DNA of 64,000 nt from Thiobacillus sp. 63-78 (GTDB lineage: Bacteria > Pseudomonadota > Gammaproteobacteria > Burkholderiales > Thiobacillaceae): positions 1 to 64,000 of the forward strand of contig MKWM01000031.1 of the NCBI GenBank assembly GCA_001899765.1, in the 5' to 3' direction. How positions within the stretch are numbered: the stretch's first letter is position 1; each line of letters begins with the position of its first letter. Position numbers and translations under genes: made by a program. The notes beneath the pieces were generated by a model. That model was not told the origin of the DNA and searched no databases. It was given only the letters and a program-made list of their open reading frames with translations. Shown here piece after piece: positions 1 to 64,000 of this stretch.

Positions 1-8
1 GCTTCGTT

Positions 9-84
<76 letters not shown>

Positions 85-100
85 ACTGACAGGAAGCACA

Positions 101-307
101 ATGCACAGGCTTGGCGTCTTCACCACGCTACTGGGGTTGATTCTGAGTATTGTCGGACTGATAGTCGGGTTCTGGGAAATGCTGCATGGCAACGACAATG
201 CGCAGTACTGGCTCTCGCTGGTACCATTGGGTTTCGTCGGATTGTTTGTCGGCGTCACCCTGACCCAGTTGTACAACAAGCAGGAAGGGCGCAAGCCCGA
301 GCAGTAA
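101..307 (+). CDS. small two-helix membrane protein
   Basis: This 68-residue protein has two strongly hydrophobic stretches, at about residues 7-28 and 38-57, and a charged C-terminus ending KQEGRKPEQ, so it is very probably an integral inner-membrane protein. AGGAAG lies just upstream of the ATG. It sits between tRNA-Ala and tRNA-Glu, so it may be cotranscribed with the tRNAs. I do not recognise a family with a known function. Codon use matches the chromosomal genes and not the neighbouring integrated element. Confidence 0.75.
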   Translation: MHRLGVFTTLLGLILSIVGLIVGFWEMLHGNDNAQYWLSLVPLGFVGLFVGVTLTQLYNKQEGRKPEQ

Positions 308-342
308 GGCAGTAAAAGTTGACGGTTCACGCCGTCGTCCGG

Positions 343-418
343 GTCCCCATCGTCTAGAGGCCTAGGACATCGCCCTTTCACGGCGGTAACCGGGGTTCGA
401 ATCCCCGTGGGGACGCCA
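343..418 (+). tRNA. tRNA-Glu (anticodon TTC), integration target
   Basis: A 76-nt cloverleaf is visible: acceptor stem GTCCCCA with TGGGGAC, anticodon loop CTTTCAC (TTC), GGTTCGAATCC T arm and encoded CCA. The 3' half from the anticodon loop onward is repeated at 12625-12668. It therefore served as the attachment site of the element to its right and remains a complete tRNA after integration. Confidence 0.96.
375..418 (+). repeat. attL: 3' half of tRNA-Glu
   Basis: This 44-bp segment starts at the anticodon loop (CTTTCA) and runs through the encoded CCA. It matches 12625-12668 with two substitutions, at 382 and 392. The last 26 bp (393-418) are identical in both copies. Starting in the anticodon loop is typical of phage-family tyrosine integrases. 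Confidence 0.9.
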
Positions 419-463
419 ATAAATCAGGCACTTAGCTTGGTTATCTTGGAAAAATCACTATCC

Positions 464-483
464 ATGTCAGCCATATGTCAGCC
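464..483 (+). promoter_or_regulatory. putative integrase arm-type sites near attL
   Basis: Two copies of ATGTCAGCC start 11 bp apart (464-472 and 475-483), about one helical turn. The same core ATGTCAGC recurs near attR at 12506-12513. Direct repeats flanking both ends are what integrase arm-binding sites look like. The assignment is an inference. Confidence 0.45.
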
Positions 484-711
484 AAGCATTCCCACGGCTG
501 GGCATTATTTCGGCTGCATCTCGTCTTTCGACCCTAGCCAAAACCTTACCGCTCTCGGGCTTTCATGCGCTCGGCGATGGTCGTCCCCTACTGAAGCTTT
601 CCCCCGTAATTCTTCACACGTCATAACGGTATAGTGCCCGACGTTCAAGGTCAGCCGGGCCGCGCGGGTACAATTCTGCGGCGTACGCAAATAATCAGAG
701 TAGGGGGAGTA

Positions 712-795
712 ATGGCAGAAAGCCAGACCGAGCTACGCGGGCAGATCACCACGGCTGTCGTGGTTGGGGGTCGGAGCATCCAAGTAACCCACTGA
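712..795 (+). CDS. possible 27-residue small protein
   Basis: An ATG preceded by AGGGGGAGTA opens a 27-codon frame whose product begins MAESQTELRG and ends GGRSIQVTH. A TACAAT hexamer at 669-674 could be a -10 box. It is the only plausible plus-strand gene in the element and opposes the long minus-strand operon. A 6-bp hairpin, ACCACG/CGTGGT, lies within it. It is too short to judge by codon use, and no family is recognised. Confidence 0.3.
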   Translation: MAESQTELRGQITTAVVVGGRSIQVTH

Positions 796-845
796 TCCGA
801 CTCCATAACGCGAATTCGCGCTTGGGTTGATTCGGAAATGAGAAA

Positions 846-910
846 GCCCCCGTCCGGTAAGTGCCTGGGGAGGCTTCCAAGAAGTCTAAGAACCAGCCTG
901 CGACGGGGAC
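846..910 (-). ncRNA. hairpin small RNA unit A
   Basis: On the minus strand, GTCCCCGTC at the 5' end pairs with GACGGGGGC at the 3' end (9 bp) and closes a 65-nt unit. Inside is a stem CTTC-TTG-GAAG. A TATACT -10 box (917-922) ends 6 nt before the first paired base, and TTTCTG (940-945) is 17 bp further upstream. A promoter would therefore start an RNA at the hairpin itself. The 3' flank CTTTCTCATTTCCG resembles that of unit B. There is no T-tract, so it is not a simple terminator, and no ORF fits. Confidence 0.5.
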
Positions 911-916
911 TCGATT

Positions 917-945
917 AGTATAGCGTCTTCGTCTCGGTGCAGAAA
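917..945 (-). promoter_or_regulatory. sigma70-type promoter of unit A
   Basis: Reading the minus strand, TTTCTG at 945-940 and TATACT at 922-917 are separated by exactly 17 bp. The predicted start is at or within 1 nt of the first base of hairpin A. Equivalent -10 hexamers precede unit B (TATACT, 1030-1035), unit C (TACTAT, 1131-1136) and unit D (TATGAT, 1227-1232), with weaker -35 regions. Confidence 0.5.
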
Positions 946-951
946 TGAGGA

Positions 952-1023
952 AGCCCGCAACGAACCCATGCTGCCGATTGATCGGCCCCCAGGCTCTCAA
1001 CGTCCAAGACGACTTCACGGGCT
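952..1023 (-). ncRNA. hairpin small RNA unit B
   Basis: A 72-nt minus-strand unit is closed by AGCCCG/CGGGCT. Inside are CGTC-TTG-GACG, like the inner stem of unit A but with a compensated base pair, and a GCCGA-TCAA-TCGGC hairpin. TATACT (1030-1035) ends 6 nt before it. The 3' flank CTTCCTCATTTCTG matches that of unit A and includes that unit's -35 hexamer, so the units are packed head to tail. Confidence 0.45.
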
Positions 1024-1060
1024 GAATTCAGTATAGCGGAATACTGAACAGGAAAAGGCA

Positions 1061-1120
1061 CCCCCACGGGGATTCCTGCCTTTCGACCGGAACCTCTACG
1101 CCCGAAGCGTGCCGTGGGGG
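1061..1120 (-). ncRNA. three-way-junction small RNA unit C
   Basis: On the minus strand, P1 is CCCCCACGG/CCGTGGGGG (1112-1120 with 1061-1069). P2 is ACGC-TTCGG-GCGT (1098-1110). P3 is GGTTCC with GGAATCC, with a bulged T, around a 12-nt loop (1077-1088). The P2 loop TTCG is complementary to CGAA in the P3 loop, which allows a kissing contact. A TACTAT -10 lies at 1131-1136. Unit D has the same fold with different stem sequence. Confidence 0.55.
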
Positions 1121-1159
1121 ATGCGGGGCCATAGTAATCCATAGCTACAGGAATTAGGA

Positions 1160-1220
1160 GCCCCCCAGCGGACCACTGCCTTTCGACCGCGGCCTCTACG
1201 CCCGAAGCGTGGTGGGGGGC
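1160..1220 (-). ncRNA. three-way-junction small RNA unit D
   Basis: It has the same architecture as unit C, exactly 100 bp away. P1 is GCCCCCCA/TGGGGGGC, P2 is identical (1198-1210), and P3 is GGCCGC with GTGGTCC around the identical 12-nt loop (1177-1188). P3 differs from unit C at three pairs but stays paired and keeps the same bulged T. A TATGAT -10 (1227-1232) ends 6 nt before the RNA. The unit begins just past the operon terminator. Confidence 0.55.
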
Positions 1221-1241
1221 AAGCTCATCATAGCACCATGC

Positions 1242-1267
1242 AAAAAAATCCCGGCACGCGGCCGGGA
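1242..1267 (-). terminator. Rho-independent terminator of the element operon
   Basis: On the minus strand, TCCCGGC-CGCGT-GCCGGGA forms a 7-bp GC-rich stem followed by seven T residues (1242-1248). It lies 50 bp past the stop of the last operon gene and separates the operon from the small-RNA array. Confidence 0.85.
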
Positions 1268-1317
1268 CAGGAGGGGGGCCATGGGTTTAACCACCCCCTA
1301 GGAGCGCACCTTGGTAT

Positions 1318-1662
1318 TCAGTACGTCATCTCGATCTCCGCGAGCGTGGTGACCAGCTCCAGCGCCGTCATGTCCAGGCATTGCAGCGCGTCGTGCGGCA
1401 GCCCTTCCAGCAGCTGGCGGTCTTCCTCGCTGATCTCATCGACCATGATCCGGCCGGCCAGGGCCAGAAGCTTGTCCGAGTGCCAGCGGTAATTCGACAG
1501 CCCCGGGAATCCGGGCTCGCCGTATCGCGGCCGATCATCGGGCAGCGCCTCGCGCAGTACGGAGAGGAGCCGACGCATCGCCAGCTGCTGGCCGTCATCA
1601 ACCGGGGACCGTGCCCGCATCGCGGCTTCCAGCGCCGCCAGGCGTTGTTCGAGCGTGGCCAT
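1318..1662 (-). CDS. element protein of unknown function (last operon gene)
   Basis: This 114-residue acidic, helical protein has its ATG preceded by GGAGGGCGACGC. It begins MATLEQRLAALEA, nearly the same N-terminus as the gene just upstream (MATLEQRIRALEV), so the two look like diverged duplicates sharing a coiled-coil start. The upstream gene overlaps it by 65 bp. It is followed by the operon terminator. No functional family is recognised. Its position after the tape measure would suit a tail or regulatory accessory protein. Confidence 0.65.
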   Translation of the reverse strand: MATLEQRLAALEAAMRARSPVDDGQQLAMRRLLSVLREALPDDRPRYGEPGFPGLSNYRWHSDKLLALAGRIMVDEISEEDRQLLEGLPHDALQCLDMTALELVTTLAEIEMTY

Positions 1663-1909
1663 GCGTCGCCCTCCATTCTTCGACCAGCGGCGTCAGGTCG
1701 CAGCACAGCTCGGCGTCGGACTTGTGCATCGCGACAAGCCGCTCTTCCTCTTCCACGCTGGCAAACCATTCGCCGCGGTCCATCAGCATCTGGATAACGC
1801 CTTCCAGCTCTTCGTCGGTCAGGTCGCGGGCTGTGGTGCCAGTTCTCCCTTCCGGGCCGCTCAGCCGCCGCACCTCCAGTGCTCGAATCCGTTGCTCAAG
1901 TGTTGCCAT
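1598..1909 (-). CDS. element protein of unknown function
   Basis: This 103-residue protein has an ATG with GGGGAAACA just upstream. It is acidic in the middle (DLTDEELEGVIQMLMDRGEW) and more basic and Gly-rich at its C-terminus. It overlaps the preceding gene by 14 bp and the following one by 65 bp. The N-terminal MATLEQRxxALE matches its downstream neighbour. I infer a small accessory protein of the tail region. Function is unknown. Confidence 0.6.
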   Translation of the reverse strand: MATLEQRIRALEVRRLSGPEGRTGTTARDLTDEELEGVIQMLMDRGEWFASVEEEERLVAMHKSDAELCCDLTPLVEEWRATHGHARTTPGGAGSRDAGTVPG

Positions 1910-2171
1910 TGTTTCCCCTTTCCAGCGCGGCGATGCGCTTATCCAGATCGCAGGCCTCAAACAACTTGCGCAGCTCACCCAGGACGTACACCAGGCGCGC
2001 GCCGTCCTGGGAAGGGACGCGCCCACCCCGCATGTCTCGATACACCCGCGCCATCTCCCGCCTCAGCCCGTCCAGATCGTTCAGGTTGATGCGGGGGGCA
2101 GGCAACACGACAAGCGCCGCCTGCTTGCCGCCTGGCGCCCGGTCGTTTGTGGAATCAGGCCGCTTTGCCAT
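1896..2171 (-). CDS. element protein of unknown function
   Basis: This 91-residue protein starts at an ATG behind GGGAGGGAGGC. The central section (LNDLDGLRREMARVYRDMRGG, split by one aromatic) and the C-terminus (ELRKLFEACDLDKRIAALER) look like amphipathic helices. Its position directly after the tape measure and the coupled short ORF suggests it belongs to the structural operon. No family is recognised. Confidence 0.6.
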   Translation of the reverse strand: MAKRPDSTNDRAPGGKQAALVVLPAPRINLNDLDGLRREMARVYRDMRGGRVPSQDGARLVYVLGELRKLFEACDLDKRIAALERGNNGNT

Positions 2172-2241
2172 GCCTCAGCCTCCCTCCCCGCGCAGTCTGA
2201 ACAGCTCGATCTCGCGGATGGATTACCTTGTCGGTGCTCAT
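2155..2241 (-). CDS. possible 28-residue coupled ORF after tape measure
   Basis: An ATG at 2241 overlaps the tape-measure stop in an ATGA junction, like most junctions in this operon. It opens a 28-codon frame beginning MSTDKVIHPRD and ending in a basic tail. It overlaps the start of the next gene by 17 bp. Support comes only from the junction pattern, and it could be a translational relay rather than a functional protein. Confidence 0.3.
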   Translation of the reverse strand: MSTDKVIHPRDRAVQTARGGRLRHGKAA

Positions 2242-4493
2242 TTGATCCCGTTCCTGTATGCGTTTCGGATGGCCTCGATCAAGACAGGCTGATTGTTCAT
2301 AAACAAGTCCCTGACCCCCTGCGTGTCGTGCGATGTGATGTGCACATGAATGTCGCCACCGCTTGCGCCTTCGCCTTCGCCATCCGCCAAAGCGCGGATG
2401 ACGTCGGCCTGTTTCGCTGGCAATACCATCTCACGCGCATGCAGTTGCGTGAGGGGGTTCACGCCTGCGGGGATGTCGTAGCCGCCGGCGGCTGAGGCGG
2501 TAGGGGACATCATTGCTGCGAACCCCATGGAGGCTGCCGACATGGCGGCGCCGAAGAATGGCGCGGTCAGGTTGATCGGGTAAGGTGCTGCTGCCATCGA
2601 TGCCACCCCCCCGGCGCCAGCCTTGGCCGCGCTCTCGGAAATCTCAGACAGGGCTGTTTTCTTGCCGAGGATCAGCATGGCGATCTTGCTCGCGAGCCAC
2701 TTCGCGAGCACCTGCGCGATAACGCCCGCGATGGTCGAGAGCACCGACTGCCAGATCGATTTGAGACCTTGGGCAAGCGTCATCTGGCCCATCATCATTT
2801 TCTGGAAAGCGTTCTGCATGCTGCCCTGCAAGCTACCGATCGCCTGCAAGGCATACTGGTTGCGCTCCAACTCGCCGGCATTCTTGATCTCCGTCATGAT
2901 GGCCTGGTGCTGACGCTCGGCGGCCTCGATCTCGGCCTTGAGTTGGGCGTAGGCCACCGGGTCTTCCGAAGGGTCGATCATGGCCAGGCGCTCGTTCATG
3001 GCCTGCAGGATGATCTCGTTCCGCCGCTGCTCGAACCCGATTTGCTGCTGCAGCAGTTCCTCATGGGTCATGAGGCCCATATCGACCGCATGATGGGCGG
3101 CCGCCTCATCGGCGTCTACCACTGCCAGGCGCGCGTCGAGCGCGTTCCGCATCCAGATCATGTCTACCTGAATCTTCTGCTCCGTCGCACGTTTGTGGGC
3201 GTCCGCTGCCGCCTTCGCGGCTTTGTCGGCTTCGCGCACCATGTCGCCCTGTAGAGCATTCACCGCGTCGAACTGCTGGCGGATCATCTCGGCGACGCCC
3301 TTGTCACCGGTGACGAATGATCCGTTGTCGAACACGTCGATTGGGCTGTCTGCCTTCTTGCTTTTGCCCTTATTGCCCGATGCGTCCGGCGGTGCCTGAA
3401 AGTCATTGCCGCCCTCAGCCGGCGCGTTCGAAGCCGTGAACTGCTGGCGGAACTTGCCGAGGAAGGAATCGCCGGTGCCGTTCCACAGATCTTTCAGCTT
3501 CTGCGTTTCGCGCACTGCATCGGCCGCGCGCTCCCGGAACACGTTCATCGCGCCGGCGAAGTCCCCGCGCAGTGCCAGTGCTGCAGCAGCTGCCACCGCA
3601 CCGATGTCGGAGCCGACCGAGACGAAGGCTTGCTTCACCATTCGCGCGAGATCGACCACGCCCAGGAAGGTTTCCATCGCCACCCGGGCGATCTTCACCA
3701 ACGCGGGACCCACTGCGACGATACTTTCCTTAAACGCCGTCAGCACGGGGATGATGGCTCGCCCGATGGTGTCCCGAACCGCCTTCATGGTCAGGTCGGC
3801 ATCGTCGCTGGCGTCATCGTATTTCTTCCATGCATCGACATCTTCCTGGCCCACGACGATGCCAAGCGCTTCCATTTTCTGCCTGGTTTCTTCGGCCTTC
3901 TCTGCGCTGGCCTGCAACAGCTTGGAGCTGCCGTTGACCGAGCGCCCAAAGATTTCCTGAGCCGCCGCGTTGCGGTCGGTTCCTTCCTTGTACGAGTTGA
4001 CGACCGCAATCGCGTCGAGCATGAGGTCATTCATGGGGCGCAGATTGCCAGCAGCATCACGGGTCTTGAGGCCCATGGCATTCAGGGCTTCCTCGTTTTC
4101 CCGCAGCTTCATGGTAAGCCCACGGCTGGCTGCCGACAGTTCCCACTGTGATGCCCCAATATCGTCGATCACCGCGATCCACACGCTGGCCTGGCTTGCC
4201 GAGACGCCCATCGCCCGGCCCAAGTCCATCGCGGATTCGGTGTACTTGGCAGTTTCGTCGGCAGCGTTCTTGATAGCGACGAAAGAGAACGCCGCTGCCG
4301 CAACTGCCGCCACGCTGGCGAAGGCAGACCGGACAGTGGTCGACATTACGGACATGCTGTCGCCAGCCGTCTTGAGGCTGCCATCCATCCGCTGAGCGCC
4401 GTTCTCGACGGACTGTGCAGCCTGATCCATGCCACGTTCCAGTTCGCCGAGGTTGGCTGTTACCCGTACTTCAATGTCGCTTCCGTTGTTCAT
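2238..4493 (-). CDS. phage tail tape measure protein
   Basis: This 751-residue protein has long helical, Ala/Gln-rich stretches. The N-terminal region (VTANLGELERGMDQAAQSV) is typical of tape-measure proteins, as is the section around residues 60-130 (FVAIKNAADETAKYTE, SASQASVWIAVIDDIG). Hydrophobic segments follow at about residues 570-600 and 625-660. The C-terminal REMVLPAKQADVIRAL and the final helix are also usual for this family. In phages the protein sets tail length and enters the cell during DNA injection. It overlaps the upstream gp10-like gene by ATGA. At this length it would suit a tail of roughly 110 nm if the usual scaling holds. Confidence 0.85.
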   Translation of the reverse strand: MNNGSDIEVRVTANLGELERGMDQAAQSVENGAQRMDGSLKTAGDSMSVMSTTVRSAFASVAAVAAAAFSFVAIKNAADETAKYTESAMDLGRAMGVSASQASVWIAVIDDIGASQWELSAASRGLTMKLRENEEALNAMGLKTRDAAGNLRPMNDLMLDAIAVVNSYKEGTDRNAAAQEIFGRSVNGSSKLLQASAEKAEETRQKMEALGIVVGQEDVDAWKKYDDASDDADLTMKAVRDTIGRAIIPVLTAFKESIVAVGPALVKIARVAMETFLGVVDLARMVKQAFVSVGSDIGAVAAAAALALRGDFAGAMNVFRERAADAVRETQKLKDLWNGTGDSFLGKFRQQFTASNAPAEGGNDFQAPPDASGNKGKSKKADSPIDVFDNGSFVTGDKGVAEMIRQQFDAVNALQGDMVREADKAAKAAADAHKRATEQKIQVDMIWMRNALDARLAVVDADEAAAHHAVDMGLMTHEELLQQQIGFEQRRNEIILQAMNERLAMIDPSEDPVAYAQLKAEIEAAERQHQAIMTEIKNAGELERNQYALQAIGSLQGSMQNAFQKMMMGQMTLAQGLKSIWQSVLSTIAGVIAQVLAKWLASKIAMLILGKKTALSEISESAAKAGAGGVASMAAAPYPINLTAPFFGAAMSAASMGFAAMMSPTASAAGGYDIPAGVNPLTQLHAREMVLPAKQADVIRALADGEGEGASGGDIHVHITSHDTQGVRDLFMNNQPVLIEAIRNAYRNGIK

Positions 4494-4981
4494 AGCAGTC
4501 TCCAGGTGGATGTACTCTCTTTCACGGCGTTCGCGAATTCCTCGCGGATGCGCGGCTCCATTTCCTTCAATGCGCTGCGCAGAAACGAGCGGGGCGGCAG
4601 GTCATCGGCCTTCAATGCAGGCTTGTTGGCTTTGAGCTTGGCCTTGAATCCCTCCCGATGTTTCTTCAGGTCGGCCTTGACCGACTGCCCGAACTCATGG
4701 AACTTCGCGTACTCGACGTTGGTGCCGACAATGCCCCGGACCTCGCGCCCGTTGTCTGTGATGCGATGGTTGATGGAGACGCGCAAGAGGCCGGTGCGGA
4801 CGTTCAGCACCTGCCCTGTGCCGGGACCAGACAGCTTCTCCAGTTTCACCTTCGTCAGCAGCTCAAGCACGAGGCTGCCGAGCGATTTGCTGACCGAGTC
4901 GTGCGTCCGCTTCCCTGCGTCCCTGAGATTCTTGGCGGTCTTCTTGGCGCCTTTGGCTGATCCCCTAAACATCTCCGCCAC
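4490..4981 (-). CDS. HK97 gp10/Mu gpG-like tail or virion morphogenesis protein
   Basis: This 163-residue basic protein contains GTNVEYAKFHEFG and PPRSFLRSALKEMEPRIREEF, the two signature regions of the HK97 gp10-like/virion-morphogenesis family, whose members act in tail completion or head-tail joining. It starts at GTG, and the alternative ATG at 4972 is too close to the ribosome-binding site. It overlaps the stop of the upstream chaperone-like gene by 17 bp and the tape-measure start by 4 bp. In siphoviruses gp10-like genes usually lie before the major tail gene, so the order here is unusual. Confidence 0.75.
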   Translation of the reverse strand: MAEMFRGSAKGAKKTAKNLRDAGKRTHDSVSKSLGSLVLELLTKVKLEKLSGPGTGQVLNVRTGLLRVSINHRITDNGREVRGIVGTNVEYAKFHEFGQSVKADLKKHREGFKAKLKANKPALKADDLPPRSFLRSALKEMEPRIREEFANAVKESTSTWRLL

Positions 4982-5294
4982 CCGTCGAGGCTTCGAGTGC
5001 CTTCCGCTTCAGCCCGAAAACGTCGAACACGCATGCCATCACCTCTTGCATGTTCTGAAGGTCGAGCAGGGCGGCAACGTCCTCGCGCGTCATGTCGGGG
5101 TAATTACGCTGCAGGGCGGCGTGCGCTGAATCGATTACGGTGCCGATGTACTCGGGGGTGATGCTGGCCTCGTCCATCGTTTCGAGGCGCCCTTGCAGCT
5201 GCTCCATTGCGCCCAGCGTCAGCGGCGGAATGATCAGGACGCGCCCATCGAAGTTGAAGGGGATGCCCTGGTGCTTGGTGGATTCGGGTTTCAT
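4965..5294 (-). CDS. tail assembly chaperone-like protein
   Basis: This 109-residue protein has an ATG overlapping the upstream stop (TGATG). The section VLIIPPLTLGAMEQLQGRLE, then MQEVMACVFDVFGLKRK, resembles the small tail assembly chaperones that precede tape-measure genes. Such proteins coat the tape measure before tail-tube polymerisation. No programmed frameshift extension of the lambda G/GT type is evident, because the gp10-like gene intervenes. The call is moderately secure from position and sequence style. Confidence 0.6.
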   Translation of the reverse strand: MKPESTKHQGIPFNFDGRVLIIPPLTLGAMEQLQGRLETMDEASITPEYIGTVIDSAHAALQRNYPDMTREDVAALLDLQNMQEVMACVFDVFGLKRKALEASTGGGDV

Positions 5295-5806
5295 CAGTAC
5301 ACCCCCGCGCGGCTTCCCGTGCGCTCGGTCAGCGCCGGAAGATTGACGTTGAGGGCCGCCGGCACGTTCGCATTGGTCAAAGAACCTGCAGAAGAGAACC
5401 ACCCATTTTGTACCATGTAATTGATCCATCCAGCAGACGTACCAGCCGGGAAGTCGGCTTCGAAGTAGCGATTCATGAAGATCGGCCCTCCAGGCAAGGG
5501 GGCGTTGTTGCCGCCGAGTTCGCTAATGCTGGACGCATTCTGAATTTCGACGCGGACCGTGGGCTGCGGTCCAGTGTGCGGGTGCGGAACGGATTCACTG
5601 ACAGGCGACAATGCCGCAGGCATCGAGAAAGAGCGCGTCGACGGGTCGATCAGGTCTCTGAGGTCCAGGCCGGCGATGTGGCCTGTTACGCCGGGACTCC
5701 CGGGGGTTGCACTGTCGATAGCGAGGCCGGCGACAAAGGCGCGCACGGGAACGCACCCAGTCATGATGCGATTGACCAGTTTGGAGGTTGCGCGGTAGAG
5801 GCTCAT
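5294..5806 (-). CDS. putative structural (tail) protein
   Basis: This 170-residue protein starts at an ATG behind AGGAAAACGAA. It is rich in Gly, Pro, Ser and Asn with few charged residues, as many virion proteins are, and includes FMNRYFEADFPAGTSAGWI. Its position immediately before the chaperone-like gene is where a major tail or tube gene normally sits. I do not recognise the family from sequence, so the structural role rests on position only. Confidence 0.5.
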   Translation of the reverse strand: MSLYRATSKLVNRIMTGCVPVRAFVAGLAIDSATPGSPGVTGHIAGLDLRDLIDPSTRSFSMPAALSPVSESVPHPHTGPQPTVRVEIQNASSISELGGNNAPLPGGPIFMNRYFEADFPAGTSAGWINYMVQNGWFSSAGSLTNANVPAALNVNLPALTERTGSRAGVY

Positions 5807-5835
5807 TTCGTTTTCCTTTCAGGTTCAGGTCAAGT

Positions 5836-6522
5836 TCAGGCGGTGCGCCAGCGGGCCAGGGCTTCGGATCGGGCTTGTTCGATGGCGCCTCGGGCGTCAA
5901 TGGTTTTCACGTTCAGGGAGTGCGGCGCGGACAGACCGAATCCGATGGCCACCACATCGAAGGTTCTCATCGGGTAGGCCGTCCCGATTCCCCCGGTCAT
6001 CACACCGTGGGTTTCCCTCAGTTCGCGGGCCAACTCACAGTGCGCAACGCCAAGCCCGGCCAGTCGGCCGTAGGCCTGCCCGAAGGTGTCGCAGGCAGCC
6101 AAGAAGGCAGGAAGAGCATCAAGCTGGATCTCTGCGGTAGCCGCCTCGAACTGCGCTTCAGCCAGGGCGCGCAGGGTGTCCGGCATCTGGGCATGCACCT
6201 CGGCCGCCTTCTGTTGCAGTTCGTCCAGCAGGTCGCGATGCGCTTCCATGACGGCGGCGGTCTGCTCGACGCTGGCCTCGGCCGTGGCAATCTGACGGCT
6301 CAGGTCGCGTGTCTGCTCGTCCTCCAGGTCTACGCGACCGGCGCGCAGCATCCGGGCGAACAGGCCCCGCCGTTGCTGCTTCAGGCCCTGCGCGGCGCTT
6401 GCTGCTTGCTGCACCGGCGCGATGCTCTGGTCAGCTTGGCGCATGGCTTCGTTGATGCTGGCCAGTTCGTCGGTTAGAGTCTTGAGTGCGGCGTGTGCCG
6501 CTTTGAGTTGTTCGGTTCGCAT
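5836..6522 (-). CDS. coiled-coil element protein of unknown function
   Basis: This 228-residue protein is chosen from the ATG at 6522, with AAAGGACG upstream; a GTG at 6540 is the alternative. Residues 1-165 are an almost uninterrupted amphipathic helix region with heptad spacing. The C-terminal 60 residues (TGGIGTAYPMRTFDVVAIGF, then NVKTIDARGAIE) look globular. It lies between the replication and tail genes. A scaffold-like or tail role is possible, but nothing specific is recognised. Confidence 0.6.
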   Translation of the reverse strand: MRTEQLKAAHAALKTLTDELASINEAMRQADQSIAPVQQAASAAQGLKQQRRGLFARMLRAGRVDLEDEQTRDLSRQIATAEASVEQTAAVMEAHRDLLDELQQKAAEVHAQMPDTLRALAEAQFEAATAEIQLDALPAFLAACDTFGQAYGRLAGLGVAHCELARELRETHGVMTGGIGTAYPMRTFDVVAIGFGLSAPHSLNVKTIDARGAIEQARSEALARWRTA

Positions 6523-6536
6523 GGGGATGCGTCCTT

Positions 6537-6701
6537 TCACAGAGATTGGGGTTGGGAATGTTCGACCGCATTCGCCAAAATGACCTCGCCGTTGCGCACG
6601 GCAATCGTGATTACGGTCACAGACTCCACCTTTTTCTGCGCATCTCGTTCTTCCGATACGGCCTGTTGGCTTTTGCCGATTGCTTGTTTCATGAGGCTCA
6701 T
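6537..6701 (-). CDS. small element protein of unknown function
   Basis: This 54-residue protein begins MSLMKQAIGKSQQAVSEER. A strong AAGGAG lies 6 nt before the ATG, and an ATGA overlap joins it to the upstream gene. The first half is a charged helix; the second half (SVTVITIAVRNGEVILANAV) is beta-like. No family is recognised. Confidence 0.55.
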   Translation of the reverse strand: MSLMKQAIGKSQQAVSEERDAQKKVESVTVITIAVRNGEVILANAVEHSQPQSL

Positions 6702-6943
6702 GCGTTTCTCCTTTGGGTGGTGGGTTGGATTTCCGGCATCGCAGCTGCCGGCAGGCTGTCGTGTGCCCTGGCGTGGCGCCGCAGCGCCCACAGCAGGTTC
6801 AACAAGTCGAGGGGATGGGTGATTTCCAGGGCCTTCGCCGCGTCGAGCGCAGCGGCCTCGGGGCTCATGCCGGGGCGCCAGTAGCACCAGGGCGGCACGT
6901 CTTCGATGCGGCCGCGGAAGGTGGCTTGGACGCGCTTAGTCAT
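6698..6943 (-). CDS. small element protein of unknown function
   Basis: This 81-residue protein begins MTKRVQATFRGRIEDVPPW. Its ATG overlaps the end of dnaB, so it is translationally coupled to the helicase. It contains a hydrophobic helix (LDLLNLLWALRRHARAH). A replication accessory role is possible from position alone. No family is recognised. Confidence 0.55.
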   Translation of the reverse strand: MTKRVQATFRGRIEDVPPWCYWRPGMSPEAAALDAAKALEITHPLDLLNLLWALRRHARAHDSLPAAAMPEIQPTTQRRNA

Positions 6944-8330
6944 CGAATCCTCCGGTGCGTCTGGCCGGGCGTGTGTTCTGCGCTGGGCGCGGCTGCTGCC
7001 CGCGGTAGTCGCTGAACCGCAGGCGCGGGGCGTCGTAATGCAGGGTGATGTCGCCAAGTGCGCCGTTCCGGTTCTTTCGCACGACCAGGCTGATCAGGTC
7101 TTGCCACTCGGGGCCATCGTTCCGATGCAGCATCATGATCACGTCGGCGTCGGCTTCGATGTCGCCGGACTCGCGCAGATCAGACATTTGTGGGCGCTTG
7201 TCGGTGCGTGACTCGACGCCCCGATTGATCTGCGCCAGTGCGATCACGGGCACGCGCAATTCCTTGGCCAGCGCCTTGAGGCCGCGCGAGATTCCGCCGA
7301 CTTCCTGCGTCCGGTTTTCGCCCGGACCCTTCATGAGCTGAAGGTAATCCACGACGATCAGCCCGAGGCCGTGCTGCCGCTTGATCTTTCGTGCCTTGGC
7401 GCGCGCGTAGGCGACGGAGACTCCAGGCCGGTCATCGATGAAGAGCGGCACGTCGGCGGTGTCACCACAGACGGAAGAGAGCCGCCGCCATCCCTCAGGC
7501 GAGGCGGTGCCACTGCGCATGTCGGACATGGATACCCCCGAGCGGCTGGCCATCAGCCGCATGGCGAGTTCCTGCCCGGTCATCTCCAGGGTGAAGAAAA
7601 TCGCCGGTGCCCCGGTGCTGGCGACGTGGTCGGCAATGTTGAGGGCGAGCGCGGTTTTCCCTACTGAAGGGCGAGCCGCCAGGATCACCAGCTGTCCCGG
7701 CTCCAGGCCGCCGGTGATCCAATCGATGTTCTCGAACCCGGTCGGCTGGCCGGCGAGTTTTCCGCCACGCTCCCGGCGGCTATCGATCTCGCGCAGCGCC
7801 CCGCGGATTGCGTCATGAACCCGTACCGGTTCGCCGCCCTGGCGATCGAGTAGCTGCGCCATCGCCAATTCGGCCTCTGTGGCGATTTTTTCAATGTCCT
7901 TGGGGCCAGGGCTCATGCAAGCCTCTTCCATGCGCGTGGCGACCCCATAGAGGCCGCGCATGATGGATTTCTCTCGCACGATCTCGGCGTACCGGTGAAG
8001 GTTGGCCGCGCTTGGTGTGTTGCTCGCCAGCGCGACGATGTACTGAAGCCCGCCGACGCTCTCCAACTCGCCCAGGTTCTGCATGGCCTCGGCGACCGTC
8101 ACGGCGTCAACCGGCTTGCCCGAATCGCCGAGCGCCTTCATCGCGCTGAAAATCCGGCGGTGATCATCGCGGTAGAAGTCCGCCGCGGTCATCACGCCTT
8201 CGACTCGATCCAGAGCGCCGGCACCGGCAATCAACAGGCCGCCGAGCACGGCTTGTTCGGCTTCGACGGAGTGCGGGGGCTGGATGGCCAATGCCGGAAT
8301 TCCGATGTCGGGTAGCGTGCGGGCGTTCAT
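6936..8330 (-). CDS. dnaB: replicative DNA helicase (DnaB family)
   Basis: This 464-residue protein has the usual length and layout of DnaB: an N-terminal domain (HSVEAEQAVLGGLL) and a RecA-like C-terminal domain. Walker A is ARPSVGKT (about 219-226), Walker B is LIVVDYLQLM, and the end includes SDLRESGDIEADADVIMMLHR. It would unwind the fork as a hexamer for element replication. Its ATG overlaps the stop of the upstream initiator-like gene. Carrying its own helicase suggests theta replication independent of host loading. It is distinct from a chromosomal dnaB, which normally lies near ribosomal protein genes. Confidence 0.93.
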   Translation of the reverse strand: MNARTLPDIGIPALAIQPPHSVEAEQAVLGGLLIAGAGALDRVEGVMTAADFYRDDHRRIFSAMKALGDSGKPVDAVTVAEAMQNLGELESVGGLQYIVALASNTPSAANLHRYAEIVREKSIMRGLYGVATRMEEACMSPGPKDIEKIATEAELAMAQLLDRQGGEPVRVHDAIRGALREIDSRRERGGKLAGQPTGFENIDWITGGLEPGQLVILAARPSVGKTALALNIADHVASTGAPAIFFTLEMTGQELAMRLMASRSGVSMSDMRSGTASPEGWRRLSSVCGDTADVPLFIDDRPGVSVAYARAKARKIKRQHGLGLIVVDYLQLMKGPGENRTQEVGGISRGLKALAKELRVPVIALAQINRGVESRTDKRPQMSDLRESGDIEADADVIMMLHRNDGPEWQDLISLVVRKNRNGALGDITLHYDAPRLRFSDYRGQQPRPAQNTRPARRTGGFDD

Positions 8331-9103
8331 GCCTCACCCCCATCGTGGTAATGGCCTTCGCGCACCTTGGCGAACTTCTCGGGCTTCAGCAGCCACTCCA
8401 GCGAAGCGGTGAAGGGCTTGCGGCCGGGCGTTGCCACCTTCCCTGTCAGGAAGTCGGATTCGGCAACGTAGCCGAACAGCCGGCGCCACCAATCGACGTT
8501 CTGGCGCTTCGGGTCTTCACGCCAGCGGGCTTGCAGGTGCGCAGCACGGGCCTTCGTCCAGTCCCTGATTCTGGGAGAGGCCGGTAAGGCTTCGTGATAG
8601 GCATCGATGATTTCCTGGTGCGGGCAGGGCGGGATTTTCCTCTTGCCCTGAGCAGCGGTTGTTGCTGCGTCGGCATGCTTGCCGACAATAGTACTGACGG
8701 TTATTGATGGTTCTATGATGGTTTGGGTGTCATGGGTGACACCCGTCTCGCGTCTTCCATGACACCCGTCTGCGTCTTCCACGACACCCGTGTCATGCGC
8801 GACACCCGTGTCATGCGCGACACCCGTCAGGCTGTGCAGGTTGATCCGATATTGCCGGGTTGCCCCAGGCTTGCCCCCGAACTCGTTTCCAACTACCGAG
8901 ACGAATCCCGCCTCGATCAGCTGGTGCACGACGCGCTGCGCCTGCCGTGGCTTGAGGCGAACCTTTCGCGAGATGGACGTCATGGATGGATAGCATCGGC
9001 CGTTGTCATCGCTCCAGTCAGCCAAGGCCAGCAGGGTGAGCAACTCCGAGCCGCCGTCGACGTGTGCGCAATCCCAGACCATGGACATGATCCGGATGCT
9101 CAT
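8327..9103 (-). CDS. winged-helix replication initiator-like protein
   Basis: This 258-residue protein is taken from the ATG that overlaps the previous stop. The N-terminal 100 residues form a helix-turn-helix domain (CYPSMTSISRKVRLKPRQAQ, then VVHQLIEAGFVSVV), as in lambda O-type initiators and phage helix-turn-helix replication proteins. The middle contains repeated GVxHDTG peptides encoded by DNA iterons. The C-terminal half (about 160-258) resembles helicase-loader or DnaT-like regions. It lies directly before dnaB. I infer that it binds the internal iterons and recruits the helicase. Confidence 0.75.
   Translation of the reverse strand: MSIRIMSMVWDCAHVDGGSELLTLLALADWSDDNGRCYPSMTSISRKVRLKPRQAQRVVHQLIEAGFVSVVGNEFGGKPGATRQYRINLHSLTGVAHDTGVAHDTGVVEDADGCHGRRETGVTHDTQTIIEPSITVSTIVGKHADAATTAAQGKRKIPPCPHQEIIDAYHEALPASPRIRDWTKARAAHLQARWREDPKRQNVDWWRRLFGYVAESDFLTGKVATPGRKPFTASLEWLLKPEKFAKVREGHYHDGGEA
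8725..8827. repeat. iteron-like repeats inside the initiator gene (candidate origin)
   Basis: GACACCCGT occurs five times, starting at 8738, 8761, 8783, 8801 and 8819, at intervals of 23, 22, 18 and 18 bp. The first copy is part of a perfect 8-bp inverted repeat, GGGTGTCA/TGACACCC, at 8725-8744. The placement mirrors lambdoid phages, where the origin iterons lie within gene O. Confidence 0.6.
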
Positions 9104-9303
9104 ACGGCGGCCTTCCCGCCAGTGAGCATGAGAAGCTCCCGCAGGCACTCGCGCTTCGCTTCCATGACTTCCGCGGGCGAGGATGATGGGCGCTTGATAA
9201 CTACAGAGAGCAGGGCGGCGCGGACGTAATGCGGGTCCGGCTTACCGATGCTCTGGCTTACCGCGAACTCGAAGGCGCTGAGCAGTTCGGGCGGGCGGCG
9301 CAT
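9100..9303 (-). CDS. small element protein of unknown function
   Basis: This 67-residue protein has an ATG one base after the AlpA-like stop, and its end overlaps the initiator start by ATGA. It is largely helical (RPPELLSAFEFAVSQSIG, AEVMEAKRECLRELLML). It sits between a transcription regulator and the replication initiator. No family is recognised. Confidence 0.55.
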   Translation of the reverse strand: MRRPPELLSAFEFAVSQSIGKPDPHYVRAALLSVVIKRPSSSPAEVMEAKRECLRELLMLTGGKAAV

Positions 9304-9304
9304 G

Positions 9305-9508
9305 TCAGGCCGCCTTGCGACTGGACTCGATCTTGGCTTTCAGCCAGTCGTCGATCTCAGACTCGACGAATCCGACACGGCGCTCGGTGATGCTCACAGA
9401 CTTGGGGAATTCCCCCTGTTTTTGGAGTGCATAGACCGCGCTGCGCGACATGCTGGTGCGGCTGAGCACTTCGCGCAGGCTGATGATTCGGGTGGTGGAT
9501 TGATTCAC
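9305..9508 (-). CDS. AlpA-family excisionase/transcriptional regulator
   Basis: This 67-residue protein starts at a GTG with AGGAGG five bases upstream, which decides it over a longer ATG frame from 9541. It shows the AlpA MerR-like helix-turn-helix (ISLREVLSRTSMSRSAVYAL) and the typical end (ESEIDDWLKAKIESSR). Family members act as excisionases or activators of integrase or late genes in P4-like elements. It begins a new transcription unit immediately after a terminator. Confidence 0.85.
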   Translation of the reverse strand: MNQSTTRIISLREVLSRTSMSRSAVYALQKQGEFPKSVSITERRVGFVESEIDDWLKAKIESSRKAA

Positions 9509-9552
9509 TTGAGCCTCCTTTTCTCGCTTCAGAGGCTCCAAAATGAATACCC

Positions 9553-9581
9553 AAAAAAACCCCCGTCAACATCCAACGGGG
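9553..9581 (-). terminator. Rho-independent terminator inside the element
   Basis: On the minus strand, CCCCGT-TGGATGTTG-ACGGGG is followed by G and seven T residues. It lies 11 bp past the stop at 9593 and upstream of the AlpA-like gene. It splits the element into an integrase-proximal unit and a replication/tail unit. Confidence 0.8.
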
Positions 9582-9592
9582 TGTTATTGGTG

Positions 9593-10177
9593 TTATGGGG
9601 ATTTCTTGGAGAACTTAAATTTATGCTTCGGGCCGCTGCCTCTCTTCGGATACTCGGGCCGCTGATCGAATCCGAAGCTCAGCCCCTTCATTTCGATATA
9701 GCGCCCTGTCCATCGAGAAACACCGTCGACAGTCTCGAATTCGGGCTGTAGCTTCACCGTTTCCCTCACCCGGAGACAGTCAGGGGTTCGCGTTATTTGA
9801 ACCCACTGGACCGGCTCTTCAAGCGTTCTGAACAAACCGATGGAATACGTGATCGGCGACTTATCCGGCTGATACTGCGACAGAACATTGTCGACCTCGG
9901 TCGCTGACAGTGGGGTATCCGGAAAGCAGTCTTTCCATTCGATGATCGCCACCTCTATAGCTTGCTTCCTGGCCTTGCCGCTGGCAATCCGCTCACGCTC
10001 GACCACTTCCAGCACAAAGCAATCACGAAGGAACATCCATGCCGGCCGTGCATCCGGATTCATGCCTTTGCTGGCCTTGCTGGGGCGCCCGCCCTTATTC
10101 TTCTTGAGGCCGGGCGACGTCGCCCTAAGTAAGTCAAGTGTAGATTTCATTCTGCTGTCTTTTGGGTGGCCGCTCAC
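9593..10177 (-). CDS. element early protein of unknown function
   Basis: This 194-residue protein uses a GTG start with AGGTGGGG upstream; an ATG at 10150 is the alternative. The N-terminus is basic (GLKKNKGGRPSKASKG, AT-hook-like) and so is the C-terminus (KRGSGPKHKFKFSKK), which suggests nucleic-acid contact. The middle contains WMFLRDCFVLEVVERERI. It is the last gene before a strong terminator. No family is recognised. Confidence 0.6.
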   Translation of the reverse strand: MSGHPKDSRMKSTLDLLRATSPGLKKNKGGRPSKASKGMNPDARPAWMFLRDCFVLEVVERERIASGKARKQAIEVAIIEWKDCFPDTPLSATEVDNVLSQYQPDKSPITYSIGLFRTLEEPVQWVQITRTPDCLRVRETVKLQPEFETVDGVSRWTGRYIEMKGLSFGFDQRPEYPKRGSGPKHKFKFSKKSP

Positions 10178-10188
10178 GCGCGCCCCAC

Positions 10189-10470
10189 CTACCGGCGTCG
10201 AAACTCGAAAGCGCGCACACCGCCAGCCTTCGCGAACACCATACCAGCATCGGCCTTGCCGACCAGGTGCAAAATCCGGTCATGACGATCGCTCACAGTA
10301 GGATCGAACCGGGCGAACTTCGGCAGCTCGATATTCTGGCCAGCCGCCCAGAAGCGGGTTTCCTGGGTGATGCTGTGATAGCGAGCGAGCAGCGCCTGCT
10401 GCTCCTGGACGATCTCCCACAGTTCTTCAACGGTCGGGGCCTGTGATGCGGTGGGCTGCTTGCTGGTCAT
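10189..10470 (-). CDS. element early protein of unknown function
   Basis: This 93-residue protein begins MTSKQPTASQAPTVEELWE. It starts at an ATG behind GGGAGGAAACG and overlaps the preceding stop by ATGA. A helical segment (ELWEIVQEQQALLARYHSI) is followed by a mixed C-terminus. The function is unknown. Confidence 0.6.
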   Translation of the reverse strand: MTSKQPTASQAPTVEELWEIVQEQQALLARYHSITQETRFWAAGQNIELPKFARFDPTVSDRHDRILHLVGKADAGMVFAKAGGVRAFEFRRR

Positions 10471-11120
10471 TGATCGTTTCCTCCCACAACGGTTTGGAGC
10501 ATAGGTGCCGGCTGCTTCCGAAACGGGATCACATTGGCATCGTCCCGAATCAGCCCGACCGCCTTCCCGACGTCGCGAACGCATGTCGGCATGTACTTGT
10601 CCCGTAGCTTCTGATCCATGACGAAGCGCTCCGTCTGGAGGAGGTGCTTCATTTCGTCGATCAACCCAAGGAACCGACTGGACGCGTCATCATTCAGCCG
10701 GTAGCCACCTCGGTATCCGTCAACCATCATGCTCTCCATCCCCAAGAGGGTGGCGTCAGCAGTCTTAAGCGCCTCGTATCTGTACGCATCAACCGTCGCG
10801 GCCCATGAATTCACAAAGGCATGGGCGCGCTTGATTCTTTTTTCGCGAGCACGTTGCGCCTCAAGAAATATCGTTTCTTCCTCGCTCCAGTCCCTCCATA
10901 CCCAGAATGTCGTCTTGGAGCTACGACGTATGAGGATTGGGCGTCCATGCGGGTCGGTCGTGTTGCAGACGGTCTTCTTCTCGCCGGGATCCCCGGGGAA
11001 CGGTCCTTCGCGTGTGATGCCGTGGTGCACCAGGGCTTCCCGGGTCCCGCGGGCAAAGTGGTGGTGCAGATGTTTCTCGGTCGTGATTCTGAGTGAACGG
11101 CTAGAATGACGTGCAGCCAT
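10467..11120 (-). CDS. element early protein of unknown function
   Basis: This 217-residue protein begins MAARHSSRSLRITTEKH. The start is chosen because AGGAGA lies 7 nt upstream of this ATG; an upstream frame to 11180 lacks a site. It has a His-rich N-terminus, a central segment with TTFWVWRDWSEEETIFLEA, and helices toward the end. It is the first gene of the leftward unit after integrase. No family is recognised. Confidence 0.6.
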   Translation of the reverse strand: MAARHSSRSLRITTEKHLHHHFARGTREALVHHGITREGPFPGDPGEKKTVCNTTDPHGRPILIRRSSKTTFWVWRDWSEEETIFLEAQRAREKRIKRAHAFVNSWAATVDAYRYEALKTADATLLGMESMMVDGYRGGYRLNDDASSRFLGLIDEMKHLLQTERFVMDQKLRDKYMPTCVRDVGKAVGLIRDDANVIPFRKQPAPMLQTVVGGNDQ

Positions 11121-11216
11121 GATGCAATCTCCTATACAGCTTGCTTTGTGGTCAGGGCGGAGGGTGTTAACGGCACCCATCCCGCCCGCTTTACCTGATG
11201 CCGTCAGGCGGCGGTG

Positions 11217-12485
11217 TTACCTTTTCCCGATCGCCCTCACCTTCGTGTCCGGCTTGTGGCCGAATGACGGCAGCAGCGTTCGCACGGTGTTGGCGAGTGT
11301 CTTGTCGCACAGGTGCGCATAGTGCCGGCTGGTGATGCGCGTATCGGCGTGCCCCAGCAGCTTCGAAATCGTCAACAGATCGGCGCCGGCCTGCGCCAGC
11401 AGCGAGGCGTAGGTGTGCCGCAGGTCATGGAATCCGACAGCGGGCTCGATCTTCGCCCGTGTGCAGGCTTCCTTGAGTGGGCGGACGTGATGATTCTTCC
11501 CCCACGGCGCACCATCGGCGCGCGTGAAAACGTGTTCACCCCCCACCTTGCCAGCGACAGCAGACCGGAAGAAATCGAGACCATCGTCGGACAGCGGAAC
11601 GTGGCGGCCCTTGCCGCTCTTGGCTTCGGCGCTGACGTACACCATCCCGGTGTCGAGGTTCACGTCCGCGACCTTCATGCGCGTCAGCTCCCCGCAGCGG
11701 CAGCCGGTGAAGAGGGCGGCCTTCACCAGCGGACGGAAATCAGCCGCGCAGGCATTCACCAGGCGCGATGACTCGGCATCGGTCAGGAAGCGCGTCACGG
11801 GCTCGTCGACGTTCTCGAAGGGCTTGACCCGGCGCCACGCGGTGTCATCGCTTACCATCCCGTCCTGGAATGCCCGGTTCAGGATCGCTTTCAACACCGC
11901 CAGGATGCGATTCGCCGTCGACTTGCGCGCGCGCTTTTCCTCGACCGTCGCCGGCTTCCCGCGGTGTGCCTGCTTCGCCAGTGTGCGTGTGCGCTTGCGC
12001 GCCGGGGTCGAGGCAAGCCGCTCATGCCAGCGGCGCAGCGTCGGGCTGTCCAGATCCATCAGCAGACGGTCGCCCAGCGTCGGCAGGATGTGCGCGCTGA
12101 TCGTCGCCTCGGTCTCGCGCACCGACTTCCGGTTTTCCCGGAACCAATCCATGTAGTGCGCGGCGCCGGCTTCCACCGTGACGGGGCGGCCGGCGATGAC
12201 CTTCGACTCCTGCGCGAGGTCCCGGGCTTTCTGCTGCGCCTGGGAGAAGTTCAGCACGGTCTCACCGTCCGCGTCCTGGAAGTCGTCGGCGTTGCCCAGC
12301 TTGCGGTAAGCCTCGCGCCCATCGATCCCGACCACTCGGGCCGACCAGGTGCCGAAGCCCGAGACGGTGCGCCGGTACATCAGGGACAGCCCGCCGGTGA
12401 TCGGCAGGAAATAGCGCTTCCCCGTCTCCAGCTTGAGCCGGCTCGTCCGGGTTTCCAGTCTTGCATCACGCGCAGCCCTTGCCAT
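11217..12485 (-). CDS. int: site-specific tyrosine recombinase (integrase)
   Basis: This 422-residue phage integrase has an N-terminal arm-binding region, a core-binding SAM-like domain (about 100-225) and a catalytic domain (235-410). The catalytic residues are visible: Arg263 in GCRCGELTRM, a beta-hairpin Lys near 289, His353 and Arg356 in HDLRHTYAS, His379 in LLGHADTR, and the nucleophile Tyr389 in SRHYAHL. It is complete and sits 140 bp from attR. It would integrate and excise the element at tRNA-Glu. Confidence 0.95.
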   Translation of the reverse strand: MARAARDARLETRTSRLKLETGKRYFLPITGGLSLMYRRTVSGFGTWSARVVGIDGREAYRKLGNADDFQDADGETVLNFSQAQQKARDLAQESKVIAGRPVTVEAGAAHYMDWFRENRKSVRETEATISAHILPTLGDRLLMDLDSPTLRRWHERLASTPARKRTRTLAKQAHRGKPATVEEKRARKSTANRILAVLKAILNRAFQDGMVSDDTAWRRVKPFENVDEPVTRFLTDAESSRLVNACAADFRPLVKAALFTGCRCGELTRMKVADVNLDTGMVYVSAEAKSGKGRHVPLSDDGLDFFRSAVAGKVGGEHVFTRADGAPWGKNHHVRPLKEACTRAKIEPAVGFHDLRHTYASLLAQAGADLLTISKLLGHADTRITSRHYAHLCDKTLANTVRTLLPSFGHKPDTKVRAIGKR

Positions 12486-12624
12486 CGCCTCTCCGTGTCA
12501 GTCACATGTCAGCGGAATGTCCCCGGACATGTGCGGACATTATAGGACACAAAAACCCGTATATCTATGGCTATAGCGGCTTTACGGGTGTTCGTGCTTG
12601 TCCGCCGCTGTCCGAGATACAACA
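12486..12624. promoter_or_regulatory. attP arm and integrase promoter region
   Basis: This non-coding stretch between the integrase start and attR holds ATGTCAGC (12506-12513), the same core as the attL arm repeats. It also holds the palindrome TGTCC-CC-GGACA and a second GGACATT, forming overlapping inverted repeats around 12514-12541. These could be integrase or Xis sites or an operator controlling int. TATAGG- and TATAGC-like hexamers occur nearby. Confidence 0.45.
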
Positions 12625-12668
12625 CTTTCACAGCGGTAACCTGGGTTCGAATCCCCGTGGGGACGCCA
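12625..12668 (+). repeat. attR: partial tRNA-Glu copy
   Basis: This 44-bp copy of the tRNA-Glu 3' half begins at the anticodon loop and ends in CCA. It differs from the intact tRNA at two positions, and the last 26 bp are identical. It lacks the 5' half and so cannot make a tRNA. It marks the right end of the element. Confidence 0.9.
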
Positions 12669-12689
12669 TCTTGTACTCGCAAGATGATC

Positions 12690-12709
12690 AAAACCCGCAT
12701 TTCCGCGGG
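12690..12709 (-). terminator. probable terminator for tRNA-Arg
   Basis: On the minus strand, CCCGC-GGAAAT-GCGGG is followed by TTTTG. It lies 92 bp beyond the tRNA-Arg 3' end. A second hairpin, CATCTTG/CAAGATG (12667-12687), abuts attR. Confidence 0.45.
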
Positions 12710-12800
12710 GCGGAAAAATCAACCTGAACCGAATATCGCCTGATCGATGCAGACCCGGCTGCACTTTGCCTCGTGCAATGTCTGATGAATGAATCCAGCG

Positions 12801-12876
12801 TGGCGCCCCGAAGACGAATCGAACGTCCGACCTACCCCTTAGGAGGGGGTTGCTCTATCCACTGAGCTACCGGGGC
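12801..12876 (-). tRNA. tRNA-Arg (anticodon CCT)
   Basis: The minus-strand cloverleaf has acceptor GCCCCGG with TCGGGGC, anticodon loop CTCCTAA giving CCT, T arm GTTCGATTC and encoded CCA. It lies just outside the integrated element. Confidence 0.95.
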
Positions 12877-12975
12877 GTGGCGCGCATTCTACCGAATACC
12901 TGGTGATACACGAACTGTCGCGAATACACTCCGCATCGTCCGCGGGCGGTCTATGATGGCATTTCAGGAGGGTCC

Positions 12976-13551
12976 ATGTTCAAAATAATAATGTCCGGAT
13001 TGGCCATCCTGCTGCTGGTCGCAAGCGTGGCCTTATGGATGCTGAGACCCGACGCGCGGCGTGCGGAGGGCAGCAAGGCGCCGGGTTTTGCCCTGCAGGA
13101 CCAGAATGGCCGGACGCACCACCTGGACGATTACGCCGGCCGCTGGCTGGTGCTGTATTTCTATCCGCGCGACGACACGCCCGTCTGCACCCGCGAAGCC
13201 TGTCGTTTCCGCGATGACCTCGACACACTGGAACAGCTCGATGCGGCCGTGGTGGGCGTCAGCGTCGACAGCACGCGTTCGCACGCGGATTTTTCCCGCA
13301 AATACGGATTGCCGTTCCCGCTGCTGTCGGACCCCGGCGGACGTACCGCCAGGGCCTATGGCAGCCTGCTCAATCTCGGAGTGATGCATGTTGCCCGGCG
13401 CCACACATTCATCATTGCCCCGAACGGATACATCGCCGCCCGATTCGACCATGTAGACCCCGCACGACACGTTGAGGAAGTCAGGGACGCCCTGCGAAGT
13501 CTGCAAGGCGTCGGGACCTCCCGTGTTTTCTCGGCGGCCGGCCATGGCTAA
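12976..13551 (+). CDS. membrane-anchored peroxiredoxin, BCP/PrxQ type
   Basis: This 191-residue protein has AGGAGG before the ATG. Residues 5-24 are a hydrophobic anchor or signal. The AhpC/TSA fold follows, with YPRDDTPVCTREACRF, the peroxidatic Cys in TPVCT and a resolving Cys five residues later, as in atypical two-Cys PrxQ. It would reduce peroxides at the periplasmic face. The N-terminal anchor is not the norm for cytosolic BCP. Its end overlaps the following diguanylate cyclase start by 8 bp, so the two are probably coexpressed. Confidence 0.88.
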   Translation: MFKIIMSGLAILLLVASVALWMLRPDARRAEGSKAPGFALQDQNGRTHHLDDYAGRWLVLYFYPRDDTPVCTREACRFRDDLDTLEQLDAAVVGVSVDSTRSHADFSRKYGLPFPLLSDPGGRTARAYGSLLNLGVMHVARRHTFIIAPNGYIAARFDHVDPARHVEEVRDALRSLQGVGTSRVFSAAGHG

Positions 13552-14785
13552 GCCCTATTCATCCACGAACGCCAACCCCGTACGCAGGGGATTCTCATTC
13601 CTTATCGGAGCCGCCTTTCTAGCCCTGATCATGCTGATCTGCGGCCTCCTGCTCAATAGCCTGTTCCAGCTCAAGGCGCTGGGCCAGCAGCTGAATACCG
13701 TGGTCGAACTCCACAACCACAAGATCGACCTCATCACGCAAACCCAGGTGGCGGCACATATCCGCACCGACAGTCTGTTCCGCATGGTGCTGGCCAGCGA
13801 CCCGTTCGAACGCGACGAGCATTTTCTGCGATTCAACCATGCGGGCTTTCTGATCGGACAAGGACGCGAAGCACTGAGCCAACTCGGATTCACCCCCATG
13901 GAGCAGCGCAACTTCGATGCCCAGACCCGGTTGATGCGGCGAATCCAGACCGTGCAGGAATACGTGATCGACCTGCTGCACGCCAATCAGAATACGTTGG
14001 CGCATCAGGTCCTGGCACACGAAGCCATTCCCTTGCAGGAACAGTTCAACCTGGAGTTGGCAGCCATGCGTACGGCCTATCAGCAGGCCAACCTGGTCGC
14101 CCAGCAACAGGCACAGCACACCTACCGGCACGCACTTCTGCTCACGCTGACCTTCGGTCTTGCCGCCATCATGCTGGCGTTGCTGATTGCCTGGTACGCG
14201 ACACGCAAAATCAATCTGAAATCGCGGCAATTACACGCCCAGATGATGGAACTGGAGCAATCGCGCGCAGCATTGCGCATCGAGGCCACCCATGATCCGC
14301 TGACCGGGCTGGCCAACCGGAGGCTGTTCTATGACCGTCTGCAGCAGGCGATCCGTCATGCCTTTCGCTATGGCGGCAGGGTGGGCATCCTGTATCTGGA
14401 CATGGACCACTTCAAGGATATCAATGACCTGCATGGCCATCACGTCGGCGATGCCGTTCTGGTGGAAGTGACGCAACGGTTGAAGGATTGCGTGCGCGAG
14501 TCCGATTCGGTGGCCCGCCTGGGCGGAGACGAATTTGCCGTCCTGCTCGAAGGCGTTCAGGGGCGTCAGGACTGCATTGCCGCCGCGCTGAAAATCGAAC
14601 AATGCCTGGCACACACCGCTCGCTTTGGCGACCTGCATCTGGAGATTAACGCCAGTATCGGCCAGTCACTTTATCCGGACGATGGAAGCAACGAAGACGC
14701 ACTGATCCGTGTGGCCGACGCGGCCATGTATCGGGTCAAATCCGGTTGCGAATCGGAACGCCAGAGCCGCCTGCCATTCCAGTAA
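13544..14785 (+). CDS. transmembrane diguanylate cyclase
   Basis: This 413-residue protein begins MAKPYSST. A first membrane segment (about 18-42) and a second (about 202-222) enclose a helical periplasmic four-helix-bundle-like sensor region. The C-terminal GGDEF domain contains RLGGDEFAV and the ATHDPLTGLANRRLFYDRL entry motif. RESD lies five residues before GGDEF, so the product-inhibition I-site is present. It would make cyclic di-GMP in response to a periplasmic cue. Translational overlap with the peroxiredoxin suggests a link to oxidative signals. Confidence 0.9.
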   Translation: MAKPYSSTNANPVRRGFSFLIGAAFLALIMLICGLLLNSLFQLKALGQQLNTVVELHNHKIDLITQTQVAAHIRTDSLFRMVLASDPFERDEHFLRFNHAGFLIGQGREALSQLGFTPMEQRNFDAQTRLMRRIQTVQEYVIDLLHANQNTLAHQVLAHEAIPLQEQFNLELAAMRTAYQQANLVAQQQAQHTYRHALLLTLTFGLAAIMLALLIAWYATRKINLKSRQLHAQMMELEQSRAALRIEATHDPLTGLANRRLFYDRLQQAIRHAFRYGGRVGILYLDMDHFKDINDLHGHHVGDAVLVEVTQRLKDCVRESDSVARLGGDEFAVLLEGVQGRQDCIAAALKIEQCLAHTARFGDLHLEINASIGQSLYPDDGSNEDALIRVADAAMYRVKSGCESERQSRLPFQ

Positions 14786-14877
14786 AGCGAATCAGCGCGA
14801 CGTCAGACGAATCGCCTCATGTTCGCCGCGCCCTGGCGCCCCGGTTCCATGCGCGCTGCCGGTGAGCGCGAATCCGA

Positions 14878-15435
14878 TCAGATCACGCGCTCGCGTCGCG
14901 CCTTGCTGCCCCATACCCAGACATACTGCACCCCCGATGCCGCCGCGACGGCGAACACGCCGATGAACAGCCAGTCCAGCCACACGCCCGGCGCCACCAG
15001 CCTGGCCAGACTGCCGAGCACCAGTGCAAGCAAGGTGAATTCGGCGAACACGTGCGTCTTGCCCAGCCAGGTGGGCTGGATTTCGAGATGGCCGGCCAGT
15101 CCACGATAGCTCAGCGCGCCGAGCACGATCACCGTGTCGCGCGCGAGGATCGCCAGCGTGACCCACAGCGGGATGGCGTCCGCCCGCGTGAGCATCACCA
15201 GTGTGACGATGCCGAGCGCCTTGTCGGCCACGGTGTCGAGCGCCGCGCCGAGCTGCGTCATCCGGTTCAGCGTGCGCGCCAGGAAACCATCGAGGCCGTC
15301 CGACAGCGCCGCCGCCAGGAACAGCCAGCACGCCGGCTCCCACTGGTGCCGATGGATCAGCCAGCCGACCGCCGGCACCGCCGCCAGCCGCAGCAGCGTG
15401 ATGACGTTCGGCAGATTGAAAACTCGTTCTCGCAT
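14878..15435 (-). CDS. pgsA: CDP-alcohol phosphatidyltransferase, probable phosphatidylglycerophosphate synthase
   Basis: This 185-residue membrane protein carries the family signature D-x2-DG-x2-AR-x8-G-x3-D-x3-D as SDGLDGFLAR...LGAALDTVADK. About five hydrophobic segments follow the NLPNVITLLRLAAVP start that is typical of PgsA. It would make phosphatidylglycerol phosphate from CDP-diacylglycerol and glycerol-3-phosphate. It lies 12 bp downstream of hrpA. Other CDP-alcohol transferases share the motif, so the substrate is inferred. Confidence 0.8.
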   Translation of the reverse strand: MRERVFNLPNVITLLRLAAVPAVGWLIHRHQWEPACWLFLAAALSDGLDGFLARTLNRMTQLGAALDTVADKALGIVTLVMLTRADAIPLWVTLAILARDTVIVLGALSYRGLAGHLEIQPTWLGKTHVFAEFTLLALVLGSLARLVAPGVWLDWLFIGVFAVAAASGVQYVWVWGSKARRERVI

Positions 15436-15447
15436 GCCTGACCGTCA

Positions 15448-18400
15448 TCAATCCAGCGGCTGTCTGGCAAGTTCGTCCCACAGCTTGTCCAGCCGCTTGA
15501 CCGACACCGGACAGGGCGTCTTCAGCTCCTGCGCGTAAAGCGAGATCCGCAGTTCCTCCAGATGCCAGCGGAATTCGTCCAATGCTGCCGGCACCACGCC
15601 CTTCACCTGCGCGCGCCGCGCCAGATACTTGTTCTGCAGGGTGAGGATGCCTGCCATCGCGCGGCCGTCGCGCTCGTTCGATGCCGGCAGTTTTTCCAGC
15701 CGCTTGAGAATGCCTTTCAGGTAGCGCGGCAGGTCCTTCAGGCGCGCCCACGGCGTCGCGGTGATGAAATCCGCCGGCACCAGCGCGGCGAGATGCGCGG
15801 TTTCGTCGCGCATCACTGCGGTGAACTGCGGTGGAGCGCCGAGGCGCGCCGCCACCTGCGCATGCAGGTCGAGGATTTCCGCCACGTCGCGCACGAGCGC
15901 CTGCTTCACCACGGCGATTCTGGGTTTGGCGCGCTCCTTCTGCCTGCCGAAGGTCTTCGCCTCGCGCGGCGTGGCGTCGTCGCCCAGCAGCGCGCGCGCG
16001 GCAATGGCGTCGAGCAGTTCGGCGCGCAGCTTGTCGGGGCCGCCGAAGTTGCGGTATTTCAGCGCCAGCGCGGTCTCGCGCGACAGATCCTTGTCGAGCT
16101 GCCTGAACTGCGCGGCCAGCGCGATGCGCAGCAGCCGCACCACGCCGCGGCGGGTCTCCATCTCCGCCGCTTCGGCCGCATCGAGCAGGCGCAAGTCGAC
16201 GCTCTCGCCATGGTCGATCAGCGCCGGGTAGCCGATCAGCTCGCGTCCGCTGCGCCTGAATTTCACCTGCTCGGGCAGGTCGCCGAAATTCCATTCGGTG
16301 AGACCGGTGCGCTCGAACTCGCTGTCCTCGGCGCCGCCGCCGTAGGTAATGCGGGCCGCGCCACCCAGTTGCTGGCGCAGGCTCGCGAGATCGCGGCCGC
16401 TGGCGAGTTCCTGCCCGCTGTCGTCGGTCACGCTGAGATTCATCTTCAGGTGCGCCGGCAGCTCGCCCTTCCACTCGTCGGGGTGGACGTCGGCGCCGGT
16501 TTTCCTGCGGATGAAACCGGCGAGCGCGTCGGTGAGCATGGCCTCGCCCGGCTTCGCCACCGAGAGGAAGGCGGTCACCGTGTCGGGCAGCGGAATCAGC
16601 GGACGGCGGCGCTCCTTGGACAGGAATTTCAAGAGCGCAGTGAGTTTTTCGCGGATGAGACCAGGCACCAGCCAGTCGATCCGCGCGGCTTCGATCCGGT
16701 TGAGCAGATACAGCGGCAGGCGCAGCGTCACGCCGTCGAGCGGGTGGCCGGGTTCGAAGCGGTACTTGAGCGCACACGCGACGCCGTCGACCGTCATCGT
16801 CTCGGGAAACAGCGCGTGGTCGGCGCCGAGCCCCGCGCCGAGAATATCCTCGCGCCGCAGGAACAGGATTTTCGGATCGGCGGCCTCGGCTTCGGCACGC
16901 CAGGTTTCAAACGCGGCGCCGTTGTGCAGGTCAGCCGGAATGCGCGCGTCGAACACGTGGAAAATGCGTTCCTCATCCAGCCACACGCCCGACTTGCGCG
17001 CCTTGTGTTCGAGGTCCTCGATTTCCTTGATGAGCGCGCGGTTGTGCGTGAACCACGGCGCCCGCGTGTCGTATTCCCCGGCCACCAGCGCGCCGCGAAT
17101 GAACAGCTCGCGCGACAGCGCCGGGTCGATCGGGCCGTAGTGGATTTTGCGCCGCGGCACCAGCGTGATGCCGTACAGGCTGACCCGCTCGAACGCGACC
17201 ACGCGCGCACCGTCCTTTTCCCAGTGCGGCTCAATGAACATGCGCGTCAGCAGATGCCGGCCCGCAGCCTCGATCCACTCGGGACGCACCTCGGCGACGG
17301 TGCGCGCGAGCAGCCGCCCAGTGTCGGTCAGCTCGGCCGCCATGATCCACTTGGGGCCCTTCTTCGCCAGCGCCGAGCCGGGATGAATCGACAGCTTGAT
17401 GCCGCGCGCCCCCTGGTAGTTGCCCTCATTGGACCGGTTTGGGCCCAGCCTCTGCTCCCTCTCCTTCGGGGAGAGGGTTGGGGTGAGGGAGCGGAAGCCG
17501 ATGTTACCGAGCAGCCCGGTCAGCAGCGCCTGATGGATCGCGTCGTAGCCGGCGTCCTTGTCGTTCTCGCGCAGCCCGAGTTCAGCGACCTGCGCGTGCA
17601 GCTGGCCGTGGATGTCGCGCCATTCGCGCATCCGCCGCGGCGACAGGAAATGGTCCTGCAACAAAGCCTGCAATTGCCGGTTGCTCTTCTTGTGCTGCAC
17701 CTGCTCCGTGTACCAGCGCCACAATTTGAGCCAGCCCATGAAATCGGAACGCTCATCCGCAAATAATTTGTGCTTCTCATCGGCCGCCTGCGCGCGCTCC
17801 ATCGGGCGGTCGCGCGGATCCTGCACCGACAGCGCGCTGGCGATGATCAGCACCTCGTTGACGCAGCGCTGCTGCTCGGCCGCCAATAACATTCGAGCAA
17901 TGCGCGGATCGAGCGGCAGCCTGGCGAGCTTGCTGCCAATCTTGGTCAAGGCCCCCTGCTCGTCGAGCGCGTGCAGTTCGGCCAGCAGCTGATAGCCGTC
18001 GGTGACGAGCCGCGAACTGGGCGGGTCGATGAAGGGAAAGCCCACCACATCGCCGAGGCCAAGCGACTTCATGCGCAGGATGACGCCGGCGAGCGAGGAA
18101 CGCAGCAGTTCGGGGTCGGTGAATCTGGGACGATTGCCGAAATCGGCTTCGTCGTAGAGGCGGATGCAGACGCCGTCGGCGACGCGGCCGCAGCGCCCGG
18201 CGCGCTGGTTGGCCGAGGCCTGCGAAATCTTCTCGATCAGGAGCTGCTCGACCTTGTTGCGCGCCGAATAGCGCTTCACCCGTGCGGTTCCGGGGTCGAT
18301 CACGTAGCGGATGCCCGGCACGGTGAGCGAGGTCTCGGCCACGTTGGTGGCGAGCACGATGCGGCGCAGCGCGCTGGTGGGCCTGAAGATCGCGTCCTGC

Positions 18401-19257
18401 TCGGCCACCGAGAGGCGGGAAAACAGCGGCAGGATTTCGGTGCCCGGCGGATGGTGCTTTCTGAGCGCCTCGGCGGTGTCGCGGATTTCGCGCTCGCCCG
18501 GCAGGAACACCAGGATGTCGCCGGAGCCCAGGCGCGCCAGTTCGTCGGTGGCGTCGAGGATGGCCGCAGTCAAATCGGTTTGGGCATCACGTTTGCTCCC
18601 TCCCCCTCTGGGGGAAGGTTGGGGAGAGGGCTTGCGTACCTCCGCGCCGTCCTCCTGCTCGATCGGCCGCCAGCGGATTTCCACCGGGTAGGTGCGCCCC
18701 GACACCTCGATCACCGGCACGCCGTCGAAGTGTTGCGAAAAGCGCTCGGCATCGATGGTCGCCGAGGTGATCACCACGCGCAGGTCGCTGCGCTGCGCCA
18801 GCAGCGTCTTCAGGTAGCCGAGCAGAAAATCGATGTTGAGGCTGCGTTCATGCGCCTCGTCGATGATGATCGTGTCGTAACGGCTCAAGAGCGGATCGCC
18901 CTGGCTTTCGGCCAGCAGGATGCCGTCGGTCATCACCTTGATCGCGGTATCGTGGCGCACCTTGTCGGTGAAGCGCACCTTGTAGCCGACCAGGCCGCCA
19001 AGTTCGCCGCCGAGTTCCTGCGCGATGCGCGCCGCCACCGAACGCGCGGCGATGCGGCGCGGCTGGGTGCAGCCGATCAGCCGACCCGGTCTCAATCCCG
19101 CTTCGAGGCACATCTTGGGAATCTGCGTGGTCTTGCCGGAGCCGGTCTCGCCGCACAGGATCAGCACGCGGTTGGCCTTGAGCGCGGCGAGGATGTCGTC
19201 GCGGCGGGCGCTGACCGGCAGGTCGGGATAAACGATGTTCAAGGTGGGGCTCAACAT
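15448..19257 (-). CDS. hrpA: ATP-dependent RNA helicase HrpA
   Basis: This 1269-residue DEAH-box helicase is close to the usual HrpA length (about 1300). Motifs visible are CGETGSGKTTQ (Walker A, about 36-46), IIIDEAHERSLN, VITSATIDAERF and QRAGRCGRVADG. The long C-terminal HrpA-specific region follows. Family members act in mRNA processing and stalled-ribosome handling. Two short Pro/Ser/Arg-rich inserts, KPSPQPSPRGGGSK and SLTPTLSPKEREQ, are encoded by dispersed DNA repeats and sit at family-variable loops without breaking the frame. Confidence 0.95.
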   Translation of the reverse strand: MLSPTLNIVYPDLPVSARRDDILAALKANRVLILCGETGSGKTTQIPKMCLEAGLRPGRLIGCTQPRRIAARSVAARIAQELGGELGGLVGYKVRFTDKVRHDTAIKVMTDGILLAESQGDPLLSRYDTIIIDEAHERSLNIDFLLGYLKTLLAQRSDLRVVITSATIDAERFSQHFDGVPVIEVSGRTYPVEIRWRPIEQEDGAEVRKPSPQPSPRGGGSKRDAQTDLTAAILDATDELARLGSGDILVFLPGEREIRDTAEALRKHHPPGTEILPLFSRLSVAEQDAIFRPTSALRRIVLATNVAETSLTVPGIRYVIDPGTARVKRYSARNKVEQLLIEKISQASANQRAGRCGRVADGVCIRLYDEADFGNRPRFTDPELLRSSLAGVILRMKSLGLGDVVGFPFIDPPSSRLVTDGYQLLAELHALDEQGALTKIGSKLARLPLDPRIARMLLAAEQQRCVNEVLIIASALSVQDPRDRPMERAQAADEKHKLFADERSDFMGWLKLWRWYTEQVQHKKSNRQLQALLQDHFLSPRRMREWRDIHGQLHAQVAELGLRENDKDAGYDAIHQALLTGLLGNIGFRSLTPTLSPKEREQRLGPNRSNEGNYQGARGIKLSIHPGSALAKKGPKWIMAAELTDTGRLLARTVAEVRPEWIEAAGRHLLTRMFIEPHWEKDGARVVAFERVSLYGITLVPRRKIHYGPIDPALSRELFIRGALVAGEYDTRAPWFTHNRALIKEIEDLEHKARKSGVWLDEERIFHVFDARIPADLHNGAAFETWRAEAEAADPKILFLRREDILGAGLGADHALFPETMTVDGVACALKYRFEPGHPLDGVTLRLPLYLLNRIEAARIDWLVPGLIREKLTALLKFLSKERRRPLIPLPDTVTAFLSVAKPGEAMLTDALAGFIRRKTGADVHPDEWKGELPAHLKMNLSVTDDSGQELASGRDLASLRQQLGGAARITYGGGAEDSEFERTGLTEWNFGDLPEQVKFRRSGRELIGYPALIDHGESVDLRLLDAAEAAEMETRRGVVRLLRIALAAQFRQLDKDLSRETALALKYRNFGGPDKLRAELLDAIAARALLGDDATPREAKTFGRQKERAKPRIAVVKQALVRDVAEILDLHAQVAARLGAPPQFTAVMRDETAHLAALVPADFITATPWARLKDLPRYLKGILKRLEKLPASNERDGRAMAGILTLQNKYLARRAQVKGVVPAALDEFRWHLEELRISLYAQELKTPCPVSVKRLDKLWDELARQPLD
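17454..17493. repeat. GC-rich dispersed repeat inserted in hrpA
   Basis: The unit contains CTCCCTCTCC, TTCG and GGGGAGAGGG, followed by TTGGGGTGAGGGAG. The first part is a near-palindrome. It encodes the TPTLSPKERE-type peptide on the minus strand. A related copy lies at 18595-18636. Confidence 0.75.
18595..18636. repeat. GC-rich dispersed repeat inserted in hrpA
   Basis: CTCCCTCCCCCTC, TGGGGGAAGG and TTGGGGAGAGGG match the copy at 17454-17493 in order and spacing. On the minus strand it encodes PSPQPSPRGGG. It remains in frame with the helicase. Confidence 0.75.
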
Positions 19258-19272
19258 TCAAAAACCGGATTG

Positions 19273-19382
19273 TCCGCGAAGGACGCGAAGGAAACCCTAT
19301 TTTCCTGACTTGCTCATCCATCAGGCTGGAATCGGGTTGGTTTCTTTCGCCTTTCTTCGTGTTCCTTCGCGTCCTTCGCGGA
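19273..19382. repeat. 110-bp inverted-repeat element
   Basis: The ends are a perfect 21-bp inverted repeat (19273-19293 with 19362-19382), built from the tandem unit GCGAAGGAC. It fills most of the gap between hrpA and the CbiM-like gene. Elements of the same size and logic but different sequence occur at 41287-41409 and 56685-56804. Confidence 0.85.
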
Positions 19383-19390
19383 TAAAAACT

Positions 19391-20074
19391 TTACTTGTTC
19401 TGGATATACCGTGCGTCATCGAAGGTTTCCAGCCAGGCCGGACGATAGACCGCCATCATCGTCACCATCATGCCGGTCGAAAACGCCTCGGCCCAGCCGA
19501 TCAATACCGTGGCATACGGCGTGTATTGGGCCAGCAGATAGTCGAGGGGATAAACCCCCGCCAATGCCATCAGGGCGGTGGTGGCCACGCCGACGGCCGC
19601 GGCCGAAAGCGCGGCACCGAAAAATCCGTTGCCCAGCACGTAGATGAAGAAATGGCTCGGCAAGCGGCGCTCGATCAACCGGTAGACGCCCCAGCTCACG
19701 GCTGCGGGCAGCGCCGCCATCAGCAAGGCATCCGCGCCCAGCGCCCTCCAGTCGCCCCGCCCGAATGCCGCGTTCGCCAGCAGGACCAGCACGCCAGAAA
19801 ACGTGGCGCGCCAGAAACCGAACATCAGCGTCAGCGCCGCCAGTCCGTACAGATGGAAGGCCAGACCGGGTCTGATGCCGGCGCGGATCTGCCACAGCGC
19901 CAGCACGGCCACCGTGGCGCCGAGAAACAGATTGAGCCGCGCTGGTTCGGCAAGCCGCCGCCAGTCACCCGACATCATCCAGCGCCAGAACAGGACAGCC
20001 AGCCCAAGCCAGCCAGCGACATAAAAGGGTTCGGGCAGCAGTGATGCGGACTGGCCCAGAGCGGTAAAATTCAT
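19391..20074 (-). CDS. CbiM-like energy-coupling-factor permease (orphan)
   Basis: This 227-residue protein has six or seven hydrophobic segments and the CbiM-superfamily section GLAALTLMFGFWRATFSG. The C-terminal IGWAEAFSTGMMVTMMAVY also matches ECF permease annotations. The N-terminal His of cobalt-binding CbiM is absent. No ATPase or T component is nearby, so a metal or vitamin uptake role is uncertain. It is divergent from the YecA-family gene. Confidence 0.65.
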   Translation of the reverse strand: MNFTALGQSASLLPEPFYVAGWLGLAVLFWRWMMSGDWRRLAEPARLNLFLGATVAVLALWQIRAGIRPGLAFHLYGLAALTLMFGFWRATFSGVLVLLANAAFGRGDWRALGADALLMAALPAAVSWGVYRLIERRLPSHFFIYVLGNGFFGAALSAAAVGVATTALMALAGVYPLDYLLAQYTPYATVLIGWAEAFSTGMMVTMMAVYRPAWLETFDDARYIQNK

Positions 20075-20126
20075 GAACGGATTTTACGCGATGCACCGAT
20101 CCACATACTTACTTCGAGCCCAAGCC

Positions 20127-20801
20127 ATGTCTGTATCCAAATCTTCCGACACCCCGCTCGGCGACGATGAAATCGACGAGCTGGCCGATCTGGTCGATCT
20201 CATCGATGAACGCACCGATCTCCCGCTCTCGCTGGAGGGAATGGATGGCTTCCTCGTTGCGCTGGCCTGCAGCCCGCGGGCCATCCCGCCCGGAGAATAC
20301 TTCCCCGTGCTGCTCGACCGCGACGGCGGCCTGGAGGCCGTATTCGAGAACGAATCCGACGCGGCGCGCTTTTTGTCGCTATTCACCCGCCGCCGCAACG
20401 AGATCGCCCGCGCGCTGGCCGCACCGATCGAGGACCTTACCGATCCCCGGGCGCTGTCGCCGCTGATCATGGACTGGAACGGCCTCCTCGCCGAGCTGCC
20501 TGTGGCCGAAGCCGGGCAACTGAAAGCGGCGGGCATCCCCCCTTACGCCCAGCTGTGGGCTGCGGGGTTTCTGCTGGCGGTGGAACACTGGGAAAACGAC
20601 TGGCGCCTGCCTGCGGACAGCAAGGATGAAGCCTTCGTCGATGAGGCACTCGATCCGTTTTACGTGCTGGCGGTGTCACCCGACGAACTTTCGCCCGAGG
20701 AGCGTGCCATCCGGCGTGAAGATCATGTCGCCCTTGCGCTGTGGGGAGTTTACGAACTGCGCGAATTCTGGCTCGACCGCGGCCAGGCGCCGCACGTCTG
20801 A
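20127..20801 (+). CDS. YecA/UPF0149-family protein
   Basis: This 224-residue protein is taken from the ATG of MSVSKSSDTPLGDDEIDEL. Upstream in-frame ATGs at 20073 and 20091 overlap the divergent gene's start. It is acidic, with EGMDGFLVALACSPRAIPPGE and the tail DHVALALWGVYELREFW, both family hallmarks. No SEC-C zinc motif is present at the C-terminus. The function of the family is not well defined. Confidence 0.8.
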   Translation: MSVSKSSDTPLGDDEIDELADLVDLIDERTDLPLSLEGMDGFLVALACSPRAIPPGEYFPVLLDRDGGLEAVFENESDAARFLSLFTRRRNEIARALAAPIEDLTDPRALSPLIMDWNGLLAELPVAEAGQLKAAGIPPYAQLWAAGFLLAVEHWENDWRLPADSKDEAFVDEALDPFYVLAVSPDELSPEERAIRREDHVALALWGVYELREFWLDRGQAPHV

Positions 20802-20834
20802 ATTCCTGTCATCTGAATCTGATACCCTGCACCG

Positions 20835-21509
20835 ATGAATCTCGCTCTGTTCGATCTCGACAACACCCTGCTCGCCGGCGATTCCGACTATGAATGGGGA
20901 CAGTTCCTCATCGCCAAGGACGTCGTCGACGGTGCGCACTACGAAGCCAGGAACCGCGCCTTCTACGAGGACTACAAGGCCGGCCGACTCGACATCCACG
21001 CCTTCCTGGCCTTCGCCCTGCGGCCGCTTGCCAGCCATACGCGCGCGCAGCTCGACGCCTGGCATGCCGAATACATGGAGACGCGCATCAAGCCGATGAT
21101 CACGCAAACGGCACGCGATCTCGTCAACAGGCATCTGGGTACTGCCGATCTGGTCGCCGTCATCACCGCCACCAACAGCTTCGTCACCGCTCCGATCGCG
21201 AAGGAGTTCGGGATTCCGTACCTGATTGCCACCGTCCCCGAAGAAATCGACGGCCATTTCACCGGAGAGGTCGCCGGAACGCCGTGTTTCCGCGAAGGCA
21301 AGGTCGTCCGCCTCGAACAGTTCCTCGAAGCCCGCGGTACACGCCTGGATCGTCTCGGCACCAGCTGGTTCTACAGCGACTCGCACAACGACCTGCCACT
21401 GCTGGAGAAAGTCCGGCACCCGGTTGCCGTCGACCCGGACCCCACGCTGCGTGCACACGCCGAAGCCAGGGACTGGCCGGTGATCTCGCTGCGCCAGCCG
21501 CCACCGTAA
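20835..21509 (+). CDS. HAD-superfamily phosphatase (SerB-like, subclass IB)
   Basis: This 224-residue protein opens with the nucleophile motif LFDLDNTLL (motif I DxDNT). ITATNSF serves as motif II and FYSDSHNDLPLL as motif III/IV. The length and the GIPYLIATVPEEIDG section match HAD-IB hydrolases such as histidinol- or phosphoserine-phosphatase-like enzymes. It is probably cotranscribed with the YecA-family gene 33 bp upstream and the PDC-sensor gene 12 bp downstream. The substrate is unknown. Confidence 0.88.
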   Translation: MNLALFDLDNTLLAGDSDYEWGQFLIAKDVVDGAHYEARNRAFYEDYKAGRLDIHAFLAFALRPLASHTRAQLDAWHAEYMETRIKPMITQTARDLVNRHLGTADLVAVITATNSFVTAPIAKEFGIPYLIATVPEEIDGHFTGEVAGTPCFREGKVVRLEQFLEARGTRLDRLGTSWFYSDSHNDLPLLEKVRHPVAVDPDPTLRAHAEARDWPVISLRQPPP

Positions 21510-21520
21510 GGCCACCGTCC

Positions 21521-22507
21521 ATGCAAGCCGCCGCCCCTGATCGCTCGTCTCCGCCTGCCCCGTCCACGCTCGCCGAAAGCGTCGCCCAGCAGCGCGATGC
21601 GCTCGCCAATCTGCTGCGCGAGCCATTGGCCCTGGCGGCGCAGGCGTGCAGCCGGGCCTGGCCAAGCCGCGCGGGGCTCAATACCGTCTTGACGAATGCG
21701 CTGCGCGCCCTGCCCGCCTGCAAGTATCTGTATGCGCTCGATACCCACGCCCTTCAACTGAGCGACAACATCAGCCAGGCGGGGCCGGTCGAGACGGACT
21801 ATGGACGCGACCGCTCCAACCGTCCCTATATGAACGAGGCCGTGCCGAGCCAGGGATTCCTGCTGTCGCAGGCCTACATCAGTCTGCGGGCCAGGCGGCC
21901 TTCGCTGACCGCGATCCAGATCGTGCGCGACGATGGCGGCCAGGTACTCGGTTTCGTCGGCGCCGATTTTGACCTGCGCGACCTGCCGATCACCGCCCGG
22001 TTATACAACGAACCCAGCGACTGGCGCCAGATCAAGGGCGACCCGGCCATCCGCGGCGCCGTATTCCAGCAGACCCGCAGCGACAGCCAGCTCGATCTGA
22101 ACGTCGACACCGTGCTGGGCGTGATGGAGGAACTGATGACCGATCGCGGCGTCTTCCACGGCAAGCTGCATTTCTCCAGCAGCCGCGCGACGATCTGGCT
22201 GGTCGACGACCCCTATCGCTATCGTTTGCTGGATATCAACGCGCTGATCGATCCCGACACCTGCCTGAGCTATCCGCGCCGGTCCTACCCGGACGATGCG
22301 GTGGTGCCACGGGGCAAGTTGCGCCCGGTTCTGGACACGCTGCGCGCGTTGCGTTTCATGGACGAGACGTTCTATCTGCGCGCCGGTTCGATCAATATCT
22401 TCAACGGCATGGTCGGCCTCACCTTTTCATGCGACGGTGCGCACTATCTGCCGTGGGACGAGTTTCTGAGTAAAGGCTACGATTTCTGGGCGGCCAGCAC
22501 GTCCTGA
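21521..22507 (+). CDS. PDC/Cache sensor-domain protein
   Basis: This 328-residue protein begins MQAAAPDRSSPPAPS. Residues about 45-165 look like a PDC (PhoQ/DcuS/CitA-like) sensor: LNTVLTNALRALPACKYLYA, YGRDRSNRPYMNEAVPSQG and a GFVGADFDLRDLP strand. No transmembrane segment or signal peptide and no output domain are visible, so it seems to be a stand-alone cytosolic sensor. The C-terminal half (from about 185) is unrecognised. It starts 12 bp after the HAD gene. Confidence 0.7.
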   Translation: MQAAAPDRSSPPAPSTLAESVAQQRDALANLLREPLALAAQACSRAWPSRAGLNTVLTNALRALPACKYLYALDTHALQLSDNISQAGPVETDYGRDRSNRPYMNEAVPSQGFLLSQAYISLRARRPSLTAIQIVRDDGGQVLGFVGADFDLRDLPITARLYNEPSDWRQIKGDPAIRGAVFQQTRSDSQLDLNVDTVLGVMEELMTDRGVFHGKLHFSSSRATIWLVDDPYRYRLLDINALIDPDTCLSYPRRSYPDDAVVPRGKLRPVLDTLRALRFMDETFYLRAGSINIFNGMVGLTFSCDGAHYLPWDEFLSKGYDFWAASTS

Positions 22508-22529
22508 ATCGCCGACCGAGACCTCCGCC

Positions 22530-23000
22530 TCAGGCGACCTTTGGCGCCTTTCCGGCACGGGGATACACCTGTATGGGAGCCCGCGTTGTTTTGGGGGGCC
22601 GGCGGCGGGTCAAGGACGCCAGCGTCACCCGGTCCAGTTTGTCCAGATAGGCCGCCGTCGCCGACTGCAAGACGTCCTTGAGCGCGCAGGCGGGCGAATA
22701 CAGGCATTGATTGCCGGACGGGTCGAAGCACTCGGCCATGTTGAAATCGGTCTCGGTATGGCGCACCACCTCTCCGATATTGATATCGGCCGGCTCGCGG
22801 TTCAGCCGCAATCCCCCATTACGGCCACGCACCGTTTCGACCATGCCGGTCAGCCCGAGCTGATACACCACCTTCATCAGATGGTTTTTCGAGATTCCGT
22901 GCACTTCGGCGATCTCGGAAATCGTCACCAGCCTGTCGCGGTGACTGGCAAGATACATCAGCGTGCGCAGTGCGTAATCGGTGTAGGCAGTCAGTCTCAT
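22530..23000 (-). CDS. nsrR: Rrf2-family NO-sensing repressor NsrR
   Basis: This 156-residue protein starts at MRLTAYTDYALRTLMYLA, the standard NsrR N-terminus. The Rrf2 winged helix (ISEIAEVHGISKNHLMKVVY) is followed by the three iron-sulfur cysteines in ECFDPSGNQCLYSPACALKDV (split by one Leu). NsrR represses NO-detoxification genes until NO damages its cluster. The divergent norZ next door is the expected target. The C-terminal tail (TRRRPPKTTRAPIQVYPRAG) is longer and more basic than usual. Confidence 0.92.
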   Translation of the reverse strand: MRLTAYTDYALRTLMYLASHRDRLVTISEIAEVHGISKNHLMKVVYQLGLTGMVETVRGRNGGLRLNREPADINIGEVVRHTETDFNMAECFDPSGNQCLYSPACALKDVLQSATAAYLDKLDRVTLASLTRRRPPKTTRAPIQVYPRAGKAPKVA

Positions 23001-23150
23001 GGCAGCAGCATCCTGTAGCAAGCGAACCCGCTATGGCCCGGCTCGGCGGCGATAAATCATGTACATAGTATATAGATTCAAAGCCCGCCTCCTGGTGGCG
23101 CCGCTGTTGCGTGCGCGCATCACAACAAAAAGATTTGAAGATATTTTTAT

Positions 23151-23178
23151 TTGCATCCATTAATGATGTATGTAATAT
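23151..23178 (+). promoter_or_regulatory. norZ promoter with candidate NsrR operator
   Basis: TTGCAT (23151-23156) and TAATAT (23173-23178) are separated by 16 bp and look like a sigma70 promoter. The spacer carries the imperfect dyad CATCCATTAATGATG. A separate ATGTACAT palindrome lies upstream near 23059-23066. Either could bind NsrR. The match to the published NsrR consensus is only partial. Confidence 0.45.
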
Positions 23179-23228
23179 GCCTCTTTAGAAATTCTTTTTT
23201 CAGCCCTTCGTTCGAAAGGAACCTCAAC

Positions 23229-25514
23229 ATGCATGCCACACGCAAGCTCTGGACCTGGCTGGCCATCATCTGCGTACTGTCCTTTGCCGTGCTCGGCTGG
23301 GTCGGCACGGACATCTATCTCAAGGCGCCGCCCATCCCGCAAAAAGTCGTCAGTGCCAGCGGCGACCTGATCTTCACCGCCGACCAGGTTCAGCAGGGCC
23401 AGCAGGCCTGGCTGAGCGCCGGCGGACAGCAATTGGGCACCGTCTGGGGTCACGGCAGCTACCTGGCGCCCGACTGGTCGGCCGACTGGCTGCATCGTGA
23501 AGCGCTGGCCCTGCGGGAAATCTGGGCGCAGCGGGATTACGGCATGCCTTTCGCGCAATTGAGCGTGGGCCAGCAAGGGCAGTTGAACAGCCTGCTGAAA
23601 GCCGAAATGCGGCACAACGCATACCAGAGCGCCGACGGCACGCTTACCGTGTCCGACGACCGGGCGGCGGCGATACGCGAGGTGGCGTCGCATTACAGCG
23701 GGCTGTTTGGCGATGAAAAAACGCTGGATGTCCTGCGCAGCCAATACTCCATGGCGACCAATTCGTTGCCCGCCGCGGCGGATCGCCAGGCACTGACCGC
23801 CTTCTTCTTCTGGTCGTCCTGGGCCGCCACAACCGATCGCCCCGACGAGGCCGACGTCAGCTATACCAGCAACTGGCCGCATGAGCCGCTGGTCGACAAC
23901 ACGCCCACCGCGGGCACGGGCATCTGGTCGATTGCCAGCATCATTCTGATGATCGGGGCGATCGCCGGCATGATCTTCTTCCATGGCCGGCACGAGGAAG
24001 CGGGCGACCCGACCCCGCCCAAGGCCGATCCGCTGTTCGAACTGAAGCCTACGCCCTCGATGAAGGCGACCCGGAAATATTTCTACGTGGTGGTCGGCCT
24101 GATCCTGGCCCAGGTGGGGATGGGCATCCTCACGGCGCACTATGCGGTGGAAGGCAACAGCTTCTTCGGCATCCCGCTGGGCGAGATTCTGCCGTTCACG
24201 GTCAGCCGCACCATCCATACCCAGTTTGCCGTCTTGTGGATCGCGACCGCCTGGCTCGCTACCGGCCTGTACATCGCGCCCGCCATCTCCGGACATGAGC
24301 CGAAGTTCCAGAAACTGGGGGTGAACGTGCTGTTCTATGCCCTCCTCTTCATCGTGGTGGGCTCCACCGTTACGGGCTGGATCGGCTCGGTGGGACACCT
24401 GGGGAACAGCTTCAGTTTCTGGATCGGTAATCAGGGACTGGAATTCACCAGCATGGGCCGCGTCTGGCAAATCCTGCTGTTCGTCGGCCTGCTGTTCTGG
24501 GCGCTTCTACTTGGCCGCGGTCTCTGGCCGGCGCTGAAGAAGCCGTCGGAAAGCCGGGGGCTGATCGCGATGGTATTCCTGTCTGCGCTGTGTATCGGCG
24601 GCTTCTATTCCACCTCGCTGACCTGGGGCCAGCATACCCACTACTCGATGATCGAATACTGGCGCTGGTGGCTGGTCCACCTGTGGGTCGAGGGCTTCTT
24701 CGAAGTGTTCGCCACCGCCGTCATCGCCCTGCTGTTCACGCGTCTCGGCCTGATCCGTGCCGCGACCGCCAACAGCGCGATCGTGCTGGAGACCATCGTG
24801 TTCCTGTTCGGCGGCATTCTGGGCACGCTGCATCACCTGTACTTCACCGGCACGCCGACCCACGTGATCGCCATCGGCGCCATGTTCTCGGCACTGGAAG
24901 TGGTCCCGCTCGCCATGATCGGCGTCGAGGCCTACCGCAACTACAAGCGTTCTCAGGCCGCACCGTGGGTCCAGTCGTACAAGTGGGCGATCCTGAGCTT
25001 CATCGCGGTGGGCTTCTGGAACGTGGTCGGCGCCGGTCTGCTGGGCTTTTCCATCAATACGCCCATCGCGCTGTACTACATGCAGGGGATGAACATGACC
25101 GCGGCACACGGCCATGCCGCCCTGTTCGGCGTGTACGGCATGCTCGGCATCGGCCTGATGCTGTTCTGCCTGCGCGGCCTGACCGATCGCCATGCCTGGT
25201 CCGACAAGCTCCTGAAGCCCATGTTCTGGTCGCTCAACATCGGCCTCGCCATGATGGTGTTCATGTCGCTGGTACCCGCCGGTCTGTACCAGGCATGGGC
25301 CAGCGTCAGCCAGGGCGTCTGGTTTGCCCGCTCGCCGGAAGTGGTGCACTCGGCGCTGATGGAAGCCTTCGTCTGGCTGCGCGTGCCGGGCGACGTCGTG
25401 TTCTCGATCGGCGTGCTGTTCCTGGCGCTGTTTGCCTTCAGGCTGATGACTGCCGGGAAACGTGCCCAGCCCGTGCCCGCCATCGCCGCCGCGGCGCAGC
25501 CGGCCAAATCCTGA
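23229..25514 (+). CDS. norZ: quinol-dependent nitric oxide reductase (qNOR)
   Basis: This 761-residue protein is taken from the ATG behind AAAGGAACCTC. An N-terminal anchor and a periplasmic domain (about 30-215), lacking a CxxCH heme motif, are fused to a NorB-like body with about 12-14 membrane helices. Heme and FeB histidines are visible, as in IHTQFAVLWIATAWL and GTLHHLYFTGTP. It reduces NO to N2O with electrons from quinol. Divergence from nsrR predicts induction by NO. Confidence 0.95.
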   Translation: MHATRKLWTWLAIICVLSFAVLGWVGTDIYLKAPPIPQKVVSASGDLIFTADQVQQGQQAWLSAGGQQLGTVWGHGSYLAPDWSADWLHREALALREIWAQRDYGMPFAQLSVGQQGQLNSLLKAEMRHNAYQSADGTLTVSDDRAAAIREVASHYSGLFGDEKTLDVLRSQYSMATNSLPAAADRQALTAFFFWSSWAATTDRPDEADVSYTSNWPHEPLVDNTPTAGTGIWSIASIILMIGAIAGMIFFHGRHEEAGDPTPPKADPLFELKPTPSMKATRKYFYVVVGLILAQVGMGILTAHYAVEGNSFFGIPLGEILPFTVSRTIHTQFAVLWIATAWLATGLYIAPAISGHEPKFQKLGVNVLFYALLFIVVGSTVTGWIGSVGHLGNSFSFWIGNQGLEFTSMGRVWQILLFVGLLFWALLLGRGLWPALKKPSESRGLIAMVFLSALCIGGFYSTSLTWGQHTHYSMIEYWRWWLVHLWVEGFFEVFATAVIALLFTRLGLIRAATANSAIVLETIVFLFGGILGTLHHLYFTGTPTHVIAIGAMFSALEVVPLAMIGVEAYRNYKRSQAAPWVQSYKWAILSFIAVGFWNVVGAGLLGFSINTPIALYYMQGMNMTAAHGHAALFGVYGMLGIGLMLFCLRGLTDRHAWSDKLLKPMFWSLNIGLAMMVFMSLVPAGLYQAWASVSQGVWFARSPEVVHSALMEAFVWLRVPGDVVFSIGVLFLALFAFRLMTAGKRAQPVPAIAAAAQPAKS

Positions 25515-25546
25515 GCGGCTGATGGCACGCCCTGCTCATGGCAGGT

Positions 25547-25594
25547 GCGGCTCGACCCGTCCGGGGCACGCAGTGTCCGGGCGGGTCGAGCCGC
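25547..25594. terminator. strong hairpin after norZ
   Basis: GCGGCTCGACCCG (25547-25559) pairs perfectly with CGGGTCGAGCCGC (25582-25594) around a 22-nt loop that itself contains CCGG/CCGG. There is no T-tract, so it may be an attenuator, an mRNA stabiliser or a Rho-assisted terminator. It lies in the 177-bp gap before rnfA. Confidence 0.45.
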
Positions 25595-25691
25595 GTCTGG
25601 CAGACGTAGCGGGGCCACAGCAGGCAGGTGGCGCCTGCCGGCACGCAATCTGTCATCCCGGGCTTGAATCCCCCGCCTTTCGCGGCGGATA

Positions 25692-26294
25692 ATGCGACAT
25701 TGCGTCAGGCTGTCTGCTTTGGAAACCTACCTCCTCATCCTCATTTCCACGGTGTTCGTCAACAACATCGTGATGGCCAAGATTCTCGGCCTGTGCCCCT
25801 TCATGGGCGTATCGAAGAAACTGGAAACCGCGATCGGCATGGGCCTGGCGACGACTTTCGTGCTGACCCTGGCTTCGGGCGCCAGCTATCTGGTCAACGA
25901 ATACCTGCTCGGCCCCGACCTGTTCTACCTGCGGACCCTGTCGTTCATCGTGGTGATCGCCGGGATCGTGCAATTCACCGAGATGTTCATCCACAAGGCG
26001 AGCCCCATGCTGTACCAGGTTCTGGGGATCTATCTGCCGCTGATCACCACCAACTGCGCGGTACTCGGAATCCCCCTGCTCAACGTGCAGGCGCAACACA
26101 ATTTTGTCGAATCGCTGTTCTTCGGCGCCGGCGGCGCGATCGGTTTCACCCTGGTGCTGATCCTGTTTGCCGGCATCCGCGAACGGCTCGAGACCTGTGA
26201 CGTGCCTTCCCCGTTCAAGGGCACCAGCATCGCGATGATCACCGCGGGCTTGATGTCGCTCGCCTTCATGGGATTCGCGGGCCTGGTCAAATAA
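25692..26294 (+). CDS. rnfA: Rnf electron transport complex subunit RnfA
   Basis: This 200-residue membrane protein matches RnfA/Rsx[21 protein letters not shown], then [14 protein letters not shown], with about six helices. It is part of the ion-translocating ferredoxin:NAD oxidoreductase. The usual homolog start lies nearer residue 10, so a TTG at 25719 is an alternative to this ATG. Its stop overlaps rnfB (TAATG). Confidence 0.93.
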
Positions 26295-26860
26295 TGCTGG
26301 CGGCAATCGGAGTGATGGCCCTCCTGGCCGTGACGATCGGCCTGGTGCTCGGCTGGTCGGCGGTCCGCTTCAAGGTGGAAGGCAATCCGCTGGCGGAAAA
26401 GATCGACGCCATCCTGCCGCAGACCCAGTGCGGACAATGCGGCTTTGCCGGCTGTCGGCCCTATGCCGAGGCGATCGCCAATGGCGAGGCCGACATCAAC
26501 CAGTGCCCGCCGGGCGGCGAGGAGGGCGTCAAGAAGCTGGCCGAGCTGCTGGGCGTGGAGCCGAAGCCATTGGACGAGGCCCACGGCACGCCCAAGCCGA
26601 AGTCGGTCGCCTTCATCGACGAGCAGGCCTGCATCGGCTGCACCCTGTGCATCCAGGCCTGCCCGGTCGACGCCATCTCCGGCGCGGCCAAGCAGATCCA
26701 CACCGTCATCGCGGCCGAATGCACCGGCTGCGAACTGTGCCTGCCGCCCTGCCCGGTCGACTGCATCTCGATGGTGCCGATCGTGGAAGACCTGCCGCAC
26801 TGGAAGTGGAAACATCCGGTGGTGATGATGAAGCGGATTGCCGAAACGGAGGAGGCATGA
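26294..26860 (+). CDS. rnfB: Rnf complex ferredoxin subunit RnfB
   Basis: This 188-residue protein has an N-terminal membrane anchor, then the CGQCGFAGC...C cluster motif (about residues 46-74). Two [4Fe-4S] ferredoxin motifs follow, [12 protein letters not shown] and [12 protein letters not shown]. It passes electrons from ferredoxin into the complex. It overlaps rnfA and rnfC. Confidence 0.95.
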
Positions 26861-28560
26861 GCCGCGAACTGCACAGATTCAAGGGCGGCGTGCACCCTCC
26901 CGAGCATAAGGCGGAGTCCACTTCGCGTCCCATTCATGCCGCCCCGCTGCCGAAAGAACTGGTCATTCCCCTGCGCCAGCATATCGGCAACCCGGCCAGG
27001 CCCGTGGTCGAAATCGGCGCGCGGGTGCTGAAGGGCCAGATGATCGCGGCCGCCGACGGCTATATCTCGGCGGCCGTTCACGCCTCCAGTTCGGGCACGG
27101 TCACGGCCATCGGTCTGCAACCGGTCCCGCATATCTCCGGCCTGCCCGATCTGTGCGTCACGATCGAAACCGACGGTCGTGACGAATGGGTAGTGCATGC
27201 TCCGCTCGACTACCAGGCGATGGAACCCTCCCAGCTACGCATGCAGCTGCGCGATCTGGGACTCGCCGGTCTCGGCGGCGCGGTCTTCCCCAGCGCGGTC
27301 AAGCTCGATCCCGGCGCGTCCCGCGCCTGCCCCACCCTCATCATCAACGGCGGCGAATGCGAGCCGTGGATCACCTGCGACGACCTGCTGATGCGCACCC
27401 ATGCCGGCGAAATCCTGCAGGGCGCAGCGATCATGCACCACCTGCTGGGCAGCACCACGGTGCTGGTCGGCATCGAGGACAACAAACCGGAGGCCGTCGC
27501 CGCGATGCAGGCGGCCGCGGCCGGGATGGACTTTGCAGTGGAAATCGTGGTCGTGCCGGCGCGCTACCCCGGCGGCGGCGCCAAGCAGATGATCCAGGTG
27601 CTCACCGGCCAGGAGGTGCCGTCCGGCAAGCTCCCCACCGATATCGGCATCCAGGTGTTCAACGTCGGCACCGCCTACGCGCTGGCGCGTGCGGTGCGCC
27701 ACGGCGAACCACTGATCTCGCGTCTGGTCACCGTCACCGGCCACGTATTGCGTCCGCAGAATTTCGAGGTGCTGATCGGCACGCCGATGCATACGCTGAT
27801 CACCCTGGCGGGCGAGCGCGACGGCGCCACCGGCGTGTTGATGGGCGGGCCGATGATGGGCGTCCCCGTACCGGATCTGACCGTGCCGGTCGTGAAAGCC
27901 ACCAACTGCATTCTGGTGAAGTCGGCCGCACTGTTCCCGCCCTTGCCCAAGGCCTTGCCGTGCATCCGCTGCACCCGCTGCGCCGACGCCTGTCCGGCCG
28001 AACTGCAGCCGCAGGAACTGTTCCGCTTCGCCCGGGCGGGCGACTTCGGACGCGCGCAGGAATACCACCTGTTCGACTGCATCGAGTGCGGCTGCTGCAG
28101 CTATGTCTGCCCCAGCCATATCCCGCTGGTCGATTTCTATCGCTATGCCAAGAGCGAGATCTGGGCGCGGGAGAAGGACAAGCGTGCCGCCGATCTGGCG
28201 CGCGAACGCCACGAGTTCCGCCAGTTCCGGCAGGAACGCGAGAAAAAGGAAAAGGCCGAGAAGCTCGCGGCCAAGGCTCAGGCCGCCCGCACACACGCCG
28301 CACTGGACCAGGCACAGCGCGCCGAACTCGCGGCCGCCCCGGCGGCAGAAGTCACTGCGGTCAGCGATGCCGACGCCAAGAAAGCCTTGATCGCCGCCGC
28401 GCTGGCGCGCGCGCAGGCGAAAAAACCCGATGCCGCGCCCAGGAACGTCGACCAGTTGACCCCCGAACAGCTGCGCCAGATCGAGGAGATCGAGACACGC
28501 CGGGCTAAAATCCGCGAGCTGGTACGCAAACCGCTGGAATCCGAACAGAAGAACCCCTGA
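26857..28560 (+). CDS. rnfC: Rnf complex subunit RnfC
   Basis: This 567-residue protein begins [18 protein letters not shown] at an ATG overlapping the rnfB stop. A long in-frame extension upstream is only a shadow of rnfB. The NADH- and FMN-binding region contains [13 protein letters not shown], and two ferredoxin motifs appear as [12 protein letters not shown] and [12 protein letters not shown] (about 370-425). The C-terminus is a Lys/Glu/Ala-rich coiled-coil tail, shorter than in E. coli RsxC. It is the peripheral subunit oxidising or reducing NAD(H). Confidence 0.94.
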
Positions 28561-29588
28561 TGCCCTCTCCCTTTATTCTCGACCGCAGCAGTGTCACCCA
28601 GGTCATGGCCTGGGTGCTGGCGGCCCTGCTGCCGGGCATCGCCACCTACGTCTGGCTGTTCGGCCCGGGCATCCTGATTACGCTCTCGCTCGCCACCGTC
28701 ACGGCGCTGGCGGCCGAGGCGGCGATGCTGAAAGCGCGCGGCTATCCGGTCAGGCCCTTTCTCACCGACCTCTCCGCCATCGTCACCGCCTGGCTGCTCG
28801 CGCTGTCGCTGCCCTCGCTGGCGCCGTGGTGGCTGATCGTCACCGGCACGCTGTTCGCCATCGTGGTGGCCAAGCACCTGTATGGCGGGCTGGGCCAGAA
28901 CATTTTCAACCCGGCCATGGTCGGCTACGCGGTGCTGATCGTGTCGTTCCCGGTACAGATGACGCAGTGGGCGGGGCCGCACGAACTGACTGCGGCCCCC
29001 CTCACCCTGGCGCAAAGCGCGGCGGTCATTTTCGGCGGCGACGTGCCGCGGGCCACGCTCGATGCCGTCACCATGGCCACCCCGCTGGATGCGTTGCGAA
29101 CCGGCCTGTTGCAACAACTGACGATCGACGAGGTGATGACGCATCCGATTTTCGGCCATTACGGCGGCGTCGGCTTCGAGTGGCTGGCGGGTGCGTTCCT
29201 GCTGGGCGGCCTGCTGCTGTGGGCCTTGCGCATCATTGGCTGGCAGGTGCCGCTGGCCTTTCTGGCCGGCATCTGGCTCACGGCCGGCTTCCTGAACTTC
29301 TTCGACGCCGGCCGTTTCGGCCCCCCCTGGTTTCATCTCTTTGCGCCCTCGGTCATGCTGGGCGCCTTCTTCATCGCCACCGATCCGGTGTCGGGCGCCA
29401 CCACCCCACGCGGCAAACTGGTCTTCGGCCTGGGGGCCGGATTTCTCACCATGGCCATCCGCACCTGGGGCGGCTTCCCCGACGGCGTGGCCTTCGCCAT
29501 CCTGCTGATGAACCTGTGCGTGCCGCTGATCGACCAGTACACGCAGCCGCGCATCTATGGCGGCGCCGGCAAGGAGCCGCGCACGTGA
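28560..29588 (+). CDS. rnfD: Rnf complex subunit RnfD
   Basis: This 342-residue protein has about nine or ten membrane helices. The covalent FMN threonine lies in LDAVTMATPLDALR, and GGLGQNIFNPAMVGYA is the family signature. It is the core ion-pumping subunit with RnfA and RnfE. The start overlaps the rnfC stop by one base. Confidence 0.94.
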   Translation: MPSPFILDRSSVTQVMAWVLAALLPGIATYVWLFGPGILITLSLATVTALAAEAAMLKARGYPVRPFLTDLSAIVTAWLLALSLPSLAPWWLIVTGTLFAIVVAKHLYGGLGQNIFNPAMVGYAVLIVSFPVQMTQWAGPHELTAAPLTLAQSAAVIFGGDVPRATLDAVTMATPLDALRTGLLQQLTIDEVMTHPIFGHYGGVGFEWLAGAFLLGGLLLWALRIIGWQVPLAFLAGIWLTAGFLNFFDAGRFGPPWFHLFAPSVMLGAFFIATDPVSGATTPRGKLVFGLGAGFLTMAIRTWGGFPDGVAFAILLMNLCVPLIDQYTQPRIYGGAGKEPRT

Positions 29589-30229
29589 GCATGCCGGCCG
29601 CTATCCGCAACGCATTGCGCGCCGGAACGGTCCTGTTCCTGTTCGCCCTGATCGGAACGGCTATCCTGGCATTCACCCACGGCCGCACCGAACCCCTCAT
29701 CTCCCGCAGCCAGCAGGCCGAGAAACTCGCGCTCATCAATCAGGTGCTGCCCGCTTCGTTCTATGACAACGATCTGCTGGCCAGCCGGCAAGACCTGCCG
29801 CCGGACGATCTCCTGGGCACGCGCAAGCCTTCCGCCCTGTGGATTGCCCGCCGCGGCAGCCAGGTCACCGCCGTGGTACTGGAAGCCATCGCGCCGGACG
29901 GCTATGCTGGCGATATCGCCCTGCTGATCGGCATCGGCATCGATGGCACCGTGACCGGCGTGCGCGTCACCGCCCACCGGGAGACGCCGGGTCTGGGCGA
30001 TTACATCGAGCGGACCAAGAGCGCCTGGATCGACCAGTTTACCGGCAAGTCGCTGGCCCACCCGGAGCCCCGTCGCTGGAAAGTCGCCAAGGATGGCGGT
30101 GCGTTCGATGCGCGCGCCGGCGCCACCATCACCCCGCGTGCGGTAGTCAAGGCCGTCCGCAACACGCTTGATTATTTTGCACGGCACCGCGCGGCATTTG
30201 TCGCGGGCCCCGCTGTCAAGGAGAACTGA
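29585..30229 (+). CDS. rnfG: Rnf complex subunit RnfG
   Basis: This 214-residue protein uses the GTG that overlaps the rnfD stop; an ATG two codons later is equally possible. One N-terminal membrane helix precedes a periplasmic FMN-binding domain with HRETPGLGDYIE and the flavinylation motif GATITPRAVV. It carries a covalent FMN added by ApbE. An RGSQVTAVVLEAIAPDGYAG strand region supports the fold. Confidence 0.93.
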   Translation: MSMPAAIRNALRAGTVLFLFALIGTAILAFTHGRTEPLISRSQQAEKLALINQVLPASFYDNDLLASRQDLPPDDLLGTRKPSALWIARRGSQVTAVVLEAIAPDGYAGDIALLIGIGIDGTVTGVRVTAHRETPGLGDYIERTKSAWIDQFTGKSLAHPEPRRWKVAKDGGAFDARAGATITPRAVVKAVRNTLDYFARHRAAFVAGPAVKEN

Positions 30230-30232
30230 ACC

Positions 30233-30910
30233 ATGATGACACTGGACGAATTCCGCAGCCTGTTCCAGAACGGCCTGGTCAAGCAGAACACCGGCCTGGT
30301 ACAACTACTCGGCCTGTGCCCGTTGCTGGCGATCAGCAACAACATGATCAACGCGTTGTCGCTGGGACTGGCGACCGTTCTGGTGATGGCCGCCTCCAGC
30401 GGCACGGTATCCGGCATCCGTCACTTCGTGCCGCATGAAATACGCATTCCGGTGTTCGTCCTCATCATCGCCGCGCTGGTCACGGTGATCGACCTGGCGA
30501 TGAACGCCTTTGTACACCCGCTCTATCTGGTGCTGGGGATTTTCATTCCACTCATCACCACCAACTGCATCGTGCTGGCGCGCGTCGATGCGTTCGCCTC
30601 CAAAAACCACCCGCTGCACAGCGTGGTCGATGCCGTTGCCATGGGACTGGGGCTGACGATGGTGCTGGTGACGCTGGGCGCGATCCGCGAGCTTGCCGGC
30701 CAGGGCACGCTGTTCTCCGGTATCGATATGGTGTTCGGCGAGGCTGCCAAGGGATGGGTCCTGCATGTGCTGCCCAACTATCAGGGTTTTCTGCTGGCGA
30801 TTCTGCCTCCCGGCGCCTTCATCACCCTGGGGCTGCTGATCGCCGCCAACAACTGGAACAAGGCGCGTGTCGTCCGGCGCATCCGCATCGCGGTACCGAT
30901 GACGGCATGA
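30233..30910 (+). CDS. rnfE: Rnf complex subunit RnfE
   Basis: This 225-residue integral membrane protein is homologous to RnfA. It has GLVKQNTGLVQLLGLCPLLA, then SNNMINALSLG and FIPLITTNCIVLARVDAFA. About six helices are visible. It closes the canonical ABCDGE order and overlaps the small basic ORF that follows. Confidence 0.94.
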   Translation: MMTLDEFRSLFQNGLVKQNTGLVQLLGLCPLLAISNNMINALSLGLATVLVMAASSGTVSGIRHFVPHEIRIPVFVLIIAALVTVIDLAMNAFVHPLYLVLGIFIPLITTNCIVLARVDAFASKNHPLHSVVDAVAMGLGLTMVLVTLGAIRELAGQGTLFSGIDMVFGEAAKGWVLHVLPNYQGFLLAILPPGAFITLGLLIAANNWNKARVVRRIRIAVPMTA

Positions 30911-31059
30911 AACCGCCACTGAAAAGACGCGTCCCCAAACCGCGCAATCCCTTTGTGGCGCTGGCGCTGGCCCGCAAGGCGGGCCAGCACGAAAAATCAG
31001 CGCGCGCCCGGCGGCAAGCCGAAAAACAGGCCCTGAAGAAACGCCTGGAAGAACAGTGA
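30907..31059 (+). CDS. small basic protein in the rnf operon
   Basis: This 50-residue protein starts at an ATG overlapping the rnfE stop (ATGA). It is Lys/Arg-rich (about 16 of 50), beginning MKPPLKRRVPKPRNPFV and ending KQALKKRLEEQ, with a predicted helix. It lies 10 bp before nth. The overlap and codon use favour a real gene. Its role is unknown; a nucleic-acid-binding or complex-associated peptide is possible. Confidence 0.65.
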   Translation: MKPPLKRRVPKPRNPFVALALARKAGQHEKSARARRQAEKQALKKRLEEQ

Positions 31060-31069
31060 TCCCGCCACG

Positions 31070-31732
31070 ATGAATCCGGGCAAGCGTCGCGAAATATTCA
31101 GCCGGCTGCGTGCCGCCAACCCGCACCCCACGACCGAACTCGAATACACCACGCCGTTCGAACTGCTGGTGGCGGTGGTGCTGTCGGCGCAGGCGACCGA
31201 CAAGGGGGTGAACCTGGCGACGCGCAGGCTGTTTCCGGTGGCCAACACCCCCGCAGCCCTCTACACGCTGGGCGAAGCGGGTTTGACGGATTACATCAAG
31301 ACCATCGGCCTCTACAAGAGCAAGGCGAAGCACCTGATCGCCGCCTGCCGGATGCTGGTCGAGCAGCACGACAGTCAGGTGCCGGCCGAACGCGCCGCGC
31401 TCGAAGCGCTGCCCGGCGTGGGGCGCAAGACGGCGAACGTGATCCTCAACACGGCATTCGGCCAGCCGACCATGGCGGTCGACACCCATATCTTCCGCGT
31501 CGCCAACCGTACCGGACTGGCGCCCGGCAAGACGGTGCTGGAAGTGGAAAAGAAGCTGCTCAGAGTCATTCCCGCGGAATTCCGCCTCGATGCGCATCAC
31601 TGGCTGATCCTGCACGGGCGCTACGTGTGCCAGGCGCGCAAGCCGAAATGCGGCGAATGCCTCATCGCGGATCTGTGCGAATTCAAGGGCAAGTTGGTGG
31701 CGCCAGCTCCGCCCCGGACGCTGCGCGGCTGA
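31070..31732 (+). CDS. nth: endonuclease III
   Basis: This 220-residue base-excision-repair glycosylase/AP lyase has the helix-hairpin-helix EALPGVGRKTANVIL with catalytic Lys, and the catalytic Asp in MAVDTHIFRVANR. The C-terminal [4Fe-4S] loop is CQARKPKCGECLIADLC (C-x6-C-x2-C-x5-C). Linkage of nth to rnf genes is widespread in proteobacteria. Confidence 0.95.
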   Translation: MNPGKRREIFSRLRAANPHPTTELEYTTPFELLVAVVLSAQATDKGVNLATRRLFPVANTPAALYTLGEAGLTDYIKTIGLYKSKAKHLIAACRMLVEQHDSQVPAERAALEALPGVGRKTANVILNTAFGQPTMAVDTHIFRVANRTGLAPGKTVLEVEKKLLRVIPAEFRLDAHHWLILHGRYVCQARKPKCGECLIADLCEFKGKLVAPAPPRTLRG

Positions 31733-32166
31733 TGTTCAATCCCAGCCGCGACCAGGTCCGCCAGTTCTTCTTCGGTGTATGGGCCAAGTACCAGGCCGGC
31801 CAGCCGCTGGCGGGGGCGGAGCAGCCGGCACTCGATGCCGTGCTGGCGCATCCCGAATACCACGCCCTGCTCGACCAGCCGGACCGTTATCAGGATCGCG
31901 ATTACCTGCCGGAGTCCGGCGAAACCAACCCTTTCCTGCATCTTTCCATGCATCTGGCGATCGCCGAGCAACTATCGGTCGACCAGCCCCCCGGCCTGCG
32001 CGAACGCTATGAGCGGCTGCTCAAGCGGGCGGGAAACGCCATGGCTGCGCAGCATGAGGTCATGGACTGTCTGGGTGAAATGATCTGGCAAGCGCAACGT
32101 CACCAGACGGCATTCGACTCGCTGGCTTACCTGCACTGCCTGGACCGCAAGCTCGGCGACGCGTAG
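31732..32166 (+). CDS. DUF1841-family protein
   Basis: This 144-residue protein starts at an ATG overlapping the nth stop. It matches the DUF1841 style: MFNPSRDQVRQFFFGVWAKY, SGETNPFLHLSMHLAIAEQL and ending LDCL-like helices. It is common beside nth in betaproteobacteria. The function is unknown. Confidence 0.8.
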   Translation: MFNPSRDQVRQFFFGVWAKYQAGQPLAGAEQPALDAVLAHPEYHALLDQPDRYQDRDYLPESGETNPFLHLSMHLAIAEQLSVDQPPGLRERYERLLKRAGNAMAAQHEVMDCLGEMIWQAQRHQTAFDSLAYLHCLDRKLGDA

Positions 32167-32364
32167 TGGGTGCCGCGTCGAACCCGGTCCGCGCAAACAG
32201 CCTTCATTTTACGGCCTTCATTTTGTCGAAATCCTGTCGTTATCACTGATGACAGTTTGACACCGCCGAAACAGATCACCGCTTGCGCCGGTTCCGACTC
32301 GATTGTTTTGATCGAGGCCGCCCTGCATACAGGGCCGCCACTCACTTTGCTTCGCCAGAATGTA

Positions 32365-34281
32365 ATGATGACACAAGCTGAACAACTGAAACTCAGCGGC
32401 CAGCTGCCCTCGCCGCGCGGGGTTGCGCTGGCGATACTCGAACTATCCCGGCGCGAGAACGCGACATTGGGTGAGATTGCCCGCGTCGTGCAGACCGATC
32501 CCGCATTGTCCGGGCGGCTGATCAAGCTGGCCAATACCGCTTTGCACGCTGTCCGCCCGGTGGTCTCGATTCAGGAAGCCGTCGTCCGCCAGGGCATGGC
32601 AACGGTGCGTCATCTGGCATTGGGTTTCTCGCTGGTCGACCAGTACCGGGACGGCGTCTGCGAAGCATTCGACTACAAGGAATACTGGTCGCATTCCCTG
32701 CTGATGGCGCTGTGCATGCAGGCGCTCGGTACACGGGTGCACGTGGCCGCGGCGGACGAACTGTTCGTCTGCGGCCTGCTGGCCCAGGTGGGGAAGCTGG
32801 CGCTGGCGACGGCCTATCCGGAAGAATACAACGCGGTCCTGCTGACCCGGCAGGCCGATCCCGCCCAGGCGCTCATCTCGCTTGAACGGTCCCACCTGGA
32901 AACCGACCATGTCGAAATGGGCATCACCATGATGGCCGACTGGGGCATGCCCAGAACCTTCACCGAGCCGCTGACCCACTACGAAGAATCAGATCATCCG
33001 GGCTTCCCTCATGATTCGCGCGCCAACAGTCTGGTGCTGATGCTGCGCCTGTCGCACCAGCTGGCCGACCTGGGACAGGCCGATGCCAAGGCGCGTCCCG
33101 CCCTGCTGGAGGACTGGATGGCGCAGGCCGCCGCACTCGACATTTCTCCCGAAACAACCGGCAGCTTCATTGACGGAGTCATCCATCACTGGCGGGAGTG
33201 GAGCGAGCTGCTGAAGATCCCGGCTGTCGCGCTGCCGCCGTTTGCCGAGATCCGCCACGGCCACCACGAGGTCGACAACCAGGCTCATGACGGCGAAACG
33301 ACAGAGATCGAAATGCCCTTGCGCATCGTGGTGGCGGACAGCGATACCACCCGCCGTCACCATCTCATGGCCCTGCTGGTCGAGAACAGCGAACATACGG
33401 TCTATCCGGCCGAAAACGGCCACGCTGCCCTGGCTCTGGCAATGGAAGTGCTGCCTCATGTCATCATCACGCATTACGGCCTGCCCCTGCTGGACGGCCT
33501 GGAATTGTGCCAGGCCTTGCGCGCCACCGAGGAAGGCCGGCGCATGCACATCCTGATGGCGTCCGACGAGCACGGCGAGGAGCAGTTGAACCGTGCCTAC
33601 GAGGCCGATGCCGACGGCTTCCTGCCCGGCAACCTCAGCGCCAAGGGCCTGCATACGCGCCTGCGCGCCGTACAGCGGATGATTCATCTGCAAGCCGCCT
33701 GGGAAAAAGATCGTGCGCAACTCCGCCAGATCGCGGCCGAGCTGGCGGTAGCTAACCGGCGCCTGGCCAATGCCGCGCTCACCGACCTGCTGACCGGGCT
33801 GCCGAACCGCCGTTCGGCGCTGGAACAACTCGAACAGGCCTGGAGCGCAGCGTCGCGCTCAGGCCAGCCGATTACCGTGATGGTGATCGATATCGATCAT
33901 TTCAAATCCATCAACGACACGTATGGCCATGCCGTCGGAGATCTGGTGCTGCGCGAAGCCGCGGCCGTCCTGCGGGCCTCGGCACGCCGCGAAGACAGTG
34001 TCTGCCGCTTTGGCGGCGAGGAGTTCCTGGTCATCTGTCCCAATACCGATCTGGACGCAGCGTGGCAGTCGGCCGAACGCCTGCGTGCAAACCTGAGCGC
34101 CAGGCGGATCGCCATTGGAAATACGACCAGAACACTCACCGTCAGCATCGGCGTGGCCGCGCGCGAACCCGCCACTGGCGACATCGACGCGCTGATCAGC
34201 AGCGCCGATCAGGCGCTTTACGCCGCCAAGAAAGCGGGGCGCAACAAGGTCTGTGCCCGGCAGCGCAGCGTATTCCATTGA
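32365..34281 (+). CDS. HDOD / degenerate receiver / GGDEF signalling protein
   Basis: This 638-residue protein is taken from the MMTQAEQLK start. Residues about 15-205 are an HDOD domain (PSPRGVALAILELSRRENAT, IQEAVVRQGMATVRHLAL). A receiver-like domain spans about 310-430, but the phosphoacceptor Asp is replaced (ITHYGLP) and the conserved Lys is missing (FLPGNL). The C-terminal GGDEF domain is intact (RFGGEEFLVI), with an RxxD inhibition site. It probably makes cyclic di-GMP under control of a non-phosphorylated pseudo-receiver. A 198-bp gap with promoter-like AT sequence precedes it. Confidence 0.88.
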   Translation: MMTQAEQLKLSGQLPSPRGVALAILELSRRENATLGEIARVVQTDPALSGRLIKLANTALHAVRPVVSIQEAVVRQGMATVRHLALGFSLVDQYRDGVCEAFDYKEYWSHSLLMALCMQALGTRVHVAAADELFVCGLLAQVGKLALATAYPEEYNAVLLTRQADPAQALISLERSHLETDHVEMGITMMADWGMPRTFTEPLTHYEESDHPGFPHDSRANSLVLMLRLSHQLADLGQADAKARPALLEDWMAQAAALDISPETTGSFIDGVIHHWREWSELLKIPAVALPPFAEIRHGHHEVDNQAHDGETTEIEMPLRIVVADSDTTRRHHLMALLVENSEHTVYPAENGHAALALAMEVLPHVIITHYGLPLLDGLELCQALRATEEGRRMHILMASDEHGEEQLNRAYEADADGFLPGNLSAKGLHTRLRAVQRMIHLQAAWEKDRAQLRQIAAELAVANRRLANAALTDLLTGLPNRRSALEQLEQAWSAASRSGQPITVMVIDIDHFKSINDTYGHAVGDLVLREAAAVLRASARREDSVCRFGGEEFLVICPNTDLDAAWQSAERLRANLSARRIAIGNTTRTLTVSIGVAAREPATGDIDALISSADQALYAAKKAGRNKVCARQRSVFH

Positions 34282-34326
34282 TGCCTGCCTGCGCGGCCGT
34301 ACCCCTTCAAACCCCTCCCGATCGCA

Positions 34327-37005
34327 TCAAAGCGCACGCAGGACTTTCCGGATCGTTTCATCCTCGGGGTGCGCCTCGACGCGGAAGCCCAACGCTTCTA
34401 CCAGCTTCAGCATGGGATGGTTGGCCTTCAGCACCTCGCCCTCCATCGTCTTCAGGCCCACGCTGCGCGCCACGTCCATCAGCACATCCATCAGCTTGTG
34501 GCCGATGCCCTGCTTCTGCCACGCGTCGTCGACCACCAGGGCGAATTCGCAGGACTCGGCGTCGGGATTGATGGCATAGCGCGCCACCCCCAGTTCCACC
34601 TCCCTGCCGTCGATTTCCGTCAGCGCCAGCAGCGCCATCTCCCGCGTGTAGTCGATCTGGGTGAGGCGCGCCAGCATGGCGGGAGACAGCTCGCTCACCG
34701 CGTCCATGAAGCGGAAATAGCGGGTTTCCTCGGACAGGCTGCGCACGAAATCCTGCGTCAGTTCGGCATCTTCCGGGCGGATCGGGCGGATCACGACGTC
34801 ATGGCCGCTGGGCAACTGCCAGTGCGTCACCAGATGCACCGGGTAGGGATGGATCGCCATGTGGCTGTAGCGGTCGGCCGTCGGCACGCGGGGGGCGATG
34901 ACGATGCGCGCGTCCAGCGCCAGCGCGCCGCGGTCGTCGACCAGCAGCGGATTGATGTCGAGTTCGGCCAGCCAGGGCAGCTCGCAGACCATTTCCGACA
35001 GCCGCAGCAGGATGTTCTCCAGCGCGTCCATGTCGGCCGGCGGACGGTTGCGGAACGCGCCCAGCAGGGTGGCGACGCGGGTGCGCCCGATCAGGTCGTG
35101 CGCCAGATAGCGGTTCAGCGGCGGCAGCGTCACCGCGCGATCCTGCAGGGCTTCGACATCGACGCCGCCGGCGCCGAACACGATCACCGGTCCCAGCACC
35201 GGGTCCGAGGTCATGCCGAGCAGCACTTCGCGGGCGTGCGCACGCTTCACCATGGGCTCGACGACGATGCCGTCGAGGGTGGCGTCGGGCCGCAGGCGCT
35301 GCACATCGGCCAGCATCTCGCCGAACGCGGAACGCACCGCCTGGCCGCTGGACACGCCCAGCCGCACGCCGTTGACGTCGGACTTGTGGGTGATATCCGG
35401 CGAATTGATTTTCAGCACCACCGGAAAGCCGATCTGCTGCGCCATCAGCATGGCTTCCATCGGGCTGCGCGCGATCAGGGCCGACGCGATCGGGATGCGG
35501 AAGGCCGCCAGCAGCGCCTTCGACTCGACCTCGTTGAGCAGATGCCGGCCCTGCGCCAGCGCGCTTTCGACGATCAGGCGCGCGCCTTCGACGTCGGGCT
35601 CGGTCTGCTGCGACAGGGGGCCGGGCGTCTGCATCAACTGGCGCTGGTTCTCGTAAAAGGCCGAGAGGAAGGAGAACACCTCGACCGCCGGTTCCGGCGT
35701 GGTGAAGTACGGAATGCCGGCCTGCTTGAACAGGCGCCGCCCCGCGTGCACCTGCGCCTCGCCCATCCAGCAGGTCAGCACCGGCTTGTGCGAAGTCTGC
35801 GCCGCCACCACCACCGCCTCGGCCACCTCGGTCGGGCGCGTCATCGCCTGCGGCGTCAGCATCACCAGCACGCCGTCGACGTTGTCGTCGGCGAGGCAGG
35901 CGTCCACCGCCGCGCGGTAACGCCCGGCGGCGGCGTCGCCGATGATGTCGAGCGGATTGCCGCGCGACCAATTGGCCGGCAGCGCGCCGTCGAGCGCAGC
36001 GAGCGTCGCCGGCGACAGCCCCGCCATGCGCACGCCCAGGTCCACCGCGAGATCGGTCGCCATCACGCCGGGGCCGCCGCCGTTGGTGACGATGGCGAGG
36101 CGGTTGCCGCTGGGGCGGATGTGGCTGGACAGCGCGCGCGCCGCGGCGAACAGCTGCAAAATGGTGTTGACCCGCACCACCCCGGCGCGCCGCACCAGCG
36201 CGTCGAACACGGCGTCCGACCCGACCAGCGCGCCGGTATGCGACTGCACGGCTTTCGATCCCGCCTCGTGACGCCCCACTTTCACCATGATCACGGGCTT
36301 GAAGCGGGTGGTGGCGCGCAGCGCGCTCATGAAGCGGCGCGCATCGCGGATGCCTTCGATGTAGAGCAGAATGCCGCGCGTCTGCGTATCGTGGGCGAGG
36401 TAGTCGAGGATTTCGCCGAAGTCGAGATCGGCCGACGCGCCGGTGGAGATCACGCTGGAAAAGCCGATGCCGTTGGATTCCGCCCAGTCCAGCATGGCGG
36501 TGCAGATTGCGCCGGACTGCGACACCAGCGCGAGATCGCCGCTCAGGGTGGCGCCCTGGCTGAAGGTGGCGTTCAGCCCGATCGCCGGCCGCTGGATGCC
36601 GAGACAGTTGGGGCCGATGAAGCGGATGCCGTATTGCTTCGCTGCCCGGATCACGGCCGCTTCCAGCGCCGCGCCTGGTTCGCCCACCTCGCGGAAACCG
36701 GCCGACAGCACGACGGCGTAACGGATGCCGCGCTGGCCGCACTGTGCCATGATCGGCGCGATGGTCGGCGCGGGGGTGGCGATCAGCGCCAGTTCCGGCA
36801 CCGCCGGCAACTCGTCGGCGCTGGCGTAGCAGCGTTCGCCGAACACCGTCTCGTGCTTGGGGTTGACCGGATAGACCTCGCCGCCGTAGCCAGATTTGCG
36901 CAGATTGCGGAACAGCGTGCCGGCAACCGAGTCCTCGCGCTCGCTGGCGCCGAAGACCGCCACCGAGCGGGCGTTGAACAGCGTGTGAAGATAATGTCGG
37001 GACAT
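34327..37005 (-). CDS. Pat-type protein acyltransferase (NDP-forming acyl-CoA synthetase-like + GNAT)
   Basis: This 892-residue protein has a CoA-binding/succinyl-CoA-synthetase-like region (VAVFGASEREDSVAGTLFRN, FIGPNCLGIQRP), an ATP-grasp part (FPVVLKINSPDITHKSDV) and a C-terminal GNAT domain (about 720-892) with VVDDAWQKQGIGHKLMD. The layout matches PatZ/Pka lysine acetyltransferases, which modify enzymes such as acetyl-CoA synthetase. It is divergent from an HDAC-family deacetylase, its plausible counterpart. Confidence 0.88.
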   Translation of the reverse strand: MSRHYLHTLFNARSVAVFGASEREDSVAGTLFRNLRKSGYGGEVYPVNPKHETVFGERCYASADELPAVPELALIATPAPTIAPIMAQCGQRGIRYAVVLSAGFREVGEPGAALEAAVIRAAKQYGIRFIGPNCLGIQRPAIGLNATFSQGATLSGDLALVSQSGAICTAMLDWAESNGIGFSSVISTGASADLDFGEILDYLAHDTQTRGILLYIEGIRDARRFMSALRATTRFKPVIMVKVGRHEAGSKAVQSHTGALVGSDAVFDALVRRAGVVRVNTILQLFAAARALSSHIRPSGNRLAIVTNGGGPGVMATDLAVDLGVRMAGLSPATLAALDGALPANWSRGNPLDIIGDAAAGRYRAAVDACLADDNVDGVLVMLTPQAMTRPTEVAEAVVVAAQTSHKPVLTCWMGEAQVHAGRRLFKQAGIPYFTTPEPAVEVFSFLSAFYENQRQLMQTPGPLSQQTEPDVEGARLIVESALAQGRHLLNEVESKALLAAFRIPIASALIARSPMEAMLMAQQIGFPVVLKINSPDITHKSDVNGVRLGVSSGQAVRSAFGEMLADVQRLRPDATLDGIVVEPMVKRAHAREVLLGMTSDPVLGPVIVFGAGGVDVEALQDRAVTLPPLNRYLAHDLIGRTRVATLLGAFRNRPPADMDALENILLRLSEMVCELPWLAELDINPLLVDDRGALALDARIVIAPRVPTADRYSHMAIHPYPVHLVTHWQLPSGHDVVIRPIRPEDAELTQDFVRSLSEETRYFRFMDAVSELSPAMLARLTQIDYTREMALLALTEIDGREVELGVARYAINPDAESCEFALVVDDAWQKQGIGHKLMDVLMDVARSVGLKTMEGEVLKANHPMLKLVEALGFRVEAHPEDETIRKVLRAL

Positions 37006-37132
37006 GATGGGGCCAGGCTGGATGGCTGCAGCCTTGTCGATCGGATCAGGAAGTCGCTATGCTAGGCCATCCCCTGCCGCCACGCCATCCTGCCGGGCGT
37101 ATCGCCGATTCATTTCTTCCCTCCCCCGCACC

Positions 37133-38056
37133 ATGCACACCGCCTACCTCACCCATCCATCATGCCTGCAGCACAACATGGGCGACTGGCACCCGGAAAG
37201 TCCTGCCCGCCTGCGAGCCATCGACGACCGGCTGCACGCTGCCCGCCTGTTCGACTTCCTGGCGCATCACGAGGCCCCGTGCGTGCACCGCAGCCAACTG
37301 CTGCGAGTGCATGACGCCGCCTATGTCGATGCCGTCGAAGCCGCCGTGCCCAGCGCAGGCGTGCACATGCTCGACCCCGACACCGGCATGAACCCGTATA
37401 GCCTGGAAGCCGCACGCCATGCGGCCGGCGGCGCGGTGCTGGCGGTCGACCTGGTGATGCGCGGCGAAGCGGCCAATGCCTTCGTCGCCACCCGTCCGCC
37501 CGGGCACCACGCCACCCGTAATCAGGCCATGGGGTTCTGCCTCTTCAACAACGTCGCCGTGGCCGCCGCGCACGCGCTGGAAGCGCACGGTCTGGAGCGG
37601 GTCGCCATCGTCGATTTCGACGTCCATCACGGCAACGGCACCGAGGACATCTTTCACGACGACCCGCGCGTGATGCTCTGCTCCACCTTCCAGCACCCCT
37701 ACTACCCCTTCCGCGGTGCGGGCAGCGGCAACGAACACATCGTCAACGTGCCGCTGCCCGCCGGCACCGCCGGCCCGGCCTACCGCGAAGCCTTCAGCGC
37801 GCAGATCATGCTGCGGCTGGAGGCCTTCCGCCCGCAGATGCTGTGCTGCTCCGCCGGCTTCGACGGCCACCGCGAAGACGACATGGCGCAGTTCGGCCTG
37901 GTGGAAGCGGATTACGTCTGGATCACCGAGCAGGTGATGGCGGTAGCCGCGCGCCACGCCGGAGGGCGCGTCGTCTCGGTGCTCGAAGGCGGCTACGACC
38001 TCAGTTCGCTGGGACGCAGCGTAGCCGCGCACATCAAGACGCTGGCGGCGTTATGA
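37133..38056 (+). CDS. histone-deacetylase-family (AcuC-like) deacetylase
   Basis: This 307-residue protein is taken from the ATG of MHTAYLTHPSCLQHNMGDWH. Zinc and catalytic motifs are visible: RPPGHHATRNQAMGFC (His-His), VDFDVHHGNGTEDIF (Asp/His ligands) and LEGGYDLSSL. Bacterial members deacetylate proteins or acetylpolyamines. The neighbouring divergent Pat-type acyltransferase suggests a writer/eraser pair acting on protein lysines. Confidence 0.9.
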   Translation: MHTAYLTHPSCLQHNMGDWHPESPARLRAIDDRLHAARLFDFLAHHEAPCVHRSQLLRVHDAAYVDAVEAAVPSAGVHMLDPDTGMNPYSLEAARHAAGGAVLAVDLVMRGEAANAFVATRPPGHHATRNQAMGFCLFNNVAVAAAHALEAHGLERVAIVDFDVHHGNGTEDIFHDDPRVMLCSTFQHPYYPFRGAGSGNEHIVNVPLPAGTAGPAYREAFSAQIMLRLEAFRPQMLCCSAGFDGHREDDMAQFGLVEADYVWITEQVMAVAARHAGGRVVSVLEGGYDLSSLGRSVAAHIKTLAAL

Positions 38057-38120
38057 GTCATGCCTGGCAGCCCGTTGCAGGAGTGAGCCGGGGGCTTCCT
38101 CCCGATTCGGGAAGCCCATG

Positions 38121-38156
38121 AAAAACGGGCGCGCCCTGCTGGCCGCGCCCGTTTTC
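38121..38156. terminator. bidirectional Rho-independent terminator
   Basis: AACGGGCGCG and CGCGCCCGTT form a perfect 10-bp stem. It is flanked by A residues on the left and T residues on the right. It separates the convergent deacetylase gene and cytochrome c genes and would terminate both. Confidence 0.85.
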
Positions 38157-38172
38157 ATTCCACGCTCCCGAA

Positions 38173-38496
38173 TCAGTACTTCAGGGTCAGCCCCTTCTGC
38201 TCGGAAAAGTACGTCGCCAGATCCTGCATGTCGGCATCGGACAGGGCCTGCACCTGGCCACCCATGATGGGATTCTTGCGCACGCCGATCTTGTATTCGT
38301 GCAGCGCCTGCAGCAGATAATCGCGATGCTGGCCGGCCAGTTTGGGAAAGCTCGACACCGTACTGTTGCCGTCGAAGCCGTGGCAGGCGGCGCAGGTGGT
38401 GGATTTGGCCTTGCCGGCCTCGTAGTTGCCCGAGGCGAGAACCGGGAGCGAAGCAGCCAGGGCAGCGGTGGCGAGGATGAGCAGCGTCGTTTTCAT
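38173..38496 (-). CDS. periplasmic monoheme cytochrome c
   Basis: This 107-residue protein has a signal peptide (residues 1-22) and one CAACH heme motif at about residue 35. Axial Met is probably Met78 in NPIMGGQVQAL. The fold suits class I c553/c4-like domains (YEAGKAKSTTCAACHG, FPKLAGQHRDYLLQAL, DMQDLATYFSEQ). It follows a second cytochrome by 11 bp. Together they resemble the two halves of a diheme cytochrome c4. Confidence 0.9.
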   Translation of the reverse strand: MKTTLLILATAALAASLPVLASGNYEAGKAKSTTCAACHGFDGNSTVSSFPKLAGQHRDYLLQALHEYKIGVRKNPIMGGQVQALSDADMQDLATYFSEQKGLTLKY

Positions 38497-38507
38497 GGGG
38501 TCTCTCC

Positions 38508-38843
38508 TCAGTTGGCCGGGCCGCTGTACGACGATTCGTAATAGGCCGCGAGATCCTCCATGTCCTGTTCGGACAGGCTGCTTGCGATACTTTTCATGCC
38601 GCTATTGCTGCGTTCCCCATCCTTGTAGGCCTTGAGTGCCGCCACGATGTACTCCGCGTGCTGTCCGCCAAGCTTGGGAACGCTGTAAACATAGGGATAA
38701 GCGGTCCGCCAGCCAGGAATGCCATGACAACCGGCACACATCGAGTTTTTGAGTTGCCCGGCCTTCGGGTCGCCCGCCGCCTGAACCGGCACGGCCAACC
38801 CCAGCAGCACGGACGCGCACAGCGTCATCGTGATGAATTTCAT
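38508..38843 (-). CDS. periplasmic monoheme cytochrome c
   Basis: This 111-residue protein has a signal peptide (cleavage near VQAAGD, residue 22) and a CAGCH heme motif. VPKLGGQHAEYIVAALKAY and DMEDLAAYYESSY follow, with a Met in SGMKSIASSL as the probable sixth ligand. It is the first gene of a two-cytochrome operon, presumably shuttling electrons to a terminal oxidase or reductase. Confidence 0.9.
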   Translation of the reverse strand: MKFITMTLCASVLLGLAVPVQAAGDPKAGQLKNSMCAGCHGIPGWRTAYPYVYSVPKLGGQHAEYIVAALKAYKDGERSNSGMKSIASSLSEQDMEDLAAYYESSYSGPAN

Positions 38844-39102
38844 CTTCCTCGCTCTCTCTGGTTGAGTTGTCGTTGCGATCCCCGTCTGACGCAGGGTTGG
38901 CCTTGATTATAAAACCGGACGGAGGGTCCGACGGCCGCTCCCCGTCTAAAAAATCCTTTTATGACATTGAAAAATAACATTATTTGGTTATGTTCTTATA
39001 AATTAATTTACAGGTCTGACGGGCCGGCTTTCTTTTCCGTCTGCGTACCCTGGGTGGCTCTCTGCGACCCACGGAAGCTTCACGCGTCGGCCGCAACAGC
39101 CC

Positions 39103-39606
39103 TCAATGTCCGTGAGCCGGATGTGTGCGCCGCCATACCCAGGGCGGCACAGGCGCGGCATCCTGCCACAACCCACGGCCGCTCGACCGTGCCCGGCGCT
39201 GTGCCTCGGCCAATTTCCGAGCGCGCCGCGAGCGGGCGGCAGTCCAGGCCAAGCCGTCTTGCACCATCTCCGCGCCGATCTCGTGTTCGCCCCTGCGAAC
39301 ATGGGCAATCGTGCGGCCATAAATGTCTGTGGCGACGGTATCGATGACCACCTGTCGATGCAGTACCCGCGCCGTCAATGCGCGGGCCGCGAGGTTTCCA
39401 TAAGGCTGGTCGTTTTCGGGCGCGTCGATGTCGGCCAGCCGGACCTTCAGAAAGGCGCGGCGGGCAGGATGATACGGGTCGGGCCTGAACAGGACGGTAT
39501 CGCCGTCGATGACGGCGATGACTACGCCATGGATCACCTCCGCCCGTGCCGGGAGAACGATCGAGGTCAGCATCAGCAGGCACCACAGCGTGAACGCCTG
39601 CTTCAC
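39103..39606 (-). CDS. secreted SNase-like thermonuclease-family protein
   Basis: This 167-residue protein starts at a GTG overlapping the recN stop (GTGA). It has a signal peptide (1-22) and a staphylococcal-nuclease-like domain with AVIDGDTVLF, KVRLADIDAPE (catalytic Arg and Glu) and TDIYGRTIAHV (second Arg). It is probably an extracytoplasmic Ca-dependent nuclease. Coupling to the cytosolic repair gene recN is curious but may be only operon packing. Confidence 0.88.
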   Translation of the reverse strand: MKQAFTLWCLLMLTSIVLPARAEVIHGVVIAVIDGDTVLFRPDPYHPARRAFLKVRLADIDAPENDQPYGNLAARALTARVLHRQVVIDTVATDIYGRTIAHVRRGEHEIGAEMVQDGLAWTAARSRRARKLAEAQRRARSSGRGLWQDAAPVPPWVWRRTHPAHGH

Positions 39607-41258
39607 CCGGCAAGCATCTCCGCGGCATGCTGACGCGTGGTAGCGGTGATCCTGAGCCCCCCCAGCATGCGCGCGATCTCCTCCACCCGCGCGTCCGCAT
39701 CGAGGGCGGTGATACTGGACGAGACGAACCGGCCATCCGCCTGCCTGCTCACCCGCAGATGCCGCGCGCCGCGCGCCGCCACCTGCGGCAGATGGGTGAT
39801 GACCAGCACCTGGCGGGTCTCGCCCAGCCTGGCCAGCCGGCGCCCCACGGCATCGGCCACGCTGCCGCCGATGCCGACGTCGACCTCGTCGAAGATCAGC
39901 GTCGGCACGCCGGCCGCGCCCGACAGCTCCGTCTGGATCGCCAGCCCGATACGCGACAGCTCGCCGCCTGACGCCACCTTGCCGAGCGGCCCCGGCGGCA
40001 GGCCGGGATGGCTGGCGACGAGAAAGCTCGCGTCTTCCAGTCCGTGCGCGCGCGGCTCGGCGACGGGCTGCAGCACGATGTCGAGATGCCCGCCGGCCAG
40101 CGCGAGTTCGCGCATCGCCGCCGTCACCCGTCCCGACAATGCCGCAGCCGCCTTGCGGCGTTGCGCGCCGAGACGTTTCGCTTCACTTTCATAATGCACC
40201 CAGGCGGCGGTCTCGGCGGCCTGCAGCGCGTCGAGGTCATCGCTGGCGGCCAGCGCGGCCAGCCGTGTCTCATAGTCGTCCAGCAGACCGGCCAGCGCGT
40301 CCGGCTGCACGCGATGCTTGCGCGCCAACCGATGCATGTCGCCAAGCAGGCTGTCGAGCTCGCCCAGCCGCTCGGGATCGAGGTTCAGATGATCGGCGTA
40401 GCGGCGCAACGCATGCACCGCCTCGGCCACATTGGCGCTGGCCGAATTCAGCAGCGTGGCGACTTCGCCCAGGCTGCCGTCCACCGCCTGCATGGCGTCG
40501 AGCCGCGCGCGCATGGCACCCAGGCGGCTCGACAGCGCGTCTTCGCCCTCGTCCAGCCCCTGAATCAGCGCGTGCCCGCCTTCGCTCAGCGTGGTGACAT
40601 GCGCCAGCCGCGCGTGTTCCGTCTGGATCTCGTCCCAGCGCGCGAGGTCGCCGCCCAGCGCGCGCAATTCCTCCACCGCCCGGCTCAGGCCTTCGCGCTC
40701 GATCTGCCGTGTTTGACTGTGGGCGTCGGCATCCAGGCGCCGTTGCCGCGCGCCCTGCCAGGCATGCCAGGTCGCATTCACGGCGGCGGCCCACGCCTGC
40801 GCGCCGGCATACACGTCGAGCACTTCGCGCTGGGCCTGCGAACGCAACAGGGCGTGATGCGCATGCTGGCCATGGATATCGATCAGGAATTCGGCGGCGT
40901 CCTTCAAGTGTGACAGCGGCGCCGCACTGCCGTTGATGAACGCGCGCGAACGGCCGCCCGCCTCGATGGTGCGGCGCAGGATCAGCATGCCGTCGTCTGG
41001 CGCATAACCGGCCTCGTCGAGCCAGACGGCCAAAGCCGGCAGCCCTTCGATCGCGAATCCGGCTGAAATTTCAGCGCGCGGCGTCCCGCCGCGCACGACG
41101 CCGCCTTCGGCGCGGTCGCCCAGCGCCAGCGCCAGCGCATCGACCAGAATGGACTTGCCCGCGCCGGTCTCGCCGGTCAGTACGGTCAGCCCCGGCGCGA
41201 AGTCGAGCTCGACCGATTCGACCAGCAGGTAGTTGCGAATGGAAAGATGAACGAGCAT
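39603..41258 (-). CDS. recN: DNA repair protein RecN
   Basis: This 551-residue SMC-like ATPase has Walker A GETGAGKSILVDALALALG (about 30-48), a coiled-coil middle and the C-terminal signature VASGGELSRIGLAIQ, then Walker B PTLIFDEVDVGIGG. It acts in double-strand-break repair. Length and motifs match the family. The ATG is at the edge of a palindromic repeat element that fills the gap to nadK. Confidence 0.95.
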   Translation of the reverse strand: MLVHLSIRNYLLVESVELDFAPGLTVLTGETGAGKSILVDALALALGDRAEGGVVRGGTPRAEISAGFAIEGLPALAVWLDEAGYAPDDGMLILRRTIEAGGRSRAFINGSAAPLSHLKDAAEFLIDIHGQHAHHALLRSQAQREVLDVYAGAQAWAAAVNATWHAWQGARQRRLDADAHSQTRQIEREGLSRAVEELRALGGDLARWDEIQTEHARLAHVTTLSEGGHALIQGLDEGEDALSSRLGAMRARLDAMQAVDGSLGEVATLLNSASANVAEAVHALRRYADHLNLDPERLGELDSLLGDMHRLARKHRVQPDALAGLLDDYETRLAALAASDDLDALQAAETAAWVHYESEAKRLGAQRRKAAAALSGRVTAAMRELALAGGHLDIVLQPVAEPRAHGLEDASFLVASHPGLPPGPLGKVASGGELSRIGLAIQTELSGAAGVPTLIFDEVDVGIGGSVADAVGRRLARLGETRQVLVITHLPQVAARGARHLRVSRQADGRFVSSSITALDADARVEEIARMLGGLRITATTRQHAAEMLAG

Positions 41259-41286
41259 GACCGCTCAACCTGGGAAAAACCGTTTA

Positions 41287-41409
41287 ACCACAGAGACACA
41301 GAGGCACAGAGGAGAAACATCAAAGTGTGTTCGCGCCGGTCGAGCCTCGTCGGCAGGCAAGAAAAAATGTTGCACAGGGCTTTTCTCCGTGCCTCTGTGC
41401 CTCTGTGGT
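41287..41409. repeat. 123-bp inverted-repeat element (CAGAGGCACAGAGG type)
   Basis: The left end is built from ACCACAGAGACACAGAGG and the right end from its near-perfect complement CCTCTGTGCCTCTGTGGT. The interior is unique. The ends are degenerate tandem copies of an 8-9-bp unit. It fills the recN-nadK gap and is homologous at the ends to 56685-56804. Confidence 0.85.
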
Positions 41410-41431
41410 AAAGGGTTTTCAGCCCCCCGCT

Positions 41432-42304
41432 TCAAAGCTTCTTGCCCCAGTGCAGTTTCTGCCGCAGGGTATCGTAGTAGCTGTAGGAATGCGGGTGCAG
41501 CAGCGTGACCGGATGAACGGCCCGGGTGATCCACACACGGTCGCCGCTATGCAGGTCAAAATAGATCTGACCGTCGAAATGCACGCGCGCATCGTCGGCA
41601 TAGGTGAGATGAATCTCGATGCGCGAATGGCTGCTGACCACGATCGGTCGTGCGGACAGGGTATGCGGGCAGATCGGCACCATCGCCACGGCCTCCAGCG
41701 TCGGATGCATGATGGGGCCACCCGACGACAGCGCATAGGCAGTGGTCCCGGTCGGGCTGGCGACCACCAGACCGTCGGCCCGCTGGCTGTAGACGAACTC
41801 GCTGTTGATGGCGATTTTCAGGTCGATCAGGCGGCCCGTGCCGCCTTTGCCCACCACCACATCGTTGAACGCGGTGCTTTCGAATACCAGCTCGCTGCCG
41901 CGCCGGACCTGTCCGTTCAGAAGGATGCGTTCTTCTGCCACGTACTGGCCGCTGAGAATCTCGGCGATGGCCTCGAGCATGTGATCGATCGTGATATCGG
42001 TGAGAAAGCCCAGTCGCCCCTGATTGACGCCGATGAGCGGTACGCCATTAGGCGCCAGTTCACGTGCGATCGACAGCATGGTGCCGTCGCCGCCCAGTAC
42101 CACCACGACATCGCTCCCGGCCGCCAGTTCATGCAGATTGCGGGTGGGGAAATCCTCGATTCCGAGATGTTCCGCCGTCTGACAGGCGAGCAGGACCTCA
42201 TGGCCACGCGCATGGAGAAACGCCGCCAGCGCACGCACCGAAACGCCCATGCCCTGGTTGTTGTATTTGCCAACCAGGCCGACCGTGTGAAAAGGGGTTT
42301 GCAT
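41432..42304 (-). CDS. nadK: NAD kinase
   Basis: This 290-residue enzyme phosphorylates NAD to NADP. VVVLGGDGTMLSIAR carries the GGDGT motif, GRLGFLTDI and ASPTGTTAYALSSGGPIMHP the substrate motifs. The length is typical. A TATAAT at 42313-42318 ends only 8 nt before the ATG, so the message may have almost no leader. It is divergent from hrcA across a heptamer-repeat region. Confidence 0.95.
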   Translation of the reverse strand: MQTPFHTVGLVGKYNNQGMGVSVRALAAFLHARGHEVLLACQTAEHLGIEDFPTRNLHELAAGSDVVVVLGGDGTMLSIARELAPNGVPLIGVNQGRLGFLTDITIDHMLEAIAEILSGQYVAEERILLNGQVRRGSELVFESTAFNDVVVGKGGTGRLIDLKIAINSEFVYSQRADGLVVASPTGTTAYALSSGGPIMHPTLEAVAMVPICPHTLSARPIVVSSHSRIEIHLTYADDARVHFDGQIYFDLHSGDRVWITRAVHPVTLLHPHSYSYYDTLRQKLHWGKKL

Positions 42305-42312
42305 GAGGGGCG

Positions 42313-42318
42313 ATTATA
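42313..42318 (-). promoter_or_regulatory. -10 box of nadK (near-leaderless)
   Basis: On the minus strand TATAAT is followed by CGCCCCTC and then the nadK ATG. Initiation 6-7 nt downstream would leave zero to two leader bases, and no Shine-Dalgarno sequence is present. It mirrors the hrcA -10 box at the other side of the repeat. Confidence 0.5.
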
Positions 42319-42326
42319 TAGGGGGA

Positions 42327-42487
42327 TGGTGAGTGGTGAGTGGTGAGTGGTGAGTGGTGAGTGGTGAGTGGTGAGTGGTGAGTGGTGAGTGGTGAGTGGT
42401 GAGTGGTGAGTGGTGAGTGGTGAGTGGGGAGTGGGGAGTGGGGAGTGGGGAGTGGGGAGTGGGGAGTGGGGAGTGGGGAGTGGGGAG
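42327..42487. repeat. heptamer tandem repeat array
   Basis: Fourteen exact copies of TGGTGAG (42327-42424) are followed directly by nine copies of TGGGGAG (42425-42487). Variant units TGGTGAA and CGGTAAG follow. After a 20-bp spacer, inverted units CTCACTG, CTCACCG and TTCACCG occur (about 42519-42539), so the whole region is a large interrupted palindrome. A four-copy relative lies at 58427-58454. Confidence 0.95.
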
Positions 42488-42549
42488 TGGTGAACGGTAA
42501 GGGGGCTTTGATCCTCCGCTCACTGCTCACCGTTCACCGCTCCCCCCTA

Positions 42550-42555
42550 TATAAT
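42550..42555 (+). promoter_or_regulatory. -10 box of hrcA (leaderless start)
   Basis: TATAAT is followed by six bases (TCCCCC) and then the hrcA ATG, so a standard start site would fall on the A of the ATG. No Shine-Dalgarno sequence precedes it. The -35 position (TCACCG) is poor. It lies in the inverted copy of the sequence that carries the nadK -10 box. Confidence 0.5.
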
Positions 42556-42561
42556 TCCCCC

Positions 42562-43578
42562 ATGCTCAACGACCGCGCCCGCATTCTGCTGAAAACCCTG
42601 GTGGAACGCTACATCAGCGAAGGCGAACCAGTGGGCTCGCGCACGCTGTCGAAACATTCCGGGCTGGATCTGTCGCCCGCGAGCATCCGCAACATCATGG
42701 CCGATCTCGAGGAGATGGGGTTTGTCGCCAGCCCGCATACCTCGGCCGGGCGCGTGCCCACCACGCGCGGCTACCGCTTCTTCGTCGATACCCTGCTGAC
42801 CGTGCGGCCCCTCGCGCAGGTCGAGGTCAACCAGCTCGAACACAGCCTGACGTCATCGGATCCGCAACGGCTGATGACCGCGGCCTCCACCCTGCTGTCC
42901 GACCTCAGCCGGTTTGCCGGGCTGGTGATGACCCCGCGCCGCAGTCCGGCGTTTCGCCAGATCGAATTCCTCAGCCTGTCGGACAAGCGCATCCTGCTCA
43001 TCATCGTCACCATGGAAGGCGAGGTCGAAAATCGCGTCATCGTCACCGAGCAGCCCTACAGCGCGTCGGCGCTGACCGAGGCCGCCAATTTTTTCAACCA
43101 GAACTTTGCCGGCCACAGCTTCGACCAGGTGCGCAGCAAGCTGCGCGACGAGCTCGGGCGCATGCGCGACGACATCACCCGACTGATGGCGGCGGCAGTG
43201 GACGCCGGCAGCCAGGCGCTCGACGCCAGTCAGGACAACGTGGTCGTGTCCGGCAGCCGCAAGCTGCTCGACGTCCAGGATCTCTCCAGCAACATGAGCA
43301 GCCTGCGCCGCCTGTTCGATGCCTTCGAGAAGAAGACCGGCCTGCTGCAACTGCTGGACCAGTCGCGCAACGCCGCCGGCGTACAGATCTTCATCGGAGG
43401 CGAATCCGAGATGCTGCCGCTCGATGAATGCAGCCTGGTCACCGCACCCTATTCGGTCGACGGCCAGATGGTCGGCACACTCGGCGTCGTCGGGCCCACC
43501 CGCATGGCCTACGAGCGCGTGGTGCCGATCGTCGACGTCACCGCCAAACTCCTGTCGAGCGCGCTGTCGAATCATTGA
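42562..43578 (+). CDS. hrcA: heat-inducible transcription repressor HrcA
   Basis: This 338-residue protein begins [19 protein letters not shown] winged-helix DNA-binding domain ([38 protein letters not shown]) and the HrcA GAF-like core are present. HrcA represses groESL and dnaK operons by binding CIRCE. I see no CIRCE element in this upstream region. Its stop overlaps hemH. Confidence 0.95.
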
Positions 43579-44681
43579 TGAGCTACTTCAAAGAGCCCGA
43601 ATACGTCCACGGTCAAGCGCTCAAAACCGGCATCCTCCTGATCAACCTCGGTACCCCCGACGCCCCGACGCCCAGGGCGCTGCGCGCCTATCTCAAGGAA
43701 TTCCTGTCCGACCCGCGCGTGGTGGAGATTCCGCGTCCCGTGTGGTGGCTGATCCTCCACGGCATCATCCTCAATACCCGGCCGAAGAAATCGGCCGCGA
43801 AATACGCCGCAATCTGGACGCCCGACGGCTCGCCCCTGAAGGTCCACACCGAGAAACAGGCCAAACTGCTCAAGGGTTGGCTGGGTGAGCGGATCGCGAG
43901 CCCGTTCATGGTCGACCATGCCATGCGCTACGGTCAGCCGGACATACCCGGCACGCTGGCCCGGATGAAAGCCGCCGGCTGCGATCGCATCCTCATCCTG
44001 CCGGCCTACCCGCAATACGCCGCCTCCAGCACCGCCACCGCATTCGATGTCGCGTTCGACTGGCTGAAGCAGACGCGCAACCAGCCGGCGCTGCGCACAC
44101 TCCGGCACTATCACGACCACCCTGCCTACATCCACGCGCTGGCCGCCAATATCCGTGACTACTGGCAGATGCACGGCCGCCCCGACGTGCTCGTGATGAG
44201 CTTCCACGGCGTGCCGCGTTACACGCTGGAAAAAGGCGACCCCTACCACTGCGAATGCCGCAAAACCAGCCGTCTGCTGAGCGAAGCGCTCGGGCTCGAC
44301 CCGAAGCAGGTTCGCCTCACCTTCCAGTCGCGCTTCGGCCGCGCCGAATGGATCAAGCCCTACACCGACCAGACGCTGGACGAACTCGGCCGTGCCGGTA
44401 CCGGCCGGGTCGACGTGGTCGCGCCGGGTTTCACCGCCGACTGTCTGGAAACCCTGGAAGAACTGGCGATGGAAGGCCGCGCCACGTTCCTCGCGGCGGG
44501 CGGCAAGGCGTTCCACTACATCCCGGCGCTCAACGAGCATCCGCAATGGATCGATGCGCTCGGCCGCATCGCGCTTGAAAATCTCGCGGGCTGGGCGAGC
44601 GGCGCCCGGGACCGCGACACCGACGAGCAGGCACGACACGCAAGCAGGCAGCGCGCACTGGAGTGGGGGGCGCGCAACTGA
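43578..44681 (+). CDS. hemH: ferrochelatase
   Basis: This 367-residue protein has the ferrochelatase signatures: [32 protein letters not shown], the catalytic His in [16 protein letters not shown], and [18 protein letters not shown]. It inserts Fe2+ into protoporphyrin IX, the last step of heme synthesis. It suits the cytochrome-rich gene set. The ATG overlaps the hrcA stop. Confidence 0.96.
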
Positions 44682-44871
44682 ACCGGCCTGATCGCGCCGC
44701 GCACGACAGAAAGTCTCCCTGAATCGAGCGGCCCGCCGGTATTTCTGCTGCCGCGCGCGTCTCGTCGCATCCCTCCTGTGCGCGGAACCAAACATGGCGG
44801 TTGCCGCCCAATGGTTTGATGACTACGTTTAAGCCATCCGGATCAATGCTTTCATCACAGGAGAATCGGAC

Positions 44872-45183
44872 ATGGCCGGAACACCCAGAATGGATCATCT
44901 GATCCAGCAGCATATCCTCGAGCACGAATCACGTCTGAAGCACATGGACGAGTTGCTCGCCCGCGCCAGGCAGGGCGTGTCCCGAGCGAAGGCCGACGGA
45001 ATGGCGGAACAGTTGACCGGCGCGCAGGCCGGACGCGACACGCTCGCCGGCCGTATCGAGGAATACAGGCAGCGCCCTCCGGGGCAGTGGTCGAAAGCGG
45101 AATTCGAAAACAAGGGTCCCATGATCGTGTGGGATACGATCGCCCAGCAGCTTGAAAAACTGGTCGAACGCCTGGAACATTAG
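44872..45183 (+). CDS. helical protein of unknown function
   Basis: This 103-residue protein has CAGGAGAATCGG before its ATG. It is almost wholly helical and highly charged (QQHILEHESRLKHMDELLAR, TIAQQLEKLVERLEH), without a signal peptide or membrane segment. It stands alone between hemH and the convergent folA. No family is recognised. Confidence 0.65.
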   Translation: MAGTPRMDHLIQQHILEHESRLKHMDELLARARQGVSRAKADGMAEQLTGAQAGRDTLAGRIEEYRQRPPGQWSKAEFENKGPMIVWDTIAQQLEKLVERLEH

Positions 45184-45267
45184 GCCGCCACGGCATCCCG
45201 GACCGGGAGTCTTCACCCCTGCAGGGGCTTCGGGGTCAATCACACTGGGGGTGGAAAATGCGCTCCC

Positions 45268-45300
45268 AAGGGACTCAGGTCAGACCTGGCTGACTCCCTT
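45268..45300. terminator. hairpin between convergent genes
   Basis: AAGGGACTCAG and CTGACTCCCTT form an 11-bp stem with one mismatch around an 11-nt loop. It lies between the helical protein gene and convergent folA. The flanking T/A runs are weak, so terminator function is only likely. Confidence 0.4.
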
Positions 45301-45361
45301 TCCATAGAGGCAACAGTCCGGGGCAACCGGGACGACAGCAGCGGGAAGCGCCTGCTCCGGT

Positions 45362-45862
45362 TCATTTCCGCTCGTACATCACAAAATCAAACGCCAGCGC
45401 ATCGCCCTTCCCGCCCGTGTGCGACTCGCGCGAGAGTTCTCTGAACGCGCCGGAGTCATAGTCGGGGAAACGGGCGTCGCCCTCGGCTTCGATATCCACT
45501 TCGGTCAGGTACAGACGGTCGGCGAGCGGGATGGCCTGGGCGTAGAGTTCGGCGCCGCCGATGAAGAAGATCTCGGCGGCGTCCCGGCACAGTGCGAGTG
45601 CGGCGGGAATGGAATCGGCGACGAGGCAGCCGTCCCTGCGGTAGCCGGGGTTGCGGGTGATGACGATGTTGATGCGCCCCGGCAGCGGGCGGCCGAGCGA
45701 CTCGAAGGTCTTGCGGCCCATCAGGATGGGGTGGTTCAGCGTCAGCGCCTTGAAGTGCGCGAGGTCTTCCGGCAGCCGCCAGGGCAGGCGGTTGTCGATG
45801 CCGATGACGCGGTTGCGGGCAAGCGCGGCGATGACGCTCACGCGCGGTTTATTCTGGCCCAT
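45362..45862 (-). CDS. folA: dihydrofolate reductase
   Basis: This 166-residue enzyme shows VIAALARNRVIGIDNRLPWRLPEDLAHFK, split here by line of motif, and then PILMGRKTFESLGRPLPGR and FFIGGAELYAQAI. It reduces dihydrofolate with NADPH. It follows thyA by 21 bp, forming the usual thyA-folA operon in which the reductase regenerates the folate oxidised by ThyA. Confidence 0.96.
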   Translation of the reverse strand: MGQNKPRVSVIAALARNRVIGIDNRLPWRLPEDLAHFKALTLNHPILMGRKTFESLGRPLPGRINIVITRNPGYRRDGCLVADSIPAALALCRDAAEIFFIGGAELYAQAIPLADRLYLTEVDIEAEGDARFPDYDSGAFRELSRESHTGGKGDALAFDFVMYERK

Positions 45863-45883
45863 ATGCTCTCGACTCTCGACCCG

Positions 45884-46678
45884 CTAAACCGCCACCGGCG
45901 CCTTGATCGCGGGGTGCGGGTCGTAGCCGCCGAGGGTGAAATCCTCGAAACGGAAGGCGAAAATGTCTTTCACTTCGGGATTCAGCGTCATCGTCGGCAG
46001 CGGGCGCGGCGCGCGGGCAAGCTGCTCGCGCGCCTGGTCGAGATGGTTGAGGTAGAGGTGGGCGTCGCCCAGGGTATGGACGAAGTCGCCGGGCGCAAGG
46101 CCGGTCACCTGCACCATCATCAGTGTCAGCAGCGCGTAGGAGGCGATGTTGAACGGCACGCCGAGGAAGATGTCGGCGCTGCGCTGGTACAGCTGGCACG
46201 AGAGCTTGCCGTCGGCGACGTAGAACTGGAAGAAGGCGTGGCACGGCGCCAGCGCCATCCTGTCGAGGTCGGCGACGTTCCACGCCGAAACGATGATGCG
46301 GCGCGAATCGGGGTTGCTCCTGAGCGTCTTCACCACGTCGCTGATCTGATCGATCGTCCCGCCGTCGGGTTTGGGCCAGCTGCGCCACTGGTGGCCGTAC
46401 ACCGGACCGAGGTTGCCGTGTTCGTCGGCCCATTCGTCCCAGATCGAGACGCCGTTTTCCTTCAGGTAGCGGATATTGGTATCGCCCTGCAGGAACCACA
46501 AAAGTTCGTGGATGATGGAACGCAGGTGGCACTTCTTGGTGGTGACGAGCGGGAAGCCGTCGGCGAGGTCGTAGCGCGTCTGCCAGCCGAACACCGACAG
46601 GGTGCCGGTGCCGGTGCGGTCGTCTTTGCGGGCGCCATGTTCGAGCACATGGCGCATCAGGTCGAGATAGGGTTTCAT
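45884..46678 (-). CDS. thyA: thymidylate synthase
   Basis: This 264-residue enzyme matches E. coli ThyA in length. The catalytic Cys lies in [14 protein letters not shown], and [39 protein letters not shown] and [14 protein letters not shown] are signature regions. It methylates dUMP to dTMP. It is in an operon with folA. Confidence 0.97.
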
Positions 46679-46690
46679 CGTGGCGTGGAC

Positions 46691-47533
46691 TCAGGGTTTT
46701 GCGGGTGCGGCCTGGACCGGGGCATTATCGTTCAATCCGGGTTCGCTGGGCACACCCGCGTAAAAGCCGGCCAGCCGGGTGGCGGGGGACTGGCCATAGA
46801 CGTCCCAGAAGGCGATCTCGAAATCGGTATTGGCCTGTAGCGCCAGGGCCAGCTGGCGAAAACGCGTTTCGTCCTGTGCCTTGAGCCAGCCGACCAGCAG
46901 CATGGACTGGCGATAGAACTCGAAAATACTGAGCCCGAACGCATCTGCGCGGTGGCGCCGGTCGGGCGTATCGCGCACGACCAGATCAACCCGTCGCCCG
47001 GCCCGGATGGCGGCATGGGCCTGCGCATCGGTAGCATATTCGGCACCGCCGCCTTCCGCCGTCAGCGAGGCCCAGCCTTCGTGGAACCAGGCCGGCAGGG
47101 TGCTGTGGTAGTGGCCGATGCGCTGGCCAAGATGGAGGTGGGCCAGTTCGTGCGTGAGCAGCCCGGGCAGGCGGGCGCTTTCGCGGCCGTCGAGATTCGG
47201 CGACAGGATCAGACGGTTGTCGGGGATGACGGCGGCGGACAGCCGGGGCGTGCGCACATAACGCCGGAAGCACGCTTCGCTGCCGCAGACATAGACGCGT
47301 GGCGGATACAGGAACGGCAGGGAGTGCGCCGCCTCGACTTTGGCCATGGCGGCCGGCAGCGCAGCGGACACGCGCTCGCCGTAGGCTTCGTAGCCCGGCT
47401 CCACCCGGACGCGCGCATCATCCGCCAGCGAAACGAAGCCATCGATCGGCTGCAGGGCACGCGGATTGCTCACGGTGAGTGCACAGCCCGACAGGGTCGC
47501 CAGCAGCAGGGCGACCAGAGGCCGGATGTTCAT
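46691..47533 (-). CDS. lipoprotein metalloprotease-like protein
   Basis: This 280-residue protein is taken from [20 protein letters not shown], with lipobox LSGC giving a lipid-modified Cys at about residue 17. A zinc protease signature HELAHLHLG (HExxH) is followed by [11 protein letters not shown], which supplies a downstream Glu, as in peptidase-MA-like gluzincins. It is likely an envelope-anchored protease or inactive relative. Its ATG overlaps the stop of bpt, so it is coexpressed with the aat-bpt pair. Confidence 0.75.
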
Positions 47534-48258
47534 GTGTCGGCATCGAGAATCTGCCAGCGGCCGTCGACCAGCCCCTCCAATGGCGGGTACTGTTTCTTGT
47601 AGGCCATCTTGCGGCTCGTGGCGATCCAGTAGCCCAGATAGAGATAAGGCAGTTCCAGCCGCTTTGCCAGTTCGATCTGCCACAGCACGCCGTAGACGCC
47701 GAGACTCCGCTGTTCGCGCGCGGGGTCGAAGAAAGTATAGACGGCGGAGAGGCCATCGTCGATCTGGTCGATCACCGAAATCATCACCAGCTCATTGCCG
47801 TCACGGAATTCGACCATCACGGAATCGACGTTGGACGACAGCAGAAACTGCGTGTACTGGTCGGGACCGTCGCGGTCCATGCCGCCGCCGGCGTGGCGGC
47901 TGCCCAGATAGCTGCGATAGAGCGCGTAATGTTCGTCCTTGAAATCCGGCGGCAGGAAGCGCGCGGCCAGATGCTGGTTGCGTTTGAGACAGCGGCGCTG
48001 GGTACGGTTGGGCGCAAAGCCGGCGACGTCGATGCGTACCGGTACACAGGACTGGCACTGCTCGCAGTGTGGGCGGTAAGTGAACTGCCCGCTGCGGCGA
48101 AATCCTGCGCGGATCAGCGCACTGTAAGCCTGGCGATCGATCAGGTGGGTAGGCGTGGCCACCTGCGAACGCGCACGCCGGCCCGGCAGATAGCTGCAGT
48201 CGTATTGCGCGGTCAGGTAGAACTGGATGCGCTGGAAAGGAGGTTCAGTGGGATGCAT
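47530..48258 (-). CDS. bpt: aspartate/glutamate leucyltransferase (bacterial ATE-like)
   Basis: This 242-residue protein has the N-terminal Cys cluster [17 protein letters not shown] and [14 protein letters not shown], and the GNAT-like C-terminus ([38 protein letters not shown]). It adds Leu to N-terminal Asp or Glu of proteins to mark them for ClpAP/ClpS. It overlaps aat by 14 bp. Confidence 0.93.
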
Positions 48259-48937
48259 CGAAACGCCAGGGTCCGGAGCGATGTGGCAAGTTTACCAATT
48301 CCGCGAGCCTTGCCGTGAATGCCGTGCGTGGGATGGGTCGCGCACCCAGACTGGCAAGATGCGCCGTTTCCATCTGGCAGTCGATCAGGCCGAAATCCCA
48401 GCGCTGCAACTGGCGGCTCAGCCGCACCAGCGCGACCTTGGAGGCATCGTCTGCGCGGCTGAACATCGATTCGCCGAAGAACATGCGGCCGATTGCCACG
48501 CCGTAGAGCCCGCCGGCCAGACGGCCGTCGTGCCAGGTTTCGATCGAATGCGCGTAGCCGGCGTCGAATAGCCGGGTGTAGGCGGCAATCATCAGCGGCG
48601 AAATCCAGGTGCCCCCCACGCCCTCCCGCGGTTCGGCACAGGCATGCATCACCTCGACAAAGGCCGTGTCGATGCGCAGCTCGAAACCGCCATTGCGGAT
48701 GCGCTTGGCGAGCGACCGGGTGACGCGGATTTCGTCCGGCACCAGCACCATGCGTGGATCGGGGCTCCACCACAGGATGGGCTCGCCCGGATTGAACCAG
48801 GGGAAAATGCCATGGCGGTACGCATCCAACAGGCGTTCCATCGACAGATCGCCCCCCATGGCCAGGAGGCCATTGGGTTCGCGCAGGGCGGTCTCGACCG
48901 GCGGAAAGAAAGTGATGTCCTGAAATCGCCCACTCAT
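48245..48937 (-). CDS. aat: leucyl/phenylalanyl-tRNA--protein transferase
   Basis: This 230-residue protein has [40 protein letters not shown] and [16 protein letters not shown], all signature regions. It transfers Leu or Phe to N-terminal Lys or Arg. With bpt it completes the bacterial N-degron labelling pathway in a single operon. Confidence 0.96.
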
Positions 48938-49012
48938 TCCGTCATGGTAGCGGATTCACTTTTGCCTGCGTGATGCTTTTTATATAGCCATCTTCCCACC
49001 ACGCGCCGCGGC

Positions 49013-49243
49013 GTGACACTGAACGGCGTCGGCCTGAACGACACCCGCCTCTATAATGTCGATTTGCCCGGCTTCCAGATCGACCGCCACAGCGTCGGCG
49101 ACACACTGCAGGCGGGCGTGGACATCGCAGTCACCAGGAATGGCCATATCAACCTCGACGTCAAAAGAATCTGGATTGACACCCAGGTCCGACCCGGCCG
49201 CGCTGCCAGGCTTGCCGCCTCCCGGCGTGCTTCCGCGGGGTGA
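49013..49243 (+). CDS. possible short ORF before ccoI
   Basis: A GTG opens a 76-codon frame whose product reads like a folded beta-rich protein (LNGVGLNDTRLYNVDLPGFQ, AVTRNGHINLDVKRIWIDT), and its codon use fits the neighbours. No ribosome-binding site is visible, and a TATAAT hexamer lies inside it at about 49053-49058, better placed as a ccoI promoter. It could be a fragment of an older gene. It ends 3 bp before the ccoI GTG. Confidence 0.35.
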   Translation: MTLNGVGLNDTRLYNVDLPGFQIDRHSVGDTLQAGVDIAVTRNGHINLDVKRIWIDTQVRPGRAARLAASRRASAG

Positions 49244-49246
49244 TTC

Positions 49247-51691
49247 GTGACCGTCTCCCCCCGACTCACGGATATCCCGGTTCTTTCGGGCTGTTTCCAC
49301 TGCGGCCTGCCGCTGCCGGACGGCGCCCACTATCCCGTCCGGTTCGAGGAGCGGACGCAACAAGCCTGCTGCCGCGGCTGCCAGGCGGTGGCGCAAACCA
49401 TCATCGACAGCGGCCAGGGCGCGTATTACACCCATCGCACGGCGCTGCCGGCCACTCCGCAGCAGGCCGAAGCCGATCTCGCGCAACTGGGCCTGTACGA
49501 TCTGCCGGAAATCCAGGAAAGCTTCGTGCGGACCGAAACGGAGAACATCCGCGAAGCCGCGCTGATCCTGGAAAACATCGTCTGCGCCGCCTGCATCTGG
49601 CTGAACGAGCGCCATATCGCCGGGCTATCCGGCGTGCTGTCGGTAGAAATCAACTACGCCACGCGGCGCGCGCGGGTGCGCTGGGACAACAGCCGCATCC
49701 CGCTGTCGGCCATCCTGAAAGCGGTCTCCGATATCGGCTATATCGCTCATCCCTACGACCCCGGCCGTTCCGACGACATTTTCAGACGCGAGCGCAATAC
49801 TGCCATCAAGCGGCTTGCCGTCGCCGGCCTCGGCATGATGCAGGTGATGATGTACGCGTTGCCAACCTACACTGCCCTCGATATGAGCGCCGACGTCCGG
49901 CTGCTGATGAGCTGGGCGAGCCTGATCCTGACCATTCCGGTGGTGGGGTATTCAGCGTGGCCCTTCTTCATCGGCGCCTGGCGCGACCTCAGACGCCACA
50001 CGCTGGGCATGGACGTGCCGGTGGCGCTGGGCATCGGCACCGCCTTCGCCGCCAGCGTCTACAGCACCTTCATCGGGCATACCGCGGTGTATTACGACTC
50101 GGTCACCATGTTCGTCTTCCTGCTGCTGACCGGACGTTTCCTCGAAATGAATGCGCGCCGCCGTGCCGGCGCCGCGGTGGAAGAACTGGTGAAGCTCATT
50201 CCCGCCGCCGCCACGCGGCTGCCGAACTGGCCGGCGCGCGACGAGGAACAGGTGCCGGTCGCGCGGCTGGCGGTAGGCGACCATGTGCTGGTGCGGCCCG
50301 GCGAAACCCTGCCGGCCGACGGCATGGTGATTGAAGGCGACAGTGCGGTGAGCGAAGCCCTGCTCACCGGCGAATCGCTGCCGGTGTCGAAAGGCGTGCA
50401 CACCCGCGTGGTCGGCGGCAGCCTCAACCAGGCGAGTCCGCTGGTGGTGCGGGTGGAGCGGCTCGGTGCCGATACACGGCTGGCGGCCATCGTGCGCCTG
50501 CTCGACCGCGCACAGAGCGAGAAACCGCGCATCGGCCAGCTGGCCGACCGCGCCGCTGCCTGGTTCGTCGGCCTGCTGCTGCTGATCACTGCCGTGGTCG
50601 GTCTCGCCTGGTATCTGATCGATCCGTCGAAAGCGCTGTGGATCGTGGTGTCGATCCTGGTCGTCACCTGTCCCTGCGCACTCGGCCTCGCCACGCCGGC
50701 CGCCCTCACCACCGCCACCGGGCGGCTGACGCGTCTGGGCCTCCTGACCACGCGCGGCCACGCCCTCGAAACGCTGGCGCACGCCACCGACCTGGTGTTC
50801 GACAAGACCGGCACCCTCACCCACGGCCGCCTCTCCGTCCGCCGGGTGCTGCCGCTGGGCAGCCGCAGCGAAGCCGAAGTCGGCGCGATCGCCGCGGCCC
50901 TCGAAGCCGGCTCGGAACACCCCATCGCCAAGGCGTTGCGCGAAGTGGCCACGCCCACCGCAACCGCCAGCCTGATCCGCAACACACCCGGGCGCGGCGT
51001 CGAAGGCCACATCAATGGCCACATTTACCGACTGGGCTCGCCACGTTTCGTCGCTGGCGGCGGCACGCCTCCCGCCCCGCCGGAATCGGACGGGAGCACC
51101 AGCTGGGTGGCGCTGGCCGGCGAATCCGGACTGATCGCCTGGTTCGCGCTGGCCGACACCCTGCGGGCCGATGCCCCGGCCGCACTCGCCGCACTGCGGC
51201 AACTGGGGCTGCGTGTGCATCTGCTGTCCGGCGATGCCGAGGCCGCCGTCATGCATGCGGCGCACCAGCTCGGTATCGCCGACTGGCATGCCGGCGCGCT
51301 GCCGGAAGACAAGCTCGCCTATGTGAAGGCTCTGCAGCACGAGGGCCGCATCGTCGCCATGGTGGGCGACGGCATCAACGACGCACCGGTGCTCGCCGGC
51401 GCGCAGGTCTCCATCGCCATGGGCGAAGGTGCCGACGTCGCCCAGGCGGCCGCCGACCTGGTCATGCTCGGCAGCCGTCTGGGCATCCTGGCCGACGGCG
51501 TCGCACTTGCCCGCAAGACCCAGCGCATCATCCGCCAGAACCTCGGCTGGGCGCTCGCCTACAACCTCGTCGCCATCCCCGCTGCCGCACTGGGCCACGT
51601 CACCCCCTGGATCGCCGGCATCGGCATGTCGGCCAGTTCGCTGCTGGTCGTGCTGAATGCGCTGCGGCTCGCCGATTTCAAAAACAAGTGA
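49247..51691 (+). CDS. ccoI: CcoI-type copper-translocating P-type ATPase
   Basis: This 814-residue P1B ATPase has an N-terminal zinc-ribbon-like region (CFHCGLPLP, CCRGCQAV), an HMA domain with ENIVCAACIWLNE, a membrane CPC motif in VVTCPCALGLATPA, the phosphorylated Asp in DKTGTLTHG and the hinge VGDGINDAPVLA. The extra N-terminal Cys motifs and metal-domain layout match CcoI/FixI, needed for cbb3 oxidase assembly. No ccoNOP genes are in this window. Confidence 0.92.
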   Translation: MTVSPRLTDIPVLSGCFHCGLPLPDGAHYPVRFEERTQQACCRGCQAVAQTIIDSGQGAYYTHRTALPATPQQAEADLAQLGLYDLPEIQESFVRTETENIREAALILENIVCAACIWLNERHIAGLSGVLSVEINYATRRARVRWDNSRIPLSAILKAVSDIGYIAHPYDPGRSDDIFRRERNTAIKRLAVAGLGMMQVMMYALPTYTALDMSADVRLLMSWASLILTIPVVGYSAWPFFIGAWRDLRRHTLGMDVPVALGIGTAFAASVYSTFIGHTAVYYDSVTMFVFLLLTGRFLEMNARRRAGAAVEELVKLIPAAATRLPNWPARDEEQVPVARLAVGDHVLVRPGETLPADGMVIEGDSAVSEALLTGESLPVSKGVHTRVVGGSLNQASPLVVRVERLGADTRLAAIVRLLDRAQSEKPRIGQLADRAAAWFVGLLLLITAVVGLAWYLIDPSKALWIVVSILVVTCPCALGLATPAALTTATGRLTRLGLLTTRGHALETLAHATDLVFDKTGTLTHGRLSVRRVLPLGSRSEAEVGAIAAALEAGSEHPIAKALREVATPTATASLIRNTPGRGVEGHINGHIYRLGSPRFVAGGGTPPAPPESDGSTSWVALAGESGLIAWFALADTLRADAPAALAALRQLGLRVHLLSGDAEAAVMHAAHQLGIADWHAGALPEDKLAYVKALQHEGRIVAMVGDGINDAPVLAGAQVSIAMGEGADVAQAAADLVMLGSRLGILADGVALARKTQRIIRQNLGWALAYNLVAIPAAALGHVTPWIAGIGMSASSLLVVLNALRLADFKNK

Positions 51692-51836
51692 GCGGGGAAC
51701 GGCAAGCAGCAAGCGGCAGCCCGGCGCACAGCGGGATCATGGGTGACGGCATCCCCCAACCCTGGAACACGCCGAAGGCACCCTGGTCCATGGATCACCC
51801 CTGCTGCGAGTTATCCCGTATCAAGCGCCGTCACTC

Positions 51837-52466
51837 ATGAATACCCCCATCCTCTGGTATTTCGCCGACCCGATGTGCTCGTGGTGCTGGGGCTTTTCTC
51901 CGGTGATCGAAACGCTGCGCGACGAATACCGCGAACGCATGAAAACCGCCCTGGTACTGGGCGGCCTGCGGCCGGGCACCCCCGCGCCGATGACCATGAC
52001 GGAGCGCGCGGACATCCTGCAGCATTGGCGCGCGGTACACGCCCGCACCGGCCAGCCTTTCCGTTTCGACGACGCGCTGCCGGACGGTTTCGTGTACGAC
52101 ACTGAACCTGCCTGACGTGCGGTGGTGACGGTGGGCGGAATGGAACCCCCCCAGATATTCGCGATGTTCAAGGCAATCCAGACCGCGTTCTATGCCGAAG
52201 GGCGCGATGTCACGCAAACCGACGTGCTGGCCGATCTGGCGGCGGACCTCGGCATGGATGGCGAAACCTTCCTGCGCGACTTCGACAGCGACACGGCACG
52301 TGCCCGCACCCAGGCGCATTTCAGACAGGCGCGCCAGGCCGGCGTGCGCGGCTTTCCCACCCTGATCGTGCAGCGGGATACGCAACTGCAGACGGTATCC
52401 AGCGGCTGCCTGCCGCTGGATACCGTGCGCACGGAAATCGACCGTTGCCTGCGGCCGGATGTGTAA
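51837..52466 (+). pseudogene. DsbA/FrnE-family oxidoreductase interrupted by one UGA
   Basis: A single frame encodes about 208 residues. It opens MNTPILWYFADPMCSWCWGF, with an intact CSWC active site and thioredoxin-like fold, and ends FPTLIVQRDTQLQTVSSG and a helix. One in-frame TGA at 52113-52115 lies in EPA-*-RAVVT, where relatives carry Cys (PACRAVVT). No frameshift accompanies it. It is a nonsense mutation, a sequencing error or, less likely, a selenocysteine codon. No clear SECIS hairpin with a GGU-type loop follows. Confidence 0.8.
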
Positions 52467-52518
52467 GCGCGCCCCTCACCGCTAGAATCTCTCTTTCTCT
52501 TTCCCGAGCGTATTTCCG

Positions 52519-53208
52519 ATGGCCCGTTTTCCCCTGTTGTCCACTACGCTGTTTCTCGGTGCGATCCTGCTCGGCATATCGGGCTGCGGCGCCAGCGAAC
52601 CCGGCAAGCAAACCGTCTCCACCGCCCCGGCGCCCGGCCAGCCGGCCAATCCACGCGTGCTGATCGAGACCAGCCAGGGCAACATCACGGTCGAACTCTT
52701 CACCAGGAATGCGCCGCAGTCGGTGGGGAATTTCATCCACTACGTGAAGACCGGCTTTTATGACGGCCTGATCTTCCACCGCGTGATTCCCGGCTTCATG
52801 ATCCAGGGCGGCGGCATGACCCCGGACATGACGGAAAAACCCAGGAACGCACCGATCAGGAACGAGGCCGACAATGGCCTCAGGAACCTGCGCGGCACCC
52901 TGGCGATGGCGCGCATGGCCGATCCCGATTCGGCCTCTTCGCAGTTTTTCATCAACGTGGCGGACAACGCTTTTCTCGACCACCGCGGCACGAGCTACGA
53001 CACATGGGGTTACGCTGTATTCGGCCGGGTAGTCGATGGCATGCAGGTGGTCGATGCGATCGTCGCCGCGCCACGCGGCGATCGCGGCCCCTACCAGGAT
53101 GTTCCCGTCGAGCCCGCCGTCATGAAGCGCGTCACGCTGTTGCCGGAAACCGGCGTCGCCACGCGGTCCGGCGCCGCCCCCCAGCCGGGGATGCAAGACG
53201 CACCATGA
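52519..53208 (+). CDS. lipoprotein cyclophilin-type peptidyl-prolyl isomerase
   Basis: This 229-residue protein has an N-terminal lipobox [10 protein letters not shown], a Pro/Ala linker and a cyclophilin domain (about 45-210). Visible are [39 protein letters not shown] and [11 protein letters not shown]. It would assist folding in the periplasm, anchored to the membrane. It lies 52 bp after the interrupted FrnE-family gene. Confidence 0.9.
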
Positions 53209-53455
53209 CCACTAAAATGCCGTCAGTCGACGCGCTACGGGTGGCCAGCTTCGGCAGCCGGCGCCCCGACAGATTCATCGGTCCATCAGGAGGAATAGTG
53301 TGCTGATCAAATTTTAAATCCCCATCGAGCACTGAAAAATATCGTGGCGTGATATATATTTTCAAATGGCCGGGGTGGTATCAGAGCCGGCCATCATGGC
53401 TGTACCAGAGAAGCGCTGCCGGTAGTTCATTAACGCAAGACAAAGGAAACCCGAA

Positions 53456-53749
53456 ATGAATGAAGAATCCAAATCCTCCCGCCGTCAATTTCTGAAGATC
53501 GGCGGCGCCGCAATCGCCATGATTCCTGTAGTGGCCATGTCCGGGAATGCGCTGGCCACAGTCAATGCCGCGATGCGCACCTCGATGAAATACCAGGACA
53601 AGCCAAACGGCGCGAATCATTGCGCCAACTGCATGCATTTCGTCCCGGGCAAAACGGCCAAGGCGCTTGGCGGCTGCCAAATCTTCCCCGGTGACACCGA
53701 GATTTCTCCCAATGGCTACTGTGTCGCCTGGGCTGCCAAGCCGAAATAA
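53456..53749 (+). CDS. high-potential iron-sulfur protein (HiPIP)
   Basis: This 97-residue protein has a Tat signal (SSRRQFLKIGGAAIAMIP) and a mature part of about 60 residues with the four cluster cysteines in CANCMHF, GGCQIFPG and GYCVAWA. It is a periplasmic electron carrier between bc1-type complexes and oxidases or nitrogen-oxide reductases in sulfur and iron oxidisers and phototrophs. AAAGGAAAC precedes the ATG. An AT-rich promoter region lies about 53310-53370. Confidence 0.95.
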   Translation: MNEESKSSRRQFLKIGGAAIAMIPVVAMSGNALATVNAAMRTSMKYQDKPNGANHCANCMHFVPGKTAKALGGCQIFPGDTEISPNGYCVAWAAKPK

Positions 53750-53780
53750 CAGGCTGTTCGCGCATCCGGCCTGAAAACGT

Positions 53781-53813
53781 GCGGGCAAGGTGTTGGTGAC
53801 GTGCCTTGCCCGC
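53781..53813. terminator. hairpin after HiPIP
   Basis: GCGGGCAAGG and CCTTGCCCGC form a perfect 10-bp stem with a 13-nt loop, 32 bp past the HiPIP stop. No T-tract follows, so it may be a weak terminator or a 3' stabiliser of the HiPIP mRNA. Confidence 0.5.
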
Positions 53814-54130
53814 GCAGGCCGCAATATTGAAAGTTGACTGCCCGCTTCCCCTGCGCGTCTGGCTGCCAGGGTCGAGCGAGGTCGTTCGACCGGCCGGAAT
53901 CGCCGGGCACGCCATGGCGCCGAGGCTGCACGATTCCGACTCCGGATGGTCCGCCGCCGCGATCGTCCGCTGTTCCCGTACCGCAATGAATACTGGCGTC
54001 GAACCCGGAGCGAACGGCGTTCCTTGAAATGTCATGGAGCCGCGGTCCCGCGGCGTCCTGACGGAAGAGCGGCTGGGTCCAGTCTGTATAATCACGATTT
54101 AGCCAGTATTCCGCCGCCCTCGCGCCCCTC
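53814..54130. other. HiPIP-pcnB intergenic region
   Basis: No convincing gene is seen in this stretch. A TATAAT at 54087-54092 is a candidate -10 box for pcnB with a weak -35. Short frames on both strands lack ribosome-binding sites. Confidence 0.5.
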
Positions 54131-55522
54131 ATGATTCGTCGCATCATCAACAAAGTGTTCGGCCGCAAGCCGCGCACCCACGCCACCAGGGCACAAATCC
54201 TGCCATTGTCCGCACACGGGATCCGCCGTGACCAGATCGATGATTGCGCACTGAAAACCTGCGAAACCCTGGCCCAGGCCGGATACAAGGCTTATCTCGT
54301 CGGCGGCGCTGTGCGCGACCTGCTGCTGGCCAAGACGCCCAAGGATTTCGACGTGGCCACCGATGCCACACCGGAAGAGGTACGGCAGCTATTCCGCCGC
54401 TCGCGCATCATCGGACGGCGTTTCCAGATCGTTCATGTGATGTGCGGGCGCGAAACCATCGAAGTCACCACCTTCCGCGCCAATGGCCAGAAGGAAACCG
54501 AAGCGGACGACGAACACGCCGTCAGTGAAAAGCCCGCGGCGGCACACAAACGCTTGACCGACGAGCATGGCCGCCTGCTGTCCGACAATGTATTCGGCAG
54601 CATGGCGGACGATGCCGCCCGCCGCGATTTCACCATCAATGCGCTGTATTACGATCCGGCACGCGAGGAAGTCCACGACTATTTCGGTGGCGTGGCCGAC
54701 TGCAAGCAGCATGTGCTGCGCATGATCGGCGACCCCGACACGCGCTATCGCGAAGATCCCGTGCGCATGCTTCGTGTCGCGCGATTCGCGGCCAAGCTCG
54801 AATTCCACATCGACCCCGATACGCGCAAGCCGGTGGCCGCACTGGCGCCCCTGCTCGCCAACATCCCGCGTGCGCGCATCTTTGACGAGGCACTGAAACT
54901 GCTGCTGTCCGGTCACGCGCTGCGCGGCGTCCATCAACTGCGCGCGGAGGGGCTGCACCACGGCATGCTGCCGCTGCTGGACACGATTCTGGACGATACC
55001 ACCGGCGAGCGTTTCATCACCGCCGCCCTGAAAACCACCGATGCGCGCATCGCGCAGGACAAGCCAGCCTCGCCGGCTTTCCTGTTCGGTGCATTGCTGT
55101 GGCCGCAGGTGCTGCTGCGCTGGCGCGCGCTCGAAGCGGCCGGTGAAAAGCCGCAGCCGGCCCTGTTCGCTGCGATGGACGAGGTACTCGACGCCCAGCG
55201 CAGCCAGCTTGCCATTCCGCGCCGTTACGACGGCATGATGAAGGAGATCTGGGCGCTGCAGCCGCGTTTCGAACAGCGCGGCGGACAGCGCCCGTATCGC
55301 CTGCTGGAGCATCCCCGCTTCCGCGCCGCCTATGATTTCCTGCTGCTGCGCGTCGAATCCGGCGAGGTCGATGCCGAACTCGGTGAATGGTGGACGCGCT
55401 TCCAGGAGGCCGGCGAAGACGAGCGTGCCGGCATGCTGCTGGCCGACCACGCGCCCAAGCCGCGCCGCCGCCGCAAACGCAAGAAGCCGGGCGAAGCTGC
55501 CAGCGAGACGCATCCCGCATGA
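54131..55522 (+). CDS. pcnB: poly(A) polymerase I
   Basis: This 463-residue nucleotidyltransferase of the tRNA-CCA/PAP class II family has AYLVGGAVRDLLLAKTPKDFDVATDA, with the GG and DxD motifs split across it. RRDFTINALYYD and RYREDPVRMLRVARFAAKL follow. The basic C-terminal tail (PKPRRRRKRKKPGEAA) is typical of PAP I and absent from CCA enzymes. It polyadenylates RNAs for decay. The stop overlaps folK. Confidence 0.93.
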   Translation: MIRRIINKVFGRKPRTHATRAQILPLSAHGIRRDQIDDCALKTCETLAQAGYKAYLVGGAVRDLLLAKTPKDFDVATDATPEEVRQLFRRSRIIGRRFQIVHVMCGRETIEVTTFRANGQKETEADDEHAVSEKPAAAHKRLTDEHGRLLSDNVFGSMADDAARRDFTINALYYDPAREEVHDYFGGVADCKQHVLRMIGDPDTRYREDPVRMLRVARFAAKLEFHIDPDTRKPVAALAPLLANIPRARIFDEALKLLLSGHALRGVHQLRAEGLHHGMLPLLDTILDDTTGERFITAALKTTDARIAQDKPASPAFLFGALLWPQVLLRWRALEAAGEKPQPALFAAMDEVLDAQRSQLAIPRRYDGMMKEIWALQPRFEQRGGQRPYRLLEHPRFRAAYDFLLLRVESGEVDAELGEWWTRFQEAGEDERAGMLLADHAPKPRRRRKRKKPGEAASETHPA

Positions 55523-56025
55523 AAATTACCGCCACCATTGGTCTCGGCGCCAACCTCAACGATCCGGCGGCACAGATCGACCGTGCGCTGGCCGAACTCG
55601 ACAACCTGCCCGCCACCCGGCTGCTCGCCCGCTCCTCGCTGTACGCCTCGGCACCGATCGGATATGCCGATCAGCCCGACTTCGTCAACGCCGTGGCGCA
55701 AGTGGAAACCGAACTGGCGCCGCGCGCGCTGCTCGCCGCGCTGCTGCATCTCGAACACCGTCATGGCCGTGCACGCAGCTTCCGCAACGCGCCGCGCACA
55801 CTCGATCTCGACCTGCTGCTGTATGACGGCGCGCATTTCCACGAAGACGGCCTGACGCTGCCTCATCCGCGCATGCAGGAACGCTGTTTCGTGCTGCTGC
55901 CGCTGCTGGAAATCGCACCCGGCACCGTGATTCCGGGCCAGGGCCGCGCCGCCGACTGGCTTGACGCCTGTGCCGGCCAGCAGGTCACCGTTCTCCCACC
56001 TCCCACCGCTGCCGTCGACGCATGA
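55519..56025 (+). CDS. folK: HPPK, 6-hydroxymethyl-7,8-dihydropterin pyrophosphokinase
   Basis: This 168-residue protein begins MKITATIGLGANLNDPAAQI, overlapping the pcnB stop. The HPPK motifs RSFRNAPRTLDLDLLLYDG and LTLPHPRMQERCFVLLPL are present. It pyrophosphorylates the pterin in folate synthesis. The pcnB-folK pairing is common in proteobacteria. Confidence 0.95.
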   Translation: MKITATIGLGANLNDPAAQIDRALAELDNLPATRLLARSSLYASAPIGYADQPDFVNAVAQVETELAPRALLAALLHLEHRHGRARSFRNAPRTLDLDLLLYDGAHFHEDGLTLPHPRMQERCFVLLPLLEIAPGTVIPGQGRAADWLDACAGQQVTVLPPPTAAVDA

Positions 56026-56663
56026 ACCCCTCCCGTTATCGTTACATCGTCGTCGAAGGTCCGATCGGCGCCGGCAAGACCAGCCTCAGCTACAAGCTGG
56101 CCGAGCACCTGGATGCCGACACGCTGCTGGAAAATGCCAGTGACAATCCCTTCCTGCAACGTTTTTACCAGGAGCCGGCACGCTATGCGCTGTCCACGCA
56201 GCTGCACTTCCTGTTCGACCGTTCGCGCCAGTTGCGCGAACTGGCGCAGGGCGACCTGTTCCGCGCCGGCACCGTGTCGGATTTCCTGATCGACAAGGAC
56301 ATGCTGTTTGCGCGCCTCAACCTCGACGACGACGAGTTCGATCTGTACCAGAAGGTGTACGCCGACCTCGCGTTGCAGGCGCCGACGCCCGATCTGGTGA
56401 TCTATTTGCAGGCGCCGGTCGAGGTGCTGCAGGAACGTGTCAAGCGCCGCGGCGTGGAATTCGAGCGCGGCATGGATGCCGGCTATCTGCAGCGCCTGGC
56501 CAACAGCTACAGCGAGTTTTTCCATCGCTATGAGGCCGCGCCGCTGCTCATCGTCAACACCAGCCACCTCAACTTCGTGGAGAACGAAGCCGACTTCGAA
56601 CTGCTGCTGGAACGCATGGACAAGATGCGCGGTCCACGCGAATTCTTCAGCCGGGCAGCGTGA
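56022..56663 (+). CDS. deoxynucleoside kinase
   Basis: This 213-residue P-loop kinase has YIVVEGPIGAGKTSLSYKLA (Walker A), DRS in FLFDRSRQLRELAQ, and LVIYLQAPVEVLQERVKRRG. It matches the dGK/dCK-like family commonly placed between folK and panB in betaproteobacteria. The substrate is probably deoxyadenosine or deoxyguanosine, inferred. It overlaps folK by 4 bp. Confidence 0.9.
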   Translation: MNPSRYRYIVVEGPIGAGKTSLSYKLAEHLDADTLLENASDNPFLQRFYQEPARYALSTQLHFLFDRSRQLRELAQGDLFRAGTVSDFLIDKDMLFARLNLDDDEFDLYQKVYADLALQAPTPDLVIYLQAPVEVLQERVKRRGVEFERGMDAGYLQRLANSYSEFFHRYEAAPLLIVNTSHLNFVENEADFELLLERMDKMRGPREFFSRAA

Positions 56664-56684
56664 AGAGTCTGAAAACCGATTTGA

Positions 56685-56804
56685 ACCACAGAGACACCGA
56701 GGCACCGAGGCACAGAGGAAACCCATGTATTTCACGATGCGGAAGTTTTCGATGAGCGAGATTTCCGGCAAGCCATTGTCTGGTCTTCTCTGCGCCTCTG
56801 TGGT
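56685..56804. repeat. 120-bp inverted-repeat element (CAGAGACACCGAGG type)
   Basis: The left end is ACCACAGAGACACCGAGGCA with further related units. The right end CTGCGCCTCTGTGGT is its complement. The ends match those of 41287-41409 while the interior differs. It separates the deoxynucleoside kinase gene from panB, ends 12 bp before panB and so includes its upstream control region. Confidence 0.85.
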
Positions 56805-56816
56805 GAGGTTTCAAAA

Positions 56817-57605
56817 ATGAAAACCACGCTCTCCACGCTCAAAACCATGCGCGGCAACGACGAGAAGATCGCCGTGCTCACCTGCTACGACGCCGGCTTC
56901 GCGCGCGCGCTCGATGCCGCCGGCGTGGACGTGCTGCTGGTCGGCGACTCGCTCGGCATGGTGGTGCAGGGCCACGCTTCGACGCTACCGGTGAAGCTCG
57001 CCGAGATGACGTACCACACGCGTTGCGTCGCCGCCGGCACCGAGCGCGCCTTCATCGTCGCCGACCTGCCCTTCGGCAGCTACCAGCCTTCGCCGGAACA
57101 TGCGTTTTCCGCCGCGGCGCGGCTGATGGCGGCGGGTGCGCACATGGTCAAGCTGGAAGGCGGCGCGGTGATGGTCGACACCGTCGCCTTCCTGACGCAA
57201 CGCGGCATCCCGGTCTGCGCGCATCTCGGCCTGCTGCCGCAGTCGGTCAACCAGCTCGGCGGCTACAAGGTACAGGGCCGCGAGGACACAGCCGCCGCGC
57301 AACTGATCGCCGACGCCCATGCGCTCGAAGCCGCCGGCGCCGGCCTCGTCGTGCTGGAAATGGTGCCCGCCGCGCTGGGCCTGGCCGTCACCGAGGCGCT
57401 CGCGATCCCGACCATCGGCATCGGTGCCGGAGCCGGCTGTTCCGGCCAGGTGCTGGTGCTGTACGACATGCTGGGCCTGTATCCGCGCGCGCCGAAATTC
57501 TCGAAGAACTTTCTTGCCGGCACCGGCGGCATCGAAGCCGCCGCGCGCGCCTATGTCGCCGCGGTGAAGGACGGCAGCTTCCCCGGCCCCGACCACGCCT
57601 TCTGA
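56817..57605 (+). CDS. panB: 3-methyl-2-oxobutanoate hydroxymethyltransferase
   Basis: This 262-residue TIM-barrel enzyme shows [39 protein letters not shown], metal ligands in the DSLG region, and [20 protein letters not shown]. It makes ketopantoate for pantothenate and CoA. The ATG lies inside the tail of the repeat element's flank, without a clear strong ribosome-binding site. It overlaps panC by one base. Confidence 0.96.
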
Positions 57606-58432
57606 TGCAGATCCTGCATACCGTCGCCGAACTGCGCGCCGCGCTCGCCGGGCAGGCCGGCACCGCCTTCGTGCCCACCATGGGCAATCTGCACGCCGGC
57701 CATGTATCGCTGGTCGACCTGGCGCAGCGCCATGGTGGCCCGGTGGTCGCGAGCCTCTTCGTCAACCCGCTGCAGTTCGGCGAGGGTGAAGACTTCGAAC
57801 GCTACCCGCGCACCCTCGCGGCCGACTGCGACAAGCTCGCCGCAGCCGGCTGCGACCTGGTGTTCGCGCCCGACGTCGACACGCTCTACCCGGTCCCGCA
57901 GGACTTCACCGTGCAGCCGGCCGGGGCGCTGACCCGGGACCTGTGCGGCGCTTTTCGCCCCGGCCATTTTGCCGGCGTGGCGACGGTCGTGCTGAAGCTG
58001 TTCAACCTGGTGCAGCCGCGCGTGGCCGTGTTCGGAAAAAAGGATTTCCAGCAATTGCGGGTCATCCAGGAACTGGTGCGGCAGTTCAACCTGCCGATCG
58101 ACATCGTGGCGGGTGACACCCTGCGCGAGTCCGACGGACTGGCGATGAGTTCGCGCAACGCCTATCTCGGCGCGCCGGAACGCATCCAGGCGCCCCAGTT
58201 GCAGCGTGAACTCGCTGCCGTCGCGGCTGCCGTCCAGGCGGGTGAACGGGATTTCGATGCCCTGTGCGCCGCCGCCAGACGCCATCTGAACATGGCGGGC
58301 TGGCGCGTCGATTACGTCGCGCTGCGCGACGCCATGACGCTGCAGGCGCCCACGCCCGACAGCGCCCGTCTGGTGGTACTGGGCGCGGCCTGGCTGGGGT
58401 CGACCCGGCTGATCGACAATGTTGAGTGGTGA
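57605..58432 (+). CDS. panC: pantothenate synthetase
   Basis: This 275-residue enzyme has VPTMGNLHAGHVSLVDLAQ (HIGH-type motif), FVNPLQFGEGEDFERYPRT, VFGKKDFQQLRVIQELVRQ and SDGLAMSSRNAYL (KMSKS-like). It joins pantoate and beta-alanine. The final codons and the stop lie within a TGGTGAG heptamer array, so the repeat sets the C-terminus VEW. Confidence 0.96.
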   Translation: MQILHTVAELRAALAGQAGTAFVPTMGNLHAGHVSLVDLAQRHGGPVVASLFVNPLQFGEGEDFERYPRTLAADCDKLAAAGCDLVFAPDVDTLYPVPQDFTVQPAGALTRDLCGAFRPGHFAGVATVVLKLFNLVQPRVAVFGKKDFQQLRVIQELVRQFNLPIDIVAGDTLRESDGLAMSSRNAYLGAPERIQAPQLQRELAAVAAAVQAGERDFDALCAAARRHLNMAGWRVDYVALRDAMTLQAPTPDSARLVVLGAAWLGSTRLIDNVEW

Positions 58433-58454
58433 GTGGTGAGTGGTGAGTGGTGAG
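58427..58454 (+). repeat. four-copy TGGTGAG array at the panC end
   Basis: Four exact TGGTGAG units are followed by the variant TGGGAAG and CGGTTGC and, after ACTTTCT, the inverted unit CTCACCG. This repeats the design of the array at 42327-42487 at smaller scale. It contains the panC stop. Confidence 0.9.
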
Positions 58455-58464
58455 TGGGAAGCGG

Positions 58465-58495
58465 TTGCAACCACTTTCTCTCACCGCTGTATAAT
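58465..58495 (+). promoter_or_regulatory. panD promoter
   Basis: TTGCAA (58465-58470) and TATAAT (58490-58495) are 19 bp apart, a long spacer. The -10 box directly follows inverted heptamer units, as at hrcA. The start would lie about 23 nt before the panD ATG, leaving room for a ribosome-binding site (CGAGGG). Confidence 0.5.
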
Positions 58496-58524
58496 ATGAG
58501 CCCTTTCTTATCGAGGGCACCGTC

Positions 58525-58905
58525 ATGCAAAGAACGATGCTCAAGTCCAAGCTGCATCGGGCGACCGTCACGCATTCCGAGCTGCATTACGAAGGCTCCT
58601 GCGCGATCGACGAAACCCTGCTGGACGCGGCCGACATCCACGAATACGAGCAGATCCAGATCTATAACGTCACCAACGGCGAACGTTTCACGACGTACGC
58701 CATCCGCGCCGCGCGCGATTCCGGCATCGTTTCGGTGAACGGTGCCGCCGCCCACAAGGCGAACCCGGGCGATCTCGTCATCATCGCCACCTTTGCGTCC
58801 TACAACGAGCTGGAATTGACGCGCTACGCGCCGGAACTGGTGTACGTGGACGCGGACAACCGCATCATGGATACGCGCCAGACGATCCCGGTACAGGCGG
58901 CGTAG
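58525..58905 (+). CDS. panD: aspartate 1-decarboxylase
   Basis: This 126-residue pyruvoyl enzyme has the self-cleavage site Gly24-Ser25 in [28 protein letters not shown] and [20 protein letters not shown]. It supplies beta-alanine to PanC. Its own promoter separates it from panBC. Confidence 0.96.
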
Positions 58906-58991
58906 GCCGCATAACGTCCAGGCCGGAAAAAACCGGGCGATTCACAAGCCGGCAAGATGCGTCATGGCATGGAAAGTCCGGCCCGCTCAGC

Positions 58992-59681
58992 TCATTCCGG
59001 CAACGATTCCCGGATCCGTTTCACCAGATCAGGGCTTTGGGGGGTCAAGTTCACGATCCAGTAGTGCGATTTGTCTGCCGTGGGCCTGCCCCGATGCGAG
59101 TACCCCGTTCTCAGAGTGAATGAGTTGTCCTTCGGGTCCACGCTGTACAAGCCATCGCTCTTGTCCAGATCCCAATAGAACGGGCTTGTAAAGGGCTTTC
59201 CCCGGAATAAATTGCCCTTGCCCTGGCTTTCGTCCCATTCGATCTTCAAGCGCCGTCCCTGCAACAGCGAAACCGTGGCGTTTTGAATGTCCTGGCTATT
59301 CTGGACGATCGGTTCGCCATGCACCCAATACTGTTCGATCCTCACCTTGGCCGAGGTCTGCATGATCGCTGCCGCGTCGGCTACCGGCACGGCAGCGGGC
59401 CGGGCCTGCGCCGGCCGGGGCGCCGGCGGTTTCGCTTCCCCTCCCGCCTTGAGGTCGTTCCGGATGACCGACGATACCGTCTCGTCGGCAAAACCCGCTT
59501 CCTTGAGCCGCACCACCCTGTCGACGTTGCCATAATCGTTCTCAACCATGAAGCGGATGACATCCTCGCCAAGGCCGGACGACTTCAGCCGGGTCAATTC
59601 ATCGGTGGTCAATGCAGCCAGTGCCGCCCCGGAAGAAACCAGGGCAATGGTTCCAATCAAGAAAAAGAATTTCGTCTTCAT
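58992..59681 (-). CDS. secreted protein of unknown function
   Basis: This 229-residue protein is taken from MKTKFFFLIGTIALVSSGAA, a clear signal peptide; an ATG nine codons upstream is the alternative. Two helical repeats (LTTDELTRLKSSGLGEDVIR, YGNVDRVVRLKEAGFADETV) are followed by a Pro/Ala linker (about 88-110) and a beta-rich C-terminal domain containing SPFYWDLDKSDGLYSVDP. It is probably periplasmic or envelope-associated. No family is recognised. Confidence 0.75.
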   Translation of the reverse strand: MKTKFFFLIGTIALVSSGAALAALTTDELTRLKSSGLGEDVIRFMVENDYGNVDRVVRLKEAGFADETVSSVIRNDLKAGGEAKPPAPRPAQARPAAVPVADAAAIMQTSAKVRIEQYWVHGEPIVQNSQDIQNATVSLLQGRRLKIEWDESQGKGNLFRGKPFTSPFYWDLDKSDGLYSVDPKDNSFTLRTGYSHRGRPTADKSHYWIVNLTPQSPDLVKRIRESLPE

Positions 59682-59708
59682 TCCAGAGATCACGGTCAAA
59701 TTCCTCAT

Positions 59709-60077
59709 TCAAACAGTCAGTCGATCATTCAATTACGTGGGGGAAAGCAAGCGGGGACATGCGCGACAGGTCACCGTTTCAGTGGTTCAGGCAACAATCG
59801 GCGGAGACGGGTTGATTATGCCCCAAGTTCGGGTTGGCCGACCAAGGACGCCTACCGGCCATGAATTCGCTGCACGCTTCCGGACATCGCGTCCGCATCT
59901 CATCGTACGCCCGATGAACGCCGGGTAAGGTCGGGAAAACCGCTACGTCGTCGGAATTCCGCTCCTCGCGGCAAGCCGCGCACTCCCGGCAGGCGGCCAT
60001 CTCGCCAGATCATGTTGCGCCAGCCCACTGTCTGGCTTGTGCGCATCCGCCAGGACGAATCCGTCGCCGCGGGAAAA
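59709..60077. other. intergenic region without a supported gene
   Basis: Between the secreted protein gene and the cupin gene I see no supported gene. Frames on both strands lack ribosome-binding sites and show irregular composition. No tandem or strong inverted repeats are seen. Confidence 0.5.
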
Positions 60078-60410
60078 TCATGTGCGCCTCAGCAAAATCG
60101 TGACGAGCAGGGCGGAGTCCGTCAATGCCCTGACGGCGTGCGGCGCTGCGTCGGCAAGGTAGACCATGGTGCCCGCACGGAGGATCTGGGTTCGTCCATA
60201 CGCCTCGAATTCCACCTCCCCTTCCAGGCATTGCAGCGTGAGCGCGCCCGCCGCCTTGTGCTCGGGGGCGACCTGGCCCGCCGGCAACACGAAGCGGAAT
60301 ACTTCGAGGTGTTCCGCCCTGACCAGCGTGCTCGAGCCCGTCTGGCGCAACGCTGCGCCAAGTGGGCGAATATCGATCAATTCACCCGATGCTGCGTGGG
60401 AGATAGCCAT
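60078..60410 (-). CDS. small cupin-domain protein
   Basis: This 110-residue protein has CAGGAG before its ATG. It has the single-domain cupin pattern: VLPAGQVAPEHKAAGALTLQ (motif 1 with His), GEVEFEAYG, and MVYLADAAPHAVRAL (motif 2 with His). Some metal ligands appear to be missing. It may be a small-molecule sensor or enzyme. It lies downstream of glgP on the same strand, 146 bp away. Confidence 0.75.
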   Translation of the reverse strand: MAISHAASGELIDIRPLGAALRQTGSSTLVRAEHLEVFRFVLPAGQVAPEHKAAGALTLQCLEGEVEFEAYGRTQILRAGTMVYLADAAPHAVRALTDSALLVTILLRRT

Positions 60411-60556
60411 GACAACTCCTGAATGTAGTCAAGTCCGGCGGGCGGACTGACGCCAAACGATCCGCTCCATTTGTCTCATCCACACCTGCCGCTTGCGGAC
60501 GGGGCCGATCCGTATCAAGCCTTCCCGCCACGGATTGACTATAGCAGCCCGTCCAT

Positions 60557-62983
60557 CTATGTGAGTTTCCAGATGTCGGCGTTGTATTTCTGTATGGTGC
60601 GGTCGGTCGAGAAGAAGCCGCTCGACGCCGTATTGAGGATGCTCTTGCTCGTCCAGCACGCCTTGTCCCGCCAGGCCTGTTCAACCTGTTGCTGCGCATC
60701 GACATAACTGCGGAAATCCGCCAGCACCATCCAGGGGTCGTTCGGGCTCAACAAGGTATCGAGGATCACATCGAAGATACCCGGTTCGCTCAGATTGAAA
60801 TGGCCCGATGCCAGCAGGTCGATCACCCCGCGCAGTTCAGGGTCGCTATCCACGTAGTGCTGCGGCTGGTAGTGCGGGCGCAGTGCCTCGACTTCCTCTG
60901 CGTGCAGGCCGAACAGGAAGAAATTGTCCTCCCCCACGGCATCGAGGATTTCGATGTTTGCGCCGTCGTAGGTGCCGATCGTCACGGCGCCGTTCATCAT
61001 GAATTTCATGTTGCCGGTGCCGGAGGCCTCCTTGCCGGCGGTCGAAATCTGCTCGGACAGATCGGTTGCGGGCGCGATGATCTCCATGCTGCTTACCCGG
61101 TAGTTGGGCAGGAAAGCCATCTTCAGGCGATCGCCCACGTCGTAATCGCCGTTGATCACCTCGGCCACGTTGTTGATGAGCTTGATGATGCGTTTGGCCA
61201 TCGCATAGCCCGGCGCGGCCTTGCCGCCAAACAGGACGCAGCGATCGACCCAATTCTCCAGCTGGTCATGATTGATGCGGTTGTACAGATGAATCACGTG
61301 CAGCACGTTGAGCAACTGCCGCTTGTATTCATGAATGCGTTTGACCTGCACATCGAACAGCGCGTCCGGATTGAACTCCACCCGACACTCGGTCTTGATC
61401 AGTTTGGCGAGACGCTCCTTGTTGGCACGTTTCACCGCACGCCATTCGGCGTGAAAGGATGAATGATCCGCCGCAGCCAGCGGCTTCAGCCGCGCCAGTT
61501 GCGAGAGGTCGGCGACCCACTCCTCGCCGATCTCCCGGTTGATCAGGGCGCTCATGCCGGGATTGGCGTGCGCCACCCAGCGGCGCGGCGTCACGCCATT
61601 GGTCTTGTTGTTGAACTTGTACGGCCAGAGTTCGAAGAAATCACGAAACAGCCCTTCCTTCAATAGCCGCGAATGCAGCGCCGCCACGCCGTTGACCGAG
61701 AAGCTGCCGACGATGGCCAGCCACGCCATGCGCAGCTGTCTGACCTCGCCTTCCTCGATGATCGACATGCGCTGCCGGCGTTCGATATCCCCTGGCCATT
61801 TCATCGCCACCTTGTGCAGGAAGCGGCCGTTGATTTCGTAGATGATTTCCAGCGGTCGCGGCAGCAGACGCTCGAATAGCGCCACGGGCCAGCGCTCCAG
61901 CGCCTCGGGCAGCAGCGTGTGGTTGGTGTAGGCCATGCACTGCGAGGTGATCGCCCAGGCTGCGTCCCACTGCAGGCGCTCGTTGTCGAGCAGCAGGCGC
62001 ATCAGTTCGGCCACCGCGATGGTGGGATGCGTGTCGTTCATCTGGAAGACGTTGTGCTCGGCGAATTTCATCAGGTCGCTGTTGCCGGCCGCGCGCCACT
62101 GGCGCAGCGCATCCTGCAGGCTGGCCGAGGCCAGGAAATACTGCTGGCGCAGGCGCAGTTCCTTGCCGCTCTCGCTGCTGTCGTTCGGGTACAGCACCAT
62201 CGAGATGTGTTCGGCGTGATTCTTCGCCTGCACCGCTTCGGAGTAGCTGCCGGCATTGAATTCATTCAGATCGAACACGTCCGTGGCGGCCGACTTCCAC
62301 AGGCGCAGCGTGTTCACCACATGGTTGCGGTAACCCGAGACCGGCATGTCATACGGGATGGCCAGCACGTCGCGGGTATTTGCCCAGCGCGCGCGGGGAA
62401 TGCCTTCCTTGTCGTGGAAATGTTCGGTATGGCCGCCGAACGACACCCGGCAGGTGAATTCGGAACGCTCGACTTCCCATGGATTGCCATCGCGCAGCCA
62501 GTGATCGGGCTCCTCGACCTGATAGCCGTTTTCGATGTTCTGGCGGAACATGCCGTACTCGTAATGGATGCCATAGCCCATCACGGGCAGATCCAGCGTG
62601 GCGCAGCTGTCCATGAAGCAGGCTGCCAGCCGTCCCAGGCCGCCATTGCCGAGGCCGGCATCGGTCTCCTCCTCGGCAACGTCCTCGAGCGTCTGGCCGA
62701 AGCTCTGCAGCGCCTCGCGCGCGGCCGTGTCCAGTCCCAGGTTGAGCACGTGGTTGGACAATGCCCGGCCGATCAGGAACTCCAGCGAGAGGTAATATGC
62801 ACGGCGCTTGCCGGGCTGGTCGCGTACGGCATAGGTATTCATCCAGTCCGACATGAGCCGGTCGCGCAGCGTCCAGGCCAGCGCCTGATAGGTGTAGACC
62901 CTCGGGCAGCCATGGAAGCGCCCCAGGTGATAAAACTGGTAGCGCTGGAAATCCGCGGTCAGCGCTTCACCGCTATCGGGCAA
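60557..62983 (-). CDS. glgP: glycogen/alpha-glucan phosphorylase
   Basis: This 808-residue protein has the PLP-binding region SGTGNMKFMMNGAVTIGTYDG (split by one residue class), AYYLSLEFLIGRALSNHVLN and DTHPTIAVAELMRLL. It releases glucose-1-phosphate from glycogen. The open frame here starts at a TTG at 62983. A better ATG at 63030, with GCGGAAAG upstream, is out of frame by one base because of a run of eight C residues (63001-63008, minus strand). One extra C would join it. Confidence 0.93.
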   Translation of the reverse strand: MPDSGEALTADFQRYQFYHLGRFHGCPRVYTYQALAWTLRDRLMSDWMNTYAVRDQPGKRRAYYLSLEFLIGRALSNHVLNLGLDTAAREALQSFGQTLEDVAEEETDAGLGNGGLGRLAACFMDSCATLDLPVMGYGIHYEYGMFRQNIENGYQVEEPDHWLRDGNPWEVERSEFTCRVSFGGHTEHFHDKEGIPRARWANTRDVLAIPYDMPVSGYRNHVVNTLRLWKSAATDVFDLNEFNAGSYSEAVQAKNHAEHISMVLYPNDSSESGKELRLRQQYFLASASLQDALRQWRAAGNSDLMKFAEHNVFQMNDTHPTIAVAELMRLLLDNERLQWDAAWAITSQCMAYTNHTLLPEALERWPVALFERLLPRPLEIIYEINGRFLHKVAMKWPGDIERRQRMSIIEEGEVRQLRMAWLAIVGSFSVNGVAALHSRLLKEGLFRDFFELWPYKFNNKTNGVTPRRWVAHANPGMSALINREIGEEWVADLSQLARLKPLAAADHSSFHAEWRAVKRANKERLAKLIKTECRVEFNPDALFDVQVKRIHEYKRQLLNVLHVIHLYNRINHDQLENWVDRCVLFGGKAAPGYAMAKRIIKLINNVAEVINGDYDVGDRLKMAFLPNYRVSSMEIIAPATDLSEQISTAGKEASGTGNMKFMMNGAVTIGTYDGANIEILDAVGEDNFFLFGLHAEEVEALRPHYQPQHYVDSDPELRGVIDLLASGHFNLSEPGIFDVILDTLLSPNDPWMVLADFRSYVDAQQQVEQAWRDKACWTSKSILNTASSGFFSTDRTIQKYNADIWKLT

Positions 62984-63046
62984 TCGTCTGAGGGCGACGT
63001 GGGGGGGGAGGCAGATTTCTCGTCTGGCATGATCTTTCCGCTCAGG

Positions 63047-64000
63047 TCACATGGAATACAGCGCAAGGTAATGGTCGGCGCTGTCCGACCAGTCGAACGA
63101 CTGGCGCATGCCGGCCTGCTGCAGGCGCCGCCATTGCGCCGGCTGGCGGTACAGGTCGAGCGCACGCCGGACGGCTTGCAGGAATGCCGCCACATCGGGC
63201 GTGTCGAACACGAAACCGGTGGCGCTGCCGGCCGCCAGGCTGTCTGCGTCCGCATCGATCACGGTATCGGCCAGTCCGCCGGTTCTGAAAACGATGGGCG
63301 GTGTACCGTACCGCAGACTGTACATCTGGTTGAGGCCGCACGGTTCGAAACGGGACGGCATCATGAACAGGTCGGCGCCGGCTTCGACTTGGTGCGCCAA
63401 GGCCTCGTCATAGCCGATCACGACGAATACGCGCTCGGGATGCTGTCTGGCCAGACGCACAAGTTTCTGCTCGTAACCCGCCTGGCCGCTGCCGACCAGC
63501 ACAAAACGCGCATCGGTCTCGGCCAGCAGCACGGGAATGGCCGTCAGTACCCAATCGATACCCTTCTGCTCGACCAGCCGCCCCACCAGCCCCAATAGCG
63601 GCGCCCGCATCGCCTCGTCGTCGGCGTGCGACAGGAAACGTTCGATCAGCGCCTGCTTGTTCCGCCGCTTGCCGGGCTGGATTCGGCGCACCGAGTAATG
63701 CGCGGGCAGATGCGGATCGGTGGACGGGTTCCATATCCGGGTATCGATTCCATTCAGGATGCCGTGCAGTTTGTAGCGCCGGGACAGCAGCAGACCGTCA
63801 AGTCCGTAACCGAATGCCGGCGTGCAGATTTCGTTGGCATAGGTGGGGCTCACCGTGGTGACAGCATCGGCATAGACGATGCCGGCTTTCAACATCGACA
63901 TGCCGCCGTGGAATTCCACGCCTTCGGACGACCACCACGGGCCAGGCAGCTGCAAACGAACGAAATCGGTATGTGAAAAATAGCCGCCGTAGGCGAGATT
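63047..64000 (-). CDS. glgA: glycogen synthase, C-terminal part (runs off the window)
   Basis: At least 317 residues are present with the N-terminus beyond the window edge. [52 protein letters not shown] and [20 protein letters not shown] are GT5 glycogen synthase signatures. It transfers glucose from ADP-glucose. Its stop lies 17 bp before the probable glgP ATG, so synthesis and breakdown genes form one operon. Confidence 0.95.

What the first reader, a model, noticed from the sequence alone, without database searches (positions are those of the whole stretch)
846..1232. Tandem array of four hairpin RNA units, each behind its own -10 box, at the left end of the element
Seen: four minus-strand hairpins (846-910, 952-1023, 1061-1120, 1160-1220) are separated by 37-41 bp, and each is preceded by a -10 hexamer (TATACT, TATACT, TACTAT, TATGAT). 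In three of four the hexamer ends exactly 6 nt before the first paired base, so transcription would begin at the stem. The array follows the operon terminator and contains no gene. Inference: a multicopy family of small structured RNAs made by the element, perhaps controlling a helper phage, host RNA metabolism, immunity or packaging. I know of no named RNA class with this arrangement.
Basis: partly seen in the sequence, partly recalled or inferred. Interest (0 to 1): 0.82.

Follow-up and report, generated by a model that had tools for sequence, protein, structure and literature searches.

The report
Orphan array of phage-toxin-linked small RNAs
A small virus-like element carries four folded RNA units; RNAs sharing a hairpin with three of them sit, in other phages, beside the gene for a predicted RNA-cutting toxin of the phage head, suggesting that they are antidotes to that toxin.

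Summary
Four minus-strand hairpin units, each with a -10-like box 5-6 nt before its closing stem, lie at 846-1232; the same detector finds 0.13 such units per 387 bp per strand over the whole window. Units 3 and 4 belong to an RNA family with no Rfam match: six members, three-way junction, six pairs with compensatory changes, G-U pairs almost only on the minus strand. Other members lie in three related satellites and, antisense, directly 3' of a portal-MuF-PBECR3 gene in a phage contig. PBECR3 is a predicted phage RNase domain. The hairpin CGYYNYGGRCGTW (units 2-4) lies antisense 10-85 nt past the PBECR3 domain in 12 of 15 testable PBECR3 loci (10 exact), against 0 of 13 MuF loci without PBECR3. 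A thirteenth locus has the orphan Rfam family skipping-rope there. The window's genome has no PBECR3 match. Best reading: an orphan array of RNA immunity factors against virion-borne RNase toxins. The association is shown; neutralisation is inferred. Main rival: an exclusion RNA that the injected RNase destroys. Unit 1 remains unassigned.

The parts
393..418 (+). left attachment repeat (3' part of tRNA-Glu)
   Evidence: 26-bp exact repeat with 12643-12668; tRNA-Glu 343-418
846..910 (-). unit 1, hairpin; -10 TATACT at 917-922; no exact hairpin motif, no relatives found
952..1023 (-). unit 2, predicted three-way-junction RNA; -10 TATACT at 1030-1035; hairpin motif at 999-1011, same bases CGTCTTGGACGTTGAG as in PBECR3 locus L368
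1061..1120 (-). unit 3, member of RNA family R1; -10 TACTAT at 1131-1136; hairpin motif 1097-1109
1160..1220 (-). unit 4, member of RNA family R1; -10 TATGAT at 1227-1232; hairpin motif 1197-1209
1248..1268 (-). terminator-like hairpin of the operon that precedes the array
2238..4493 (-). tape measure protein gene, used to find related elements
   Evidence: PHROG tail length tape measure, E 4e-25; relatives
11217..12485 (-). tyrosine recombinase (integrase) of the element
   Evidence: NCBIfam tyrosine recombinase matches, below their curated cut-offs
12643..12668 (+). right attachment repeat; the element is about 12.3 kb

Best explanation
The array is a set of orphan RNA immunity factors. Each unit is a small transcription unit for a folded RNA of about 60-70 nt. 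RNAs with the same hairpin are encoded antisense at the 3' end of phage PBECR3 genes, most of them MuF-PBECR3 head proteins whose predicted RNase domain is thought to be injected with the phage DNA. A lysogen would make the RNA from its own promoter and so neutralise the RNase, probably by substrate mimicry at the conserved hairpin. The satellite has kept several diverged RNAs without any toxin, so its host would resist RNase-bearing phages. Shown: structure, strand and family for units 3 and 4, and the linkage of the hairpin to PBECR3. Inferred: transcription, binding, neutralisation, protection.
For: Covariation in R1. Strand: 128 of 135 cells paired on the minus strand, 21 of them G-U; 109 on the other strand; 2 A-C cells. 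An R1 member antisense 3' of a portal-MuF-PBECR3 gene in L053. A second RNA, with 10 predicted pairs changed on both sides among four sequences, antisense at the 3' end of four more PBECR3 genes. Hairpin motif antisense in 12 of 15 testable PBECR3 loci, against 0 of 13 MuF genes in which Pfam finds MuF and no PBECR3, and 10 of 178 other antisense stretches of the PBECR3 loci within one mismatch, 0 exact. L375 folds in the same P1-hairpin-P3-P1' order as R1. L376, without the motif, has skipping-rope antisense in the slot. No PBECR3 match in the own genome. MuF toxin genes are usually followed by a small ORF taken to be immunity (PMC5576092, passages); PBECR are predicted RNases, likely injected (PMC5512222, passages). 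The same cargo slot in relative L005 holds a PADLOC candidate defence protein.
Against: No expression or activity data. Full-length models do not join the RNAs: R2 finds L373 and L379 but nothing in the window, L003, L004, L033, L053, L367, L368, L374, L375, L376, L381, L060 or L068; R1 finds among 14 PBECR3 loci only L382 (13.4 bits, E 0.091) and the bare hairpin of L381 (8.4 bits, E 2.4). In 6 of the 12 positives (L367, L368, L369, L371, L379, L382) the motif lies within or at the end of the PBECR3 reading frame as I read it, so coding could account for part of its conservation there; in the other six it lies past the stop. Unit 1 lacks the motif. L374, L376 and L377 lack it. One control, L063, has the motif exactly on the sense strand. 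In phages the RNA could act on its own mRNA. No helper capsid was found in 56 genus genomes (no positive control).
Confidence: 0.48

Rival explanations
1. The RNA is itself an exclusion (defence) RNA made by prophages and satellites, and the injected PBECR3 RNase is the counter-weapon that destroys it in a resident lysogen. The satellite array would be defence cargo rather than an antidote.
For: Same linkage data. PMC5512222 suggests that PBECR diversity may answer a host RNA-based restriction (passages). The array sits in a cargo slot that holds a candidate defence gene in L005.
Against: No target for such an RNA is known; MuF toxin genes are usually followed by a presumed immunity gene.
Confidence: 0.2
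2. A structure-dependent small RNA with another partner (host or phage RNA-binding protein, packaging or regulation), carried as a moron; the PBECR3 link reflects a shared insertion site.
For: The MuF 3' slot accepts other insertions: L065 has an extra ORF there, and L068, with an LPD3 domain, has an unrelated hairpin behind a -10 box.
Against: The motif is at 12 of 15 PBECR3 loci and at none of 13 MuF loci without PBECR3, and also beside a solo PBECR3 gene (L381).
Confidence: 0.16
3. Antisense silencing of a helper phage: satellite RNA pairs with the late mRNA between the portal-MuF-PBECR3 and protease genes.
For: Unit 3 is 88.7% identical over 71 nt to the antisense strand of L007, so it could pair with that mRNA.
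Against: Stems covary while loops stay nearly fixed, which costs complementarity; unit 4 has changed stems; no phage relative of units 1 and 2 was found in capped scans.
Confidence: 0.1
4. DNA element (packaging or replication hairpins) or a series of terminators, not RNA genes.
For: Palindromic stems and tandem copies; the terminator scan flags sites inside units 2 and 3, with 3 found against a mean of 1.2 in shuffles.
Against: G-U pairs almost confined to one strand, which also argues against a double-stranded DNA role; -10-like boxes at a near-fixed distance.
Confidence: 0.05

Closest known systems
skipping-rope RNA (Rfam RF02924)
   Same: Multi-helix sRNA of unknown function (recalled) that occurs in phages; in L060 a GATAAT box abuts its closing stem; it lies antisense about 30 nt past the stop of an extended portal-MuF gene (L060) and of a PBECR3 gene (L376)
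   Different: No model match to the window units at the gathering score or in the relaxed scans
type III toxin-antitoxin systems (ToxIN, CptIN, TenpIN; recalled)
   Same: Folded RNA, often in tandem, expected to neutralise an RNase
   Different: RNA family, toxin family and delivery differ; the RNA is antisense to the toxin gene, and the satellite has no PBECR3
MuF polymorphic toxins with presumed immunity genes (PMC5576092, passages read)
   Same: Same toxin scaffold and same downstream slot as the presumed immunity gene
   Different: Immunity would be an RNA, not a small protein
tandem non-identical esaG immunity genes (PMC9484751, start of abstract in a listing only)
   Same: String of non-identical antidote genes
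   Different: Those are proteins of type VII secretion systems

Membership tests
R1 RNA family (defined here) | Match to covariance model R1 | tested here: met
   Units 3 and 4: 96.8 and 84.9 bits (both are in the training set); units 1 and 2 not matched
PBECR3-linked RNA group (defined here) | Hairpin CGYYNYGGRCGTW behind a -10-like box | tested here: met
   Units 2, 3 and 4 exact; the only three exact sites in the 64-kb window on either strand. These units helped to define the pattern. Unit 1 not met
PBECR3-linked RNA group (defined here) | Adjacent PBECR3 gene | tested here: not met
   No PBECR3 match in the own genome at E 1e-5: the array is an orphan
skipping-rope RF02924 | Score above the gathering threshold | tested here: not met
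   No match in the window
type III toxin-antitoxin | RNase toxin gene directly downstream of the RNA repeats | tested here: inconclusive
   Own genome lacks PBECR3, but ORFs between the array and tRNA-Glu were not profile-tested and ToxN-type toxins were not searched
type III toxin-antitoxin | RNA neutralises the RNase | not testable with these tools
   Needs expression and binding tests
tRNA or tRNA-like RNA | Similarity to tRNAs beyond chance | tested here: not met
   58 tRNAs not selected by the pattern: a 14-nt tRNA-Glu match for unit 3 and L007 (2 and 1 of 300 shuffles as good); units 1, 2, 4 and L003 at chance

The most novel reading that the evidence does not exclude
There is a general class of RNA immunity to RNase toxins carried in phage heads: several unrelated RNA folds, including the long-orphan skipping-rope RNA, are made antisense at the 3' end of MuF/PBECR toxin genes and neutralise their product, and phage satellites collect such RNAs as tandem orphan antidote arrays.
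Probability: 0.38. Interest if true: 0.93.

Novelty: new variant of a known kind. Interest (0 to 1): 0.85.

Why it matters
If true, it would be an RNA-based immunity for virion-delivered polymorphic toxins, it would give a directly testable role to skipping-rope RNA, and it would show phage satellites carrying RNA antidotes as cargo. It also turns an unnamed array into a simple two-component test: one RNase domain, one RNA.

Tried and rejected
tRNA mimicry: an 18-nt match to tRNA-Leu looked strong, but those tRNAs had been selected by the same pattern; with 58 tRNAs not so selected it vanished.

Sequence relatives of units 1 and 2: two 14-base scans of viral contigs stopped at their limit of 120 rows each, so they are incomplete; the best contexts looked like chance.

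Weak R1 hits: L046 and L047 lie inside coding frames; L084, L085 (25.6 and 24.4 bits), pattern hits L082, L083 and two hits of 18.2 and 17 bits in the genome of L006 (not looked at further) were taken as chance, the first four by reading their sequence only. R1 in 117 family, 369 class and 300 order genomes gave otherwise only the own array. No match in the phages collection or the plasmids collection.

A kissing-loop structure sent was out of register by one column; the result is discarded. Skipping-rope in 321 class genomes: one sub-threshold hit, not followed up.

The 148-157 aa gene beside the unit in L003, L004 and L033 has no significant match: Pfam (L033 and L004 proteins), PADLOC, NCBIfam and PDB sequences (L033 protein).

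First pass of the PBECR3 test measured from the gene stop, used a wrong frame for L053 and missed L382, giving 4 of 8 in the second set; measured from the domain end it is 5 of 8. The change was made after R1 had hit L382.

Full report
What is there. The array lies between a terminator-like hairpin of a minus-strand operon and tRNA-Glu, at one end of an integrated element bounded by a 26-bp exact repeat at 393-418 and 12643-12668. The operon carries an integrase, a DnaB helicase, an HK97-gp10-like protein and a tape measure protein. A detector finds them as the only 400-bp stretch of the window with more than two such units; the whole-window rate, array included, is 0.127 per 387 bp per strand. 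Folding energy alone is unusual only for unit 3.

It is an RNA family. Units 3 and 4 share a core. A tape measure search found related elements L003 and L004 (viral contigs) and L005 and L006 (genome contigs); pattern scans added L033 and L007. L003, L004 and L033 carry one unit each after the operon terminator and before a 148-157 aa gene; in L004 about 700 bp separate terminator and unit. L005 and L006 have no R1 match. The six-member alignment supports P1 - hairpin P2 - P3 - P1' with 94.8% of 135 cells paired and six pairs changed on both sides, 0 of 500 shuffles reaching either. On the minus strand 128 of 135 cells pair, 21 as G-U; on the plus strand 109 pair. So the minus strand is the likely functional strand. 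No Rfam family matches at its gathering score. A -10-like box is present in the satellites (TATCAT) and the phage (TAGACT). In an alignment, units 1-4 and L007 also share a few bases of a pyrimidine-rich tail after P1.

The phage context. L007 belongs to a 42-kb contig of what looks like a siphophage. Its unit is antisense in the gap between a portal-MuF-PBECR3 fusion gene and a prohead protease gene. In relatives of that fusion without a C-terminal extension the gap before the next gene is at most 65 nt, apart from L065, which has an extra ORF there. Two with extensions have other antisense hairpins behind a -10 box in the same gap: L060 (L061 is a second contig with the same genes), whose hairpin is Rfam skipping-rope (37.2 bits, gathering 36.7), and L068, with an LPD3 domain.

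The PBECR3 link. A search for PF18812 in 303 class genomes gave six loci, L367-L372. In four of them (L369-L372; Mu-like by my reading of the next gene, MuF confirmed by Pfam for L369 and L370) a -10-like box and a conserved RNA lie antisense at the 3' end of the PBECR3 gene, with ten predicted pairs changed on both sides among the four sequences. Its hairpin CGU-UNCGG-ACG-UAG resembles P2 of R1 and the P2 of unit 2. I wrote the pattern CGYYNYGGRCGTW from L369-L372, R1 and unit 2, and then scanned. L367 and L368, not used in writing it, have it exactly. A second set came from 398 phylum genomes (L373-L378 new) and phage records (L379 = RC1, L380 = RS1 with the same motif, L381, L382). L378 ends just past the domain and is not counted; L380 is counted with L379. 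Of 15 testable loci, 12 have the motif antisense 10-85 nt past the domain end, 10 exactly and 2 (L373, L375) with one mismatch; the negatives are L374, L376 and L377. By set: five of five used to write the pattern (L053, L369-L372), two of two of the others in hand, five of eight in the second set. In six of the twelve (L367, L368, L369, L371, L379, L382) the motif lies within or at the end of the reading frame as I read it; in the other six it lies past the stop. Controls: 0 of 13 MuF genes with a Pfam MuF and no Pfam PBECR3 have it antisense within one mismatch, two of the 13 (L056, L059) being close relatives, and one (L063) has it exactly on the sense strand. Of 660 consecutive 500-nt stretches of those 13 loci, both strands, 27 have it within one mismatch and 2 exactly. 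Elsewhere in the PBECR3 loci, 10 of 178 antisense stretches have it within one mismatch, 0 exactly. The window has three exact sites, units 2, 3 and 4.

The negatives. L376 has skipping-rope (43.9 bits) antisense just past the PBECR3 gene, as L060 does past its MuF gene. L374 has TATATT and a 9-bp closed hairpin antisense in the slot, seen by eye only. L377 scores below the Pfam cut-off and showed nothing. In the positives a -10-like hexamer 10 nt or less before the closing stem can be read in ten of twelve (partly by eye); in L368 none is clear, and in L382 it is about 15 nt away.

How far the homology goes. Full-length models do not unite the RNAs: R2 (from L369-L372) finds L373 and L379 but nothing in the window, the satellites, L053, L367, L368, L375 or L381, and R1 finds among 14 PBECR3 loci only L382 weakly and the bare hairpin of L381. 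L375 and, by the R1 alignment, L382 have the R1 order of helices, although the free fold of the L382 piece does not show the small hairpin; in the Mu-type RNAs the hairpin comes after the second helix. I therefore claim a shared hairpin, layout and genomic slot, and not one alignable family.

Mechanism. PBECR domains are predicted RNases that are probably packaged and injected (PMC5512222, passages read). MuF toxin genes are usually followed by a small ORF taken as immunity: 89.4% of 191 against 25.5% of 952 short MuF genes (PMC5576092, passages read). Here the slot holds an antisense RNA unit. An RNA that blocks the RNase, made by the lysogen from its own promoter, explains the position, the orientation, the structure and why a toxin-free satellite would keep several diverged copies. 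This is inference. The main rival is that the RNA is the weapon and the RNase its counter. The cargo slot of L005 holds a DUF4238-Pers candidate defence protein, which fits either reading.

Novelty. Literature searches for PBECR, RNA-antitoxin and orphan-immunity terms, MuF polymorphic toxins, skipping-rope, and phage small RNAs and satellites listed no paper whose title or abstract start reports an RNA linked to these toxins; I read none of them whole. The library lacks the 2017 paper that I recall as defining skipping-rope, and two papers that mention it were read in passages only.

Noticed in passing
window 393-12668: The element looks like a phage satellite with a tail module (HK97-gp10-like, tape measure) and DnaB; among the operon ORFs that I tested no capsid or terminase gene was recognised. 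Relatives L003 and L033 carry a tRNA-Ser gene beside the cargo end.
   Followed up: partly
L005 11610-12623: In the same cargo slot a relative carries a DUF4238-Pers candidate defence protein (PADLOC E 3.5e-53).
   Followed up: partly
L003 4649-5095, L004 14071-14517, L033 328-801: A 148-157 aa gene of unknown function starts shortly after the RNA unit in three relatives; a 33% identical homologue in Photobacterium pDA100 is flanked by repeats that look like integron attC sites (by eye, recalled).
   Followed up: partly
L060 6130-6235 minus; L376 1322-1429 plus: Skipping-rope RNA (RF02924) lies antisense about 30 nt past the stop of an extended portal-MuF gene and of a PBECR3 gene.
   Followed up: partly
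L068 8641-8716 minus: A hairpin with a 14-pair stem behind TATGAT lies antisense past a portal-MuF-LPD3 gene; no Rfam match at the gathering score.
   Followed up: no
window 1061-1120 and 402-415: Unit 3 shares 14 identical bases with the tRNA-Glu 3' half inside the attachment repeat; 2 of 300 shuffles score as well, and unit 4 does not share it.
   Followed up: yes
window 1242-1287 minus: The operon terminator region gives a sub-threshold Rfam SorX match (22.1 bits, gathering 46.6).
   Followed up: no
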